Source of the DNA: Gallionella sp.
GTDB lineage: Bacteria; Pseudomonadota; Gammaproteobacteria; Burkholderiales; Gallionellaceae
Reading direction: 5' to 3'
Assembly: GCA_030645535.1 (NCBI GenBank)
Contig: JAUSNM010000021.1
Location: 1-64,000, forward strand
Length of the DNA: 64,000 nt
Part shown: positions 1-64,000 of the stretch, one piece after another
Numbering within the stretch: position 1 is the stretch's first letter
Layout of the letters: each line of letters opens with the position of its first letter
Made by a program: the position numbers and the translations under genes
The notes under the pieces: model-generated
Told to the model about the DNA's origin: nothing
The model's input: the letters and a program-made list of their open reading frames with translations, nothing else
The model's database searches: none

Positions 1-1
1 T

Positions 2-1330
2 CTTGGCCTGTTAAATGAAGACAAGGCAAAAGCCATCGTGCAGGCGGCCTCCGAGGTGCTGGCTGGCCGGCACAGCAATGAGTTTGTGCTGTCCGTCTGG
101 CAAACCGGTTCGGGTACGCAGAGCAACATGAACATGAATGAGGTGCTAGCCCGCCGCGCCTCGGAATTGCAAGGCGGCGTGCGCGGTGAAGCGCGCAACA
201 CTCGGCCACGACACGGTGCGGCGGAGCCGACGGGTGCGGGAGTGGCCGCATCGCACCTTCTCCCGCAAACTGCCGACTTCGTCGGTAACGTGTCGAAGGT
301 GCATCCCAACGACGACGTCAATCTCGGCCAGTCTTCCAACGACATCTTCCCCACCGCGATGCATGTGGCTGCCGTCATAGGAGTCCGTCAAAAATTGCTC
401 CCGGCATTGGCTACGCTGCGCACGACCCTCAAAATAAAATCCGACGCGTTCGCTGGCATTGTCAAGATCGGCCGCACGCATCTGCAGGACGCAACCCCGC
501 TGACACTGGGCCAGGAATTCTCGGGTTATGTGGCACAGCTGGATCTCGCGGAATCGTTGATACTCGCCACAATTACTCCGTTATACGAACTGGCGGCAGG
601 CGGCACGGCAGTCGGTACCGGGCTGAATACCCATGCCGAATTCGGTGAGCGCGTAGCCTTTGAGCTGGCTCGCAGCACAGGTTTCCCATTCAGGAGCGCC
701 GCCAACAAGTTTGCCGCACTGGCCGCACACGATGCGCTGGTATCCGCCCACGGCGCACTAAAAACGCTCGCCGTAGCCCTGATGAAGATCGCCAATGACG
801 TGCGCTGGCTGGCCTCCGGCCCGCGTTCCGGGTTGGGCGAAATCAGCATCCCGGAAAATGAGCCGGGCAGTTCGATCATGCCGGGAAAAGTGAATCCAAC
901 TCAGTGCGAAGCGCTGACCATGCTGTGCTGCCAGGTGTTTGGCAACGACGTCGCCATCACCATTGGCGGTGCTTCGGGTAACTTCGAACTGAATGTGTTC
1001 AAGCCGCTCATCGCGCACAATTTCTCGCAAAGCGTGCGCATACTCACTGATGGCATGACGAGTTTTGAACAATACTGCGTACGCGGTATCGAACCCAATC
1101 GCCAAAGGCTGACTGAATTGATGGAGCAGTCCTTGATGCTGGTGACGGCGCTGACGCCGCATATCGGTTATGACCGCGCGGCAGAAATCACAAAATGCGC
1201 AACCCGCGATGCATGCACGCTTAAACAAGCAGCCCTGATGCTGGGATATGTCACGGAAGAAGAATACGATAAATGGGTTGTGCCGGCAGCCATGACCCAC
1301 CCACTAGCCAGTTCGACGCCTGACTTATAA
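2..1330 (+). CDS. fumC: Fumarate hydratase class II (partial, start lies before the window)
   Basis: Class II (iron-independent) fumarase, interconverting fumarate and malate in the TCA cycle as a cytoplasmic tetramer. The frame is open from base 2, so the N-terminus lies outside the window. Visible family motifs are [40 protein letters not shown] and the signature [11 protein letters not shown] followed by the conserved region around [11 protein letters not shown] stretch of about 32 residues (roughly bases 196-292) separates GGVRGEAR from KVHPNDDVN. In typical FumC proteins these two motifs are nearly adjacent, so this looks like an in-frame insertion. It carries a 7-bp inverted repeat (CGGCCAC...GTGGCCG). 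The reading frame is intact on both sides. It converges on the efflux genes at 1379. Confidence 0.95.
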
Positions 1331-1378
1331 GCCGGATCAGGCGCAGCTGTTGCCGGTCATCCTCGTTCTGCATTTTTC

Positions 1379-2926
1379 TTAATGCCCGCTACGAATGGCG
1401 ACGAACGGAGGTTTTGCCCACCAGATCAGCGCGACCAGTGACAGCATCAGCGTGGCGGAAATGGTCAGAATCCGGTCGGTGGCCAGAGTGTAGGACTGGG
1501 TGGTGATCATTTGCTCCAGATAGGCATAGGCGGTATTGCCCGGCATGCCGAGCAGGTGTAATTGGTTCAGATAATCGTTCGCCACGGGGTTGTAGGGGTG
1601 AATATTTTCCACCAGTCTGGCATGGTATCCGGCAGCCTGACTGGCCCACAGCCAGGTGGTAATCGCAGTGCCGAAGCTGGCTCCCAGATTGCGCATGAAG
1701 TTGGTGAGGCCGGAAGCTGCCGCAATACGTTCAGCGGGTAAACCGGACAGACTGATGGTGATCAGCGGCAGGAAGAAACAGCTGATGCCGATACCCATGA
1801 ACAAGCGGCTCAGCGCCACCGACCAGTAGTCGATGTCCGGGGTAAAGTTTGCGCTCCAGTAACCCACCAGCGCGAATACGATGAAGCCGAACGTGGTGAT
1901 GGCGCGCGCATCGACGCGGTTGATGTTTGCGCCGATGATCGGTCCGAGTATGAACGCCAGCACGCCGCCGAATGCCACGGCCTTGCCTGCCCACAGCGAG
2001 GTGTAGCCCTGAAAAGTTTGCAGCCACAATGGAATGATCACGACCACGCCGAAGAAGGCCATCGAACCCAACAACAGGCATACTGCCCCGACCAGAAAAT
2101 TGCGCTGCGCGAACAGACGCAAATCCACCAGCGGCGCGGACTCGCCCAGCTCCCATACCACGAACATCAGCAGTGCCACGGCAGCCATTGCCGCCAGCGT
2201 GACAATGGTGATGGAGTTGAACCAATCAAGCTCGTTCCCCTTGTCGAGCAGGATTTGCAGCGATCCGATGCCTGCGATCAACAAGGACAATCCGACCCAG
2301 TCCATTTTCTGATCGCGTTTGCCGGGCTGGATCACATCGCGACCCGCCAGCAACATCGCAACGGAAATGCCGACCAGCAGGCCGACCGGCAGATTGACCA
2401 GAAAAATCCAGTGCCATGAGGTGTTGTCGGTCAGCCAGCCGCCCGCCAGTGGCCCTGCAATCGGCGCGATCACCGTGGTCATCGCCCAGATGCCCAGCGC
2501 CAGCCCGCGTTGGTGCGGCGGGAAAATGGTGGTCAGCAGTGTTTGCGACAGCGGGATCATCGAGGCGCCGAATACGCCTTGCAGTACACGGGCCGTGAGC
2601 AACATCGGAAAGCTGACCGACAGCGCACATAACATTGATGCCAGCGTGAACAGCAAGGTGGCGGCGACGAAGCTGCGCACTTCGCCAAAACGACCGGCGA
2701 GGAAACCCGCCAGTGGCAGCATGATGGCCTCGGCTACCGAATAGGAAGTGATGATCCAGGTGCCCTGTGTCGGGCTGACCGCGAAATCGCCGGCCATGGT
2801 GGGCACGGCTACATTGACGATGGTCAGGTCCAGAATATTCATGAACGAACCCATGCCGAGCGCCAGTGTTGCCAGAACCAGCTTGATGCCGCTCAGTGTG
2901 GCAGGTGGTGCATGTGAGGTGTTCAC
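1379..2926 (-). CDS. emrB: DHA2-family multidrug efflux permease (EmrB/QacA type)
   Basis: Inner-membrane drug:proton antiporter of the major facilitator superfamily, 515 residues, the usual size for 14-helix DHA2 transporters. An N-terminal helix (residues about 15-35) is followed by the motif LDLTIVNVAVPTMAGDF, characteristic of EmrB/QacA proteins. The motif-A-like loop LAGRFGE lies near residue 78 and the motif-C-like segment near residue 155 (IAPIAGPLAGGWLTD). The start overlaps the stop of the upstream membrane-fusion gene by 4 bases (ATGA), indicating translational coupling. Together they form an EmrAB-type pump that would use a separate outer-membrane channel; none is in the window. 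The substrate cannot be told from sequence. The symbol is a family assignment rather than proven orthology. Confidence 0.9.
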   Translation of the reverse strand: MNTSHAPPATLSGIKLVLATLALGMGSFMNILDLTIVNVAVPTMAGDFAVSPTQGTWIITSYSVAEAIMLPLAGFLAGRFGEVRSFVAATLLFTLASMLCALSVSFPMLLTARVLQGVFGASMIPLSQTLLTTIFPPHQRGLALGIWAMTTVIAPIAGPLAGGWLTDNTSWHWIFLVNLPVGLLVGISVAMLLAGRDVIQPGKRDQKMDWVGLSLLIAGIGSLQILLDKGNELDWFNSITIVTLAAMAAVALLMFVVWELGESAPLVDLRLFAQRNFLVGAVCLLLGSMAFFGVVVIIPLWLQTFQGYTSLWAGKAVAFGGVLAFILGPIIGANINRVDARAITTFGFIVFALVGYWSANFTPDIDYWSVALSRLFMGIGISCFFLPLITISLSGLPAERIAAASGLTNFMRNLGASFGTAITTWLWASQAAGYHARLVENIHPYNPVANDYLNQLHLLGMPGNTAYAYLEQMITTQSYTLATDRILTISATLMLSLVALIWWAKPPFVAIRSGH

Positions 2927-4173
2927 CTGCGTTCCAGGTTCTCGGCGATGATCTGCGCCACCCTTGCATCGGCAGCCTTGATGTCCTGCGCATACACCAT
3001 CGTCGCGGCAATCGGCGCAGGCTCTGGCAGGGTCGTCAGCGCCGCACCGCTGCGATCATGGATGTCAATGGCAGCATCCATGGAGAGTCCGATGCGCAAC
3101 GGATTCGATTGCAACTCATGAGCGTCCAGCGCAATGCGCACGGGCAGGCGCTGCACGATCTTTACCCAGTTGCCGGTGGCATTCTGCGCGGGCAGCAATG
3201 CGAAAGCGGCGCCGGTTCCCGGAGCCAGGCCAAGTACACGGCCGTGAAAAACAACCGAATCACCGTAGAAGTCGGAAGTCAGCTTGACCGGCTGGCCGAT
3301 GCGCACGTTGCGCAATTCGGTTTCCTTGAAATTGGCATCCAGCCATACCTTGTCAAGCGGCACAATCGCCATTAATGCAGCGCCTGGCATCACCCGTTCA
3401 CCGATCTGCACTGCACGTTTGGCTACCTGCCCGCTGACCGGTGCCAGCACGCGCGTACGCGCCAGCGCAAGCGCAGCTTCGCGAACCCGTACAGCAGCGC
3501 TGCGCACGTCAGGGTGATTTTCAAGCGACGTGTGATCGACAAGGGCGCTGGATGCGCTTGCCTGATCCACGGCTTGGGCGATGGCGGCACTGCTGGCATT
3601 CACCGCACTGGTGGCAGCGGCATGCTGCGCCCGTGCCGCATCCCGCGCCGTTTGTGCAATCTGCACGTTCTCCGGTGAAACAAAATGCTGTTGTGCCAAT
3701 GCGACACGGCGTTTGTATTCGGACTCGGCTTGCGCCAATGTTGCATCAATGCTGGACAGCTCCGCCTGAGTTCGCGCCAGGTCGGCATGGCGTTGGGCCA
3801 GCAGCGGCAAATTGCCGTGGCTGGTCGCATACAAGCCGCGCACTTCGCGCACCGCCGTCGCAAGGGCTGCTTCGGCCAGATCCAGTTGCAAACGCGCATC
3901 GCTGTCGTCGAGCTGCACCAGCAACTGACCTTCGATCACGGCCTGTGTGGTGTCGCCATGAATGGCAATCACCGTGCCGCCGGTCATCGGCATCACCGCG
4001 ACGATGTTGCCTCCGACATAAGCGTCATCGGTGCTGGTCCGCCATTGCCCGGCAAAGAACCACCAGGCAAAAACGGCCAGCAGGATTGCCAGCAGCGATC
4101 CGGTAATGAGCAGCAGGATAGCGCGCCGCTTGCCCGGTGCGGCTGGAGTGGCCTGACTATCCTGATCGCTCAT
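2923..4173 (-). CDS. emrA: HlyD/EmrA-family membrane fusion protein
   Basis: Periplasmic adaptor of a tripartite efflux pump, 416 residues. It has a short cytoplasmic N-terminus, one membrane anchor (residues about 17-38), the biotinyl-lipoyl-like segment beginning with STDDAYVGGNIVAVMP, a long alpha-hairpin rich in Ala, Gln and Glu (about residues 95-220), and the return barrel segment VLAPVSGQVAKRAVQIGERV. DDAYV is typical of the EmrA subfamily. First gene of a two-gene operon with the DHA2 permease. An AGGATT element lies just upstream of the ATG. No adjacent TetR or MarR regulator is visible within the window. Confidence 0.9.
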   Translation of the reverse strand: MSDQDSQATPAAPGKRRAILLLITGSLLAILLAVFAWWFFAGQWRTSTDDAYVGGNIVAVMPMTGGTVIAIHGDTTQAVIEGQLLVQLDDSDARLQLDLAEAALATAVREVRGLYATSHGNLPLLAQRHADLARTQAELSSIDATLAQAESEYKRRVALAQQHFVSPENVQIAQTARDAARAQHAAATSAVNASSAAIAQAVDQASASSALVDHTSLENHPDVRSAAVRVREAALALARTRVLAPVSGQVAKRAVQIGERVMPGAALMAIVPLDKVWLDANFKETELRNVRIGQPVKLTSDFYGDSVVFHGRVLGLAPGTGAAFALLPAQNATGNWVKIVQRLPVRIALDAHELQSNPLRIGLSMDAAIDIHDRSGAALTTLPEPAPIAATMVYAQDIKAADARVAQIIAENLERR

Positions 4174-4259
4174 AATAATCCTGTGAAACTAGGAGGTTGA
4201 GTTTATAGCGCTGATTTTACTTCTTGCAATAGTACACCATCACCTGTGCGTCGGGGGTT

Positions 4260-4291
4260 TTGCCCGCCATTTGGTTTGTTTTGGCGGGCAA
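4260..4291. terminator. 10-bp hairpin downstream of mnmE
   Basis: TTGCCCGCCA and TGGCGGGCAA form a perfect 10-bp stem with a 12-nt loop, 24 bases beyond the mnmE stop codon. Neither strand has a convincing T-run, so it may be a transcript 3' end hairpin rather than a classic intrinsic terminator. Confidence 0.4.
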
Positions 4292-4314
4292 TCGAACCGG
4301 ATGCGTCCGTACTT

Positions 4315-5649
4315 TTATTTGCCGATGCAGAACCGGCTGAAAATTTCGCCCAGCAGGTCGTCGGCCGTAAATTTTCCGGTGATGCTGTTGAGCGCTTGTT
4401 GGGTCAGGCGTAATTCCTCGGCAAACAACTCCGGCTGATTCAATAACCCTGTTGCCTGATCCAGATGGGTTTTGGCCAGATTCAACGCGATCAGGTGGCG
4501 CTCGCGCGCAATGAAAGTTCCGCCTTCCTGATTGTGCCAGCCGATCAGTTTGAGTATTTTCTCGCGCAAGGCTTCTATGCCCAACCCGGACCTGGCGGAA
4601 ATATAAACGCCCTCTTCCGCGCCTGTTTTGTCTTTCAGCAAATCGGCCTTGTTATATACCAGCAGATGAGGAATATCGGCGGGAAAGCTGGCAATGATGT
4701 CGGCATCTTCCGCGCTGCAACCGGAGGCTGCATCCAGCAACAACAGGATCAGATCGGCGCGCTGAACCGTCTGATGAGTTCGCGCCATACCCATGTTCTC
4801 GACTTCATCCTGCGATACCCGCAAGCCTGCCGTGTCCATAATGTGCAGCGGCACACCGCGTATCTGGATCGCCTGACGGATGACATCCCGGGTTGTTCCC
4901 GGCACATCGCTGACCAGGGCTACTTCCTCACCGGCAAGACGGTTTAACAGACTGGACTTACCGACATTCGGACGACCGACCAGTGCGATATGCGCACCTT
5001 CACGCAGCAAGCTGCCCTGCTTTGCCGTCGCCAATGTCTGCTCTAATTTAGCTTGAATTTTTTGCAGGAGCGAATCGCGATGGGTGGTATCAACCACGTC
5101 GATATCCTCTTCAGGAAAATCAAGCATCGCCTCAACCAGCATGCGCAGACGAATCAGCTCATCTACCAGGCTGTTGATTGCAGCAGAAAAATCACCATGC
5201 AGTGAACGCATCGCGCTTCGTGCAGCTTCGGTGGTGGTCGCTTCGATCAGATCGGCCACGCTTTCGGCCTGAGCCAGATCGATTTTGTCGTTCAGATAGG
5301 CGCGGCGGGTAAATTCACCCGGTTCGGCCAGGCGGACACCCAGGCTCAGACAGCGTTGCAGCAGCAAATGCAGCACGGCGGATCCGCCATGCCCCTGCAA
5401 TTCAAGAACATCTTCACCGGTATAGGAGTGGGGAGCGGGGAAATACAGGGCGAGGCCCTGATCGATCACGTCACCATTGGTATCCAGAAAATCGCCAAAG
5501 GTAGCGTGGCGCGGTACGGGAAGCTTGCCCAATACCGCCAGTGCGATGTGGGCAATGCCACGCCCTGATACACGAACCACCCCCACACCACCGCGCCCTT
5601 GCGCGGTGGCAATTGCGGCTATCGTATCAACGCTTGGCAGCAGCGGCAC
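4315..5649 (-). CDS. mnmE: tRNA uridine-5-carboxymethylaminomethyl modification GTPase MnmE
   Basis: GTPase that, with MnmG, modifies U34 of certain tRNAs; cytoplasmic dimer. 444 residues. The N-terminal folate-binding domain begins TIAAIATAQGRGGVGVVRVSG. The inserted G domain has the P-loop GRPNVGKSS, switch region VPGTTRDVI, DTAGL and NKAD. The C-terminus ends FCIGK, containing the catalytic cysteine. The start codon is a GTG at 5649, which places the first 23 bases inside the 3' end of yidC; no later start precedes the conserved N-terminus. The order rpmH-rnpA-yidD-yidC-mnmE on the minus strand is the classical origin-proximal cluster. Confidence 0.95.
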   Translation of the reverse strand: MPLLPSVDTIAAIATAQGRGGVGVVRVSGRGIAHIALAVLGKLPVPRHATFGDFLDTNGDVIDQGLALYFPAPHSYTGEDVLELQGHGGSAVLHLLLQRCLSLGVRLAEPGEFTRRAYLNDKIDLAQAESVADLIEATTTEAARSAMRSLHGDFSAAINSLVDELIRLRMLVEAMLDFPEEDIDVVDTTHRDSLLQKIQAKLEQTLATAKQGSLLREGAHIALVGRPNVGKSSLLNRLAGEEVALVSDVPGTTRDVIRQAIQIRGVPLHIMDTAGLRVSQDEVENMGMARTHQTVQRADLILLLLDAASGCSAEDADIIASFPADIPHLLVYNKADLLKDKTGAEEGVYISARSGLGIEALREKILKLIGWHNQEGGTFIARERHLIALNLAKTHLDQATGLLNQPELFAEELRLTQQALNSITGKFTADDLLGEIFSRFCIGK

Positions 5650-7264
5650 CCGCTACCTCGATACCGCGAGTGATGTACCACTGCTGAGCGATGGACAACG
5701 CATTATTGACGATCGAGTACAACACCAGCCCTGCCGGGAACCAGAAGAACACCACACTGAACGCGATCGGCATGATTTTCATGATCTTGGCCTGCATCGG
5801 ATCCGGCGGAACCGGGTTCAACTTTGATTGCAGGTACATGCTGGCGCCCATCAGGATCGGCAGCACGAAAAACGGATCGGCCGTTGACAGATCGGTGATC
5901 CAGCCGAAAAATGGTGCATTGCGCATCTCGACGCTGGCAAGAATAGACCAGTAAAGCGCGATAAATACCGGGATCTGAATGATGACTGGCAGACAGCCGC
6001 CCAGCGGGTTGATCTTTTCAGTCTTGTACAGATCCATCATGGCGCGATTCAATTTTTCGCGGTCATCGGCATACTGCAACTTGATTTTTTCCAGCTTGGG
6101 CGCAACCAGACGCATTTTCGCCATGGAGCGATAACTCGCTGCCGACAGAGGGAAAAACAGCAGCTTGATCAACACGGTGAGCAGGATGATAGCCACGCCC
6201 CAGTTTTGCACGATGCCCTGGATAAACGTCAGCATCCAGAAAATCGGCGTTGCAACTACCGTCAACCAGCCGTAATCAACCGTCAGCCCCAGACCGGGCG
6301 CGATGCTGTCGAGCGTGGACTGCGCCGGACCGGCGTAAAGCGGAACCGATACGACTGATTTCTGCCCTGCCGCGATCGCCGGTACAGGCACGATCACACC
6401 TGCTGAATATGAGTCACCCTCAAGTTTTCGGGTAAAAAATTCACGATTGGTCTTGTCTTTGGGCAACCAGGCGGCGACAAAGTAGTGCTGCAACATACCT
6501 ATCCAGCCGTTATCAGAATCTTTTGGATAGCTGACTTTGGATTTTTCAACGTCGGAAAAAGCAACTTTCTGGAATTTTTCCTTATCCGTATACACCGCCA
6601 TGCCGGTGTAAGTCGGCACCATCTTCGAACCGCCTACTGGATCGACGCTGTCACGAATGAACTGATAGTAAGCCGACGTCGTTATTGCCGTTGCAGTCGT
6701 ATTTTCTATTTCATAAGCAACATCAATAACATAGCTGCTTTTATGGAAGGTCAGCAGTTTGACAACTTTAATCCCGTTCGCCGCCACAGCAGTCAGTTTG
6801 ACCTGAAGCTGATCGGCATTGCCAGTCAATTCATAGTTGTCTTGTTCGGTGCTGAACAGCGTGGTGTGATTAGGCATGCCCGCACCTAACAAACCCGACT
6901 GCGCTACATAATTGTGCGTACCCGCGCCTTTTTCGAACAAGACGAATTGTTTGCTTTTATCCTGACCATCAAGATGCTTTACGAAATCCAGACGCTGAAT
7001 ATCTCCGCCCACACTGCTGATTTGTGCTTCCAGAAAGTCAGTTTTGACCTTGATAATTTTTCCCGAATCGACCTTCGCTGCTTGCTGAATAATGGCTGTC
7101 TGCGCGGCCAAATCAGCAGGTTTCGTCGTTGCCACAGGCAAGTCAGATTTAGTCGTTGCGGCTTGCTGCTCCACTTGTGGATGCTGATAACGTTGCCAGC
7201 CATCCCAAACCATCATCAGCGAAAAGGAAAAAATTAAAAACAGGAAGAGTCTCTGAAAGTCCAT
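5627..7264 (-). CDS. yidC: Membrane protein insertase YidC
   Basis: Inner-membrane insertase/chaperone, 545 residues, the normal size for the Gram-negative long form. Residues 1-22 form the first transmembrane segment (FQRLFLFLIFSFSLMMVW). A large periplasmic beta domain spans about 55-345. The conserved hydrophobic core follows, with the cytoplasmic hairpin and the catalytic groove region (KMRLVAPKLEKIK; NPLGGCLPVIIQIPVFIALYW). The C-terminal helices contain the conserved FFWFPAGLVLYSIVNN. Sits between yidD and mnmE on the minus strand; its last 23 bases overlap the mnmE start. Confidence 0.97.
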   Translation of the reverse strand: MDFQRLFLFLIFSFSLMMVWDGWQRYQHPQVEQQAATTKSDLPVATTKPADLAAQTAIIQQAAKVDSGKIIKVKTDFLEAQISSVGGDIQRLDFVKHLDGQDKSKQFVLFEKGAGTHNYVAQSGLLGAGMPNHTTLFSTEQDNYELTGNADQLQVKLTAVAANGIKVVKLLTFHKSSYVIDVAYEIENTTATAITTSAYYQFIRDSVDPVGGSKMVPTYTGMAVYTDKEKFQKVAFSDVEKSKVSYPKDSDNGWIGMLQHYFVAAWLPKDKTNREFFTRKLEGDSYSAGVIVPVPAIAAGQKSVVSVPLYAGPAQSTLDSIAPGLGLTVDYGWLTVVATPIFWMLTFIQGIVQNWGVAIILLTVLIKLLFFPLSAASYRSMAKMRLVAPKLEKIKLQYADDREKLNRAMMDLYKTEKINPLGGCLPVIIQIPVFIALYWSILASVEMRNAPFFGWITDLSTADPFFVLPILMGASMYLQSKLNPVPPDPMQAKIMKIMPIAFSVVFFWFPAGLVLYSIVNNALSIAQQWYITRGIEVAGAAAAKR

Positions 7265-7283
7265 GATGGTATTTTTTAATTAA

Positions 7284-7493
7284 TTATGGTGCAGGGTCGT
7301 AACCACCTGGATGCCAGGGATTACAGCGTGCGATACGCTTGATGCTCAACCAGGAACCTGCAAGCAGGCCGTGTCTGGTCAAAGCGTCACATGCGTAGTG
7401 AGAACAACTTGGGGTGAAACGACAGGTCGGCGGCCTCATCGGACTAATCAGATACTGATAACCGTGGATAACTTTTATCAGGATTCTGCGCAT
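7284..7493 (-). CDS. yidD: Membrane protein insertion efficiency factor YidD
   Basis: Small membrane-associated protein of 69 residues thought to help YidC-dependent insertion. The hallmark motif RFTPSCSHYACDAL is present, followed by the conserved GxxxGSWLSIKRIARCNPWHPGG ending (HPGGYDPAP at the C-terminus). The start overlaps the end of rnpA by 16 bases, the usual arrangement in this cluster. Confidence 0.93.
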   Translation of the reverse strand: MRRILIKVIHGYQYLISPMRPPTCRFTPSCSHYACDALTRHGLLAGSWLSIKRIARCNPWHPGGYDPAP

Positions 7494-7870
7494 CTTGTTG
7501 CTACCCGACTGAACAGTTTATTCAAACTTTCACTGCATGTATTTCTGTCCGGACGTTCGCCGTTCCGCGCCATCACGACCAGATCAATGCCGCATCCCTT
7601 GATTTGATGAATTCTGAATAATTCCCGAATTGCACGCTTGGACTGGTTTCGATCAACCGATTTGGGTATATACCTTTTAGCCACAACGATACCCAATCTC
7701 GCTTTTTGCAATTGATTCGGCACAAAAAAAAGCTTGAAATACTTGTCTGAAAGCACGTGTGATTTCAGACATTGTCCATAGCCTTCACTGCGCGGGATAC
7801 GTTGCGCAGCTACAAAGCTATTTGGATGCTTACACTGCGAGTCTTGCACGGCCCTTGGCACGACGAGCAC
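7478..7870 (-). CDS. rnpA: Ribonuclease P protein component
   Basis: Protein subunit of RNase P, which matures the 5' end of tRNAs with the catalytic RNA. The family signature is clear: [30 protein letters not shown]. The start is uncertain. An ATG at 7870 and GTG codons at 7861 and 7849 all lie inside rpmH in another frame, and no ATG, GTG or TTG follows the rpmH stop before the conserved core. Therefore rnpA must overlap rpmH, giving 123-130 residues compared with the usual 115-125. Reading frame is intact. Confidence 0.88.
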
Positions 7871-7964
7871 GGATGACTGCGCGGCCGCCGCGTGTTTTCA
7901 TGCGAACTAAAAATCCATGAGTACGTTTTCTTTTCGTAACGGAAGGTTGGTATGTGCGTTTCAT
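7830..7964 (-). CDS. rpmH: 50S ribosomal protein L34
   Basis: 44-residue basic ribosomal protein. Translation begins [18 protein letters not shown] and ends GRARLAV before a TAA at 7830-7832, matching L34 in length and sequence. It is first in the minus-strand origin cluster and divergent from dnaA across a 178-bp region holding DnaA boxes. The 3' part is overlapped by the start of rnpA. Confidence 0.96.
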
Positions 7965-8047
7965 TCTGAATTATCCTTGGGAAGTCATAAAACGCGATAT
8001 TACAATGTGTTAAGCGCTTCATGTCAAGACAAATTTGCTTTACCACC

Positions 8048-8078
8048 TGTGGATTACATGTGGATTGCCTGTGGATAA
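8048..8078 (+). promoter_or_regulatory. DnaA-box cluster upstream of dnaA
   Basis: Three 9-mers spaced at 11-bp intervals, all in one orientation: TGTGGATTA (8048-8056), TGTGGATTG (8059-8067) and the perfect box TGTGGATAA (8070-8078). They lie 65-95 bases before the dnaA start, between rpmH and dnaA. This fits DnaA autoregulation and/or part of the origin. Confidence 0.85.
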
Positions 8079-8142
8079 GTTTTATCAGGGTCTGTAGAAT
8101 ACGCGGTATCTGATGCTAATTTGCACATCCATTTAAGTATAT

Positions 8143-9498
8143 ATGCAAGAAAACGCCTTCTGGGATACTTGTCTCAACTCATTCGAAAAGAGCCTCCCGC
8201 CCCAACAATTCAACTCCTGGATAAAACCGCTCAAGTTAACCAGCGAAAACGGTCGCCTGATTTTGACTGCGCCAAATACTTTTACATTGAAAATTTTACA
8301 GGATCGTTTTTTTCCTGAAATCAGCCGTCAGGCAAAGTTGGTTTATTCAGTCGTTCCCCAATTTGAGTTCCGTGTTCTGGAAAGCGCCTCAACAAATACG
8401 CTGCCGGCCCCTCCTCCTTCTGAGCCAAAAAGAGCTGTCGTTGAGACAAAACCAAAGATTGAAACTTCATTCCGGGGCTATGGAAAACTCAATCAAAGTT
8501 TAACGTTTGATAATTTTGTTATCGGCAAGGCGAACCAATTAGCCTTTGCCGCTGCCACGCAAGTTGCTGAATTACCGGGTGTTTCATACAACCCGCTATT
8601 TATTTATGGCGGTGTAGGCCTTGGTAAAACACATTTGACTCAGGCGATTGGCAACCAGATTTTGATAAACCGCCCTCAGGCAAAAGTTTGTTATATGCAT
8701 GCTGAGCGCTATGTTGCCGACGTGGTGCGTGCCTATCAAACCAATAAATTTGAAGAATTCAAGCAGTATTACCATTCCCTGGATGTTCTACTGATCGACG
8801 ACATTCAGTTTTTTGCCGGAAAAGCCAAGACTCAGGAAGAATTTTTCTATGCATTCAATACATTGGTTGATTCGCATAAGCAAGTAATTCTCACCAGTGA
8901 CACGTTTCCAAAGGAATTGACGGGATTGGAGAGTCGGCTGGTTTCGCGTTTCGGCTGGGGACTGACCATCGGGATCGAACCACCTGAATTAGAAATGCGT
9001 GTTGCAATCTTGCTCAAGAAAGCCACGATCAGCGGTTATAAGCTGGACGATGCCGTCGCATTTTTTATTGCCAAGCACGTAAATTCAAACGTACGTGAAC
9101 TTGAAGGCGCGCTCAAGCGTGTTGAGGCTTACACCAAGTTTCACAAACGCATTATCTCCGTTGAAACAGCAAAGGAGGCTTTAAAAGATATTCTGGTAGC
9201 TCAAAGCCGGCAGATATCGATCGATAATATCCAGAAGACCGTTGCTGACTATTTCCGTATAAAAATCGTCGATATGCTATCCAAAAAACGAACTCGAAAT
9301 CTTACCCGCCCCAGACAAATGGCCATGAGTCTGGCGCGTGAGTTGACGACGATGAGCCTGCCGGAAATAGGCAATGCATTCGGGGGGAAAGACCACTCGA
9401 CCGTTATTCATGCCTGTCAAACAGTGGCAGCTCTGCGGGCGAGCGATACAACTATCGATGCGGATTATAAAATCCTCCTCCAGACACTGACGGGATAA
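8143..9498 (+). CDS. dnaA: Chromosomal replication initiator protein DnaA
   Basis: Origin-binding AAA+ ATPase, 451 residues. Domain I covers about residues 1-80. A short proline-rich linker (about 82-110) precedes the AAA+ core with Walker A GGVGLGKT at 156-163 and Walker B VLLIDDIQFF near residue 220. The C-terminal helix-turn-helix contains the DnaA-box recognition motif GGKDHSTVIHA near residue 416. It reads into the origin-like intergenic region and then dnaN. Confidence 0.98.
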   Translation: MQENAFWDTCLNSFEKSLPPQQFNSWIKPLKLTSENGRLILTAPNTFTLKILQDRFFPEISRQAKLVYSVVPQFEFRVLESASTNTLPAPPPSEPKRAVVETKPKIETSFRGYGKLNQSLTFDNFVIGKANQLAFAAATQVAELPGVSYNPLFIYGGVGLGKTHLTQAIGNQILINRPQAKVCYMHAERYVADVVRAYQTNKFEEFKQYYHSLDVLLIDDIQFFAGKAKTQEEFFYAFNTLVDSHKQVILTSDTFPKELTGLESRLVSRFGWGLTIGIEPPELEMRVAILLKKATISGYKLDDAVAFFIAKHVNSNVRELEGALKRVEAYTKFHKRIISVETAKEALKDILVAQSRQISIDNIQKTVADYFRIKIVDMLSKKRTRNLTRPRQMAMSLARELTTMSLPEIGNAFGGKDHSTVIHACQTVAALRASDTTIDADYKILLQTLTG

Positions 9499-10139
9499 AG
9501 CTGTGGTTTTGTTGTGGATAACATGTGCACATCGCTACAATTTATTTTAGTGCTCAAACTTATCCACAATAGACAGTTCATTCATCAACAGCTAAGCAAC
9601 ACTGATTTTTTTAACACAACTATTTGATTTTATTACATTTTTAATGTTATCCACAGAATTTAGTCTGCATTATTATTATTATTAAGTTTATATATTAAAT
9701 TCTTAACATAAAGAAATACCTGCATTTTGCCTATCAGCCCTTCAAATTAATGAAAACAATCCTTACCTGAATCTGAAAGTTTTTTGTAAGTAAGTTGCTC
9801 TGAAAAAATTAGTTTGTTAGCCCAGATTTTTTTAAAGTAAATGACTGGTTGAAAATTGAATTTGAAATTGAAAAGCAGAGGACAGATCAGGGATTGGGTA
9901 ATAGCAGAGGTTTTACAAACTTTACGTTGATAAACTGTATAACGTTGTGATTATGTTGTGGACTTAATGTGGATAACATTCATTAAATAATTTTTGCTAA
10001 ACTTATCCACATTAACAAGGCATTTAACCAACAGCTAAAATACAGGTATTTTTAGGCTGTAACAGACTGTTTTAATTATTAAAATTAGACTTATTCACTC
10101 AATCTGAAGACATTATTAGTCTTATTAGGTATATATATT
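9499..10139. other. Putative oriC between dnaA and dnaN
   Basis: A 641-bp gene-free, strongly AT-rich region. It holds five perfect DnaA boxes (TTATCCACA or complement): 9513-9521, 9560-9568, 9647-9655, 9968-9976 and 10003-10011. Two clusters, on the left and right, bracket an AT-only-like stretch around 9669-9713 (ATTATTATTATTATTAAG and TATATATTAAAT) that could serve as the unwinding element. No coding sequence is visible. Together with the boxes before dnaA, this would make a bipartite origin. Which side unwinds is an inference. Confidence 0.85.
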
Positions 10140-11246
10140 ATGTTTATTGAAAAGATAGAAAAAGAAACTTTACTAAAACCGCTGCAAACGGTTATAGGTA
10201 TTGTCGAACGTAAACAAACCATGCCTATTTTGTCTAACGTCCTGATTGAAAAAGAAAATGGCAATATTCGTTTCACTGCTACTGATCTTGAAATTCAAAT
10301 CACCACCACGATCGAAACGGATACAGATGGTGATTCCAATACAGCGATTACCGTTGGCGGGAAAAAACTTCAGGAAATATTGCGTATACTTCCTGACCAG
10401 AGCAAAGTTTCAATTGAAGTAAAAGAAAATAAAGCTCAGATCAAATCCAACAAGAGCAAATTCAATCTTCAATCTCTGCCGGCACAAGATTTTCCTAAAC
10501 TCAGCAACCAGCTCGTTGACCCGAGAAAAATCACGTTAAGCCAATCCGCACTAAAATCGTTGTTCGGTTCTGTGCAATTTGCGATGGCACAGCAAGATGT
10601 GCGCTATTATCTGAACGGTGTGCTTTTTGTTATTGAAGATAAAATATTCAGGGCCGTTGCGACTGATGGACACAGGCTGGCTTACAACGCGATAGCGATA
10701 GATGAAAACTCTGAAAAGCTGGAAATCATTATTCCGCGTAAGGCGATCGTTGAACTTTCAAAATTATTGAGCGACGGAAACGAGACTATTGAACTTGAAT
10801 TTTCTGCTCAGCAACTCAAGGCCACTTTTTCCGGTATTGAACTTACAACCAAGTTGATTGAAGGAAAATTCCCTGATTATCAACGAGTTATACCTAATTA
10901 CAGCAACCATCTGAGTATCAACAGAACTCTTGTTCAACAGGCTTTGCAAAGAGCGGCGATTCTGTCCAATGAGAAATTCAGAGGGGTTCGCTTTGTTCTG
11001 ACAGAAAAGAATCTTTGCATCATCAGCAGCAACAGTGAACAGGAAGAAGCTCAGGTAGAGATTGAAACTGATTATCATGGCGAGGCAATTGACATTGGCT
11101 TCAATGTAAATTACTTGATGGATGGCTTGAGTAGCATCCATAGCGAGATGGCAATATTTTCCTTTGGCAATCCCAACAGCAGTATTTTGATCACATCACC
11201 CGATGATCTGGAATTCAGATATGTGGTGATGCCGATGCGTATTTAG
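10140..11246 (+). CDS. dnaN: DNA polymerase III sliding clamp (beta subunit)
   Basis: Processivity clamp, 368 residues, three repeats of the clamp fold; dimerises to a ring. Begins MFIEKIEKETLLKPLQTVIG and ends with the usual YVVMPMRI. Conserved internal segments include the QDVRYYLNGVLF and ATDGHRLA motifs. Directly follows the origin region and precedes gyrB; recF, which sits between them in many other bacteria, is absent here, as in many betaproteobacteria. Confidence 0.97.
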   Translation: MFIEKIEKETLLKPLQTVIGIVERKQTMPILSNVLIEKENGNIRFTATDLEIQITTTIETDTDGDSNTAITVGGKKLQEILRILPDQSKVSIEVKENKAQIKSNKSKFNLQSLPAQDFPKLSNQLVDPRKITLSQSALKSLFGSVQFAMAQQDVRYYLNGVLFVIEDKIFRAVATDGHRLAYNAIAIDENSEKLEIIIPRKAIVELSKLLSDGNETIELEFSAQQLKATFSGIELTTKLIEGKFPDYQRVIPNYSNHLSINRTLVQQALQRAAILSNEKFRGVRFVLTEKNLCIISSNSEQEEAQVEIETDYHGEAIDIGFNVNYLMDGLSSIHSEMAIFSFGNPNSSILITSPDDLEFRYVVMPMRI

Positions 11247-11279
11247 TCTAGTGGTAAAATAGCAGCCGTTTTCAGTTTA

Positions 11280-13697
<2,418 letters not shown>

Positions 13698-13777
13698 AAA
13701 AATAGTAACTTTTCCGAATGATGGGAAAATCTGATAATTCGTCACACCGTATCTAATAACTGAAAATATTCATCTGA

Positions 13778-13807
13778 TGGCCGCGATTTATTAGCGGCCA
13801 TTTTTTT
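13778..13807 (+). terminator. Intrinsic terminator of gyrB
   Basis: Stem TGGCCGC/GCGGCCA with a 9-nt loop followed by seven T, 80 bases after the gyrB stop. A diverged duplicate of this terminator is present at 16267. Confidence 0.88.
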
Positions 13808-13928
13808 CCACTTCGAATATTGTTATTCAAAATTCTGCAGAAAACCTGCCTGACCTGCAATCAAGCACAAAGTCGCTGTGAAATTGAAAAAATTGGCCAA
13901 ATTGGCAGTACGAAGAAAACGTGCCGTC

Positions 13929-13957
13929 CTGCAAGCTAACAGATACAAGGCTTGCAG
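13929..13957 (+). repeat. 29-bp imperfect palindrome, copy A
   Basis: Arms CTGCAAGC and GCTTGCAG are perfectly complementary around a 13-nt centre (AACAGATACA core). Two more copies in the same orientation lie at 16395 and 22366 and differ at a handful of positions. Confidence 0.75.
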
Positions 13958-14191
13958 GCCAGTCGTGTTAAAAGCGTGCTGTAGTCGTCTGACGCAGGTG
14001 TGTTAAGGGGTAGGTCAGGCTTGACGCTAAATATCGCGTATTCGGCGTTTTACGGCGTTTTGTAATGAATTTTGATAAAAACTAAAAGAAAGCAGTTTGA
14101 AAGAAGCAAATTTTTTAAAATATTTATGCATTGTTCAATACTGACCATAAATTTACATGGCTGACTCAGGCAAAACGGTACCGGGCAAAGA

Positions 14192-14263
14192 ATGAACAAA
14201 AACACTCTTAGCGAAGACGACGTCAAGTTCATCACACCGCTGTTTAAAAAAACATGCGGCTGA
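14192..14263 (+). other. Short 23-codon open frame before dusC
   Basis: ATG at 14192 preceded by GCAAAGA, reading MNKNTLSEDDVKFITPLFKK and ending at TGA 14261-14263, so it overlaps the dusC start by 10 bases. The sequence recalls the extreme N-terminus of type I restriction HsdR-like proteins (MNKKxLSE...KFITP), but nothing more of such a gene follows in this frame. It could be a relic, a leader peptide or chance. Confidence 0.3.
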
Positions 14264-15189
14264 TTCTCGCCCCTATGGAGGGCATTGCCGATCATAGCCT
14301 GCGCGACATTTTAACGCGCATGGGCGGCATCGACCTTTGCGTGGCCGAATTCGTGCGGGTCACCAACCATCTGCTCACCGAGAAAATGCTGCTGCGCACC
14401 GTGCCGGAGCTGGATCACGGCGGCTGCACGCGTGCCGGGGTCCCGGTGCGCGTGCAACTGCTGGGGAGCGACCCGGTCTGCCTGGCGGAAAATGCCGCAT
14501 TCACCGCGTCCCTGGGCGCACCGGGCATCGACCTTAACTTCGGCTGTCCCGCCCCCACGGTGAATCGTCACGGCGGCGGCGCTGTGCTGCTTCAGTTCCC
14601 GGAGCAAATTCACGCCATCGTGGCCGCCACTCGCCGTGCCGTGCCGAAACACATTCCCGTCACCGCGAAGATGCGTCTGGGCCTGGAAGACACTTCGCTG
14701 GCGCTGGATTGCGCCCGCGCCATCGAAGCGGGCGGAGCCTGCGAAATCACCGTCCATGCCCGCACCCGGTCCGACTGCTACCGTCCTCCCGCGCGCTGGG
14801 AGTGGCTCGCCTATATCCGCGAAGCGGTGAAGTTGCCTGTGGTGGCCAACGGCGAAGTGTGGACCCCGGAAGATAGTGAAGAAATACGCCGGATCAGCGG
14901 CTGCACTGACGTAATGATCGGCCGCGGCGTCATCATCCGTCCTGACCTGATGCGGCGCATCAAGACCGGGGATGCAGCCATGACCTGGCCGGAACTGCTT
15001 CCCTGGGTAATCGATTACTACGACCAGTTGTGTGCCATGATGGACGCCAGGCACGCGCCGGGGCGGCTCAAACAATGGCTGGGAATGATGCGCGCCGCGT
15101 ACCCGGAAGCGGAAATAATATACCGGACATTGCGCACCGAGCGCGATCCGGCCGCAATCAGAAAAATGCTGGCGGCCCGTCAGTCTTGA
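14254..15189 (+). CDS. dusC: tRNA-dihydrouridine(16) synthase, DusC-like
   Basis: FMN-dependent enzyme reducing uridine to dihydrouridine in tRNA, 311 residues. The N-terminus ILAPMEGIADHSLRDIL is the DusC/DusB FMN-binding start. The catalytic cysteine lies in LNFGCPAPTVNRHGGGAVLL. The motif VHARTRSDCYRPPARWEW and the FMN-phosphate loop region VVANGEVWTPEDS are as in DusC, the U16-specific group. No clear Shine-Dalgarno sequence is seen (AAAAAAAC before the ATG); translation may be coupled to the small frame at 14192. It follows the duplicated post-gyrB segment, so it may belong to an inserted block. Confidence 0.9.
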   Translation: MRLILAPMEGIADHSLRDILTRMGGIDLCVAEFVRVTNHLLTEKMLLRTVPELDHGGCTRAGVPVRVQLLGSDPVCLAENAAFTASLGAPGIDLNFGCPAPTVNRHGGGAVLLQFPEQIHAIVAATRRAVPKHIPVTAKMRLGLEDTSLALDCARAIEAGGACEITVHARTRSDCYRPPARWEWLAYIREAVKLPVVANGEVWTPEDSEEIRRISGCTDVMIGRGVIIRPDLMRRIKTGDAAMTWPELLPWVIDYYDQLCAMMDARHAPGRLKQWLGMMRAAYPEAEIIYRTLRTERDPAAIRKMLAARQS

Positions 15190-15203
15190 CTTCATATTTA
15201 TGA

Positions 15204-15398
15204 GTCTCGATTATCAAAATTTGTAATAACCGCGCAGGCAATGCGCATCGTGTCGAAGTGCCGGATGTGGTTGAGTTGGAATCTGGCAATGTCCGCGATG
15301 ATCTATATAATTCACTCAAAGCAAGATTGGTGTTGTTGGGAACTAGACTCCTGGCGATCAGTCAACGTACCATTCGCAGCGCGCGCTCACCTTATTAA
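15204..15398 (+). pseudogene. Possible C-terminal gene fragment without a start
   Basis: In the 231-bp gap between dusC and the YecA gene one frame is open for 64 codons after a TGA at 15201 and contains the protein-like stretch VEVPDVVELESGNVRDDLYN followed by LKARLVLLGTRLLAISQ. No ATG, GTG or TTG start is visible at its head. It could be the remnant of a deleted gene. The family is not recognised. Confidence 0.3.
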
Positions 15399-15420
15399 AT
15401 AACCTATTCAACCACTGAAC

Positions 15421-16149
15421 ATGTCGACAAATAAAAATACTCCTCCTTTGCTAACCCTTTCCGATGAGGATATGGATGAGCTTGGCAACTTCCTGTTGTC
15501 AGATGCCACGTCTGATGAAACGATGATGTTGGATTGCCTTGATGGCTTTCTGACTGCCATCGTCACCGCACCTGTCATGCTCAGCCCCGGTGTATGGCTG
15601 CCGAAGGTGTGGGGCTCGTCAGATAAGGATGAACCAGCGTTTGATAACTATGCACAGGTTGAACGGATCACCAGTCTGATCATGCGGCACCTGAGTAATC
15701 TGGTCGTGAGCCTGCAACAGAATCCGGACGCATGCGAGCCGATTTTCGACAGCGCCGTCTATCCTGACAGCCCGCGAGAATTTGTAGACGGAGAAATGTG
15801 GGCATATGGCTTTATGACGGCCATCAATCTTCAGCGCCAGGATTGGCAGGCAGTTTTTGATGATCCGAATAATGCTGAGCTTTTACGTCCCATTTATTTA
15901 CTGGGCACAGAGGATGTGACGCCGTCAGAAGAGGCGCTGATTGAAACACCGGAACAACGCGAAGAATTATCAAAGCAGATACCTGCCAGCGTCGCCGGGC
16001 TTTATCGGTTCTGGTCACCTGTTCGTCGTGCCGTTACAGATCCTGCTATTCGGCGCGAAATGCCAACAGTTGGACGAAACGAAAAGTGCCCATGTGGAAG
16101 TGGCAGGAAATTCAAGAAGTGTTGTGGTGCAACAACTGTGCTGGAATGA
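15421..16149 (+). CDS. YecA/UPF0149-family protein with C-terminal SEC-C zinc motif
   Basis: 242 residues. The N-terminal two thirds match the UPF0149 (YgfB/YecA) helical domain: the segment [23 protein letters not shown] and the later [18 protein letters not shown]. The C-terminus carries the SEC-C zinc-binding motif [19 protein letters not shown] (cysteines C-x-C...CC), which in SecA mediates SecB or ribosome contact. The precise function of YecA proteins is not firmly known; a ribosome/SecA-related role is an inference from the motif. It lies alone between two copies of the duplicated noncoding segment. Confidence 0.88.
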
Positions 16150-16171
16150 AGCGGAGCGTAATCTATTAATT

Positions 16172-16245
16172 CGTCACACCGGCGAAAGCCGGTGTCCAGC
16201 TAATACAAGATTCGATTCCGGCCTGCGCCGGAATGACAAGATCTA
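16172..16245. repeat. REP-like palindromic repeat
   Basis: CACCGGCGAAAGCCGGTGTCC and a second hairpin ATTCCGGCCTGCGCCGGAAT form the two-hairpin unit of the common GTCATTCCGGCGAAAGCCGG type of dispersed repeat. In copy A (13741) the flanks GTCACACCG and TCTAATAACTG are directly joined, so the unit appears inserted into copy B. Confidence 0.7.
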
Positions 16246-16266
16246 ATAACTGAAATATTCATCTGA

Positions 16267-16297
16267 TGGTCGCGATTTATTTGCGGCCATTTTTTTT
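16267..16297 (+). terminator. Intrinsic terminator (duplicate of the gyrB terminator)
   Basis: TGGTCGC/GCGGCCA stem (one G-T pair) with a 9-nt loop and eight T. It would end transcription from the YecA gene. Confidence 0.8.
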
Positions 16298-16394
16298 GCT
16301 CCGGCAAAAAGCAGACTGGGCTGCATAAAAGCTGAAAATCACCGTAAAAGCGGAAAAATGAGCAAGATTCAGCAGTTCTCAAAAACATGCGGTC

Positions 16395-16423
16395 CTGTAA
16401 GCCAATAGATACACGGCTTGCAG
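16395..16423 (+). repeat. 29-bp imperfect palindrome, copy B
   Basis: Arms CTGTAAGC and GCTTGCAG. It sits just outside the dinG end of the CRISPR locus and matches copies A (13929) and C (22366) at most positions, in the same orientation. Confidence 0.75.
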
Positions 16424-16570
16424 ACCAGGTCTGTCAAAACAGCCATTGAATCGTCTGATGGTGGGGCGGTAAGGGGTCAGGTAGGGATGTCAGGTAAAAT
16501 TTAAAATACGTTGTTTTACGGGGTATTTTGAAAGTTTTTGGAAAAATGGCTTATATGAGCTGATTCTCTG

Positions 16571-18178
16571 TCATTCATCGGCATTGAGGAGTGCAACCAG
16601 ATCAACGAGTGGAAGCGGTGGCCGGGTTGAATGTGCCAGTCGGTGGCAGTTCGCACACAAGACCACGACGTCCTCGATTTTGGTACGTCTCTGACCTTCG
16701 GCAATCGGGTCGAGGTGATGCACGTCCAGCTGCGCATCGACCTTCGGCACGAAGCCACACGCCATGCACTTGCGGCCGTAGTGTTTCAGCGCCCTTTGAC
16801 GGACAGCCGGGTCGCGTTCACTTTTGGATAAAACCACTTCTTTCCTCGCGCCCTCGATATACGTCCTGCGGACTAACCACTCGGCAAAGAAACGCTCAGG
16901 CACGAACCCGACCAGCTTGTCGGCCCGGTCATCCAGTATGTAAACGCTACAGATTGCATCCGGGGTTCTCAGGCCGCGCCCGATGACCTGACGCAAGCGG
17001 CGAATCGCAGTATTGCGCGCATCGAAATAGCTGGTCGTCACATTCCCGTCTATGACCACCGGCTGGCCGAATGGAATGCGCGGCACAATGATCGAACGCC
17101 AGCGCAGCGGCGTATCCAGACCTGCCCACGTGCCGGCAGAAACAAGCATGCCGGTTGCACTCACCCGTCCGGCAGCTGTCGCGGCCGTTTCCTCTGCCGA
17201 CCTGACGACAGCGCCCGGCAGATGTTCACCGAGCAGGGCTGATAACTCGTGCGATGTGGTTGCGACCAGCACGGGCCCGGGCGCCTCATTCGCCATTTGC
17301 ACGACAGCCGCGATCCATTCAGGGCTGTTGATTTTCATCGGCATCATGTGGAAGTCAAGCGCACCATGCCGCTCCGGTTCTATTGCACAGGACAGATGGC
17401 TGATCTTTGCGATGCCCATCGAGTTCTGAAATTCCTTGAAGCTGCCGCCGACAGTCAGCGTGGCGGACACAAATGCCACGTTGCTCATATTGCTGATCTT
17501 CTTCAGCAGGCGACCGGGCAGCTTGTGCGTCAGCAAGATGTCACCGTCGTCGCTGATACCTGCCGACTGATACCACGCGGGTTCCTCAATGGCATCGAGG
17601 ATGATCCGGGCAGCCGCTCTGATTTCCGGTTCCACCACGCGCGGCGGTTTTGCCAGTATCGCCTGCAACGCACTTGTAACGGTCGTCAGGCGGATGCCCA
17701 TACCGGCCAGTTCGGCTTGTGTGATCGTGAAGTCGCTTTGCAATGCCGCCATGTCCGGCAGCTGGTCTGCCTCATCAAACAGCAGGTAGGCGTGCGTGGT
17801 CGAGCCGTTGTATTCGCCGCCCAGGCGCTGGTCGATGATGACGCTGGCGGCAGTACAGAACAATACCTGCGCAGCTATCGCCTCACGTTTGTTTGCTTCG
17901 TAATCTGCCCGGCTTTCGAACATCCGCGCCGGTCGGAACGCGGCGATGCGGGCCGTGCCGCGCGTTGCCGCCAGATCGGATGATGTCAGCATCTGGTCAA
18001 TCAGCTGATGGGTCGGCAGCACGATGGCGACCCGCTGGCCGTATTGAATCAGCGCGGACAGATAGGCGCGGGTTTTACCGATGCCGGTGCCGCCTTCCAG
18101 CAACAACGGGGCGTCACCCGCCGTCATGTGCCTGGCGATTATTTTAGAAAAGTTGCTTTGCTCGGCAGAGCGGAACAT
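16571..18178 (-). CDS. csf4: Type IV CRISPR-associated DinG helicase (Csf4) fused to an HNH nuclease domain
   Basis: 535 residues from ATG 18178, chosen because AAAAAGGAAAATCG precedes it; an upstream in-frame ATG at 18283 would run through parS and the first CRISPR repeat. Residues 1-445 form a superfamily 2, DinG/XPD-like helicase: Walker A GGTGIGKT (29-36), Walker B as FDEADQL (DEAD 135-138), SATL (238-241) and motif VI QVIGRGLR (397-404). Only one cysteine lies between motifs I and II, so the iron-sulphur cluster of E. coli DinG is absent. Residues about 455-520 are a complete HNH domain of the McrA-like kind: C471-x2-C474, HH 487-488, CANCH 508-512 and H516. In type IV-A the helicase unwinds DNA at Csf-complex targets; a fused nuclease suggests cleavage. 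It is downstream of the array on the same strand as the csf genes. Confidence 0.93.
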   Translation of the reverse strand: MFRSAEQSNFSKIIARHMTAGDAPLLLEGGTGIGKTRAYLSALIQYGQRVAIVLPTHQLIDQMLTSSDLAATRGTARIAAFRPARMFESRADYEANKREAIAAQVLFCTAASVIIDQRLGGEYNGSTTHAYLLFDEADQLPDMAALQSDFTITQAELAGMGIRLTTVTSALQAILAKPPRVVEPEIRAAARIILDAIEEPAWYQSAGISDDGDILLTHKLPGRLLKKISNMSNVAFVSATLTVGGSFKEFQNSMGIAKISHLSCAIEPERHGALDFHMMPMKINSPEWIAAVVQMANEAPGPVLVATTSHELSALLGEHLPGAVVRSAEETAATAAGRVSATGMLVSAGTWAGLDTPLRWRSIIVPRIPFGQPVVIDGNVTTSYFDARNTAIRRLRQVIGRGLRTPDAICSVYILDDRADKLVGFVPERFFAEWLVRRTYIEGARKEVVLSKSERDPAVRQRALKHYGRKCMACGFVPKVDAQLDVHHLDPIAEGQRRTKIEDVVVLCANCHRLAHSTRPPLPLVDLVALLNADE

Positions 18179-18214
18179 CGATTTTCCTTTTTTATTGACC
18201 ACGACAGGGTGGTT

Positions 18215-18230
18215 TGTTTCACGTGAAACA
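18215..18230. promoter_or_regulatory. parS centromere site 2, between CRISPR array and csf4
   Basis: TGTTTCACGTGAAACA, a perfect 16-bp parS consensus. It lies 36 bases upstream of the csf4 start codon and 2 bases from the first CRISPR repeat, so ParB loaded here would cover the csf4 upstream region and the array end. Confidence 0.95.
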
Positions 18231-18232
18231 TT

Positions 18233-18586
18233 GTTCCAGTAACCACCCGGGGTGGCTTGATCTTCAGGGTATTCTTCCAGCACCGAACCATTGTTCTAGT
18301 AACCACCCGGGGTGGCTTGATCCCAATGGCATCAGGACAGCAAGATCACCTAGTTCTAGTAACCACCCTTACGTGGGGTGGCTTGATCAGAGCAGATAGA
18401 CGAGTGTCTGACCTTCCAGTTCTAGTAACCACCCATACAGAGGGTGGCTTGATCTTCATCGAAGATCGCACCTGTTTGGTATCAGTTCTAGTAACCACCC
18501 ATACAGAGGGTGGCTTGATCGCTGTAAACGTGCAGCCGGTACACGCCTTGGTTCTAGTAACCACCCATACAGAGGGTGGCTTGATC
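18233..18586 (-). CRISPR. CRISPR array, 6 repeats and 5 spacers
   Basis: Repeats at 18233-18262, 18293-18322, 18353-18388, 18419-18454, 18485-18520 and 18551-18586. Every spacer is exactly 30 nt. The 36-nt repeat on the + strand is GTTCTAGTAA, stem CCACCC, 7-nt loop, stem GGGTGG, tail CTTGATC. The last three repeats are identical; repeat 3 has a different loop (TTACGTG), while repeats 1 and 2 are 30 nt because 6 loop bases are missing; repeat 1 also has one substitution (GTTCC). Degeneration therefore sits at the csf4 end. On the minus strand the stem can extend by a G-U and an A-U pair, leaving an 8-nt 3' part (ACTAGAAC) that fits a Cas6-type 5' handle. This suggests transcription with the csf genes. 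Only 38 bases separate the last repeat from csf2, leaving little room for a leader. Confidence 0.97.
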
Positions 18587-18624
18587 CTGCTAACTGCAAC
18601 GTATTGACTATGCGAAAGATTTCA

Positions 18625-19596
18625 CTATTTTGTCCCGGACAAATCGGTAATAGTCGCCGTTTTCCATGCACCGATGGCAATTTTTTGGGTGAGTATGCCA
18701 TCCACCATAACATCGAATATCCCTTCAATTTCCCCGCAGCCACGGGCGCTTTGTGCGCCCAGAATCGGACGCATCGAGAGTGCGTTCAGCGCCAGTTCTA
18801 TCATAGGCAGATCACGCTCACGGGCATTCTCGATGACCAGACGCCCTTTAAGTTCGATGCCTGCCGGGAGTGCAAAATAGCTGGTCAGCGTGCGCGATGA
18901 GTTGGTCATGTCTCCCATATCGGACTCGTAACGTTCGACAATCCCCTGCGCCGCCAGCAGCGCTGCTTCGAGTTCGGCAAGGTCTTCGCCTGCCTTTTTT
19001 GCCTTGCGTATTCTGGCATCCAGCCCTTTCACCACCGTCAGGGCGGCAGAACGTTTGCTGTTCGCAGCGGAACGCCCCAGATACCTGTCGCGGTCCTCGG
19101 CAGAAATCAAGTCAAGCACGCCGTCGGTATCTTCCAGATCCTTGCGTACCCCGGTGATGACTTCGGGCAGCACGTTGTGTGTCGGCATGAAGTGGGATAC
19201 CAGCAGGCGTGACTTGATGCCCAGACCAGAGCCGAACAGATCAAGTACCGCATTTTCCTCGCGGGTCTGGCGCAACTTGATGAGATCAATATCGTCCTTG
19301 GCTTCGGACGCCGCATCCTGTCCGATCAGGTCAGCGTAAGCTCTTTGCAGGGTGTAGTGATGTCCCTGTTCTGCGGCCTGAGTCATCAGATCTATGACAA
19401 TGGCACGGCGCAGAAAGCCGCGCAACGTGGTGGCGGGCAGGTAGCCGGTCTGCCGTTTGTTGCCGTCCTCGTCGATGCCGCGAGTGACAACGGGGAAGTT
19501 GTTATATTTGTTGCCCATCTGACCTTCGGCGATGGGCATGGTGATGGACAAAGGGCCTACGGTAGTGAGGGTGGCGTTGATGACAATTGTTTTCAC
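18625..19596 (-). CDS. csf2: Type IV CRISPR Cas7-family backbone protein Csf2
   Basis: 323 residues, the usual size for Csf2, which polymerises along the crRNA to form the effector backbone. The N-terminus has the RAMP-like strand INATLTTVGPLSITMPIAEG and the family-typical GYLPATTLRGFLRRAIV; the C-terminal half has SRTLTSYFALPAGIELKGRL and the glycine-rich segment ILGAQSARGCGEIEG. A charged helical insert lies at about 185-230. The start is GTG at 19596 with an excellent AAAGGAGATACC ahead of it, 10 bases after the Cas6 stop. Last csf gene before the array. Confidence 0.92.
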   Translation of the reverse strand: MKTIVINATLTTVGPLSITMPIAEGQMGNKYNNFPVVTRGIDEDGNKRQTGYLPATTLRGFLRRAIVIDLMTQAAEQGHHYTLQRAYADLIGQDAASEAKDDIDLIKLRQTREENAVLDLFGSGLGIKSRLLVSHFMPTHNVLPEVITGVRKDLEDTDGVLDLISAEDRDRYLGRSAANSKRSAALTVVKGLDARIRKAKKAGEDLAELEAALLAAQGIVERYESDMGDMTNSSRTLTSYFALPAGIELKGRLVIENARERDLPMIELALNALSMRPILGAQSARGCGEIEGIFDVMVDGILTQKIAIGAWKTATITDLSGTK

Positions 19597-19606
19597 GGTA
19601 TCTCCT

Positions 19607-20101
19607 TTAAATTACCAACATGCCAAACCCGAAAGCACGGGCCTTGTTGCCGACGCCATTGGCGACAGCGTTGTTGAAACGTTCGACATCCGTGACTTTC
19701 AGGACGCCGGTGAAGTCAGTCTGATCAATCGTGAACTGCCGGTCACCCGCTTCGACTGTCAGCATCTGGGCGGTGCAATGCACCGTGATGATCGAAAAGC
19801 CATGCGCGTTCCCTTGTCGTTCCAGCCACTCATGCCGGCTGCGCCAGTCCGTGGTGCGGAAGTAGAGGTGCCGGCCCTTGAGCTTCTTGCCGACGCAGGC
19901 GCGCAGTTCGAAACCGATGATGTCACCCGGAGCGAGAGTACGCAGCGGACGCTGCTCGACATCAAGCTGTTTGTCCGTTCGCAGCAGCAGGTGGTCGCCA
20001 CAGTCTGCGAACAATATCTTCTCACTTCGGGCCAATCCGGCGGCGATCCGGTGCAGCGCATAACCGCGCAGGCTGGCCGGCTTTTGCATTATGAAGTCCA
20101 T
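19607..20101 (-). CDS. Cas6e-like CRISPR RNA endonuclease
   Basis: 164 residues from ATG 20101, in a TGATG overlap with the preceding gene and with GAGGAGGGG ahead of it. The C-terminus KARAFGFGMLVI is the glycine-rich loop ending of Cas6e/CasE proteins, and HGFSIITVHC in the middle fits the second ferredoxin-like domain. A histidine near the N-terminus (YALHRIAAG) is a candidate catalytic residue, as in Cas6e. Its expected job is to cut the repeat hairpin to make crRNA; in type IV-A loci this role is filled by Csf5 or by Cas6e-type proteins. I assign it to the Cas6e type rather than classical Csf5, from the C-terminal motif. Confidence 0.85.
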   Translation of the reverse strand: MDFIMQKPASLRGYALHRIAAGLARSEKILFADCGDHLLLRTDKQLDVEQRPLRTLAPGDIIGFELRACVGKKLKGRHLYFRTTDWRSRHEWLERQGNAHGFSIITVHCTAQMLTVEAGDRQFTIDQTDFTGVLKVTDVERFNNAVANGVGNKARAFGFGMLVI

Positions 20102-20550
20102 CACCCCTCCTCTTTTTTCAGTTTCCACAACACCTTGTGCGTCTTGCAGCCGTCCTTCTCCGGTGGTTTGGTGAAGTCGAATGTCTCGACACCCGCTGCC
20201 GAGCAGATGCGCACCTGACGCAGATCGAAGGTGCGAAACAGGTTGCCGACCGGCACGGGTTTTTTGGTGAACTCAATGAACATGCGCGGCGTGCAATCCC
20301 AGTTTTCAAGCTCGGCCAGAAACGCCTCGTAGCGCGTTTGCTTGCTGTACTCGATACCACCAGCTGCGAGTTCGAACTGCATGGTCGATTTGCCGGGTCT
20401 GATGACCGCCCAGCCAGATGCGATCCGTTGCGGGATACCCGGCTTTTTCATTTTGTGACCGGATGAAAGAGCGTGACGGGCGTCATAAGCTGCATCGCCG
20501 GTCTGCACGACCAGATAGCGCCCGAAGTTTTCATTGAAGAAACTCAGCAT
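20101..20550 (-). CDS. Putative short Csf1-like subunit of the type IV complex
   Basis: 149 residues with a very strong ribosome binding site (AAGGAGGAAAG before ATG). Position in the operon and the segment with TPRMFIEFTKKP followed by VGNLFRTFDLRQVRI resemble the C-terminal domain of Csf1, the type IV large-subunit equivalent. Csf1 proteins are usually over 200 residues with an N-terminal four-cysteine zinc ribbon; here the only cysteines (C87, C115, C136) are scattered and no CxxC pair exists. Either this is a shortened Csf1 or a different small subunit. The identification rests mainly on context. It overlaps the Cas6 gene by one base (TGATG), so the two are translationally coupled. Confidence 0.55.
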   Translation of the reverse strand: MLSFFNENFGRYLVVQTGDAAYDARHALSSGHKMKKPGIPQRIASGWAVIRPGKSTMQFELAAGGIEYSKQTRYEAFLAELENWDCTPRMFIEFTKKPVPVGNLFRTFDLRQVRICSAAGVETFDFTKPPEKDGCKTHKVLWKLKKEEG

Positions 20551-20810
20551 CTTTCCTCCTTAAACCTTAAAACCTCATTTCATCCACGAAATGTTTCTCG
20601 CAGGGATATTGGCAAAAGCCAATAACTCGCAAAGGCACGAAATGGAGTAAGCAGGCAATCCGCAGAGCGGATGCTCGCAAATTCACTAAAGAAAACAATT
20701 GATTACATAAATTGATCAACTCACCCAACAGGTAATACAACAAATAAGGACATGCATTTGAATTTGTTCGTGTTTCTTCGTGTGTTTCGTGGACAACAGC
20801 TTTTTCCAGG
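20551..20810. other. 260-bp gap inside the csf operon
   Basis: AT-rich, no convincing gene. It contains degenerate short tandem motifs (TTCGTGTTTCTTCGTGTGTTTCGTGG) of a type common in intergenic DNA of environmental proteobacteria. It separates csf3 from the tightly packed csf1-like/cas6/csf2 block, so a second promoter for that block may lie here; I see no strong -35/-10 pair. Confidence 0.5.
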
Positions 20811-21434
20811 TTAAACGGGTGCGTAACACGCGGTTCGGTGAACTGGATTCCAGTATGCCGGACGCCAGGCGGCGTCAACAACGGGATGCGAGGTGTCGCC
20901 CTTGAACATGGATATTGGCACCGGGCGCAGCGGCTCACCGAACGGGCCTTCGATCCCGTCGAGTTCATCCGCTTCGATCTGCCAGTGCGACACGCGGCCA
21001 AAACCGGATGCGCGATGTTTGCCGATGAACTGAACCGGGGAAACCAGCCGCGCAATGTGATCCGCATCGCCCTCTGCATACCAGGTGACCGTCGGCGCTG
21101 TCAGCTGAGTGTAGCTGTTCATTACGTTGGTCAAAGACGTATCGAACTTGCGGTGCAAATGCCCGTGGTTGTTCTTCAGAATCAGCTCAGGGTTGATGCT
21201 GTGGCCGGGGCGGAGGGCTGCGATGAACGAGATCGTTTCGCGACTCGATTCCAAGATGGCTGCGCTGGCGTGATGCAGGCCGTCTGTCTGGCGGATCGGA
21301 ATAGCGGCATGTGCGGCTTCCACGTCTTGCAGTTCATCGAACAACAATGCCGCAAGAAGCCCGTCCAGCGTCATATACCCTCCTCCCGTGACGAGTGGAG
21401 CTATCAGATGCGCAGTTACTTTGATTCTGTCCAT
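20811..21434 (-). CDS. csf3: Type IV CRISPR Cas5-family protein Csf3
   Basis: 207 residues. The N-terminus IKVTAHLIAPLVTGGGYMTLDGLLAALLF is the characteristic first strand and helix of Csf3 (positions 4-32, shown here only as its recognisable pattern TLDGLLA). A glycine-rich loop KHRASGFGRVSHWQIE lies near residue 140. Csf3 caps the crRNA 5' handle and contacts Csf1. The ATG at 21434 follows AAGGATTACGG. It is the first gene of the csf operon on the minus strand, separated from the rest by 260 bases. No cas1/cas2 is nearby. Confidence 0.85.
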   Translation of the reverse strand: MDRIKVTAHLIAPLVTGGGYMTLDGLLAALLFDELQDVEAAHAAIPIRQTDGLHHASAAILESSRETISFIAALRPGHSINPELILKNNHGHLHRKFDTSLTNVMNSYTQLTAPTVTWYAEGDADHIARLVSPVQFIGKHRASGFGRVSHWQIEADELDGIEGPFGEPLRPVPISMFKGDTSHPVVDAAWRPAYWNPVHRTACYAPV

Positions 21435-21611
21435 CCGTAATCCTTATCGGGATTGAGGGTGGATGAATGCTACGCCACTGTGCGGAAATAACCATCAGGA
21501 AAGTCCGAGCAGCATCAGGCGGTGGCCCGGGCGGATGGGTGACGCTTCACCGATGAATTGACTGAAGAAATCTTAGAATAACTTGAGGCGAGCCTGAGCG
21601 GCTCTGGAGAA

Positions 21612-21634
21612 GATGCGGCAGGCGCTGCCGCATC
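21612..21634 (-). terminator. Hairpin after the nitroreductase gene
   Basis: GATGCGGCAG and CTGCCGCATC form a perfect 10-bp stem with a 3-nt loop, 11 bases past the nitroreductase stop. The T-rich tail on the minus strand is short (TTCT), so termination is probable but not certain. Confidence 0.6.
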
Positions 21635-21645
21635 GGTTGCTAAAA

Positions 21646-22248
21646 TCAGAAATGGTTGTTGATCACCACCTCGTTCATCGGCAATTGCCCGCCGCGAGGC
21701 CAGGCTTCCTTAGTGCTCTTGCCGACCACCGTCATCATCGTGATCACATAATCCTGCGGCAAGTTGATGAGTTTGCCGACCGCATCGTAGTCGAAGCCGT
21801 CCATCGGGCATGAATCCAAACCCATCTCTCTGGCTGCCAGCATCAGCGTCATGGCCGCGATGCCGCATGAGCGCATCGCCTCGTCACGTTGCACCTGTTC
21901 ACGACCGGCGTAGTACTGGTCGATGGCGGGAACCATGAAATCCCGTATCGGCTTTGCCGCATTGGCCCAATAGCGGGCAGTATCCTTTTCCCAGGATTTG
22001 GTGTCGGCACACAGCACGATCAACAAGGAGGCATCCGTTACTTGCGCCTGGTCCCAGGCCGCCTTGCGGATTTCGCTGCGCAACCCGGCATCGCGTACCA
22101 GCACGAAGCGCCAGTTCTGGATATTGAATGCGGTGGGTGAGAGCATGGCAAGCGACATCAGCTTCTCGATTTGTGCTTCTGTCATGCGGTGTTCCGGATC
22201 GTACGACTTAACGGCGCGGCGGGTTTCAATGGCGGTAGTAACAATCAT
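21646..22248 (-). CDS. Nitroreductase-family FMN oxidoreductase
   Basis: 200 residues, NAD(P)H-dependent FMN enzyme fold. Motifs are ETRRAVKSYDPEHRMTE at the N-terminus, SPTAFNIQNWRFVLVRD (FMN phosphate contact) and the C-terminal WPRGGQLPMNEVV. Substrate is unknown; members reduce nitro compounds, quinones or flavins. A TAAACCAGGAGAG ribosome binding site precedes the ATG. It lies between the CRISPR locus and copy C of the 29-bp repeat, so it may travel with the accessory block. Confidence 0.9.
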   Translation of the reverse strand: MIVTTAIETRRAVKSYDPEHRMTEAQIEKLMSLAMLSPTAFNIQNWRFVLVRDAGLRSEIRKAAWDQAQVTDASLLIVLCADTKSWEKDTARYWANAAKPIRDFMVPAIDQYYAGREQVQRDEAMRSCGIAAMTLMLAAREMGLDSCPMDGFDYDAVGKLINLPQDYVITMMTVVGKSTKEAWPRGGQLPMNEVVINNHF

Positions 22249-22365
22249 TTTTACTCTCCTGGTTTAAATTTGGCGGATTCAACTCTGAGGCGCAACTTGC
22301 GGGACACAATACTATCATCTGGTTGATATACATACTGCAATAGTGGCGTCTTGTGACCACCTGCC

Positions 22366-22394
22366 CTGTAAGTCAATGAATACGGGGCTTGCAG
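22366..22394 (+). repeat. 29-bp imperfect palindrome, copy C
   Basis: Begins CTGTAAGTC and ends GGCTTGCAG. It lies in the 386-bp gap between the nitroreductase and dgt; besides this element and parS site 3, nothing gene-like is seen in that gap. Same orientation as copies A and B. Confidence 0.7.
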
Positions 22395-22564
22395 AGGCGG
22401 CCTCTCTAAACGCGCGATAGCCGCCTGGCAGGTGCTCGGCATGGGGCAAGCCAGGGAAGCGAAGAATAAATCGATTTCTCGAGGCTGGTTTGCCGAGTGA
22501 TTTGATAACTATCTGAATGTATTGTATTTAATATATTAACGGTCTGGCAGGGTGAGTTGAGACG

Positions 22565-22580
22565 TGTTTCACGTGAAACA
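22565..22580. promoter_or_regulatory. parS centromere site 3
   Basis: TGTTTCACGTGAAACA, perfect consensus, 4.3 kb from site 2 and 11.3 kb from site 1; in the gap upstream of the CRISPR block and just beyond the dgt stop codon. Confidence 0.95.
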
Positions 22581-22634
22581 TGAGCGACAACACCGGGGCA
22601 GGTTAGTCGCAAAAAGTGCTTAATGCATTCATGA

Positions 22635-23771
22635 TTAAATCGAGTCTTCTTCCACGGCGAAGATGCGTTTATGTTCACGTATCGCATAACGATCCGTCAT
22701 GCCGGCGATGTAGTCAGCCACCACCCGCGCACGACCTGATTCATCCCGCGTTTCATGCGATTGAAACTGCGTTGGCAGCAAACGGCTGTCTTCCATGAAG
22801 ACAGCAAACAGCTCACTTATGATGCGATGCGCCTTGGCACTCATGCGCATCACGCGGTAGTGACGATACAGATGCATATGTAAAAACTTCTTAAGCTCGC
22901 GTTGCTGCATAACAAGCGCGCTGCTGAAGGCGATCAGCGCGGGCGCGCTGCGCACATCTTCCAGGGTCTCAAGGTTTTGTGCGGCAATATTGGCGGCACT
23001 CTGCCGGATCAGATCCGTCACCAGCGTATTGATCATGCGCCGCACGGTTTCATGCACCACGCGCCGCCCGGTCAAATCAGGATAAGCCACGCGCACCGCC
23101 TGCAGATGCTCAGCCACCAATGGCACGGCGGCGAGTTGCTCCAGCGTAATTAGCCCTGAACGCAAGCCGTCATCCACATCATGATTGTTATATGCGATTT
23201 CATCGGCCAGATTGGCAATTTGCGCTTCCAGCGAAGGGCGGCGATTATTCAGGAAACGTTCGCCCAGCTCGCCTAATTGCGCTGCCTGTTCCATACGGCA
23301 GTGCTTGAGTATGCCCTCGCGCGTCTCGAAGCACAGATTAAGTCCGTCGAATGTCGCGTAACGTTCCTCAAGGACATCCACCACGCGCACCGATTGAAGA
23401 TTATGCTCAAAGCCGCCATACGCTTTCATGCAGTCGTTCAGCGCATCTTGCCCTGCATGACCAAACGGCGTATGTCCCAGGTCGTGCGCCAGAGAAATCG
23501 CCTCGGCCAGATCTTCATTCAGATGCAGACGGCGCGCAATCGAGCGTGCGATTTGCGCGACTTCGATGCTATGGGTCAGGCGCGTACGAAACAGGTCACC
23601 TTCATGATTCACGAATACCTGAGTTTTGTATTCGAGGCGGCGAAACGCGCCGGAATGAATGATGCGATCGCGGTCGCGCTGAAATTCGCTGCGCCCCTGC
23701 GGGGCGGATTCGGGAGATTTTCTGCCGCGCGAGTTAGCCTCAGAGACCGCATAGCTGGCAAGCTCAGTCAT
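22635..23771 (-). CDS. dgt: Deoxyguanosinetriphosphate triphosphohydrolase-like protein (dNTPase)
   Basis: 378 residues, HD-domain metal-dependent enzyme that splits dNTPs into nucleoside and triphosphate. Motifs are [34 protein letters not shown] (first histidine) and the HD pair in [19 protein letters not shown], then [16 protein letters not shown]. The length and lack of the E. coli-type extension fit the Dgt-like type 2 family. The start overlaps the aroB stop by 8 bases, continuing the pil-aroKB-dgt transcription unit. Confidence 0.93.
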
Positions 23772-24849
23772 GCACGCTTGCTTCTAACGTTTGCTGCAAC
23801 AACTCTGATGGAACGTTGCTGACAAGCTCCGCCTGCCCTATTTGTTTGAGCAGAACAAAACGCAGCTTGCCGCCCTCGACTTTTTTGTCGTGCCCCATGT
23901 AGTCCAGATATTTTTCAACGCCGAGATCGGGTGCCCTGACCGGCAACAGCGCTCGCTGAAACAATTTACGGATGCGCGTTACATCCTGCTCGCTGATCCA
24001 TCCCATGCGCTGCGACAAGTCGGCGGCCATAATCGTCCCCGCTGCCACGCCTTCGCCATGCAGCCAGCAGCCATATCCCATGCCAGATTCAATCGCATGA
24101 CCGAAGGTATGGCCCAGATTCAGCAAGGCGCGCTCACCGCTTTCGCGCTCATCCGCTGCCACAACCTCCGCCTTGTTCTGACAGCTGCGCATCACGGCAT
24201 ATTGCAGCGCGTCCGTGTCACGTGCCAGCAGCTTGTCCATGTTTAGCTCCAGCCATTCCAGGAACGGCAAGTCGCGGATCAAACCATACTTGATGACTTC
24301 TGCCAAGCCCGCCGACAACTCCTTGTCCGGCAGGGTATTCAGGGTGGCAATATCAGCCAGCACCAGTTGGGGCTGGTAGAACGCACCGATCATATTTTTG
24401 CCGAGCGGGTGATTGATGCCGGTCTTGCCGCCAACCGAGGAATCCACCTGGGAGAGCAACGTGGTCGGTATCTGAATAAACGGCACGCCGCGCAAATAGG
24501 TCGCGGCTGCAAAGCCTGTCATGTCACCGATCACCCCGCCGCCCAGTGCAATCAGGGGCGTACTGCGTTCGCAGCGATGGGTCAGCAGTCCGTCATAGAT
24601 TAAATTGAGTGTCTCGGCAGTCTTGTAGACTTCGCCATCGGGCAGGATAATTTCCACACTTTGAACGCCGATCTGATGCAATGTTTCCTGCAATTTCGCA
24701 AGATACAACGGCGCTACCGTGGTATTGGTCACTATTGCAACGCGCTTTTTGGGCAGATGCGCGGTCAATAACTCCGCTTTTGCCAGCAAGCCCGTGCCGA
24801 TGTGTATCGGATAACTGCGTTCGCCCAATCCTACTGTCAATTTTTGCAT
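23764..24849 (-). CDS. aroB: 3-dehydroquinate synthase
   Basis: Second enzyme of the shikimate pathway, making 3-dehydroquinate from DAHP with NAD and a metal; 361 residues. Motifs are [21 protein letters not shown], the NAD-binding [21 protein letters not shown], the [20 protein letters not shown] signature, and metal ligands in the AEVIKYG and [12 protein letters not shown] segments. It follows aroK by 6 bases and overlaps dgt. Confidence 0.97.
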
Positions 24850-24855
24850 AATTAT

Positions 24856-25413
24856 TTATTGGTTACGTTTGCGGTAGTTCTCGATTTCGCCCGCCAGTCT
24901 GAGCATCAGTGCATGCACGCTCTGCCTGCCTGTGGGGATCACAATGTCGGCGACCTGCTGATAGAGCGCTTCGCGCTGATGCAGTAAATCGGCCAATCTG
25001 GCATGCAGGTTACCTGTTTGCAGCAGCGGCCGATTCCTGTCATTGCGGGTCCGCAACCAGAGATCATGAACCCCGGCTTTCAGATAAATAACGATGCCAT
25101 TTTGCCGCAGCATCGCCCGATTTTGTTCTGCCAGAACAGCTCCGCCACCGGTGGCCAGTACCAGATCATCGCGCTGAACCAGCGCTTCCAGTGCGTCGGT
25201 TTCCCGCTGACGAAAACCAGGCTCTCCCTCCACATCAAAAATGTGCGGAATGGTCACCCCGGTGCGATACTGGATTTCCTCGTCGCTATCCACGAACACC
25301 TTGTCCAGGTGCTTCGCCAGGATACGCCCCATCGTGGTTTTACCCGAACCCATCATGCCGACCAGGATCAGGTTTCCCGACTGGAATTTGCGATTATTAG
25401 TGCCGTTTTGCAT
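24856..25413 (-). CDS. aroK: Shikimate kinase
   Basis: ATP-dependent phosphorylation of shikimate, 185 residues. Walker A is GMMGSGKTTMGR (residues about 19-30). The shikimate-binding pair appears as FVDSDEEIQYRTG and the GGGAVL loop with RxT lid region RNRPLL. Coupled to aroB. A strong terminator at 25437 separates it from pilQ upstream, so either read-through or an internal promoter must feed it. Confidence 0.95.
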   Translation of the reverse strand: MQNGTNNRKFQSGNLILVGMMGSGKTTMGRILAKHLDKVFVDSDEEIQYRTGVTIPHIFDVEGEPGFRQRETDALEALVQRDDLVLATGGGAVLAEQNRAMLRQNGIVIYLKAGVHDLWLRTRNDRNRPLLQTGNLHARLADLLHQREALYQQVADIVIPTGRQSVHALMLRLAGEIENYRKRNQ

Positions 25414-25436
25414 AGCGCGTATTGTAAACGATTAAA

Positions 25437-25460
25437 AAGGCCCGGACTGAGCCGGGCCTT
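25437..25460 (-). terminator. Intrinsic terminator of the pilMNOPQ operon
   Basis: AAGGCCCGG and CCGGGCCTT form a 9-bp stem with a 6-nt loop, followed on the minus strand by TTTAATC. Located 30 bases after the pilQ stop. Confidence 0.88.
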
Positions 25461-25489
25461 GATGTTTTCGGTAATTAAAAGCCGCCTGA

Positions 25490-27649
25490 TTAATGCAGAT
25501 TCAACGTGCCCTGCATGATTTTAGGTGTTACAAAGATCAGCAATTCGTTTTTATTATCTGACTTGACCTTGTTCTTGAACAGCCAGCCCAAGACCGGTAC
25601 ATCACCGAGCAGCGGAACCTTATTGGTGGTATCCGCTATATCCTGAGTAAACACGCCACCTACCACGACCGTGCCGCCATTCTCGACCAGCACTTCAGTC
25701 GTGACAGACTTGCTGTTGATGCTCGGCACACCGCCATAAAGTGCGCCGACGGTATCCTGGTTGGCGACCAGCACCATGTTGATATTGTTATCGGGCGTGA
25801 TATGCGGCGTCACATCCAGGCTCAAAGCGGCTGTTTTGAATGCCGTTGTAGCCGGGCCGCCAATAGTTGAGGACGGTATCGTATATGGAATTTCCACGCC
25901 GGATTTAATCGAAGCTTTAGTCTTGTCGGCCGTTACCACACGCGGGCTTGCGATGTTTTTGGTTAAACCATCGGTTTCCGATGCGGACAGTTCCAGTGTC
26001 AGCACCTTGGTGGCTGCGGGGTTAAACAGCGACAGTATCAAGCCTCCGCCGTTGGCTACGGCAGCCGCGCCCGGCAGATTCACATTGGGCTGGAGGATCC
26101 CCCGGGTGGCTGTTGGCGTGTTGGTACCAATAGCGGCGCCTGCACCCGGACCCACGGCAGGTCCTGTGTAACCCAACTTGCCGCCCAGCATTCGATTAAA
26201 CGAGTCACCTGCCGAAACAAATCTGGCCTCGATCAACACCTGCCTGGATGGCACATCGATCTGCTTGAGCAGTTTGCGTACTTCATCGAGACGAGACGGG
26301 GTATCCTTTACGAACAAGGTATTGGTGCGCGCATCAGCCATTGCACTGCCGCGCTTGGATAAAATGCGTGGCGAAGCAGCTCCAGCTGCGCCTGCTGCCG
26401 CAGGCGCAGCACCGGCTCCGGCTCCGGCACTGACCCCGTTCAAAAGCGAGGCAGCGGCAGCGGCGGTTTGATAGCCCAGCTGAAAGCTTTCAGTGCGCAA
26501 CTCTTCCAGTTCGGAAATTTCCTGGCGCGCGGTCAAGTCATTCTTCTCTGATGCCGCCAGCTCTCCAACGGGTGCCACCTGAATCACATTGCCGTTCTTG
26601 CGCATCGCCAGGCCACGACTTTGCAGAATGATATCCAGCGCCTGATCCCAGGGCACATCTTTCAGACGCAGGGTCAGGTTACCTGTCACGCTGTCGCTGA
26701 TGACCATGTTCAGCTCTGTGAAGTCCGCAATGACATTCAATGCTTCGCGCACGGAAATATCCTGGAAGTTGAGAGTCAGTTTTTCACCTGCATAGCCTGC
26801 CTGACCACCCTTGACCAGTTTGTTAGGATCTTCCACTACGGGTTTTACTTCGATGATGAATTTATTGTCGGTTTGATAGGCCGCATGTTCCCAGTTTCCT
26901 TTGGGCTCAATGACCATGCGGATATTGTCACCCTGCGCGAATGTATCTACGGCCTGCACAGGCGTTGCGAAATCAACAACATCCAGCTTGCGCTGCAATT
27001 TAGACGGCAAATTGGTCTTCATAAAATCAACGATCAGGCGTGTACCCTGGCGATGAATATCGATGCCAACGCCTGAATCGGACAGATCAACCTGAATACG
27101 GCCTTCGCCATTTTTACCGCGACGAAAATCAACATTGCTCAGGGTATGCTTTTGTGTTCCCTGGCGAGCATCGGCAAAACGCGTGGTTGCTGTAGCCGCT
27201 TCTGCGACTTTGGCATGCAAGGTAACCAGGACGGTCTTGCCCTCTACCCGGGTTTCGTAAGTCAACATCTGATTCAAATTAACCACTAATCGGGTACGGG
27301 AGCCGGCCTGGACGATATTGGCGCTGCGCAAATCCCTTACTGAGAAATCCTGTGAAGACCGGCCCAGTGCATTCTCTGTATTGGGAAAGTCCAGTGCAAT
27401 ACGCGGCGGCACGTTGATGGTAAATCCGGCCGGCGGGTTAGCCATAGGCTCGGCCAACTCTACTTTGATCACGGTCGTACCTGAGCCCGCCTCCATAACG
27501 CTCAACGCGGTAATTTTATTCAGAGTCTCGGCTTTGGCTTGCGCGATGCCGAAAACCATCAACAAGCCCAGCATCGCACCTTTGACAGCTGCATTTCGTT
27601 TGAAGTAGCCGGCTACTGAAGATGCTCGTGTAGTCATATCGTGTCCCAT
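25490..27649 (-). CDS. pilQ: Type IV pilus secretin PilQ
   Basis: Outer-membrane channel for the pilus fibre, 719 residues. A signal peptide ends about residue 40 (AQAKA). Two AMIN-like domains span about 45-260, then the STN/N0 domain (LTLNFQDISVREALNVIADFTELN), a secretin N1 domain, and the C-terminal secretin beta barrel with VPLLGDVPVLGWLFKNK. An Ala/Gly/Pro-rich low-complexity stretch lies around residues 400-425. Start ATG 27649 has AAGGAGT 7 bases upstream; a second ATG is four codons in. Last gene of pilMNOPQ. Confidence 0.96.
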   Translation of the reverse strand: MGHDMTTRASSVAGYFKRNAAVKGAMLGLLMVFGIAQAKAETLNKITALSVMEAGSGTTVIKVELAEPMANPPAGFTINVPPRIALDFPNTENALGRSSQDFSVRDLRSANIVQAGSRTRLVVNLNQMLTYETRVEGKTVLVTLHAKVAEAATATTRFADARQGTQKHTLSNVDFRRGKNGEGRIQVDLSDSGVGIDIHRQGTRLIVDFMKTNLPSKLQRKLDVVDFATPVQAVDTFAQGDNIRMVIEPKGNWEHAAYQTDNKFIIEVKPVVEDPNKLVKGGQAGYAGEKLTLNFQDISVREALNVIADFTELNMVISDSVTGNLTLRLKDVPWDQALDIILQSRGLAMRKNGNVIQVAPVGELAASEKNDLTARQEISELEELRTESFQLGYQTAAAAASLLNGVSAGAGAGAAPAAAGAAGAASPRILSKRGSAMADARTNTLFVKDTPSRLDEVRKLLKQIDVPSRQVLIEARFVSAGDSFNRMLGGKLGYTGPAVGPGAGAAIGTNTPTATRGILQPNVNLPGAAAVANGGGLILSLFNPAATKVLTLELSASETDGLTKNIASPRVVTADKTKASIKSGVEIPYTIPSSTIGGPATTAFKTAALSLDVTPHITPDNNINMVLVANQDTVGALYGGVPSINSKSVTTEVLVENGGTVVVGGVFTQDIADTTNKVPLLGDVPVLGWLFKNKVKSDNKNELLIFVTPKIMQGTLNLH

Positions 27650-27664
27650 TGCGTTACTCCTTAA

Positions 27665-28174
27665 TCACTCAACTAATTGCAGGCTGCTGATACGCTCAGA
27701 CCAGTCACCGGTGCTGTCTTGCACCAACTCCTTAATCACGATTTCCGTATCGGATAACTTTTGAATCAAGCCAAAATTCATGCCTATGTAATTTCCCACC
27801 TTGACTTGATACAATTTTCTATCGGGCGCGCGGATCACTGCGTGGCTGACTTTAGCCTTGAGAACATAACCGACCATCTTGAGGTTTTCCAGAGGAAAAT
27901 CTTCCAATGCCTCCTTGGGCCGATTCAGGTCCGGCTCATTTTCACCTCGCTTACCGCTGGCGCTTGCCTCGGGCTTGCGCGGCTTGAAGGGGTCGGCCAA
28001 ATTTGTGTCATTTACATACGCGAAGGGTTCGTAGAGTTTTACGTTGGGCGGAGGGGGTATCTTTCCGCGCAGGTCTGCACCGGAATTTTTGACAAAGTCA
28101 CGCAGGTCCTGAAACTCTTCGCCGCCACAGCCTGTTAGTAAAACGCCTGCAAGTGCCAGATAGATTAGCTTCAT
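27665..28174 (-). CDS. pilP: Type IV pilus alignment lipoprotein PilP
   Basis: Inner-membrane lipoprotein linking PilNO to the secretin, 169 residues. A lipoprotein signal with lipobox LLTGC puts the lipidated cysteine at residue 16. The C-terminal beta domain contains YQVKVGNYIGMNFG, the region known to bind PilQ. The start overlaps pilO by 4 bases (ATGA). Confidence 0.95.
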   Translation of the reverse strand: MKLIYLALAGVLLTGCGGEEFQDLRDFVKNSGADLRGKIPPPPNVKLYEPFAYVNDTNLADPFKPRKPEASASGKRGENEPDLNRPKEALEDFPLENLKMVGYVLKAKVSHAVIRAPDRKLYQVKVGNYIGMNFGLIQKLSDTEIVIKELVQDSTGDWSERISSLQLVE

Positions 28175-28797
28175 TTGTTGGCTCCTGCCGGCTTGGCTGT
28201 CTTCTTCTGCGCCGCAATCTCGTCGGTATCCAGGTACCGAAAGGTCTTCGCGATCGCATCCATCGTCAAAGATCCGCCAGCGGGTGTGATGGCTATTTCA
28301 TTCAGCGTCACAATTCGCGGCAGCATGGAAATGTCACTGGAAAACTTGCCAAGATCATCGTAACTACCCGTCACCTTGATGGTAATCGGCTGCTCGGCAA
28401 ACGAACCCTTTATGGTTTCTGCACCCGGGCGAAACAATTCGAACTGCAAACCGCGACCCAATCCTGCCTGGTTGATGTCCGTCAACAAGGCATCCATTTC
28501 GGATTTGTTCGGCAATTGTTTAAGCAAGGCACCGAAAGATTCCTGGGTTTCCAGCAACTGTTTCTTGATCAGATCCAGGTTGACGGCCTGCTTTTTCTTG
28601 GTCAGAAACGCCTCCTTGAGGCTATCTTCCTGAACCCTGGCCGTCTTCAGATTTTCCCATTGATCCTGCCAGTCCAGCAGAGCGCCCATGGTTACCACAC
28701 CGAGAAATATCGCCGCGAAAGCCATCAGTTTTGCAGCCCACGGCCATGCACCCGGGGTTTTGGGATTGAGATTTTTCAGATCATCAAAAGTCATCAT
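28171..28797 (-). CDS. pilO: Type IV pilus inner membrane protein PilO
   Basis: 208 residues with one transmembrane segment (about 25-45) after a short cytoplasmic tail, then a coiled coil (about 50-100) and a ferredoxin-like periplasmic domain. PilO pairs with PilN to align the pilus machine across the periplasm. LPNKSEMDALLTDINQAGLG is typical of the family. It sits 5 bases after pilN and is coupled to pilP. Confidence 0.95.
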   Translation of the reverse strand: MMTFDDLKNLNPKTPGAWPWAAKLMAFAAIFLGVVTMGALLDWQDQWENLKTARVQEDSLKEAFLTKKKQAVNLDLIKKQLLETQESFGALLKQLPNKSEMDALLTDINQAGLGRGLQFELFRPGAETIKGSFAEQPITIKVTGSYDDLGKFSSDISMLPRIVTLNEIAITPAGGSLTMDAIAKTFRYLDTDEIAAQKKTAKPAGANK

Positions 28798-28802
28798 GAC
28801 AC

Positions 28803-29378
28803 CTAATTCCTTCCGCTATTGGCGGCGTCGACTGCGGGCAACTTGGTCAGGCTGAAAGTCAGGGTAAATTCACTGACTCGTGCGCCATTCGCAGTATTCG
28901 CGTGTATTTCCACCAAAGAAGGCTTTTCCAGCCAGGCGGAATCTTCAATCGCTCTCATCAAGGTCGAAACCCGCGCATTGGATTGCGCGTAACCGACCAG
29001 ATTGATGGTGTCCCCGCTTTGCTTGATCGTCTTGATGGAAACGCCATCCGGCAGGATACGCAGCATCTGATCCAGTAAATGCACCACGCTGGCGCGGTCG
29101 CTTTGCAGCTTCTCTACGGCATCCTTGCGTTCAAGCAAAGACTTGGTCTGTTCACGCAACTTCTTGATTTCATCAATCTGTTTGTCAAGTATCAGGGTTT
29201 CCTGTTTCAGATAATCATTGCGACGTTCCTGATAACCTATTTGCGTGCCGATCGCTACATGCACAAGCCCCCAGACCACAGCGCCCAGCGACAGTGAAAT
29301 AACGCCCAATATAATGAACTGTGTTTGTCTCGCACGCCGTTTTTCCTCACGGTGCGGCAATAAGTTTATGCATATCAT
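28803..29378 (-). CDS. pilN: Type IV pilus inner membrane protein PilN
   Basis: 191 residues. The N-terminal INLLPHREEKR motif is the conserved cytoplasmic tail that inserts into PilM. One transmembrane helix (about 22-44) is followed by a coiled coil and a ferredoxin-like periplasmic domain that heterodimerises with PilO. The ATG overlaps the pilM stop by 4 bases. Confidence 0.95.
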   Translation of the reverse strand: MICINLLPHREEKRRARQTQFIILGVISLSLGAVVWGLVHVAIGTQIGYQERRNDYLKQETLILDKQIDEIKKLREQTKSLLERKDAVEKLQSDRASVVHLLDQMLRILPDGVSIKTIKQSGDTINLVGYAQSNARVSTLMRAIEDSAWLEKPSLVEIHANTANGARVSEFTLTFSLTKLPAVDAANSGRN

Positions 29379-30475
29379 GATGGGTCAAACCTCCGCATGG
29401 CCAGACCGCAGGCGACAATCAACGCCGGTGCGTCTGCTTGCAATTGGCGGTTCTTTATTCTGGCCGACAACGTCATCAACGCAAACGGATTCGCCACCAT
29501 GGTGCTTACCTGAGTACGAGTGGCCACTGCGTCATCCAGCCCGGACAATACGGCGCAGCCGCCTGCCAGAACAATATAGTCCACTTCGTTATATTGCGAA
29601 GAGGTAAAAAAGAACTGGAGGGCGCGCGCGATTTCCATGACCAGACTCTCGCGAAATGGCGACAACACATCGCTTTCATAATTGTCTGGCAAGCTGCCAC
29701 TGCGCTTGGCCACCTCTGCCTGCTCGGCAGACAGACCAAACATGGTTTGAATTTGCTGGGTCAATTGCTCACCACCGATTTGTTGATCGCGTGTGTAAAT
29801 TGATTGCCCGTTGCGCAGCACATTGACATTCATCACGGAAGCACCGATATCGATCAATGCTACACATTTGTCTTCTGCACTGTCAGGCAGCTGTGCCCGA
29901 ATTTGTGAAAACGCAGTTTCTGCGGCAAAGGGTTCGACATCAACCACTACCACCTTGAGACCTGCCGCCTGAGCCGCCGCCACTCGATCTTCGACATTGG
30001 CCTTGCGTGAAGCGGCCAGTAACACCTCTACTTCATCTGCATTGCCGGGAGCCGGGCCTAGTACCTGAAAATCCAGATTGACTTCATCCAGCGCAAAAGG
30101 AATATATTGGTTTGCCTCCGATTCGACCTGATATTCAAGATCTTCATCGCGCATACCGGCCGGCAACAGAATTTTCTTGGTAATAACGGCCGCAGCAGGT
30201 AACGCGACGCTGATATTCTTGATTTTTGTACCCAGGCGTTTCCAGGCACGCTGCAACGATTCTGCCAGCGCATCAAGATTATTGATATTGCCATCAAAAA
30301 ATGCGTCTTTAGGCAATGTCTCTATGACGTACCGCTCGACGATATAACCCGAATTATTTGGCGCCTGACTTAGTTCTACCAACTTAACCGATGAAGAACT
30401 GATGTCCACCCCAATTAAAGGTGGCGTTTTAGACTGGATAAAATCCAGCAAAATATCAAAATTTACTTTTGGCAT
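29375..30475 (-). CDS. pilM: Type IV pilus actin-like ATPase PilM
   Basis: 366-residue FtsA-like cytoplasmic protein binding the PilN tail. The phosphate-1 motif is IGVDISSSSVKLVEL, phosphate-2 ALIDIGASVMNVNV and the adenosine motif VLAGGCAVLSGLDD. First gene of pilMNOPQ and divergent from the penicillin-binding protein gene, the arrangement conserved in many beta- and gammaproteobacteria. The operon promoter would lie within 30476-30625. Confidence 0.96.
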   Translation of the reverse strand: MPKVNFDILLDFIQSKTPPLIGVDISSSSVKLVELSQAPNNSGYIVERYVIETLPKDAFFDGNINNLDALAESLQRAWKRLGTKIKNISVALPAAAVITKKILLPAGMRDEDLEYQVESEANQYIPFALDEVNLDFQVLGPAPGNADEVEVLLAASRKANVEDRVAAAQAAGLKVVVVDVEPFAAETAFSQIRAQLPDSAEDKCVALIDIGASVMNVNVLRNGQSIYTRDQQIGGEQLTQQIQTMFGLSAEQAEVAKRSGSLPDNYESDVLSPFRESLVMEIARALQFFFTSSQYNEVDYIVLAGGCAVLSGLDDAVATRTQVSTMVANPFALMTLSARIKNRQLQADAPALIVACGLAMRRFDPS

Positions 30476-30625
30476 AGGCCGTTCGGAGCTTTTCCGTATA
30501 AAGTGGTTGAAATCCTAGCAACAACTGTCAGTACTGTAAAGGCGTTTTTGTGGTTGCATTTATCTCGTATAATCGGTGCGTCCGTTGAACGATACCATTA
30601 TTAATTATTCTTGAACAACTATTCA

Positions 30626-32935
30626 ATGACTACACGCCGCTGGCTGCTCCCCGTTATCGTAGTGCTCACACTGTTTTCGCTGCCTCTTTTATTGCTCGGC
30701 ATGGCGGTGATGCTGACCTACCCTAGCCTTCCATCCCTGGAAGTACTCACCGACTACCACCCGAAGGTCCCGCTGCGCATTTATAGCGCGGAAGGCACTT
30801 TGCTCGGTGAATTTGGCGAGGAACGCCGCGCGCTGGTGAAAATCGCCGATGTACCTGATGCGATGAAGAATGCCATTCTGGCTGCCGAGGATGATCGTTT
30901 TTATCAACACGGCGGCGTTGACTATATGGGCGTGATGCGCGCGGCACTCTCAAACTTTACGGCGGGTGGCACAAGGCAGGGGGCGAGTACCATCACCATG
31001 CAAGTCGCACGAAATTTTTTCCTCTCCAAGGAAAAAACCTTTACGCGCAAATTCAACGAGATGTTGCTTGCCTTCAAGATCGAGCACTACCTCTCCAAAA
31101 ATGATATTTTTCAGCTTTACATCAACCAGATTTATCTGGGGCAGCGCTCCTACGGCTTCGCGGCCGCTTCGCAGATATACTTCGGCAAACCACTCAGTCA
31201 GATTTCCATCGCTGAAGCCGCCATGCTGGCCGGTTTACCCAAGGCACCTTCAAGCTACAACCCCGTCGTCAATCCCAAACGCGCCAAGCTGCGTCAGATG
31301 TATGTGCTGCGACGCATGCACGAGTTGCACTTTATCAACGATGAACAGTTCAAATTTGCCCAAAACGAGCCTCTCGTTACTAAGCACGGCAATCAGGAAT
31401 TTTCCGTAAAATCAGACTATTTGACGGAAATGGTGCGACAGTCTGTATATCAAAAGTATCAGGATGCGACTTACACCGAAGGATTCAAGGTTTACACCAC
31501 CATCCGCCAGCAGGACCAAATCGCCGCTTATCAGGCGGTACGCCGTGGCGTGCTCGAATATGACCGTCGTCATGGCTATCGCGGGCCGGAAGGCTATGCT
31601 GATTTGCAGCAGGGCAATAGCGAAGAAGCGTTGGAAGAAGCGCTGCAGGATTCCTCTGATAACGATGATTTGCTGCCCGCCGTGGTGTTGTCCGAGTCAC
31701 CCGCGCTGATTCAGGCCTATTGCAAGGGTGGCGAACGAGTCACGATCAGCGGCGAAGCATTGCGTTTCGCCCAGCGCGCCCTGAGCGATAAAGTTGCATT
31801 AAATCAACGTATTGTTGTTGGATCCATCATACGCGTACAGAAGAATGAGCATGGAGTCTGGCAAATCAGCCAGCTTCCGCAGGTGGAATCTGCGTTTGTA
31901 TCGGGCAATCCGCTCGATGGTGCTATCTACGCGCTGGTCGGCGGTTTTGACTTTAACCACAATCAGTTCAACCACATCACGCAGGCCTGGCGTCAGCCCG
32001 GCTCCAGCTTCAAGCCTTTTATTTATTCTGCAGCACTGGAGAAGGGCTTCACGCCTGCCACCATCATCAATGATGCGCCGCTGACGTTCGGCTCCGACCA
32101 GACCGGCAGCGAACCATGGCAGCCGAAGAACTACGACGGCAAATACGCGGGGCCGATGCGCATGCGCGAGGCGCTGATCCATTCCAAGAACATGGTTTCG
32201 ATACGGATTTTACAATCCATCACACCGCGCTATGCGCAGGATTACATCACCAAGTTTGGTCTGGATGCCGAAAAGCACCCGCCTTATCTGACCATGGCGC
32301 TGGGAGCCGGCTCAGTGACGCCGTTGCAGATGCTGACCGGATATTCGGTATTCGCCAATGGCGGGTTCCGCACCACGCCTTATTTCATCCAGCGCATTGA
32401 GGATGCACAAGGCAGGGTACTCAGCAAAACAATCCCTGTCGCAGCGAATGAAGGTGCTGAGCAGGTCATCGATGTGCGCAATGCGTACACGATGGTCAGC
32501 ATGATGCAGGACGTGGTTAAGCACGGCACCGCCATTCGCGCGATGCAACTCGGGCGGCAGGATCTGGCCGGAAAAACCGGCACAACCAGCGACTCAATCG
32601 ATGCGTGGTTTTGCGGCTTTCAACCGACCGTGGTCGGCATTGCATGGATGGGCTTCGATCAGCCACGCAGCCTGGGCGACAAGGAAACCGGGGGTGGCGC
32701 CGCGCTGCCGATATGGATCAGCTACATGGAAAAAACGCTCAAAAATGTTCCTCAGGCTGAGTACAGTATGCCTGACAACATGGCTGCCGTGCGCATCAAC
32801 GAAAGCGGTCATCGCGACGAGAATGGCGCACGAGTGGAATATTTCTATCAGGAAAATATACCAGGCGGGCAGGCAGCTCCGGCACCCGTTGAGATTGGTA
32901 AACCTGCGGATTCCGTCAAAGACCAGCTGCTCTGA
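30626..32935 (+). CDS. mrcA: Penicillin-binding protein 1A
   Basis: Bifunctional peptidoglycan glycosyltransferase and transpeptidase, 769 residues from ATG 30626; a TTG five codons upstream is in frame but less likely. An N-terminal membrane anchor (about 8-30) precedes the GT51 domain with AAEDDRFYQHGGVDYMG and RQGASTITMQVARN. A beta-rich linker follows. The transpeptidase domain has the SxxK serine in RQPGSSFKPFIYSAAL, the SKN motif in LIHSKNMVSIR and KTGTTSDSIDAWF. Divergent from pilM; its stop overlaps the next gene as TGATG. Confidence 0.96.
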   Translation: MTTRRWLLPVIVVLTLFSLPLLLLGMAVMLTYPSLPSLEVLTDYHPKVPLRIYSAEGTLLGEFGEERRALVKIADVPDAMKNAILAAEDDRFYQHGGVDYMGVMRAALSNFTAGGTRQGASTITMQVARNFFLSKEKTFTRKFNEMLLAFKIEHYLSKNDIFQLYINQIYLGQRSYGFAAASQIYFGKPLSQISIAEAAMLAGLPKAPSSYNPVVNPKRAKLRQMYVLRRMHELHFINDEQFKFAQNEPLVTKHGNQEFSVKSDYLTEMVRQSVYQKYQDATYTEGFKVYTTIRQQDQIAAYQAVRRGVLEYDRRHGYRGPEGYADLQQGNSEEALEEALQDSSDNDDLLPAVVLSESPALIQAYCKGGERVTISGEALRFAQRALSDKVALNQRIVVGSIIRVQKNEHGVWQISQLPQVESAFVSGNPLDGAIYALVGGFDFNHNQFNHITQAWRQPGSSFKPFIYSAALEKGFTPATIINDAPLTFGSDQTGSEPWQPKNYDGKYAGPMRMREALIHSKNMVSIRILQSITPRYAQDYITKFGLDAEKHPPYLTMALGAGSVTPLQMLTGYSVFANGGFRTTPYFIQRIEDAQGRVLSKTIPVAANEGAEQVIDVRNAYTMVSMMQDVVKHGTAIRAMQLGRQDLAGKTGTTSDSIDAWFCGFQPTVVGIAWMGFDQPRSLGDKETGGGAALPIWISYMEKTLKNVPQAEYSMPDNMAAVRINESGHRDENGARVEYFYQENIPGGQAAPAPVEIGKPADSVKDQLL

Positions 32936-33523
32936 TGCCCAACAAGCCACACGCTTCAAGGCGCGATCTGATGCGCGAACAACTGGCGCATCTGGCCGCC
33001 AAGTTGATTGCCGAAGCCGGTATTGCTGACTTTGCCGCTGCCAAGCGTAAGGCTGCCCGCCAGCTCGGCGCGTCGGACACCCAGCACCTGCCCAGCAACC
33101 AGGAGGTGCAGGACGCGCTGCACAGTTATCGCGCCTTGTACCAACACGACAGCCATCCTGACATCCTGTATCAGCTACGCGCAGAAGCCCTGTCCGCGAT
33201 GCAGCTGTTTTCAGCTTTCAATCCCTATCTGACCGGATCGGTATTGAGCGGTGCGGCGGGGGAAAATTCAGACATCAACCTGATGCTGTTTTCCGACGAT
33301 GGCAAAGCCGTGCTGCTGTTCCTGCTCAAGAACAAGCTCGAATTTGAAGACGGGGAATGGAGGGTGCGGCTGGGCGGACATGAGGAGACGGTGCCGAGCT
33401 ACACTCTGACGGGTGAATCAGGCACCCAGATACACATTGTTGTCTTGCCTGAAAATGCCCGCCACAGCGGCAGCCGCCATCCTGAGACCCATGCGGATAT
33501 CACGGCGGTCACAAAAATCATAG

Positions 33524-34721
<1,198 letters not shown>

Positions 34722-34727
34722 TTATTT

Positions 34728-34755
34728 TTGAACTATTTTAGAAAACGCTTATCTG
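34728..34755 (+). promoter_or_regulatory. Sigma-70-like promoter of the candidate small RNA
   Basis: TTGAAC (34728-34733), 16-bp spacer, TATCTG (34750-34755). Predicted transcription start near 34761, exactly at the foot of the first hairpin. Confidence 0.55.
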
Positions 34756-34760
34756 AGTAC

Positions 34761-34852
34761 GTGAATGACGATAAATCATTCCACGTTTCTCCTCCCTGAG
34801 CGTGTCTTAACCTTGTTAAGATTTTGGCCCCCACTGGTTGGGGGCTTTTTTT
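34761..34852 (+). ncRNA. Candidate small RNA divergent from hemB
   Basis: No coding gene reads into the intrinsic terminator at 34827-34852 (GCCCCC/GGGGGC stem, 7-nt loop, seven T) on the + strand, so a separate transcript is implied. Upstream are a 10-bp hairpin with one bulge (34759-34786, ACGTGAATGA pairing TCATTCCACGT) and a small hairpin CTTAAC-CTT-GTTAAG (34806-34820). The linker TTCTCCTCCCTGAG (34787-34800) is unpaired and contains CUCCUCC, an anti-Shine-Dalgarno-like seed. Length would be about 90 nt. Family not recognised. Confidence 0.6.
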
Positions 34853-34883
34853 GTCTGCTTGTTTTTTATCTTTCACCGCCAAC

Positions 34884-34913
34884 TAACGACTAACGACTAA
34901 CGACTAACGACTA
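34884..34913. repeat. Heptamer tandem array (TAACGAC x4)
   Basis: Four near-perfect copies of a 7-bp unit immediately after the engB stop codon, a second locus of the heptamer class. Confidence 0.85.
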
Positions 34914-34916
34914 AAT

Positions 34917-35552
34917 TTAGTCAATTACGCCTTCATCAACGCTTGACTCAGAACTGCCATCTGACTTTAACCAGCCCGCTATCACCGCTTCAGCCTCTTC
35001 CAGCCCCTGCTTTTTCAGACTGGAGAATAACTGCACGGAACACTGCGGATAGTTTTCGGCAAGGTAGGCTTTTACCTTCATCAACGTTATCGTCGATTGC
35101 TGGCGGCTCAGCTTGTCTGCTTTGGTCAGCAGAATGTGCACCGGCTTGCCGGTCGGCGCGAACCAGTCCAGCATTGTTTCATCCAGTTCAAGCAACGGGC
35201 GGCGTATATCCATGATGACGATCAAACCGCTCAACTCCTCGCGCTTTTGCAAGTAAGTACTTAACAAGGATTCCCAGTGGCGCTTGGCCTCTGGCGGCAC
35301 CTTGGCATATCCGTAGCCCGGCAAGTCCACGATGAACTTGTTTTCGCCCAGAGAGAAGTAATTCAGATGCTGGGTGCGGCCCGGTGTTTTGCTGGTGTAA
35401 GCCAGGCGCACATGGTTGGCCAGCGTGTTGATCGCGCTGGACTTGCCTGCATTGGATCGCCCGACAAAAGCCACTTCCCGGCCGCCGTGCATCGGCAAGT
35501 CCTTGATGTGGTTGACGGTGGTATAAAACGTAGCTAAAGAGAAGAGTCCCAT
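34917..35552 (-). CDS. engB: Ribosome biogenesis GTP-binding protein EngB (YihA/YsxC)
   Basis: 211-residue TRAFAC GTPase required for large-subunit assembly. G1 is [13 protein letters not shown]2/G3 region [13 protein letters not shown] and [12 protein letters not shown]4 TKADKL. The start overlaps the hemL stop as TAATG, giving a tight thiD-thiE-hemL-engB order on the minus strand. Confidence 0.95.
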
Positions 35553-36853
35553 TATTTCCAGTCCGAGAAAATTGCGTCAGCTGCTGCAATCGTCTCATTG
35601 ATGTCAGCCTCGGTGTGTGCGGAAGATACGAAACCCGCTTCGAATGCAGAAGGCGCCAGATACACACCTGCGTCCAGCATGGCGTGGAAGAAGCGGTTGA
35701 ATGCTTCCTTGTCGCAACACATCACCTCAGCGTAGCTGGTGGGCACTGCATTGCTGAAATACAGACCGAACATGCCGCCTACCGATTGGGCACAGAACGG
35801 GATGCCGTGCTTCCTGGCGCTCGCCGTCAGTCCTTCGGTCAACTGCGTCGCCAGTTGTGACAGACGCTCATAGAAACCTTCGGCTTGCACCAGTTTCAAG
35901 GTTGCCAGACCCGCCGCAACAGCGACCGGGTTGCCCGACAGGGTGCCTGCCTGATACACGGAACCCAATGGTGCCAGACATTGCATGATGTCGCGTCGAC
36001 CGCCGAACGCAGCTGCCGGCAAACCGCCGCCCATCACCTTGCCCAGCGTGACCAGATCGGGTTTGATGCCGTAATAACCCTGCGCACCTTGCAAGCTGAC
36101 GCGGAAGCCTGTCATGACTTCGTCCAGGATCAGCACCGCACCATATTTGGTACACAGATTGCGCATGGCATCGAGGAATTCACGTTTTGGCGTGATCAGA
36201 TTCATGTTGCCCGCCACCGGCTCGACGATCACGGCGGCGATCTCTGAACCCATCTCGGCAAAGGCGCGTTCAAGCCCTGCCGCATCGTTGTAGTCCAGCA
36301 CGGTGGTCAGTGCGGCGATCTCAGCAGGTACGCCGGATGAGCTCGGCTGCCCGAAGGTCAGCGCGCCGGAACCCGCCTTGACCAGCAAGCCATCGGAATG
36401 GCCGTGATAACAGCCTTCAAATTTGACAATGCGTGAACGACCGGTAAAACCGCGCGCCAGACGGATCGCCGTCATGGTCGCTTCCGTACCGGAACTGACC
36501 AGTCTTACCATTTCCAGACTCGGTAATAGCTTGCACAACAACGTGGCTATTTCCAGTTCGGACGCAGTCGGCGCACCGAAACCCAGACCATTGGCTGCCG
36601 CATCCTGCACTGCGCGAACCACGTCGGGATGGCAGTGGCCTGCGATCATCGGACCCCATGAACCGACATAATCGATGTAGCGTTTGTCGTCCGCGTCCCA
36701 GACGTAAGCGCCACGGCCCCGCTGGAAAAATAGTGGTGTGCCGCCTACCGAACGGAACGCACGCACCGGTGAATTCACGCCGCCGGGTATGACCTGCTGC
36801 GATGCGTCGAAAAGAGCTTGATTTTGAGAAGCCGTGGGATTATGTGAAGTCAT
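35552..36853 (-). CDS. hemL: Glutamate-1-semialdehyde 2,1-aminomutase
   Basis: PLP enzyme making 5-aminolevulinate from glutamate-1-semialdehyde (C5 route of haem synthesis), 433 residues. The PLP-lysine is in [17 protein letters not shown], with [11 protein letters not shown] upstream and the N-terminal [18 protein letters not shown]. It starts 14 bases inside the 3' end of thiE. Supplies the substrate for hemB, which lies on the same strand 0.9 kb downstream. Confidence 0.97.
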
Positions 36854-37496
36854 GTTGCATCTTTCTAACTAAATTATTGGTATTCAAATTTGCAAACTGT
36901 CGCGCCGCAAGTTGTATATCGGGTGAACTGAACAATGCCGAAATCACCGCCAGTGCGCCAGCCCCTGCCGACAATACTGATGCGCCATTTTCAACCGTGA
37001 TGCCGCCTATCGCAACTATTGGCAGACTGATCTCGCGGCGCGCCTGCCTCAATAAATCCAACGTCGCCACCGGCGCGGAAGGTTTAACTGTTGAGGCGAA
37101 AAAAGCGCCGAACGCGACATAGTCAGCGCCTTGATTTGCGGCCTGATGTGCCAGACTCAGGCGATTATAGCAAGATACACCGATCATTTTATCAAAGCCC
37201 AGCGCGTGCCGGGCTGCCGCAATACTGCCATCTTCACCACCCAGATGCACGCCATCGGCATCCACGCGCAAGGCCAGTGTCGCGTCATCGTTGATGATCA
37301 AGGGCACTGCAAATTCCCGCGTCAGTTCGCGCAAGGCACTCGCCTGCGCAAGGCGCACTGCTGAGTCACCCAGCTTGTTGCGGTATTGCAACACCCGCGC
37401 CCCGCCTTGCAAAGCCAAGCGCACCTGACGCAGCAACTCCGCCGTGTCTTGTTCCTCCGGCGTAATCGCGTACAGACCACTAATTTTACTTATCAA
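36840..37496 (-). CDS. thiE: Thiamine-phosphate synthase
   Basis: Joins HMP-PP and thiazole phosphate; TIM barrel, 218 residues. Motifs are [37 protein letters not shown] and [12 protein letters not shown], then IPVAIGG-like [13 protein letters not shown]. The only plausible start is a TTG at 37496 that lies within a heptamer array. It begins 10 bases after the thiD stop and overlaps hemL. Confidence 0.94.
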
Positions 37497-37514
37497 TTAT
37501 CAATTCTCAATTGA
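37490..37514. repeat. Heptamer array at the thiD-thiE junction
   Basis: About three 7-bp units (ATCAATT, ATCAATT, CTCAATT). On the minus strand they supply the final Leu-Asn and TGA of thiD and the TTG start of thiE. Confidence 0.75.
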
Positions 37515-38346
37515 GCAGCTCAGGCTTGTCCTCATCGTCTTCGCCTCGCGCCCAGAACAATCTGTCTGGAATGAACTGCCCCATGCCGGGCCGGAAACCC
37601 GCATTCAGTGTTTGCCAGGTGTATTCCTGCGCTTCCTTGACTGCCTCCGGAACCTCTACGCCCTGCGCCAACAAGGCGGCAATGGCGGACGCCAGCGTGC
37701 AACCAGATCCGTGATAAATCCCCGGCAGACGCGCCCAGCTATCGCGGCTCACCACACCCTGTTCACTATACAACGTATTGATTACCTTGGTGGTTTGTTC
37801 GTGCGTGCCGGTAATCAGCACATACTCGCAGCCCATCGCCAGGATGCGTTTGGCGCATTCTTCCAGGCTGGGATCGTCCTCTTCATTGTCTTCATCAATA
37901 GCCAGACGCCGCGCCTCTATGCTGTTGGGTGTGATGATGGTGGCCTGCGGAATCAGCAATTCGCGCATCGCATCCAGCATATCTTCATCCGCCAGTTCAT
38001 CGCCGCGCCCTGAAGCCAACACCGTATCCAGCACAAAAGGAACGTCGGGATAATCCGCCAATATCTCGGCAATCGCCACGATATTTTCCACGCTGCCGAG
38101 CAGGCCAATCTTGAAAGCCGCGACCGGCACATCTTCGAGCATTGCACGCGCCTGATCCACCACCCATTCCGGCTCTATCGGCAGTACATCTTCCACACCG
38201 CTGGTGTCCTGTACAGTGATTGCGGTTACAACCGACAGCGGATGACAACCCATGCTGGCGATAGTCAACATATCAGCCTGCAAACCGGCACCTCCGGAAG
38301 GATCGGTGGCAGCAAAACTCATTACTAAAGGGTATGATTCGGACAT
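37507..38346 (-). CDS. thiD: Hydroxymethylpyrimidine/phosphomethylpyrimidine kinase
   Basis: Two-step kinase producing HMP-PP for thiamine synthesis, 279 residues; ribokinase fold. Motifs are [19 protein letters not shown] at the N-terminus, [11 protein letters not shown], and the catalytic [17 protein letters not shown] near residue 220. First gene of the thiD-thiE-hemL-engB series, divergent from gloA. Confidence 0.96.
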
Positions 38347-38439
38347 GATGTAGGCGATGGTATTATGCGCGTCAGGTCGGGCATTTTACCCTATATGCCC
38401 ATGCCGAATACTAAAACACGACAAGGCACGGAGAAGATA

Positions 38440-38826
38440 ATGCGCATACTGCACACAATGTTACGCGTGGTTGATCTGGAAAAATCGCTTGCCTTCTATA
38501 CCGATGTGCTCGGCATGAAGCTGCTGCGCCGCACCGATTACCCCGATGGGAAGTTTACCCTGGCCTTTGTTGGTTTCGCGGATGAAGCTCACAGTGCGGT
38601 GATCGAACTCACGCACAACTGGGGCGTGCAGGCATACGAGCCCGGCAACGCGTTCGGCCACATCGCTATCGAAGTAGATAATGCTTATGATGCCTGTGAA
38701 AAAATCAAACAGCGCGGCGGCAAGGTCGTGCGCGAAGCCGGCCCGATGCAACACGGCAGCACCGTGATTGCCTTTGTCGAAGACCCGGATGGTTACAAGA
38801 TTGAGTTGATACAGAAGAAAGTATAG
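38440..38826 (+). CDS. gloA: Lactoylglutathione lyase (glyoxalase I)
   Basis: Detoxifies methylglyoxal as the glutathione hemithioacetal; 128 residues, metal-dependent dimer. Start ATG 38440 ([20 protein letters not shown]) chosen over 38365 because it matches family starts and has GGAGAAGATA ahead of it. Metal ligands His5, Glu56 (VIELTHNW), His74 (FGHIAIEV) and Glu122 (YKIELIQ) are as expected; positions approximate. Followed by copy 1 of the dispersed repeat. Confidence 0.95.
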
Positions 38827-38834
38827 CTTTGCTT

Positions 38835-39088
38835 GCCGGGGGCAGCCCGGCAGCCCAGCGGGGTGCGACCCCGCAGCCGGTTTCTTTCTTTGCCCGGCCA
38901 AAGAAATAAACGAAAGAAAGGCCGCCCCGATCCGCCATCCCTGCGGGATTCCCTGCGTTGCTCGTCTGATCAGGCGGCTGTGCAACTCGCCCTGGCAGTG
39001 TGCACACACCGCACACTGCTGCGGAGCTCAAACAGTGCGCGCCTAAACCCACCGCTGTTTGCGCACTATCTTCGGCGGCGCACAGGGG
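38835..39088 (-). repeat. Dispersed repeat, copy 1 (inverted)
   Basis: About 250 bp that is a diverged reverse complement of copies at 40347 and 52408: shared are AACTCGCCCTGGCA, CTGCGGAGCTCAAACAGTG, ATCTTCGGCGGCGCACAGGG and hairpin-rich GC ends. Spurious short frames in it resemble protein fragments often misannotated in proteobacterial genomes. It occupies the gene-free stretch 38827-39160. Confidence 0.85.
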
Positions 39089-39160
39089 TTTCCAAATGCA
39101 TCAAGGCATGTTGAGCCGAGCTACCGTGCCTTATTTTAATTCGATGCTACCCTTATAAAA

Positions 39161-39814
39161 CTAGGCTAGGGCGACACAAGTTGAATCAAACCGGAACGAG
39201 TATTCTTCAAGCAAGTCAGATTTTACTGTTTTCTTTATCGGAGCTTGAACAGCAAAAACAAACTTTAGGGCAGAATAAATCTCATGAAGAGATTGAGAGA
39301 GTCCATCAGATAACGTGCTAAAACCAGTTCTAAGTGCGTAGCTCAACACCCGCCCCAAATTCCAAACAATCACGGCGGGGGCAAAAGCGAAAGCAATCAA
39401 CAAGGCTGCCCCAGAAGAATTGATCATATAATTAAGAAGGATGACCTTTGCCCTATCTCGAACCTGAACAATGAACTCTTTTAACGCTGGATCTTCCGCA
39501 CTGAAGCGTTTATCAATTTCTGCCTTTAAGTAAGCTTGAAGTTCTTTATTTTTTTGAATTTCAACTTCAAGAACGATGAACTTCAAAAACGTTATTGTCT
39601 CTGTAAATCGCAAGTGACCATTAAGCAAGTCGCGAAGGTTCTTATAGGCGACAGAATCTAGGGAAATATCTTTTTGCACAAAGAACTCTCTCATCTCACC
39701 CCTCAAATCAAACAATTGATCCCGATAGTGATCAAGAATCGATTTTTTGAGCATAAGATTCCAAACAGCAATCAACAAAATGACGTTGATTCCAAAAAAC
39801 ATAGCATTTATCAT
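39161..39814 (-). CDS. Unknown membrane protein of an AT-rich two-gene module
   Basis: 217 residues, not recognised. An N-terminal transmembrane segment (about 3-22, FFGINVILLIAVWNLML) is followed by a charged helical region (about 25-110) and a second hydrophobic segment (about 130-155, GAALLIAFAFAPAVIVW). It is clearly AT-richer than its neighbours and uses codons differently, suggesting acquisition by transfer. Its ATG overlaps the stop of the 140-residue gene by 4 bases (39811-39814), so the two form an operon. Flanked outside by inverted copies of the dispersed repeat. Could be a defence or envelope module, but nothing in the sequence proves it. Confidence 0.7.
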   Translation of the reverse strand: MINAMFFGINVILLIAVWNLMLKKSILDHYRDQLFDLRGEMREFFVQKDISLDSVAYKNLRDLLNGHLRFTETITFLKFIVLEVEIQKNKELQAYLKAEIDKRFSAEDPALKEFIVQVRDRAKVILLNYMINSSGAALLIAFAFAPAVIVWNLGRVLSYALRTGFSTLSDGLSQSLHEIYSALKFVFAVQAPIKKTVKSDLLEEYSFRFDSTCVALA

Positions 39815-40233
39815 TTTCCCACTCCCTTTGGAGTCTGTCCGGTTTTAGTCAAACCGCTTGATGAACGGTATGAATCACCAGACTCAACCTGCTTTTGATA
39901 TTCATTCTTCTGCCTAATCGCGCGCCGTTTTCCCTTACGCTCAAGGTTCCAGCCAACAGCAGCAACACCAGCAACCATATAACTCGTAATATTGGATGGA
40001 TTTATCGCATCAATAATCTTTGCAAACGCAAGAAGTGCTTCTGGATTCTGCCCAATGAAGGGCTGAAGCCCATCAAAAATAATCTTCAGCGCATAAAGTA
40101 TAGCTGCAAGCGTAGTTAAATGTTTTCCGAAATTGATCCAAACTTCTAGCTTCTGGGCTCCGACAACGGCTTGCCTTATTTCAAACTCATGCTTGTTCAA
40201 AACGACCCCACGGAAAAATTTATTATGCATCAT
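39811..40233 (-). CDS. Unknown membrane protein, first gene of the AT-rich module
   Basis: 140 residues, not recognised. Two hydrophobic stretches, LTTLAAILYALKIIF (about 38-55) and ITSYMVAGVAAVGWNL (about 80-97), are connected by a short loop; a basic tail follows (ERKGKRRAIRQK). A second ATG lies at codon 2. AT-rich and coupled to the 217-residue gene. Confidence 0.65.
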   Translation of the reverse strand: MMHNKFFRGVVLNKHEFEIRQAVVGAQKLEVWINFGKHLTTLAAILYALKIIFDGLQPFIGQNPEALLAFAKIIDAINPSNITSYMVAGVAAVGWNLERKGKRRAIRQKNEYQKQVESGDSYRSSSGLTKTGQTPKGVGK

Positions 40234-40346
40234 AACCTAAAGTAATTCTTACCGTACAGTATTGAAAAAACTAGAGTTACAGTACCCCCTTGAATTTGAA
40301 ATAAAATCCCTCAATCTCCATAGGATTTATTGGCTTTGACTTGCCT

Positions 40347-40695
40347 CCCCTGTGCGCCGCCGAAGATAGGTCGCAAACAACGGTGGGGTTAGGTGAATAC
40401 ATGCTGCCACGCGGCGCGTGGCAGCAGTTTCGGCGAATCAAATAATACAGAGCATGGCTGAGCCAGCACTGTTTGAGCTCCGCAGCAAGGTGCGATGTGT
40501 GCACCTTGCCAGGACGAGTTGCGCAGCCCCGTTTGTTTGCGAATTATCGAGGGTATGCCACCTGCCTGCTGACAGTCGGGTGGCGCGGCACACCGGGGGC
40601 GCCTTCTTTCGATTACATTTCTTGGCAAGAAAAGAAAGGTAATCAGCCGCCGGTCTGCCACCGGCTGAAAGATGTTGCGGGGCCGCACCCCGCAT
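40347..40695 (+). repeat. Dispersed repeat, copy 2
   Basis: Starts CCCCTGTGCGCCGCCGAAGA and includes a hairpin GCTGCCACGCGGCGCGTGGCAGC, the GTTTGAGCTCCGCAGCAAGG block, GTTTGTTTGCG, and the GATTACATTTCTTGGCAAGA block. Same orientation as copy 3 (52408), inverted to copy 1. It fills most of the gene-free interval 40234-40766. Confidence 0.88.
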
Positions 40696-40766
40696 GGATG
40701 GTCGTTCCTCGAAACTTCGGCCATCGGCCTCGTTTTCCGGCCTTCGCCTGAATGACAAACCAAAAC

Positions 40767-41567
40767 TTAGGCAGTGCCTCGTCCGTCCACATACGCGGCT
40801 ATCCTGGCGAACTCAGCCACAGACAGATTCTCGGCGCGCAACTGGGGGTTGATGCCGAGCTGTTCAAACTCGGTTTCGTTCAGAAAGCTGCGCAAGGTGT
40901 TGCGCAGCGTCTTGCGGCGCTGGCCGAACGCGGCACTGACGATCTGAGCAAACAACACTTCGTTTTTCACCTGAATTTCACTGGCCGGCAGCGGAATCAT
41001 GCGCACGATCGCGGAATCCACTTTAGGCGCAGGGCGGAACGATTCAGGCGGCACATCGAGCAGCTTTTCCATGAAGAAACGGTATTGCAACATCACTGAC
41101 AGCCGCCCGTAGGCTGGCGTGGAGTGATCGGCCACCATGCGCTCGACCACTTCGTTTTGCAGCATGAAGTGCATGTCGGTGATGCGCTCTGCATAAGCTG
41201 CAAAATGAAACAGCAACGGCGAGGAGATGTTGTAAGGAAGATTGCCGACGATGCGCAGCGGCGCGGCCAGGGTTGCAAGGTCAAACTTCAGCGCGTCTCC
41301 GGCATGGATAATCAGCTTCGGATCGGGCCGATCCTGCGGGTAGTCGGCCTCCAGCCGCGCGATGATATCGCGGTCGATTTCCACTACATGCAGATGCTTT
41401 AATTTCTTCAGCAGCGGCCTTGTCATCGCGCCCAAACCTGGGCCGATTTCCACCAGATTGTCGTCTTCCTCGGGACGGATGACGCCGATGATGTCAGCGA
41501 TGATGCGTTCATCCACCAGAAAATTCTGGCCGAATTTCTTTTTTGCCTTATGCATTTTATAAACCAT
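40767..41567 (-). CDS. rsmA: 16S rRNA dimethyladenosine transferase RsmA (KsgA)
   Basis: Dimethylates A1518 and A1519 of 16S rRNA; SAM-dependent, 266 residues. Motif I is [15 protein letters not shown]; the catalytic NLPY motif appears as [15 protein letters not shown]. The N-terminus [15 protein letters not shown] is typical. ATG 41567 is preceded by GGAAGA; a second ATG lies four codons in. Last of the lptD-surA-pdxA-rsmA series. Confidence 0.96.
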
Positions 41568-41655
41568 TCTTCCGCAGATTAAACAGATTTCCGCAGATTA
41601 AATCGACACAAAATAATCTGTGTGAATCTGCGTAATCAGTGGATTGATTGTGTGG

Positions 41656-42708
41656 TCATGATGCCAAATGCTCAAATTGAGCCATTTGTGCCGCGACCCT
41701 GATCGCCTCCAGCAGGCTGCCGCCGTCGGCTTTACCTGTTCCCGCCAGATCCAATGCCGTGCCGTGATCGACCGATGTGCGGATCACGGGTAAACCCAGT
41801 GTAATATTTACGCCCTGGCCGAAACTCGCGTGCTTCAGTACCGGCAGTCCCTGGTCGTGATACATGGCAAGCACGCAATCGCATCGCGCCAGTTTGTCCG
41901 GTGTAAACAAGGTGTCGGCAGGCAGCGGAGCGCTTACATTCATGCCCTCTAAACGCAACTTGTCGAGCACGGGGATCATCACATCGATTTCCTCGCGCCC
42001 CATATAACCTCCTTCGCCCGCATGCGGATTCAAGCCCGCCACCAGAATACGCGGTTCTGCCAGCCCGAAGCGGCGTTGCAGGTCGCGATGAATGATGCGC
42101 AACACGTTTTCCAGCAGAGGCGCGGTAATCGCATCCGGCACCTCCCGCAACGCCAGATGCGTCGTGGCCAGCGCAACACGCATCCCGCCGCCTGCCAGCA
42201 TCATCACCACCTGAGGGGTGTGCGTCTGTTCGGCGAGAAATTCGGTATGCCCGGTAAACGGGATCCCGGCATCATTGATGATGCCTTTGTGTACCGGCGC
42301 TGTCACCATGCCGGAAAACTCACCCGACTGACAGCCCCGCACCGCGCGGCGCAATGTTTCCAGCACGTAAGCACTGTTGGCCGCGTTTAATTTTCCGGCA
42401 ACAGAGGGAACTGCAAGCGGGATGTGAATTACTGTTAGGTAGTGGGGAGTAGAAAGTGGTGAGTGGGAGTGTCGCGGCAATGGATCGCCTGCTTTCCAAT
42501 CCCTCGCTGCACTCTCCCCACTTACCACTCCCGACTTGCCACTTACCCATTCTCTTACTTCCAAATCTATGCCAAGCTGTTCCGCACGTTGCAGCAACAA
42601 ATGCTTGTCGGCAATTACGACTACGTCCGGCATGGCAGAGGCTAATCGCACACACAATTCCGGGCCTATGCCTGCGGGCTCACCCGCCGTGATGACCAGC
42701 GGTTGCAC
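41656..42708 (-). CDS. pdxA: 4-hydroxythreonine-4-phosphate dehydrogenase PdxA
   Basis: NAD-dependent enzyme of pyridoxal phosphate synthesis. The conserved start [20 protein letters not shown] begins just after a GTG at 42708, chosen because it avoids overlap with surA; TTG codons at 42729 and 42741 are alternatives. Metal ligands are in GHTEFLAEQ (first His), the second His lies in RDLQRRFG...[15 protein letters not shown], and the third in [13 protein letters not shown]. 350 residues, about 20-40 longer than usual: an insertion of roughly 40 residues ([12 protein letters not shown] to STPHYLTV) is encoded by inverted heptamer arrays at 42436-42549. The frame is preserved. Confidence 0.93.
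42436..42549. repeat. Inverted heptamer arrays inside pdxA
   Basis: Left arm 42436-42470 (GTAGTGG, GGAGTAG, AAAGTGG, TGAGTGG, GAGTG) and right arm about 42510-42549 (CACTCTC, CCCACTT, ACCACTC, CCGACTT, GCCACTT). Same architecture as at hemB and ruvX, here translated in frame within the enzyme. Confidence 0.8.
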
Positions 42709-42715
42709 GTTGTTG

Positions 42716-44044
42716 CTACTCTTGTTCAAGGCGATATTCAACGAACGCACGGTCACGCAGTTGACGCAACCAGTCCTGGTATAACTCCTCAGATTTAAAG
42801 GTGCCGATGGAAGCCCGGGCTTGCTGGCGTTTCTGCTGTTCGCTGACATCGGTATTGCGCCGCTCCAGCACCTGGATCAAATGCCAGCCGAACTGGGTTT
42901 GCACCATGCCGATTTCGCCAACCTTTAACTTGTTGATCGCCTCTTCGAATTCCTGCACTGTCTGCCCTGGAGACAGCCAATCCAGATCGCCGCCTTGCTG
43001 GGCGCTGCCGTCCTGAGAATAGCGCTTTGCTTGCTCTGCAAAACCGGCACCGCTGTCGATATGCTGCTTGATTTCCAGTATGCGTTTCCGGGCTTCGGCT
43101 TCGGTTACGATTTCACTTGTCTTGATCAGAATGTGTCGTGCATGGGTTTGTGTGATCACCACTGGTGCGCTGCCGCTGCGTTTTTCGACCAGCTTGAGGA
43201 TATGAAAACCGCTCGGACTGCGCAACACCGCCGTATTCTGGCCGCGCTGCAGCGTTTGCAATTCGTTCATGAATAGCGGCGGAATACGATCACCCGGACG
43301 CCAGCCCAGATCGCCCCCTTTTAAGGCATCCTTGGCATCCGAAAAGCCGGCTGCCACTTGCGCAAAATCTGCACCATTGGCGAGCTGAGCCAACGCATGA
43401 TCGGCGCGTTCGCGTGCAGCGCGAATTTTTTCGGCGCTGGCTTGTTCAGGCACTACCACCAGAATATGCGCCAGGTGATACTCATCGTTATCCAGCCCCA
43501 TCTTCGATTTATTGGTGAGATAGTTATCCACCTCGGTATCGCTGATGATCAGTTTGCTTTCGACTTCGCGTTCGCGCAAACGCGTAGACACGATCTCGGC
43601 ACGGATTTCCTCACGGAATTTTTTGACATTCACACCATCCGCTTCGAGCTTGGTCAGGAACTCGGTCAGCGTGGGGAAATTATTTTGCTGAGCGATGCGC
43701 GTAATCGCCAGATCCAGCTGTGTGTCGTCCACACGCACGCCGCTTTCCTTCGCGAACTGAGCTTGCAGCATTTCGGCAATCATGCGTTCGAGGATTTGCT
43801 TTTCCAGCACGCTCTGCTCCGGCAACGGGGTGCCCTGCTTCTTCAACTGGCTGATCACCGTACTCAACCGCTCGTTCAGTTCATGGCGCGTGATTACGTC
43901 ATCGTTCACTACCGCCACTACCGCATCTATCGTCGCCACCTGCTGCTGCGGGTCGATTGCACGATTTTCGACCGCAAAAGAGGGGGCAGCCGCCAGCAGC
44001 AGCGCGCTCAACAAAACAGGAAATTTGATTTTGGACATAGTCAT
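42716..44044 (-). CDS. surA: Periplasmic peptidyl-prolyl isomerase / chaperone SurA
   Basis: Outer-membrane protein chaperone, 442 residues. Signal peptide cleaved near residue 25 (PSFA). The N-terminal chaperone domain (about 35-180) starts with [25 protein letters not shown]. Two parvulin domains follow: about 190-290 with [11 protein letters not shown] and [16 protein letters not shown], and about 300-400 with [16 protein letters not shown] and [13 protein letters not shown]. Lies between lptD and pdxA, as in many proteobacteria; assists LptD folding. Confidence 0.96.
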
Positions 44045-44074
44045 CTCTTCATTTAACGCAAGACCGAGCTTGGT

Positions 44075-46408
44075 TTATTTGCGGGTTTTTTCATTCAATT
44101 TTGTATAGCCGGGCACACTTTGCTTGAGCATGCTCAATGGATCCGAGCCTACTTTTATCAGGTCATTCAATTCGAGCTGTACAAATATTCCGGTGTTGTT
44201 CACCGGTTTTGCACCGGCTGCGGTCATGACCATGCCAACCGTAAAACTGCGTGCCACCACTCGCAGCATCCAGCAGCTTTCTTCATACTCAAGACCCGCC
44301 ACTCCATTTAGAAGCCGGTTATCCAGGAAGGAGTAGTTCCACTGTCCCACTGCGTGCCAATGACTGGATAACGGCCATTGTCCGGATACGTTTATTTGAC
44401 GCAACGAGGGCGAGGCAACTGAATAATTATTGCCGCCTATCGTTGTGTAAGGTACACCCCATATCGTCGGGTAGATGATCCCATTGACCATAGCCGTTCC
44501 TGTCGGCGTGGCTACGCCGGGAATCAATGCACCCAGCGTGTCGCTGACAAAACGATAGCCCAGATTGAGCACCTTGCCTGATTCCGGGCGGTAGCGTGCC
44601 ATGACGTTGTAGTGCTGAACCAATGCCAGGGCGGGGCTATATTGCAACTCGCTGTCAAACGACCATGCACCGTAAAGACGGCCTGTTGCACCCAGCAAAA
44701 TATCGGATTTATTGGTTGTCGTTGTGGGCGCGACCAGGTTTACCCGTGGCGGACTGAAGCTGAAACGTTCGCCTGCCATGAGCCTTAAATACTCAATGCC
44801 ATCATCCTGTCCCAGAAAACGAGAGGTCACGGCCAGCGTGACCTGATTCGCGTCGCCCACCCGGTCATTGCCGACCATGCGATTCTCGGTGAACATCTGG
44901 GCAAAACTGAACGGCGCCTGGCCTGAATCGTATACCGGTAATTTATCCTGATTCTGGTATGGCACATACACATAGAAAGCGCGCGGTTCCAGCGTGTTCA
45001 TATACTTATGGCCGAGCAGGCTGATGTCACGCTCGAAGGCAACGCCGCTATCCAGACTAAACAGCGGCAAAGTGCGCGAGACATCGGCTAATGCCGTTGC
45101 ATTGTGGATACCCATCACATACTGGGTATTGTGCAGGGTAAACTTGGGGGTGAGGTAATACGCAGGTGTGCTGACCAGCGGATAACTGACGCTGGGAATA
45201 AACACCAGGCGCTGTCCGTTCAGCGCGGTGGGATGGCTGAAACTCACATACTCACCTGCAACGGCAACATTTGCACCGGCGTAATTCTGAGCCGCGTTCA
45301 GTGTGAGTTGGGGCAAGCGCGCATAAGGAACGCCAATAGGTGCTAACGGATCTTGCAAAGTCTGGTAGCGTTGCAGTCGCGCGCTGCTGCTCCACCAACC
45401 TGCGCCATAATTCAAGGCTACATCCTGCAACAGGTTAACCTGCGTGGCAACATTCACCGTATCTGCCAAATCCCGGTAATAAGCATTGTCAGAAACGCGG
45501 TTGAAATTGACGCTGCTGCTGAAGCCTCCGCCCAGCGTCTGGCCATGCTTCAGGCCGAAACGACCGCGATTGCTGTGGGTCAGCGGGTCATTGGGCAGCA
45601 CATCCGCGTGCACCTCACCGGCATAACTCGATCCCAGGTAACGAAACTCATTGTTGAATAATACGCCACGCTTCATCATCAGGCGCGGCGAGATGGTCGC
45701 ATCGTAATTCGGCGCAATATTCCAGTAGTAAGGCACGGTCAGCTCGCTGCCGCCTTTGGTCGAGCCGCCCATTATCGGCGCCAGGAAACCTGATTTTCGC
45801 TGGTGACCCAGCGGAAAATCCATCCACGGCGAATACAGAATGGGCACGTCCATGAATTCAATCCAGGCATTGTGGGCGATACCCACCTGCTGATCGCGGT
45901 CTATGTCCAGGCTGGACATTTTCACAAACCAGTCCTGATCGTCTGCCGGGCAAGTGGTGTAGCTCGCATTGTCCAGGGTGTAATGCTGTTGATCCTGAAT
46001 GTGCAGCATGTCGCCTGAGCCGCGCCCGTCACTTTCCTTAAAGTAGAATTCCGGCTGTTCCATAAATCCGGCATGCGTATCCATATTCAGTTTCATATAT
46101 GGTCCGCTCATGGTGGTGCCAGCCTGCTCCACCACAACTGAACCGAAGCCCTCTGCATCGCTCGTTTCCTGGTCATACAACAAACGATCTGCGCGTACGG
46201 TCTGACCGGACTTGATCAAAATTGCGTTGCCGGTGGCTTCGACCTGATTCTTCTTGTCGCCCGTCAGTGCATCCGCCTCAAGAAACACGGGCTCATCCTC
46301 CGCCTGCGTTGCGGTGCCCGCATGAGGCGCGCGCAGCTCTTCCGCCACGGCAGAATGGACAAAAATACACAGCAAAGTGAGCACAACAGGCTTGAGACGA
46401 AACCGCAT
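44075..46408 (-). CDS. lptD: LPS-assembly protein LptD
   Basis: Outer-membrane beta-barrel that inserts lipopolysaccharide with LptE. From ATG 46408, 777 residues; an in-frame ATG at 46468 would add 20 residues ahead of the signal peptide and is less likely. Signal peptide about 1-22 (ending HSAVA). The periplasmic OstA/LptA-like jellyroll (about 40-170) has LEADALTGDKKNQVEATGN. The barrel includes WIEFMDVPILYSPWMDFPLG, the LptD signature. Cysteines for the interdomain disulphides are present (TTCPADDQDW; ESCWMLRV). Followed by surA. Confidence 0.95.
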   Translation of the reverse strand: MRFRLKPVVLTLLCIFVHSAVAEELRAPHAGTATQAEDEPVFLEADALTGDKKNQVEATGNAILIKSGQTVRADRLLYDQETSDAEGFGSVVVEQAGTTMSGPYMKLNMDTHAGFMEQPEFYFKESDGRGSGDMLHIQDQQHYTLDNASYTTCPADDQDWFVKMSSLDIDRDQQVGIAHNAWIEFMDVPILYSPWMDFPLGHQRKSGFLAPIMGGSTKGGSELTVPYYWNIAPNYDATISPRLMMKRGVLFNNEFRYLGSSYAGEVHADVLPNDPLTHSNRGRFGLKHGQTLGGGFSSSVNFNRVSDNAYYRDLADTVNVATQVNLLQDVALNYGAGWWSSSARLQRYQTLQDPLAPIGVPYARLPQLTLNAAQNYAGANVAVAGEYVSFSHPTALNGQRLVFIPSVSYPLVSTPAYYLTPKFTLHNTQYVMGIHNATALADVSRTLPLFSLDSGVAFERDISLLGHKYMNTLEPRAFYVYVPYQNQDKLPVYDSGQAPFSFAQMFTENRMVGNDRVGDANQVTLAVTSRFLGQDDGIEYLRLMAGERFSFSPPRVNLVAPTTTTNKSDILLGATGRLYGAWSFDSELQYSPALALVQHYNVMARYRPESGKVLNLGYRFVSDTLGALIPGVATPTGTAMVNGIIYPTIWGVPYTTIGGNNYSVASPSLRQINVSGQWPLSSHWHAVGQWNYSFLDNRLLNGVAGLEYEESCWMLRVVARSFTVGMVMTAAGAKPVNNTGIFVQLELNDLIKVGSDPLSMLKQSVPGYTKLNEKTRK

Positions 46409-46421
46409 AATATTGGTAAGG

Positions 46422-46445
46422 TGGTAAACTTTTGCAAGTTTACCA
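46422..46445. promoter_or_regulatory. Perfect 10-bp inverted repeat in the lptD/amgK divergent region
   Basis: TGGTAAACTT and AAGTTTACCA separated by TTGC, in the 61-bp space between the two divergent starts. Could be a dimeric regulator site acting on both genes or a hairpin in the amgK leader. Confidence 0.5.
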
Positions 46446-46469
46446 TTAAGACCAGTCCAAAAGCCCAAT

Positions 46470-47465
46470 ATGAAACGTCAACAACAACTGACTGTTTGGC
46501 TGCAAAGCCAATTCCCCGGTGAAACATTCAGCCTGGCACCCGCTTCCGCCGATGCCAGTTTCCGCCGCTACTTCCGCGCCTCGTTCTCCAATCGCACCCT
46601 GATCGTGATGGATGCGCCACCCGAACATGAAGATTGCCGCCCGTTTCTGCATGTGGGGCAATTATTCGAGAATGCCGGAACCCATGTGCCGCATGTCTAC
46701 GCTCAGGATCTGACGGAAGGATTTCTGCTGCTGTCCGATCTTGGCAATACCACCTACCTGCAAGCCCTGACCCCGGAAAATGCACGTGGCCTGTATTCTG
46801 CTGCCACTGATGCGCTGATCAGGATTCAACTGGCATCAAAGGCAGATGAGTTGCCGCCTTATGACGAAGCGTTGTTGTTGCGCGAGATGCGCCTGTTCCC
46901 GGAGTGGTATATCAACAAGCATCTCAATATCACATTAACCTCCGCACAAAACGCCAAGCTGGAAACGGTCTTTGCGCGCATCGTCGCCAACAACCTGGCA
47001 CAGCCGCGCGTATACGTGCACCGCGACTATCACTCGCGCAATCTGATGGTGACCGAACCGAACCCCGGTATCATCGATTTTCAGGATGCGGTGTACGGCC
47101 CTATCACCTACGATCTGGCATCGCTGTTCAAGGACGCTTACATCAAGTGGGAAGAGCCGGAGATCATCGACTGGCTGATTGGCTATTGGGAAAAGGCGCG
47201 TCGCGCGGGTCTTCCGGTACATGAGGATTTTGGCCAGCTTTACTGGGATTTTGAATGGATGGGCGTACAGCGACACATCAAGGTGCTGGGCATTTTTGCA
47301 CGCCTGTGTTACCGCGACGGCAAGGAGGGCTACCTGAAGGACATGCCGTTGGTGATGAGTTATCTGCGCGCGGCCGCCGCACGCTACGTCGATCTCAAGC
47401 CCCTGTTCAATTTGCTCAATGAGCTGGAGCCTCCGCAAGAGACTCCAACGGGCTACGGGTTTTGA
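46470..47465 (+). CDS. amgK: N-acetylmuramate/N-acetylglucosamine kinase AmgK
   Basis: Aminoglycoside-phosphotransferase-fold kinase, 331 residues, phosphorylating the anomeric position of MurNAc/GlcNAc in peptidoglycan recycling. The N-terminus SADASFRRYFRASFSNRTLI and VMDAPPEHEDCRPF, the catalytic loop VYVHRDYHSRNLMV and the metal-binding IDFQDAVYGPITYDLAS are characteristic. Followed by murU, with which it forms the pathway that by-passes de novo UDP-MurNAc synthesis. Adjacent to lptD, as in pseudomonads and many betaproteobacteria. Confidence 0.93.
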   Translation: MKRQQQLTVWLQSQFPGETFSLAPASADASFRRYFRASFSNRTLIVMDAPPEHEDCRPFLHVGQLFENAGTHVPHVYAQDLTEGFLLLSDLGNTTYLQALTPENARGLYSAATDALIRIQLASKADELPPYDEALLLREMRLFPEWYINKHLNITLTSAQNAKLETVFARIVANNLAQPRVYVHRDYHSRNLMVTEPNPGIIDFQDAVYGPITYDLASLFKDAYIKWEEPEIIDWLIGYWEKARRAGLPVHEDFGQLYWDFEWMGVQRHIKVLGIFARLCYRDGKEGYLKDMPLVMSYLRAAAARYVDLKPLFNLLNELEPPQETPTGYGF

Positions 47466-47603
47466 ACGTGCAATGGGGCCGGCAGGGATATTGCCCGGTG
47501 GGCGACAACTCGCAAAGGCATAAACCCTTGATGCTGCGCATTCCCTCTCCCCAACCCTCTCCCGTAAAACGGGCGAGGGAGCTAACGTGAAAGACGAAAT
47601 CCC

Positions 47604-48356
47604 ATGATCGCCATGATATTAGCGGCCGGGCGTGGCGAGCGTATGCGCCCGCTCACCGACCACACCCCCAAGCCCCTGCTCGAAGTGGGCGGCAAGCCGC
47701 TGATCGTCTGGCATATCGAAAGGCTGGTGAATGCCGGCATCACCGAACTGGTCATCAATCACGCCCATTTAGGCGCGCAGATCGAAGCTGCCCTGGGTGA
47801 TGGCAGCCAATTCGGCGCACGCATTCAATATTCCCGTGAAACCAGTGCGCTGGAAACCGCCGGCGGTATCGCCTATGCGCTGCCGTTGTTGCTTCCCGCC
47901 CACGCGGGCGGGGGAGGGATTGAGGGAGCGCCTTTCGCTGTCATCAACGGCGACATTTATTGCGACTACGATTTTGCCCGGTTGCACGAACGGGCAGCCT
48001 TGCTGCATGCCAACGGTGATGCTGCCCATCTGGTGCTGGTGGACAACCCGGTACATCACCCGAATGGCGATTTTTGCCTGCACAACGGACGCATCGTTCC
48101 GCTCCCCTCCCCCGCATGCGGGGGAGGGGCCGGGGGAGAGGGAAGGCTCACTTTCAGCGGTATCGGTCTTTATCATCCCGGTCTGTTCAGCCACATTCCA
48201 CGCGGCAGTATTGCGCCGTTAGCCCCCTTGCTGCGCGCGCAGATAGCCCTTGGTAAAATCAGCGGTGAACATCATACAGGCCTCTGGGTAGATGTCGGCA
48301 CACCGCAGCGCCTGCAAGAACTCGACATGCAATTACGCAAGGAAGCCCATGTTTGA
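47604..48356 (+). CDS. murU: N-acetylmuramate alpha-1-phosphate uridylyltransferase MurU
   Basis: Nucleotidyltransferase making UDP-MurNAc from MurNAc-1-P, 250 residues. The signature AMILAAGRGERMRPLTDHTP, EVGGKPLIVWHIERL and later FAVINGDIYCDYDFARL identify it. Two in-frame insertions are encoded by GC-rich palindromic repeats: LPAHAGGGG at about residues 97-107 (bases 47894-47934) and PLPSPACGGGAGGEG at about 167-181 (48100-48150), making it some 20-25 residues longer than relatives. They fall between conserved strands, so the enzyme may still fold. Its stop overlaps the pepP start by 8 bases. Confidence 0.93.
   Translation: MIAMILAAGRGERMRPLTDHTPKPLLEVGGKPLIVWHIERLVNAGITELVINHAHLGAQIEAALGDGSQFGARIQYSRETSALETAGGIAYALPLLLPAHAGGGGIEGAPFAVINGDIYCDYDFARLHERAALLHANGDAAHLVLVDNPVHHPNGDFCLHNGRIVPLPSPACGGGAGGEGRLTFSGIGLYHPGLFSHIPRGSIAPLAPLLRAQIALGKISGEHHTGLWVDVGTPQRLQELDMQLRKEAHV
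47894..47934. repeat. Palindromic repeat insertion 1 in murU
   Basis: CCCGCCCACGCGGGCGGGGG then AGGGATTGAGGGAG; hairpin of the common CCCTC...GAGGG REP type, translated in frame. Confidence 0.7.
48100..48150. repeat. Palindromic repeat insertion 2 in murU
   Basis: CCCCTCCCCCGCATGCGGGG followed by GAGGGGCCGGGGGAGAGGG: a perfect stem around GCATGC plus a G-rich tail. Same family as the insertion in ubiH and the intergenic copy near 47545-47580. Confidence 0.8.
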
Positions 48357-49659
48357 CCCCGATATCTACGCCCGGCGCCGTGTCCGACTGCTGGCTCAAA
48401 TGCAACACGGCATCGCCATCATTCCAAACGCGCTGGAACAGCAGCGCAATGCCGATACCGATCACCCCTACCGTTTCGACAGCAGCTTTCATTACCTGAG
48501 CGGGTTCAGTGAGCCCGAATCGGTGCTGGTGCTTGTCGCGACTAAGGATAACAAGCCGCAATCCATCCTGTTTTGCCGTGAAAAGGATATGGAGCGGGAA
48601 ATCTGGGATGGATTTCGCTATGGCCCCGATGCGGCACAGGAGAAATTCGGCTTCGATGCGGCCTTTTCCATTGCGCAGCTGGATGAAAAGCTGATCGAGC
48701 TGATGGGCAACCAGCCCGCGCTGTTCTACCCCCTGGGCGCGAGTGCTGCATGGGATCAACGCCTGCTCAAGTTGCGCTGTGCAGTGCAGGAAAAGGCGCG
48801 CAGCGGCATCAAAGCTCCGGATGAGCTGCGCGATGTGCGCACCTTGATAAATGAAATGAGATTATTCAAGGACTTGCATGAGATAAATATCCTGCGCCGC
48901 GCCGCCGCTATTTCGACTGCCGCACATAAACGCGCGATGCAATTCACCCGTCCAGGACAGCTGGAATATCAGGTCGAGGCCGAGCTGCTGCACGAATTTT
49001 GCCGCAACGGCGCGCGCGATCCCGCTTACACCTCCATCGTCGCAGGCGGTGCGAACGCCTGCGTGCTGCATTACATCGCAAACAATGCCGAACTGCACGA
49101 CGGCGATTTACTGCTGATCGACGCGGGCTGCGAACTCGAAGGCTATGCTTCTGACATCACCCGCACCTACCCGGTGAACGGCAGATTTATGGGCGCACAG
49201 AGGGATGTGTATCAGATCGTGCTCGCCTCTCAGGCAGCCGCAATTGCTGCAGCCATGCCGGGCGCGAGTTGGGAAGCGCCGCACAACGCCGCACTGAGCA
49301 TATTGGCGCAAGGCTTCATCGATTTGAAACTGTGTCACGGCACGGTGGATGGCGTGCTGGAGAGCGAGAGCTACAAGAAGTATTACATGCACCGCACCGG
49401 CCACTGGATGGGCATGGACGTGCACGATGTCGGCGACTACAAGATCGGCGATCAATGGCGCAGCCTGCAAGCCGGCATGGTGCTGACCGTCGAGCCCGGC
49501 TGCTATATCCGCCCCGCCGATGACGTGCCGCCGGCCCTGTGGAACATCGGTATCCGCATCGAGGACGATGTAGTCATCACCGGGATTGGCAATGAAGTGC
49601 TGACCGGGGCGGCACCGAAAACCGTTAACGAGATCGAGGAGGTCATGCGACATGAATGA
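48349..49659 (+). CDS. pepP: Xaa-Pro aminopeptidase PepP
   Basis: Metallopeptidase releasing N-terminal residues before proline, 436 residues from ATG 48349 (MFDPDIYARRRVRLLAQMQ); a longer frame from 48292 would overlap murU extensively. N-terminal creatinase-like domain to about residue 170, then the pita-bread fold with ligands in LLIDAGCELEGYASDITRTYP (two Asp), HRTGHWMGMDVHD (His), TVEPGCYI (Glu) and IRIEDDVVIT (Glu). It overlaps ubiH by 8 bases, a common pepP-ubiH pair. Confidence 0.95.
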   Translation: MFDPDIYARRRVRLLAQMQHGIAIIPNALEQQRNADTDHPYRFDSSFHYLSGFSEPESVLVLVATKDNKPQSILFCREKDMEREIWDGFRYGPDAAQEKFGFDAAFSIAQLDEKLIELMGNQPALFYPLGASAAWDQRLLKLRCAVQEKARSGIKAPDELRDVRTLINEMRLFKDLHEINILRRAAAISTAAHKRAMQFTRPGQLEYQVEAELLHEFCRNGARDPAYTSIVAGGANACVLHYIANNAELHDGDLLLIDAGCELEGYASDITRTYPVNGRFMGAQRDVYQIVLASQAAAIAAAMPGASWEAPHNAALSILAQGFIDLKLCHGTVDGVLESESYKKYYMHRTGHWMGMDVHDVGDYKIGDQWRSLQAGMVLTVEPGCYIRPADDVPPALWNIGIRIEDDVVITGIGNEVLTGAAPKTVNEIEEVMRHE

Positions 49660-50848
49660 TTCCAACTATGACATCGTCATTATTGGCGGAGGTCCGGTAG
49701 GCGCCGCGCTGGCGCTGGCATTGAAAGACAGCCGCCTAAAAGTCTGCCTGCTCGAAGCGAGACCCGCGAAGACTGCCAGCGTCGATGCGCGTGCGCTCGC
49801 CCTGTCCTACGGCAGCCGTCTGTTGCTGGAACGGCTGGGTGTCTGGAGCCAAATGCAGGATGTGTCGGCGATCCGCACCATCCATATTTCGCAAAAGCAG
49901 AGCTTCGGCCGTGCCGTGTTGCGCTCGACTGAACTCCAGGTGCCGGAACTGGGCTATGTGCTGCCTTATCCGGCGCTGCAAGACGCCCTGACCGGTGCGC
50001 TGCAGCACCCCCTCTCCCCAGTCCCCTCTCCCACGGAAGGGAGAGGGGTTCGCGTCATCTACGGCGCGAGCGTCACGCACCTTGCCGGCGCAGCTGACCA
50101 TGCGGTCATCGCTTATCAGCAGGATGGATTGGAGCACACCCTGCACGCCCGTCTCGCGGTGGTCGCCGATGGCGGAAAATTATTAGCCGAGCTGTATCCG
50201 CCGATCGTTCGCGACTATGGACAGAGCGCACTGATCACGCATGTGACATGCGCCGCCCCGAAAGTCGCCACCGCATTTGAACGCTTTACCCCGCAAGGGC
50301 CGGTGGCATTGCTGCCCTACAAGGACGGCTATGAAATCGTCTGGACTGCACCGCATCAACGCGTAGAGGACATGCTGGCCTGGGATGACGCCAAGTTTCT
50401 GTCCGAATTGCATCAGCACTTCGGCGACCGGGTCGGAGAATTTCTCACCGTGGGAAAACGCAGCTGTTTCCCGCTGGGACTCAAAAAAGCCCCTGAACAA
50501 TCGCCGATGCCGCACACCGTGCTGCTCGGCAATGCCGCGCAAACCATGCACCCGGTAGCCGGACAAGGTTTTAATATGGGGCTGCGCGATGCGTGGGAAC
50601 TGGCGCAGGAAATATTGGATGCCGCGCCGGAAACGTTAGGTACAGATGCGATGCTCGCCGGCTACCGCAGCCGGCGCCGCATCGACCGGGAAGCGGGCAT
50701 CCGTTTCACTGACAGTCTGGTTCGGCTGTTCTCCAACGACCTGCCGCTGGTAAGTGCCGCGCGCGCCGCCACGCTGACTGCGCTGGACTGCCTGCCGTTC
50801 GCCAAGCGCTTCGTCGCGAAACGCATGATGTTCGGTGCAAATGGCTAA
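49652..50848 (+). CDS. ubiH: 2-octaprenyl-6-methoxyphenol hydroxylase UbiH
   Basis: FAD monooxygenase of ubiquinone synthesis, UbiH/UbiF/VisC/COQ6 family, 398 residues. FAD motifs are DIVIIGGGPVGAALALAL at the N-terminus, ADGGKL in the middle and GNAAQTMHPVAGQGFNMGLRD near residue 290. An insertion HPLSPVPSPTEGRGVR (about residues 120-133) is encoded by a palindromic CCCTCTCCC...GGGAGAGGG repeat (50010-50048), translated in frame. Coupled to pepP. Which UbiH/UbiI/UbiF position it hydroxylates is assigned by pepP linkage only. Confidence 0.9.
   Translation: MNDSNYDIVIIGGGPVGAALALALKDSRLKVCLLEARPAKTASVDARALALSYGSRLLLERLGVWSQMQDVSAIRTIHISQKQSFGRAVLRSTELQVPELGYVLPYPALQDALTGALQHPLSPVPSPTEGRGVRVIYGASVTHLAGAADHAVIAYQQDGLEHTLHARLAVVADGGKLLAELYPPIVRDYGQSALITHVTCAAPKVATAFERFTPQGPVALLPYKDGYEIVWTAPHQRVEDMLAWDDAKFLSELHQHFGDRVGEFLTVGKRSCFPLGLKKAPEQSPMPHTVLLGNAAQTMHPVAGQGFNMGLRDAWELAQEILDAAPETLGTDAMLAGYRSRRRIDREAGIRFTDSLVRLFSNDLPLVSAARAATLTALDCLPFAKRFVAKRMMFGANG
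50008..50050. repeat. Palindromic repeat insertion in ubiH
   Basis: CCCCTCTCCC...ACGGAAGGGAGAGGGG; third in-frame member of the REP-like family in this window. Confidence 0.8.
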
Positions 50849-50919
50849 TTTCAGAACCTTTTTATCCGCAGATTCACACAGATTTACAAACGGCGAAATT
50901 GCGCCTTACGTGGGTGACG

Positions 50920-51624
50920 CTATGGCCGTGCCAGAAGCGGAAGCTGCTCAATAGTCTCAATAAACCGAAGCACATGCGTGGAAGCAAGTGCGCAGGCAAA
51001 CTCAATGACCTCGCGAGATCGCACATCCGCCACTGGAGTGTCCAGCATTGTCCCCGCCCGGGGCGCGACCATGTATCTGAACCTCATGTCATGACCAGCA
51101 GGCGGTTCCGTACTCGCGTAGCTACCGCGTCGCGCATCGGAATGAATGAGGCAGTTACGGACACGGAGTACGCACAGGTAGCGTGGATCAGCAACTATTC
51201 CATCGAACCATGCAAGCCACGGCTCTGGTATCAATTTGCGATCATCGTTAATTTTGCCACTATCCCACACACCATAGAAATCACGGACACTATGCTCACC
51301 ACCTTTGCATGTTCGAAATTTGCCAAATCGCGACGCGGCAGCAATGCACTGGTCCAGAGTGGATATTGCGCTGGCAACTGCCCATCTGACGTGTCCATCG
51401 TCAACACTATCGTTGTTAAAGCCATCCTCTGGATAACGTCCGCCAAATCGCTCATCATCAATCTTCGCAAGATACTTTAGCGATTCGACACCGCGACAGG
51501 CCGCGAGAACCAGATGCCCTATCGCTGCTGCTTGCGCTGTTACAAATTCCGGTGTTGGGAGCGGTTCGTTCCATGGATTCGTAATGCGGCCAACTGCTGC
51601 TATTGCTCGAATCTGAATACTCAT
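50920..51624 (-). CDS. Unknown protein with a HEPN-like RNxxxH motif, downstream of HigBA
   Basis: 234 residues, not assigned to a named family. It is mostly helical and contains LRVRNCLIHSDARRG near residue 160; RNCLIH fits the R-x4-H (RNxxxH) active-site motif of HEPN ribonucleases, which occur in toxin-antitoxin and defence systems. It begins 65 bases after higA on the same strand, so it may be the third gene of the operon. No transmembrane segment is evident. Function is inferred only from that motif and its neighbours. Confidence 0.6.
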   Translation of the reverse strand: MSIQIRAIAAVGRITNPWNEPLPTPEFVTAQAAAIGHLVLAACRGVESLKYLAKIDDERFGGRYPEDGFNNDSVDDGHVRWAVASAISTLDQCIAAASRFGKFRTCKGGEHSVRDFYGVWDSGKINDDRKLIPEPWLAWFDGIVADPRYLCVLRVRNCLIHSDARRGSYASTEPPAGHDMRFRYMVAPRAGTMLDTPVADVRSREVIEFACALASTHVLRFIETIEQLPLLARP

Positions 51625-51689
51625 GTCAAATTCCTCATCCGTATGGCAACGGTGATGTACTCTTAGTCGTCAGGATCAGCAATCTTTTG

Positions 51690-51989
51690 CTACGCTGCCA
51701 TTCTTTCCACTTCGCGCTCAATGCGCTCTTTCAGTTCTGCTTCGGCGATTTTCAGATCGTAGCTCAATTGCAGGTTCAGCCAGGACTGGGCATCCGTGCC
51801 AAAGTAGCGCGCCAGCCGCAGCGCAGTATCAGGCGTGACCGAGCGGCGCTCCTTGACGATTTCGTGCAGCCGCGTGGCAGGTACGCGCAACGCCAGCGAC
51901 AGCGCATGAACGCTCATACCCATAGGTACAAGATATTCCTCGCGCAGTATTTCTCCTGGATGTACCGGGCGCATTCCATTCTTAATCAT
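51690..51989 (-). CDS. higA: Antitoxin HigA (XRE family)
   Basis: 99 residues from ATG 51989 (MIKNGMRPVHPGEILREEYL), preceded by TAAGGAGTA. The helix-turn-helix ALSLALRVPATRLHEIVKERR and the VTPDTALRLARYFGTDAQSWLNLQ segment are characteristic of HigA/VapI antitoxins. It neutralises HigB and would repress the operon by binding its promoter. Toxin gene first, antitoxin second is the normal order in HigBA. Confidence 0.93.
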   Translation of the reverse strand: MIKNGMRPVHPGEILREEYLVPMGMSVHALSLALRVPATRLHEIVKERRSVTPDTALRLARYFGTDAQSWLNLQLSYDLKIAEAELKERIEREVERMAA

Positions 51990-51999
51990 GCTGTACTCC

Positions 52000-52278
52000 T
52001 TAGTGGTAATCGACGATTTCGATATCGAACACGTCACCGTTGTTAAATTTGAAACAGATACGCCATTGGTCGTTCACGCGGATACTCCATTGTCCCTTGC
52101 GATTTCCCTGCAAGGCTTCCAGCCGGTTGCCCGGTGGTGAGCGCAGGAAGTCCAACGTAACAGCCGCATCCAGTTGCGTCAGTTTGCGCTCGGCAACCGT
52201 CTGAATCGCACGAAAGCGGCGCGGGTTCAGACCTTCGAACAATGATTGGGTGTCTTTGCAGGAGAATGACTTAATCAT
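52000..52278 (-). CDS. higB: Toxin HigB (RelE/ParE superfamily mRNA interferase)
   Basis: 92 residues from ATG 52278 (MIKSFSCKDTQSLFEG). Typical HigB features: FKCKDTxxLF start, LDAAVTLDFLRSPPGNRLEALQG and GQWSIRVNDQWRICFKFN with the conserved basic residues. Ribosome-dependent mRNA cleavage is the family activity. An in-frame ATG upstream (52329) lies beyond the promoter and is unlikely to be used. 10 bases separate it from higA. Confidence 0.93.
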   Translation of the reverse strand: MIKSFSCKDTQSLFEGLNPRRFRAIQTVAERKLTQLDAAVTLDFLRSPPGNRLEALQGNRKGQWSIRVNDQWRICFKFNNGDVFDIEIVDYH

Positions 52279-52281
52279 AAC

Positions 52282-52314
52282 GCGTACAGTATTACGCCGC
52301 ACGTTATATGTCAA
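52282..52314 (-). promoter_or_regulatory. higBA promoter and candidate operator
   Basis: On the minus strand TTGACA (52314-52309), 17-bp spacer, TACTGT (52291-52286). An inverted repeat GCGTA-N6-TACGC (52282-52297) covers the -10 region and is a plausible HigA operator. Confidence 0.6.
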
Positions 52315-52407
52315 CAATGATATTCCCACGGAATACCAATCGCTCCGGTGAAAAAGCTGGTGTGGTAGTTAATATTTTCTGATGCGCTCTTTGCGCACCG
52401 CCCTACG

Positions 52408-52708
52408 CCCCTGTGCGCCGCCGAAGATAGCTGCAAACAAGTGGTGATTTTAGGTGAATACGTGCTGCTACGCTCCGCGTAGCAGCAGTTTCGGCGAAGA
52501 CAAATTTCCATGAATGACGTAGCCAGCACTGTTTGAGTTCCGCAGCAAAGTGCGTTGTGTGCACTTTGCCAGGGCGAGTTGCACAGCCCCGTTTGTTTGC
52601 GGCTATCGAGGGGACCCCGCAGGGGCGGCAAACCGGGGGCGATTTCTTTCGATTACCTTTCTTGGCAAGACAAGAAAGGTAATCAGCTGCCGGGCTGCCC
52701 CCGGCGAA
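52408..52708 (+). repeat. Dispersed repeat, copy 3
   Basis: Same orientation and block order as copy 2, with a perfect hairpin GCTGCTACGC/GCGTAGCAGC. Its CCCCTGTGCG end faces the HigBA module. It fills most of the gene-free interval 52315-52754. Confidence 0.88.
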
Positions 52709-52754
52709 GTTGTCTTGAGCCTTATTCTGCGCAGGGCGCGATGAATCGCGCCCC

Positions 52755-53516
52755 CTACAATTCAACGATCACCGGTGTGTGATCGGACGGGCGTTCGAGC
52801 TTGCGCGGCGCTTTGTCGATCACGCAGCTTTTGCATAGTGGCACCAGCGCTTCGCTTACAAGAATATGGTCGATGCGCAGCCCCATGTTGCGGCGAAACG
52901 CCATCATCCGGTAATCCCACCAACTGAAGGTCTTATCAGTCTGTTCGAACAGGCGGTAACTGTCTTTCAGACCCAGCGACACCAGGCCCCTGAAGGCATC
53001 GCGTTCAGGCGGGCTTACCAGCACGTTGCCCACCCAGGCTGCCGGGTCGTGCACGTCGCGGTCTTCCGGCGCGATGTTGTAGTCGCCCAGCAGCACCAGT
53101 TTCGGGTAGCGCACCAGTTCCTGGCGCAACCAGTCGTGCAGCGCGGCCAGCCAACCTAACTTGTACTGATACTTGTCGGAATCGATGCTCTGTCCATTCG
53201 GGATGTAGACGCACACCACGCGCACATCGCCAAAAGTGGCGGCGATGACGCGTTTCTGTTCATCGGCAAAATCAGGTATGCCGATCTGCACATCATGCCC
53301 CGGCTCGCGGCTCAGTATTGCCACACCGTTGTAGGTCTTCTGCCCTGCAAAGACGCTGTGGTAGCCTGCGGCCTCAAGTTCTGCCTGCGGAAAATCAGCG
53401 TCCTGCTGCTTGGTTTCCTGCAAACACAGCACGTCGACCGGATTGGCGGCCAGCCAGTCCAGCACCTGCGGCAGGCGCACTTTCAGCGAATTGACATTCC
53501 AGGTCGCGAGTTTCAT
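52755..53516 (-). CDS. xthA: Exodeoxyribonuclease III
   Basis: AP endonuclease / 3'-5' exonuclease, 253 residues. Motifs are [29 protein letters not shown] (catalytic Glu), [25 protein letters not shown] and [10 protein letters not shown] at the end. Starts in a TGATG overlap with the prlC stop. Confidence 0.95.
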
Positions 53517-55549
53517 CAGAGGGCGTCACCTAAACCGTTGTGTCGCAACAGCGCGTCGATGGACGGTTCGCGGCCACGGAATGCGGCGAACGATTGCATT
53601 GCGCCGCGTGAACCGCCCACTGCAAGCACCTCCGCACGGAAGCGCGCGCCTACATCCGGATTGAGCACGCCTTGCTCCTCGAACAGGCTGTAGGCATCGG
53701 CGGATAACACTTCCGCCCATTTGTAGCTGTAATAGCCCGCGCCATAACCGCCCGCGAAAATATGCGAGAAGCTGTGCGGGAAGCGGTTGTATTCCGGCGG
53801 GATCAGCACCGCCACCTCTTTGCGCACTTCATCCAATAAATTAAGGATGGTTTTAGCTCCACCCGCCTCAAAGTCGCTGTGCATCAGCATGTCGAACAGT
53901 GAGAATTCGATCTGGCGCAAGGTTTGCAAGCCGCTCTGGAAATTCTTCGCGGCGAGCATCTTGTCGAACAATGCGCGGGGCAGGGGGGCGCCAGTATCGA
54001 CATGACGCGTCATGCCGCACAGCACATCCCATTCCCAGCAGTAGTTTTCCATGAACTGGCTGGGCAATTCGACCGCATCCCATTCCACGCCGTTGATGCC
54101 GGACACACCCAGGTCTTCCACTTCCGTTAACAGATGGTGCAGACCGTGGCCGAATTCGTGGAACAGGGTGATGACATCGTCGTGGGTGAACACCGCAGGC
54201 TTGCCGCCGACGGGTGCTGCAAAATTGCAGTTCATATAGGCCACAGGCGTCTGGATCAGCGCATCCACGCGCCGGCGTGTAATCACATCATCCATCCAGG
54301 CACCGCCGCGCTTGCTGGCTCTGGCGTACAGGTCAAAATAGAACTGCCCGACCAACTGACCTTTTGAATCGCGTATATCGAAGAAACGCACGCTCTCGTG
54401 CCACACAGGGGCGACGGACGCGACGATGTACAGGTCATACAGCGTTTCAACCAGCTTGAACAACCCTGTCAGCACGGCGTCTTCCGGGAAATATTCCTTC
54501 ACTTCCTGTTCGGAAAAGGCATAACGCTGCTCGCGCAGCTTTTCGCCGGCATAGGTGGTGTCCCAGGAATGCAGATCACTGAGTCCGAGCTCTTTGTTCG
54601 CGAATTCGCGCAGCTCGGCCAGGTCTTTTTCAGCGAAAGGGCGCGCACGCAGCGCAAGTTCGCGCATGAAATCCACCACCTGCTGCGGCGTTTCCGCCAT
54701 CTTGGCGGCCAGCGACAACTCGCCATAATTGGCAAAACCCAGCAGGCGCGCTTCTTCGCCGCGCAGTTGCACGATCTGATTCATCAGCTCTGAATTGTCC
54801 CATTCAGGTTTGCCGAACTCGGAGGCGCGTGTCGCGTAGGCGCGGTACATCTTTTCGCGCAATTCGCGGTTATCGGCAAACTGCATCACCGGCATATAAG
54901 ACGGCGCTTTCAAGGTGAACAGCCAGCCGGTCTTATCTGCTGCGATGGCCGCTTCCTGTGCGGTCTGCAACGCATCTTCCGGCAAGCCGCTCAAGTCGCT
55001 TATATTCTCGATGACCAGCGTGAAATCGTTGGTGGCATCCAGCAGGTTGTCGGAAAAACGCGACGATAATTCGGATTGTTTCTCCTGAATTTCCAGATAA
55101 CGCGCCTTCTTGTCTTCAGGCAATTCCGCGCCGCCGAGACGGAAATCGCGCAACTCGTTCGCGATGATCTTCTTGCGCGTGTCAGTCAAATCCTCGAATT
55201 CCGGACTGTTGCGCAATAGTTTGAATTTATTGAATAAATCTAGATTTTGCCCGAGCTCTGCGTAATACTGGGTGATCACCGGCAGCGTAGTGTTGTAGGC
55301 CTCGCGCAATTCGGGCGAATTCATCACCGCATTCAGGTGGCCTACCGGACCCCAGGCACGCGACAGGCGCTCATGCGCGTCTTCCATCGGCGCGACGAAA
55401 TTATTCCAGGTGGGCGTTCTGTCATCGGCCAGCAGATACCGGATCAGTTCGCGGCATTCCGCCAACAGTTTTTCGATCGCGGGTGCGACATGTTCGGGTT
55501 GGATCTCCGCAAAGCGCGGCAGACCAGTGAAGTCGAGTAATGGATTCAT
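53516..55549 (-). CDS. prlC: Oligopeptidase A (M3 metallopeptidase)
   Basis: Cytoplasmic thimet-type oligopeptidase that degrades short peptides and cleaved signal peptides, 677 residues from ATG 55549 ([17 protein letters not shown]); an in-frame GTG/ATG 16 codons upstream lacks support. The zinc motif HEFGHGLHH lies near residue 465 in the segment [16 protein letters not shown], with the downstream glutamate in the [17 protein letters not shown] region. First gene of prlC-xthA. Confidence 0.95.
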
Positions 55550-55685
55550 GAATAAGCCGGGAATTAAAGAGTTCGGTGGGAAAACTGACCAGCGCATTTT
55601 ACTACGAAACGGCGATACCCCGACTTGCCCCTGTGATGGACGTCAATGTGATTTACTCTTTGCGTACGGGTTCGTGAATGACCGG

Positions 55686-55746
55686 TTGACCATAGAAATA
55701 ATCCCCCGTATATTGCTAATCAGTTGTTCCACCACAGTGGAACAAC
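55686..55746 (+). promoter_or_regulatory. Promoter and leader hairpin before the riboswitch
   Basis: TTGACC (55686-55691), 17-bp spacer, TATATT (55709-55714) gives a strong sigma-70-like promoter with a start near 55721. Immediately after lies a perfect 10-bp inverted repeat GTTGTTCCAC-CACA-GTGGAACAAC (55723-55746). It could be a 5' stabilising hairpin or an operator. Confidence 0.65.
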
Positions 55747-55759
55747 AACAAATCTGCAA

Positions 55760-55836
55760 ATGGCAAACCTGTTGAAAAGCAGGGACGCAAAGTTACCGGT
55801 CTAAGGGATTTATCCTATGACAGCGGGATCGCCAGA
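55760..55836 (+). promoter_or_regulatory. Cyclic-di-GMP-I (GEMM) riboswitch
   Basis: The aptamer core is recognisable in order: GGCAAACC, GAAA tetraloop-receptor side (TTGAAAAGCA), GGGACGCAAAG, CCGGTCTAAGG, CCTATGACAGC, GGGATCGCC, with closing stem TGGC (55761-55764)/GCCA (55831-55834). Downstream, AAAACGGG can pair with CCCGGTTTT (hairpin ending in TTTT, 55838-55870) or AACGGGA with TCCCGTT (55840-55884). These are mutually exclusive and suit an expression platform. The element is 190 bases upstream of the small membrane protein gene at 55944. The remainder of 55550-55943 holds its promoter and no other gene. Confidence 0.93.
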
Positions 55837-55943
55837 TAAAACGGGAGTGTCAAGTGACGCACCCGGTTTTCTATGCTTCCCGTTAAGCGTGGTAACTCCG
55901 CAGGTTTGAATTTGATTCTGAATTTGAATATCAGGAGAAATCA

Positions 55944-56141
55944 ATGACTTACTCAATACCTTTTTTAGCCGTCAGCTTCATATTTACCCTCCTCTTTTTG
56001 CATAGCTGCGCGGTTTACTGGCAGGAACGCAAAGAAGGGCGCTCACATGAAGCCTCAGTACACGAAACCATCGTAGCCACCGTGTTTTTTGCAGGTTCAG
56101 CAACCATTCAATATTTTTCTGTCGTTTCACACTATGCCTAG
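55944..56141 (+). CDS. 65-residue membrane protein under the c-di-GMP riboswitch
   Basis: Two predicted membrane segments, YSIPFLAVSFIFTLLFLH (about 3-20) and TIVATVFFAGSATIQYFSV (about 43-61), joined by a charged loop WQERKEGRSHEASVHE. AGGAGAAATCA ahead of the ATG supports translation. No family recognised. Placement directly after a GEMM riboswitch indicates that it responds to cyclic-di-GMP, like pilus, attachment or cytochrome genes controlled this way in other bacteria; its own role is unknown. Confidence 0.8.
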   Translation: MTYSIPFLAVSFIFTLLFLHSCAVYWQERKEGRSHEASVHETIVATVFFAGSATIQYFSVVSHYA

Positions 56142-56178
56142 TGCTTATTCCTGCGCAAAGGTCAGTGGTAAGGAGCGA

Positions 56179-56883
56179 CTACTCAGGTAATTTGTCGCGC
56201 AGCTCGTTGCGGTCAAACCACCATGAGTCACCGACGATGGCATTAACCACCTGACTCAGCCGGGGCAGAAATACCTGCGGGTCGCGCAAACCCAGCTTAT
56301 CCATCCAGGCATCGAGCGCCTGCTGATCCTGTACGTTGCTGTGGCGTAAGGCTACGCGGGCAATCAGATCATTGGCCAGCAGGCTCCAGTCTTCGTGCTC
56401 CGCATCGCCGGCGCGCAGGTCTATCACATAGCGCGTCGTGACAGCGGCGAGTGCTGCGCCATCTGCATGGGCGGGTGTTTCAGTGACCACATGATCGAGC
56501 ATGGCGTAGGTGAGTTCATGCGTCACGGGATAAGTCACCGCAAGCCAGACGCCCATGCCCAGCGCAGGAATCGAGGCGGCTTGTTCAGTCTGGTACAGCA
56601 CGTTGCACGCCTCCACGGCATCCTGCCATGATTCATTTTTCAATGCGGCATCAAAAGCCGTGCGCGCCAGATTCCAGGCTTCCTCATTGCGCTCCAGCCA
56701 GACCAGGATTTCGGCGATATCCAGTTGCAGCCGGACACGCGTCAAAGGGTCGGCGTCCGAACAATGCGCCAATGCCAGATTTTTTTCAGCCAACTGCTGC
56801 TCGAAATCGACTCGCTCGGCGTCCGTCAAACTGTTTTTTAAATCAACCATTTGAACCGGTGGCGCTGGATTTATTTCACTCAT
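56179..56883 (-). CDS. Hypothetical helical repeat protein
   Basis: 234 residues, unrecognised. Largely alpha-helical with TPR-like spacing in about 40-110 (LDIAEILVWLERNEEAWNLA; FDAALKNESWQDAVEACNVL). No signal peptide or membrane segment. Lies 11 bases after the pyrC-like gene on the same strand, so probably co-transcribed with the pyrimidine genes. Function unknown. Confidence 0.75.
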   Translation of the reverse strand: MSEINPAPPVQMVDLKNSLTDAERVDFEQQLAEKNLALAHCSDADPLTRVRLQLDIAEILVWLERNEEAWNLARTAFDAALKNESWQDAVEACNVLYQTEQAASIPALGMGVWLAVTYPVTHELTYAMLDHVVTETPAHADGAALAAVTTRYVIDLRAGDAEHEDWSLLANDLIARVALRHSNVQDQQALDAWMDKLGLRDPQVFLPRLSQVVNAIVGDSWWFDRNELRDKLPE

Positions 56884-56894
56884 GATTGCAGTTC

Positions 56895-58169
56895 CTATCC
56901 CTGATACACGACTTTGCCGTCAACCAGCGTGTAGCGAACCTTCCCTTGTACTTCCATTCCCGTGAACGGGGTGTTCTTGCCCTGGCTTTTCAGCGCCGCA
57001 GGTTCTACTTTCCAGTAAATCTCCGGATCAAATACGCACACGTCGGCAGCTGCACCGATACTCAGGTGACCTGCATCCAGCCCTAATATCTGCGCTGGCC
57101 GCAACGTGGCTTTTGCGAGTGCATCGGCTAATGACAGCTTTTCCTGTTCAGCCCATTTAAGCACCAGCGGCAACAGCAACTCCAGTCCCGTCGCGCCCGA
57201 TTCCGCTTCGGCGAAGGGCAATTGCTTCGCATCTTCGTCCACCGGCGCATGATTGGAACAGATGGCATCTATCGTGCCATCCAGCAAACCGGCACGCAGC
57301 GCTGCCCTGTCGCGCAGACTGCGCAGCGGCGGGGTCAGGCGACAATTAGGATCAAAAAAACCGATGTCCATTTCCGACAAATGTACGTGGTTTATCGTTA
57401 CATCGCAGGTCACCGCCAGGCCTTGCTGCCGGGCTGTACGAACCATTTCCACACCCGCAGCGCTTGAAAGCCGGCAGATGTGCAGCTTCACGCCGGTCTC
57501 ACGCGCCAACGTCAGCATCGTCGCCAGCGCGATGGTTTCGGCACAAACCGGGATGGCGGGCAGTCCGCAACGAGTCGCCACTTCGCCATCATGCGCCACG
57601 CCGTCGCGAGCCAGAAAGCTGTCCTGCGGACGCAGCCATACGGAGAAACCAAAGGTGGCCGCATATTGCATCGCACGAAATAACACGCGTGTATCGGTGA
57701 GTGGCGCGTCGGCCTGGCTGAACGCCACGCATCCGGCCTCCACCAATTCGGACATTTCGGTCAACTCCTGGCCTTTCAGCGCAGTAGTCAACGCGGCAAC
57801 CGGGTAGAGGTGCGCCTGATGCAAATTCCGGGCGCGGTGCTTGAGCATTTCCACGAGCCCTGGCTCATCCAGCGGCGGATCGGTATCGGGCGGGCAGGCG
57901 AGGCTGGTTATTCCGCCTGCCACAGCTGCATCCATTTCCGATTCCAGCGTGGCCATGTATTCGTAACCCGGCTCGCGCAAACGCGCTGCCAGATCGATCA
58001 GGCCGGGTGATACGATTAACCCCGTGGCATCGATGACCTGAGCTGCGACGAAACCGTCCGGTGCCTGACCTATCGCCGCGATAAGTTTATTGGAGATAAA
58101 AATATCCAGCTTTGCGTCGATGTTGTTTCTCGGGTCGATCAGGCGACCATTTTTGATGTGAATATTCAT
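56895..58169 (-). CDS. Non-catalytic dihydroorotase-like protein (PyrC'/PyrX type)
   Basis: 424 residues with the amidohydrolase barrel. The metal-binding HxH of true dihydroorotases is lost: the expected D-H-x-H-x-REPG region reads [15 protein letters not shown]. The DNxP-type substrate loops are kept in altered form ([33 protein letters not shown]). Such proteins form the structural partner of aspartate transcarbamoylase in many beta- and gammaproteobacteria, so this is probably not an active PyrC. Its start overlaps the pyrB stop by 4 bases. Confidence 0.9.
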
Positions 58170-59122
58170 TTGCCGTTCCCTGCTAACGTGCTCATCACCG
58201 CCATGCGTACCGCGATGCCGAAGGTTACCTGCGACAGGATGACGGATTGCAAACCATCGGCCACGCGCGAGTCGATTTCAATGCCGCGATTCATCGGTCC
58301 CGGGTGCATCACGATCGCATCCGCTTTGGCGTAAGCCAACTTTTCTTCAGTAAGACCATAATTTTTGAAGTATTCCTGCCCGGAGGGAAGCAATGCGCCC
58401 TGCATGCGCTCATTCTGCAAGCGCAGCATCAGCACCACATCCACGTCCTTTAAGCCTTTCGCCATGTCGTGATAAACCTGCACGCCGAGATTTTCGACCA
58501 TGGTCGGCAGCAGCGTCTTGGGTGCGATGACCCGTACTTCCGGAACGCCTAACGTGGTCAGCGCATGAATCTGCGAACGCGCAACGCGCGAATGCAACAC
58601 GTCGCCTACGATGGCCACGCGCAGATTGTGAAATTCCTTCTTGTAATGGCGGATGGTGAACATGTCCAGCAACGCCTGGGTCGGATGTGCATGCCGCCCG
58701 TCTCCCGCATTGATGACATGGATTTCGGGTGCGACATGCCGCGCGATCAGATGCGCCGCACCGCTTTGCGAATGGCGCACCACGAACATATCGGCGTGCA
58801 TCGCACAGAGGTTGTCCACGGTGTCCAGCAATGTTTCGCCCTTGCTGGTGGAAGATGACCCGATGTTCAGATTGACCACATCTGCTGACAGGCGCTTGGC
58901 GGCAATTTCAAACGTGGTGCGCGTGCGCGTGCTGTTCTCGAAGAACACGTTGAACACCGACTTGCCGTGCAGCAGCGGAACTTTCTTGATCTCGCGTCCT
59001 TCGGCGACATCCAGAAATGACGCGGCACGGTCGAGAATGTCGCGCATGATGCGCACCGGCAGCCCTTCTGTGGTCAACAGATGTTGAAGCTCGCCGTCTT
59101 TATTGAGTTGTGGATTATTCAT
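58166..59122 (-). CDS. pyrB: Aspartate carbamoyltransferase catalytic subunit
   Basis: First committed step of pyrimidine synthesis, 318 residues from ATG 59122 ([16 protein letters not shown]), which has AGAGGTATAC before it; an ATG six codons earlier has no ribosome site. Carbamoyl-phosphate loop [12 protein letters not shown], the 80s-loop region [23 protein letters not shown] and [14 protein letters not shown]. It overlaps ruvX by 8 bases and the non-catalytic dihydroorotase by 4. Confidence 0.96.
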
Positions 59123-59723
59123 GTATACCTCTATCGGCATTTACGATTACACAGGCTGCAGGCTCATCAAGGTAGGCCTGCAAGATTTGTTGTGCGGCAT
59201 ACTGGTCGATCAGACTCTTCTGCTCCCGGCCTCTGATGCCTTCTCTGTTCAGCTGTTCGCTGGCCGCCAGCGAAGTATAACGTTCATCTACCAGTATCGT
59301 AGTCAGGCTGAACCTGCCGTGCAGACGATTGGCAAAGCGACGGCACAGCGCAGTCAGTTCGTGCGGCGTTCCGTCATCGTTGCTGGGCAGCCCCACCAGC
59401 AGTGCACAGGGCTGCCATTCCTTGACAAGTGCTGCGATGGCCGCAAAACGGATCTCGTTTTTCTCTTCCGAAATGGTGGTCAGGGGGCGCGAACTGGCGG
59501 AAAAGGTGTTGCCAACTGCGACGCCGATGCGCTGGGTACCGAAATCGAATGCGAGCAGGGTGCCAACTACAGGATTCGGGATTCGGGACTCAGGATTCAG
59601 GAGCGCGGAGCGGGAATCCAAAGTTGTCGAATGAGATTCGGAAACAGAAAGCTGCTGCGCAGCGACACCGCTCAATCCTGCATCCTGCATCCTGCATCCT
59701 GCTTTATCAGGCATGTCCGGCAT
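59115..59723 (-). CDS. ruvX: Holliday junction resolvase-like / pre-16S rRNA nuclease YqgF (RuvX)
   Basis: RNase H-fold enzyme implicated in 16S rRNA 5' maturation. The catalytic core starts [18 protein letters not shown] and continues to [16 protein letters not shown] and [16 protein letters not shown]. Its 202 residues exceed the usual 135-150 because about 50 residues between MPDMPDKA and GTLLAFD come from inverted heptamer arrays (59571-59702). The start at 59723 overlaps yqgE by 17 bases, the usual linkage, suggesting that it is the original start and the arrays inserted just after it. No ATG, GTG or TTG is closer to the core than the array. Confidence 0.9.
59571..59702. repeat. Inverted heptamer arrays inside the ruvX 5' end
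   Basis: Left arm 59571-59602 (AGGATTC, GGGATTC, GGGACTC, AGGATTC, AGG) and right arm 59672-59702 (TCAATCC, TGCATCC x3), 70 bp apart. Nearly the same units as at hemB. Confidence 0.82.
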
Positions 59724-60267
59724 CTTCTACCAGCATGGAATAATTCACACCGAGCAGCGCCATCGCCGCAGCCAGCCGTTCCTCGGCCGGCATACCAAAC
59801 AGGATATGTTCGTTTGCAGGCACGGTCAGCCAGATATTTTCGTTGATCTCGTGCTCCAGCTGGCCCGGCTCCCATCCTGAATAACCCAGCGTTACCAGCA
59901 GGTTATGCGGGCCTTTGCCTTCGCCCAGTGCTTCGAGTATATCTTTGGAGGTGGTCAGTGCCAGCTTGTCATTGATGCGAAGCGTAGATTGCCAATCCTG
60001 TTTCGTGTCGTGCAGCACAAAGCCGCGCTCGACTTGTACCGGGCCGCCCACATGCACCGGCATCTTCGCAAGCCTGGGCTGATGCAGCGGAATATTGATT
60101 TGACTGAACATGTCAGCCAGTGTCAGGCTGATCGGCCGGTTTATCACGATGCCGAGTGCGCCGTTCTCGTCGTGCTCGCAGATATAAGTCAGCGTGCCGG
60201 CAAAAAACCCCTCTTGCATGGCAGGCATGGCAATCAGGAAGTGGTTGGTAAGATCGAATGTAGACAT
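59707..60267 (-). CDS. yqgE: YqgE/AlgH family protein
   Basis: UPF0301 family, 186 residues from ATG 60267 (MSTFDLTNHFLIAMPAMQ), which fits family starts; a frame opening at 60300 would add 11 residues. Motifs are HDENGALGIVINRP, VHVGGPVQVERGFVLH and LVTLGYSGWEPGQLEHEI. The family is linked to alginate regulation in Pseudomonas but its biochemical role is unclear. Followed immediately by ruvX, as in most proteobacteria. Confidence 0.93.
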   Translation of the reverse strand: MSTFDLTNHFLIAMPAMQEGFFAGTLTYICEHDENGALGIVINRPISLTLADMFSQINIPLHQPRLAKMPVHVGGPVQVERGFVLHDTKQDWQSTLRINDKLALTTSKDILEALGEGKGPHNLLVTLGYSGWEPGQLEHEINENIWLTVPANEHILFGMPAEERLAAAMALLGVNYSMLVEDAGHA

Positions 60268-60363
60268 GTCGGCATTGTAGCTGGCTAAGCTACGCTTCAC
60301 AATTCAGCGTTGGTTAAATCCACAGGCAGAAGACGGGTAAACAGGCGTTTCGCCGTCAGACTT

Positions 60364-61389
60364 TCATCTTTCCCTTATGGGATTAACAGCGGCGGGAGCC
60401 GGCAGATGTATCGTGAACTGCGTACCCAGGCCAGGCCTGGAACTGACGCTGATTCGCCCACCCAATTCCGCAATTTCGCTGCGCACCACATCCATGCCTA
60501 TGCCACGGCCTGCCACTTGCGTGACTTCCCCGGCCGTTGACATACCCGGGATGAAAATCAGCTGCGCCAGCTGATCGTCGTTGACGGACGTATCAGCCTC
60601 ATCCAACAAGCCTTTTTTAATGGCCTGTTCGCGCAAGGCCGGCAAATCCAAACCGCGTCCGTCATCGCTTAATTCAAATATAAGCTGGTTGTTTTCCCAG
60701 CGCAGGTTTAAGGTTATTTCACCGATGACCTCTTTTCCGCTGGCGATACGCTGCAGCTCATCTTCGATGCCATGTACGATCGCATTGCGCAACAGATGTT
60801 CCAGCGGGGCCGTCATTTTCCCCGGTATATCCCGTTCCACATCGAAGCCGATCAGCTCCAGATTGGCACGACGACCCAGCTCCTTTGCGGTCTGCCGCAA
60901 TGTGCGATACAGCCGTTCAGCCACACCTGTGCCAACTGCACGCCGGTCAACCTCATCGGCATGGTTTTCCTCTGCTGCAAACAGGTGCAATTCTTCCAGC
61001 AGGGTGTTTATCTGATTAAAATCAGCCTCCAGCGCATCCCGGAAGTCGGCATCAGTGCCATCTGCGAGCAAACGACCTTCCATTGCGTGAGCAATGTCCC
61101 CGATGCGCATGACACCCGTCATGCGTGCGCTGCCCTTGAGGGTATGCAGCAGTCGATTCAACAGGTGTGGATCATGGCTCGTCTCGTCGCGCAGAGCGCG
61201 CAAGCAACCGGCTATTCTGGGACACAGTTCGTCAGCTTCCTCCAGGAAAACCGGCAGCAACTGGGCATCCACGTCATCATGCAGGATATTTTCATCCTCG
61301 ACAGACCGGATAGCTTTGAGGTGCGCATTCAACTGAACCAGCGCCTCATCATTAATATCCTGCGGGAATGCTGCTTGGGTAGGCTGCAT
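60364..61389 (-). CDS. CheA/ChpA-like histidine kinase fragment (HPt + ATPase only)
   Basis: 341 residues from ATG 61389; earlier in-frame codons lie inside trkH and read as noise. An HPt domain (about 45-150) has the phospho-accepting His in NRLLHTLKGSARMTG. The HATPase domain (about 190-335) has the N box LEHLLRNAIVHGIED, G1 FELSDDGRGLDLPAL, F box FIPGMSTAGEV and G2 GRGIGMDVV, ending GLGTQFTIHLP. The CheW-like and receiver domains usual for CheA or ChpA/PilL are missing, and the protein stops 13 residues after the ATPase. Nearest relatives are the ChpA-type pilus kinases. It could be a truncated relic or a compact kinase. Starts 6 bases after trkH. Confidence 0.8.
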   Translation of the reverse strand: MQPTQAAFPQDINDEALVQLNAHLKAIRSVEDENILHDDVDAQLLPVFLEEADELCPRIAGCLRALRDETSHDPHLLNRLLHTLKGSARMTGVMRIGDIAHAMEGRLLADGTDADFRDALEADFNQINTLLEELHLFAAEENHADEVDRRAVGTGVAERLYRTLRQTAKELGRRANLELIGFDVERDIPGKMTAPLEHLLRNAIVHGIEDELQRIASGKEVIGEITLNLRWENNQLIFELSDDGRGLDLPALREQAIKKGLLDEADTSVNDDQLAQLIFIPGMSTAGEVTQVAGRGIGMDVVRSEIAELGGRISVSSRPGLGTQFTIHLPAPAAVNPIRER

Positions 61390-61394
61390 GCCTG

Positions 61395-62855
61395 CTAGCG
61401 CCGCCAGAACTGCGGGGTAAACAGAATCAGTACGGTGAAAATTTCCAGCCGCCCGATCAGCATGGCAATCGTGCAGACCCAGGTTTGAAAGTCGGTCAGC
61501 ACACCGAAGTTGCTGGCAGGTCCCACCACGCCAAGACCCGGGCCTGCATTGTTGATGCAGGCAATGACCGCCGAGAATGCCGAGATGAAATCCAGTCCGC
61601 TGATTAACAGCGCGAAGGTCAGTGTGACCACACTCATGAAATACAGGAAGATGAAGCCCAGCACCGAGAACACCACGGTGTTTGGAATGACCTGCCCGCC
61701 GATCTTCATCGGGTTGATCGCAGACGGATGCAGCAGCTTGACGAACTCGCGTCCGGCCTGCTTGACCAGCACCAAGGTGCGTATCATCTTGATGCCGCCC
61801 CCCGTGGAGCCGGAGCTTGCGGTGATGCAGCTCAGAAACAGCATCCACAACGGCGCGAAAATCGGCCACTGATTAAAGTCTACACTGGCGAAGCCGCAGT
61901 CGGTCGCTAATGAAACCAGATTAAAGCTGGCATGACGCAACGCGGTCCAGAAGCTGGGGTAAGTTCCCTGCCACCACAGAAAACCGGCAATCCCGACGCA
62001 ACTGATCAGCACCAGCCCCACCGTGGACAAACCCTCCACATCCATCCGGTAGGGTGCCAAGCTCTTTGAGCGCCAGACCAGAAAGTGGGTGGCAAAATTC
62101 ATCGCCGCCAGCAGCATGAACACGATCAGCACAGCTTCGATCGCCGGCGAATTGAAGAAGCCGATACTGGCATCGTGCGTGGAAAATCCGCCCAGACCCA
62201 TGGCAGAAAAGGCATGGCAGATTGCATCCAGCCAATTCATGCCGGCCAGTTTTAACGACACGATACAGGCGATCGTGATCCCTAAATAAACCAGCCACAG
62301 ATTGCGCGCCGTCTCGGTGATGCGCGGCGTCAGCGCGGAGTCTTTCATCGGGCCCGGCGTTTCGGCCTTGAACAGCTGGCGACCGCCGATGCCCAGCAGC
62401 GGCAGAATCGCCACAGCCAGCACGATGATCCCCATGCCACCCAGCCAGTTCAGTTCATGGCGCCAGATATTGATGGCAGGCGGCAGGCTGTCCAGCCCGG
62501 TCAGCACGGTAGCTCCTGTCGTGGTTATGCCGGACATGGTTTCAAAATAGGCATCTGTAAAAGACAGGTCAGGGATAACCAGCAACAACGGCAAGGTTGC
62601 GACCGCAGGCATCGCTGTCCACATCGCTACCACCAGCAGGTAGCCGTGCCGGATTGATAACTCGCCTTTGTAACGGCGCGTGACCATCCACATCAGCCCG
62701 CCGAAGGCGGCCGTCCAAACCATCGCCAACAGAAAATCCAGCAGCACGGTGACGTCACCATAGATCAGTGCAGTGACGACCGGCATCAGATAGGCCAGGC
62801 TGAATACCACCAGCATCAGGCCCAGCGCATGAATAACGGTAAGCGTGCGTCCCAT
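61395..62855 (-). CDS. trkH: Trk system potassium uptake protein TrkH
   Basis: Potassium channel-like transporter subunit, 486 residues, with four M1-P-M2 units. Selectivity-filter regions are visible as MSGITTTGATVLTGLD, ISAMGLGGFSTHDASIG-like HAFSAMGLGGFSTHD, SLATDCGFASVDFN and ACINNAGPGLGVVGP. Works with TrkA in the inner membrane. Overlaps trkA by one base (TGATG). Confidence 0.95.
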   Translation of the reverse strand: MGRTLTVIHALGLMLVVFSLAYLMPVVTALIYGDVTVLLDFLLAMVWTAAFGGLMWMVTRRYKGELSIRHGYLLVVAMWTAMPAVATLPLLLVIPDLSFTDAYFETMSGITTTGATVLTGLDSLPPAINIWRHELNWLGGMGIIVLAVAILPLLGIGGRQLFKAETPGPMKDSALTPRITETARNLWLVYLGITIACIVSLKLAGMNWLDAICHAFSAMGLGGFSTHDASIGFFNSPAIEAVLIVFMLLAAMNFATHFLVWRSKSLAPYRMDVEGLSTVGLVLISCVGIAGFLWWQGTYPSFWTALRHASFNLVSLATDCGFASVDFNQWPIFAPLWMLFLSCITASSGSTGGGIKMIRTLVLVKQAGREFVKLLHPSAINPMKIGGQVIPNTVVFSVLGFIFLYFMSVVTLTFALLISGLDFISAFSAVIACINNAGPGLGVVGPASNFGVLTDFQTWVCTIAMLIGRLEIFTVLILFTPQFWRR

Positions 62856-64000
62856 CAGAAGAACCCGAGGTTAACCTGGAACAACTTTTCGACTTTTTTC
62901 ACCATCGCCTTGTTGATGACGAACACGATGACGTGATCCTCGGCTTCGATGACCACACCGCGATGCCCCATGATGACGTCCGTACCGCGTACGATGGCGC
63001 CGATGGTCGCCCCCTTGGGCAGATCGATCTCGTCGATGCGCCGTCCAATCACTCTCGATGACTTGCGATCGCCATGCACCACCAGTTCCAGTGCCTCTGC
63101 GGCACCCCGACGCAAGGAATGCACCGCCGCCACATCACCATGACGCACGTAGGCTAACAGCGAACCGATGGTGACATGTGCCGGAGACAGCGCAATGTCA
63201 ATCTTGCCGCCCTGCACCAGATCGACATAGGCACCGCGGTTGATCAGGGCGATGACCTTGCGCGCACCGCCCTGCTTAGCGAGCAGTGCCGACATGATGT
63301 TGTTCTCGTCATCGTTGGTCAGCGCGCAGAACACGTCCACCTCGCCGACATTTTCCTGCTGCATCAGCTTCTCGTCCGTGCCGTCGCCGTGCAGCACCAG
63401 CGTGTTGGCCAATTCTCCGGCCAGTTTCTCGCAGGATTTCTTGTTGTATTCGATCAGCTTGACCTGATAGTCGTGCTCCAGGGCTTTAGCCAGACGGCGA
63501 CCGATATTGCCGCCGCCGACGATCATCACGCGGCGGGTTGGCTTGTCCATGCGGCGCATTTCCTTTAGCACGCTGCGGATGTTGTTAGTCGCTGCAATGA
63601 AGAAGATTTCGTCGCCATCCTCGACCACCGTGTCGCCTTCGGGGATCAGCGGGCCATCCTTGCGGAAAATCGCCGCGACGCGCGCATCTATATGAGGCAT
63701 GTTGTCATGCAGGACACTGAGTGGTTTACCCACCAGCGGCCCGCCTTCGAAGGCGCGCACCGCCACCAGGGATGCACGGCCCTGGGAAAAGCGCAGCACT
63801 TGCAGCGCCTCAGGGAACTCGATCAGCTTGGTGATGTAATCGGTGAGAATTTGCTCGGGACAGATGGAGAAGTCCACGCAGAAGTTGTCTTTGTTGAAGA
63901 GTTCCGGACGTGCCAGAAAGTCGGTGGAGCGTATCCGTGCGATGCGCGTCGGCGTGTTGTAGAGACTGGCCGCCAGCTTGCAGGCCACCATGTTGACTTC
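62855..64000 (-). CDS. trkA: Trk system potassium regulatory protein TrkA (partial, start beyond window)
   Basis: Cytoplasmic NAD(H)-binding regulator of TrkH. The open frame runs past the window end, so the N-terminal part (about 70-80 residues with the first Rossmann motif) is missing. A first TrkA-C domain is followed by the second Rossmann fold MIVGGGNIGRRLAKALE with LHGDGTDEKLMQQENV, and a C-terminal TrkA-C domain with LPKGATIGAIVRGTDVIMG. Upstream gene of trkH. Confidence 0.95.
   Translation of the reverse strand, partial: EVNMVACKLAASLYNTPTRIARIRSTDFLARPELFNKDNFCVDFSICPEQILTDYITKLIEFPEALQVLRFSQGRASLVAVRAFEGGPLVGKPLSVLHDNMPHIDARVAAIFRKDGPLIPEGDTVVEDGDEIFFIAATNNIRSVLKEMRRMDKPTRRVMIVGGGNIGRRLAKALEHDYQVKLIEYNKKSCEKLAGELANTLVLHGDGTDEKLMQQENVGEVDVFCALTNDDENNIMSALLAKQGGARKVIALINRGAYVDLVQGGKIDIALSPAHVTIGSLLAYVRHGDVAAVHSLRRGAAEALELVVHGDRKSSRVIGRRIDEIDLPKGATIGAIVRGTDVIMGHRGVVIEAEDHVIVFVINKAMVKKVEKLFQVNLGFF

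Follow-up and report, generated by a model that had tools for sequence, protein, structure and literature searches.

Analysis of a Gallionella sp. contig revealed a rare kind of CRISPR defence locus, complete and of type IV, in which the helicase bears a DNA-cutting domain of its own. Judged from its genes, the locus is a type IV-A DinG-HNH variant, a further example of a type already characterised in 2023; the target-shredding mechanism of DinG-HNH systems is already published and is not new here.

Composition of the csf block

The window, the whole stretch of 64,000 nucleotides that was analysed, holds the csf block entirely on the minus strand, from 21434 to 16571, in the order csf3, csf1-position gene, cas6e, csf2, CRISPR array and csf4. 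Every gene named in the preliminary description was recovered in its place on this single strand, and all five cas frames are open. The features are:

20811–21434, minus: csf3 (cas5-like), 207 aa; PADLOC Csf3_0_IV, 3.8e-39
20101–20550, minus: csf1-position (cas8-like) gene, 149 aa; named by position only
19607–20101, minus: predicted cas6e-like crRNA endonuclease gene, 164 aa; Pfam CRISPR_assoc, 3.1e-19
18625–19596, minus: csf2 (cas7-like backbone gene), 323 aa; PADLOC Csf2_0_IV, 5e-40
18233–18586, minus: CRISPR array of six clear repeats and five 30-nt spacers, from sequence repeats
18586–18551, 18520–18485, 18454–18419 and 18388–18353, minus: repeats of 36 nt
18322–18293 and 18262–18233, minus: repeats of 30 nt with shortened loop
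18215–18230, no strand: perfect 16-bp palindrome of parS type, upstream of csf4 and between the sixth repeat and the decayed seventh
18190–18217, minus: repeat 7, decayed, at the array's trailer end, from local alignment against shuffles
16571–18178, minus: csf4 (CasDinG-HNH helicase-nuclease), 535 aa; PADLOC Csf4_2_IVA1, 1.6e-91; Pfam DEAD and HNH over cut-off
16628–16768, minus: HNH domain of csf4, residues 471–517; Pfam HNH, 31.8 bits, cut-off 21.4

The identification as DinG-HNH, proposed earlier from the letters of the DNA, was borne out by csf4, which matched the PADLOC Csf4_2_IVA1 model (E 1.6e-91) and, in the profile search suggested for its C-terminal segment, Pfam HNH above cut-off; Helicase_C_2 fell slightly below its Pfam cut-off (24.3 bits, cut-off 25.3) and NCBIfam cas_csf4 reached only 40.7 bits (cut-off 400). 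The HNH residues that had been listed (C471/C474, H487/H488, C508/C511, H512 and H516) are all present; by sequence, the csf4 product joins a helicase that keeps its motifs to an HNH domain that keeps its residues. Translation from the ATG at 18178, which gives 535 aa and is consistent with the starts of relatives in the alignment, was preferred to the GTG at 18283, the start of the longest ORF, which would extend the gene into the array.

Comparison of the window protein with three relatives showed that D135-E136 and H487, H488, D503, N510, H512 and H516 are invariant in all four. By spacing, D135-E136 and the HNH residues H487/H488, D503 and H512 match D139, E140 and H497, D514, H523 of the Sulfitobacter protein, residues whose mutation abolished interference according to excerpts of PMC10910872. 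Within the HNH part the nonsynonymous proportion was below the synonymous proportion in 6/6 protein pairs, with synonymous sites saturated or nearly so. In the structure prediction called for earlier, the whole AlphaFold model was poor (mean pLDDT 54) and this part better: ten-residue blocks over 461–530 had pLDDT values of 85, 84, 73, 48, 81, 71 and 79, with a predicted strand at 484–488, a second at 504–508 and a helix at 509–515. A structure search with this weak model placed the type IV-A3 DinG chain 8s35_M first (E 6.8e-11, TM 0.27), which was likewise the top solved chain for a profile of the four csf4 proteins (9.6e-13).

The remaining genes were recognised with varying clarity, csf2, csf3 and cas6 all being identified in the operon by PADLOC, Pfam and NCBIfam matches. 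A profile of csf2 and two orthologues matched the solved type IV Csf2 chain 8rc2_A (1.7e-12), and cas6 passed NCBIfam casE (49.1 bits, cut-off 45.2), its start at ATG 20101, which overlaps the csf1 stop, being better by alignment than the ORF start at 20128. For csf3, which has orthologues of 54% in locus L099 and 43% in locus L101, NCBIfam cas5_csf3 gave 42.4 bits, under its cut-off of 140. Of the gene previously called Csf1-like, what stands is that a conserved gene takes the place of csf1 in the operon, whereas the Csf1 label is unproven by sequence: no PADLOC, Pfam or NCBIfam model matched the protein at E up to 1, nothing credible was found among solved structures (best E 0.87), and its AlphaFold model had a pLDDT of 45. 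Its orthologues in L099, L100 and L101 (46, 57 and 57%) adjoin other csf genes or dinG, and the name therefore follows from operon position and these three related loci. A 260-bp gap between csf3 and csf1 holds no recognised gene and is absent in L099. An Rfam search over 16100–22700 returned no match at E up to 1.

Related loci and genomic setting

DinG-HNH systems are rare, the examples named in the sections of PMC11981726 used here being Sulfitobacter JL08 and Nordella HKS 07. Scanning genome contigs with alignment A1 (window csf4 plus three CasDinGs) yielded at least 19 relatives among 593 stretches; among the matches listed, three were near full length (55–57% identity), one was a decayed dinG remnant with a 64-residue match (L102), and the other 15 were discounted, being helicase matches that were partial or distant. 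Single-protein csf4 scans gave 15 stretches of genome contigs and one of viral contigs, none confirmed as relatives, and the A1 scan of viral contigs gave one partial match from 271 stretches; the repeat pattern had no match in viral contigs. None of 85 plasmid records matching csf4 covered 80% of the protein (among the 40 listed, the match was to the helicase part in three and to the HNH part in 37), two phage records were both partial, and a csf1 search of plasmids gave no matches. No match under the Sulfitobacter JL08 name occurred among the named matches listed for plasmids and the A1 scan.

The five genes and the array are all present in the window, in L099, from an uncultured alphaproteobacterium, and in L101, from Pelomonas, which, like the source of L100, belongs to the Betaproteobacteria. 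The set of DinG-HNH loci thereby gains these three, together with L100, which a contig end truncates, and the remnant L102, supplying a small alignment for picking mutants as well as a second gene order, that of L101.

The chromosomal, origin-proximal placement suggested earlier also held, with dnaA at 8143, dnaN at 10140 and gyrB at 11319 near the locus and the same gene order in congeners. Since none of 60 relatives (36 from the genus itself) contained a near-full-length csf4 match, and the genome consists of 116 contigs and is 86.6% complete, we considered that the block might come from another organism through mis-assembly or contamination. This origin is extremely improbable: the block is interior to a 98,962-base contig, between gyrB and dgt genes that match the genus (up to 97% and up to 91%, respectively), GC is even across 14 to 28 kb, and the genus has this same parS type.

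CRISPR array, spacers and trailer parS site

The six-repeat array described previously was found as six clear repeats, to which a decayed seventh must be added. Three leader-end repeats are identical across 36 nt, and all five spacers are exactly 30 nt. A hairpin was predicted in each of the four repeats folded (two full, two shortened), the folding being better than that of shuffles only for the two full repeats and no better for the shortened ones. In local alignment to four of the repeats, between 1 and 5 of 2000 shuffles scored as high as the seventh repeat in each case, and the latter has 13 identical bases in common with the terminal repeat of L099.

The window's five spacers had no credible target in the phage collection, the plasmid collection or their own genome; matches to one phage and two plasmid records (E about 3) and to three stretches of 17–20 bases in the genome (E 2.9–5.4) were attributed to chance, as were L099 spacer matches to two phage and three plasmid records (E 0.3). 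One spacer of the Pelomonas locus matched phage methyltransferase genes at 100% in five phage records, of which two are copies of one phage. Its 5' flank, CCC in 7/7 fetched places, fits the published YCN PAM; these places all belong to a single conserved gene and do not count as independent cases. Searches of plasmids with the Pelomonas spacers gave 19 records, in two of which the methyltransferase spacer was the one matched (E 6e-5 and 0.03), other listed matches (E 0.1) being put down to chance. The related loci thus supply a phage target whose flank agrees with the published PAM, and this match in a relative suggests that the targets include phages.

The palindrome at 18215–18230, which fits the parS consensus perfectly, occupies the expected last-spacer slot. 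The window contains three parS-type sites at up to 2 mismatches, against 0.03 expected, and the three found genome-wide at up to 1 mismatch all lie inside it. The csf4 site may have arisen by recombination with the gyrB site, with which it has 20 bases in common in the same orientation to the gene. Among 17 stretches fetched from relatives, a parS was found at the dnaN-gyrB junction in all 12 holding gyrB and at the trmE end in all 12 holding trmE, with a third site downstream of gyrB in 4/12. The window's dus, UPF0149 gene and nitroreductase occurred in none of the 17, so that no empty site was definable, and the proposal that the locus had inserted next to a host parS, now that of csf4, was set aside. 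This parS in the array is an unusual and specific feature that can be put to the test. We offer as speculation, with little expectation of its being right, that its position is no accident: host ParB would bind it and spread over csf4 and the array, and the partition complex would determine the expression or location of an origin-sited CRISPR system able to shred DNA by itself.

Mechanism and comparison with known systems

We propose that the locus is very probably an RNA-guided, helicase-driven target-shredding system, by homology to that of Sulfitobacter. As in that system, Cas6 would cut the array transcript; Csf1, Csf2, Csf3 and Cas6 would carry the crRNA and form an R-loop next to a YCN-type PAM on the 5' side; and CasDinG-HNH would load on the displaced strand and travel in the 5'-to-3' direction, its HNH domain cutting both strands on the way, giving Cas3-like shredding of invading DNA. 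Target degradation, which the preliminary description had put forward for the window, was demonstrated experimentally for Sulfitobacter in excerpts of PMC10910872, and the residues needed for it appear, by spacing, to be kept here.

Two other readings were weighed against shredding. Nuclease-free type IV-A systems work nuclease-independently, as described in part of PMC11519345, raising the possibility that the window locus acts mainly in this classical manner, the helicase bringing about silencing or plasmid interference and HNH serving just to aid DNA binding; this is very unlikely, as in the Sulfitobacter system interference was lost on mutation of HNH and cleavage was observed in vitro (excerpts of PMC10910872), and the corresponding residues are invariant in the window protein and its relatives. 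Somewhat less improbable, but still unlikely, is a decaying remnant whose genes are open but whose array is short and no longer extended, affording little or no protection. Of the array's six clear repeats two are loop-shortened, and the decayed seventh follows them, whereas L099 has 17 repeats and L101 about 21; Cas1 was not found in the 86.6%-complete genome, so that the array may not be growing; and the unmatched spacers, the csf3-csf1 gap and the decayed dinG of L102, known from another lineage, point the same way. Against decay speak the five open frames, the catalytic residues that are kept and the three identical leader-end repeats, and the L101 genome also lacks a detected Cas1, yet its array is long.

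Type IV-A CasDinGs without HNH, represented by plasmid loci L095, L096 and L097 and by PDB entries 8s35, 7xf0 and 8e2w, resemble the window system in Csf2, Cas6 and the DinG helicase core, with a DinG identity to the window of 23–26% in alignment A1. The CasDinGs of L095, L096 and L097, in contrast, have no HNH domain and are 698–743 aa long compared to 535 aa in the window, which is shortened in the middle. Type I systems with Cas3 are alike in shredding from an R-loop with a helicase and a nuclease, as argued in excerpts of PMC10910872, where the nuclease is given as unrelated and the helicase as only distantly related.

The closest known system is that of Sulfitobacter sp. JL08, to which the 2023 report of a DinG-HNH type IV variant, mentioned in the preliminary description, corresponds (PMC10910872, seen in excerpt). 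As described there and in sections of PMC11981726, it has in common with the window the five cas genes, csf1 by position, a DinG with C-terminal HNH and the gene order, cas5-cas8-cas6-cas7-array-dinG being the order that PMC11981726 gives for the DinG-HNH subgroup and with which the window agrees. Further likenesses are the 30-nt spacers, found in its processed crRNAs and in the window's array, and, by spacing, the key residues (PMC10910872, in part). The two differ in host, and, JL08 being compared by its description, the loop-shortened trailer repeats and the trailer parS are features of the window that go beyond that description.

A diverged csf block and its array

The locus is a real, complete and rare system that belongs to an already published variant. 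It occupies 21434-16571 of the minus strand and consists of csf3, a gene in the csf1 position, cas6e, csf2 and csf4, with the CRISPR array between csf2 and csf4; all frames were open, bearing out the preliminary description of a csf block and array on one strand. Profile searches (PADLOC, Pfam and NCBIfam) named four of the five proteins. The 535-residue Csf4 (16571-18178, minus strand) matched the type IV DinG profile Csf4_2_IVA1 of PADLOC (E 1.6e-91) and the HNH family of Pfam (31.8 bits against a cut-off of 21.4), in agreement with the earlier claim of a DinG helicase fused to an HNH nuclease. Profile matches were also obtained for Csf2 (E 5e-40), Csf3 (E 3.8e-39) and Cas6e (Pfam E 3.1e-19, with an NCBIfam score above the cut-off). 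Because the NCBIfam scores of Csf2, Csf3 and Csf4 (29.2, 42.4 and 40.7 bits) fall far under their cut-offs (130, 140 and 400), these three proteins are diverged family members. The assignment of a Csf1-like gene held only in part: an open frame with three orthologues occupies the csf1 position, but its product matched no family at E up to 1 in PADLOC, Pfam or NCBIfam. Together with its three orthologues it matched 0 PADLOC families, and comparison of solved structures with a profile of the four proteins gave a best E of only 0.87.

Repeats 1 to 3 of the array are identical 36-mers, repeat 4 differs from them in its loop, and repeats 5 and 6 have a loop six bases shorter; every one of the five spacers is 30 nt long. 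When two full and two shortened repeats were folded, with 200 shuffles each, the full repeats formed an eight-pair hairpin that just 3 and 7 of the shuffled sequences equalled; the shortened repeats retained a seven-pair stem but did not outperform their shuffles, of which 63 and 47 did as well. Repeat 6 is followed by a decayed seventh repeat; in 2000 mononucleotide shuffles, its local alignment to each of four repeats was equalled 1 to 5 times.

Relatives, conservation and rarity

An alignment-based scan of genome contigs found at least three near-full-length relatives of csf4, and one remnant:

L099, uncultured Alphaproteobacteria: near-full-length relative
L100, Rubrivivax MAG: near-full-length relative, at a contig end
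L101, Pelomonas sp. UHG3: near-full-length relative
L102:1978-2169, Pseudomonadales MAG: 64-residue match, decayed remnant of a DinG-HNH-like gene

Over the alignment, identity to the window protein was 57% (L099), 57% (L100) and 56% (L101); at L102 none of the other window Csf proteins had a match. The gene order of L099 is that of the window, and L101 reads cas6-csf2-array-csf3-csf1-dinG. Their arrays, of 17 repeats in L099 and 20 by pattern in L101 plus one diverged repeat inside the eighteenth unit, have a period of 66, except for two L099 units of 65. The terminal repeat of L099 and the decayed seventh repeat of the window have 13 identical bases in common. In the window, 260 bp with no recognised gene separate csf3 from csf1 (20551-20810); L099 has no such gap, and short pieces of it recur in L022 and L122.

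Helicase residues K35, D135, E136 and R401 and HNH residues C471, H487, H488, D503, C508, N510, H512 and H516 were invariant in all four proteins. All the residues proposed for the intact HNH domain are present in the window protein; of these, C474 is outside the invariant set, and C511 is histidine in L100 and L101. Within the HNH part, nonsynonymous differences were proportionally fewer than synonymous ones in all 6 pairs; synonymous sites were at or near saturation. The AlphaFold model of the whole Csf4 had a mean pLDDT of 54; from residue 461 to 530, six of seven ten-residue blocks reached 71-85 and the seventh 48, with a strand-strand-helix order at 484-515. When this weak model was searched against structures, a solved type IV-A3 DinG ranked first, with a TM-score of only 0.27.

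At E 1e-20 the csf4 family was found in the window's own genome only, among both 398 genomes sampled from the phylum and 399 from the order, and DinG-HNH alignment found only the centre genome among 399 genomes of the L101 genome's family and 385 of the L099 genome's class, samples that may overlap. At E 0.001, matches occurred in 37 of 61 genomes, and those outside the own genome, among the matches listed, span at most about one-fifth of the protein. From these sparse counts and partial matches, we therefore infer that the system is a recent or patchily retained acquisition in the genus.

An origin-proximal setting with parS sites

About 7 kb separates dnaA from the csf4 end of the locus, confirming the origin-proximal placement. 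The locus sits between gyrB and dgt, a stretch that we take to hold dus, a UPF0149-like gene and a nitroreductase-like gene as well. The whole genome contains three parS sites at up to one mismatch to the consensus, every one inside the window:

11280-11295: one base off, before gyrB
18215-18230: perfect palindrome, between repeat 6 and decayed repeat 7, in the expected last spacer slot, upstream of csf4
22565-22580: perfect, before the end of dgt

At least one parS was present in all 41 genomes of the genus examined, own included. Among 17 mapped congener stretches, all 12 that contain gyrB had the site at dnaN-gyrB, and all 12 that contain trmE had it at the end of that gene; at trmE in the window there was no parS within four mismatches. 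The sequence examined at L099 to L102 contained no parS, and a literature search pairing parS with CRISPR returned nothing on such a combination by title and the start of the abstract. The own genome encodes two ParB-family genes above cut-off. ParB might act on csf4; a simpler explanation is that the site was captured by chance through recombination close to the origin.

A diverged dispersed repeat lies around the csf block (13918-14052, 16394-16486 and 22357-22476) and also downstream of gyrB in five stretches from relatives of the window genome (L078, L082, L083, L084 and L093). A parS follows it by about 90-360 bases in L078, L082, L084 and at window position 22357, and not at the remaining copies. 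Elsewhere in the window, Rfam identified an anti-hemB RNA (34780-34854) and a c-di-GMP-I riboswitch (55752-55836).

Spacer targets and comparison with tested systems

Searches with the window's five spacers against 50,697 phage records, 72,556 plasmid records and the own genome gave no credible match. One spacer of the Pelomonas locus (L101:4487-4516) is identical to a conserved segment of a phage cytosine methyltransferase and had hits in phages of many hosts. At E up to 1, the L101 spacers matched 135 phage records, and the best 15 of these were all to the methyltransferase spacer. Five were at 100%, two of them duplicates of the same phage and one with no annotation beyond hypothetical protein. 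This spacer also matched a Marinobacter plasmid named phiTHAF39 at 100%. The base preceding this spacer is C in repeat and target alike. With the repeat counted as 36 nt, ending in this shared C, the protospacer was preceded on its 5' side by CCC in all seven places examined, which represent one conserved gene and are not independent. Cas1 was not found in the own genome or that of L101, and the L099 and L100 genomes each had one match, distant from the csf loci.

The CasDinG-HNH subgroup was defined in PMC11981726, which adds a second case, Nordella sp. HKS 07, and gives a subgroup gene order equal to that of the window. According to PMC12714560, grafting this HNH domain onto another CasDinG led to DNA deletion by the recipient. 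For the tested system of Sulfitobacter sp. JL08, PMC10910872 reports that all five proteins are required, that 5' YCN PAMs are depleted, that mutating D139/E140 or H497/D514/H523 abolishes activity, and that linear targets are cut in one direction, read as 5'-3' travel on the non-target strand. The CCC flank of the L101 target fits YCN. Matched by spacing and not by alignment with the JL08 sequence, D503 to H512 in the window is nine, the same as D514 to H523, whereas the step from first histidine to aspartate differs by one or two, such that the counterpart of H497 is H487 or H488. Spacers are 30 nt long in both JL08 (PMC10910872) and the window.
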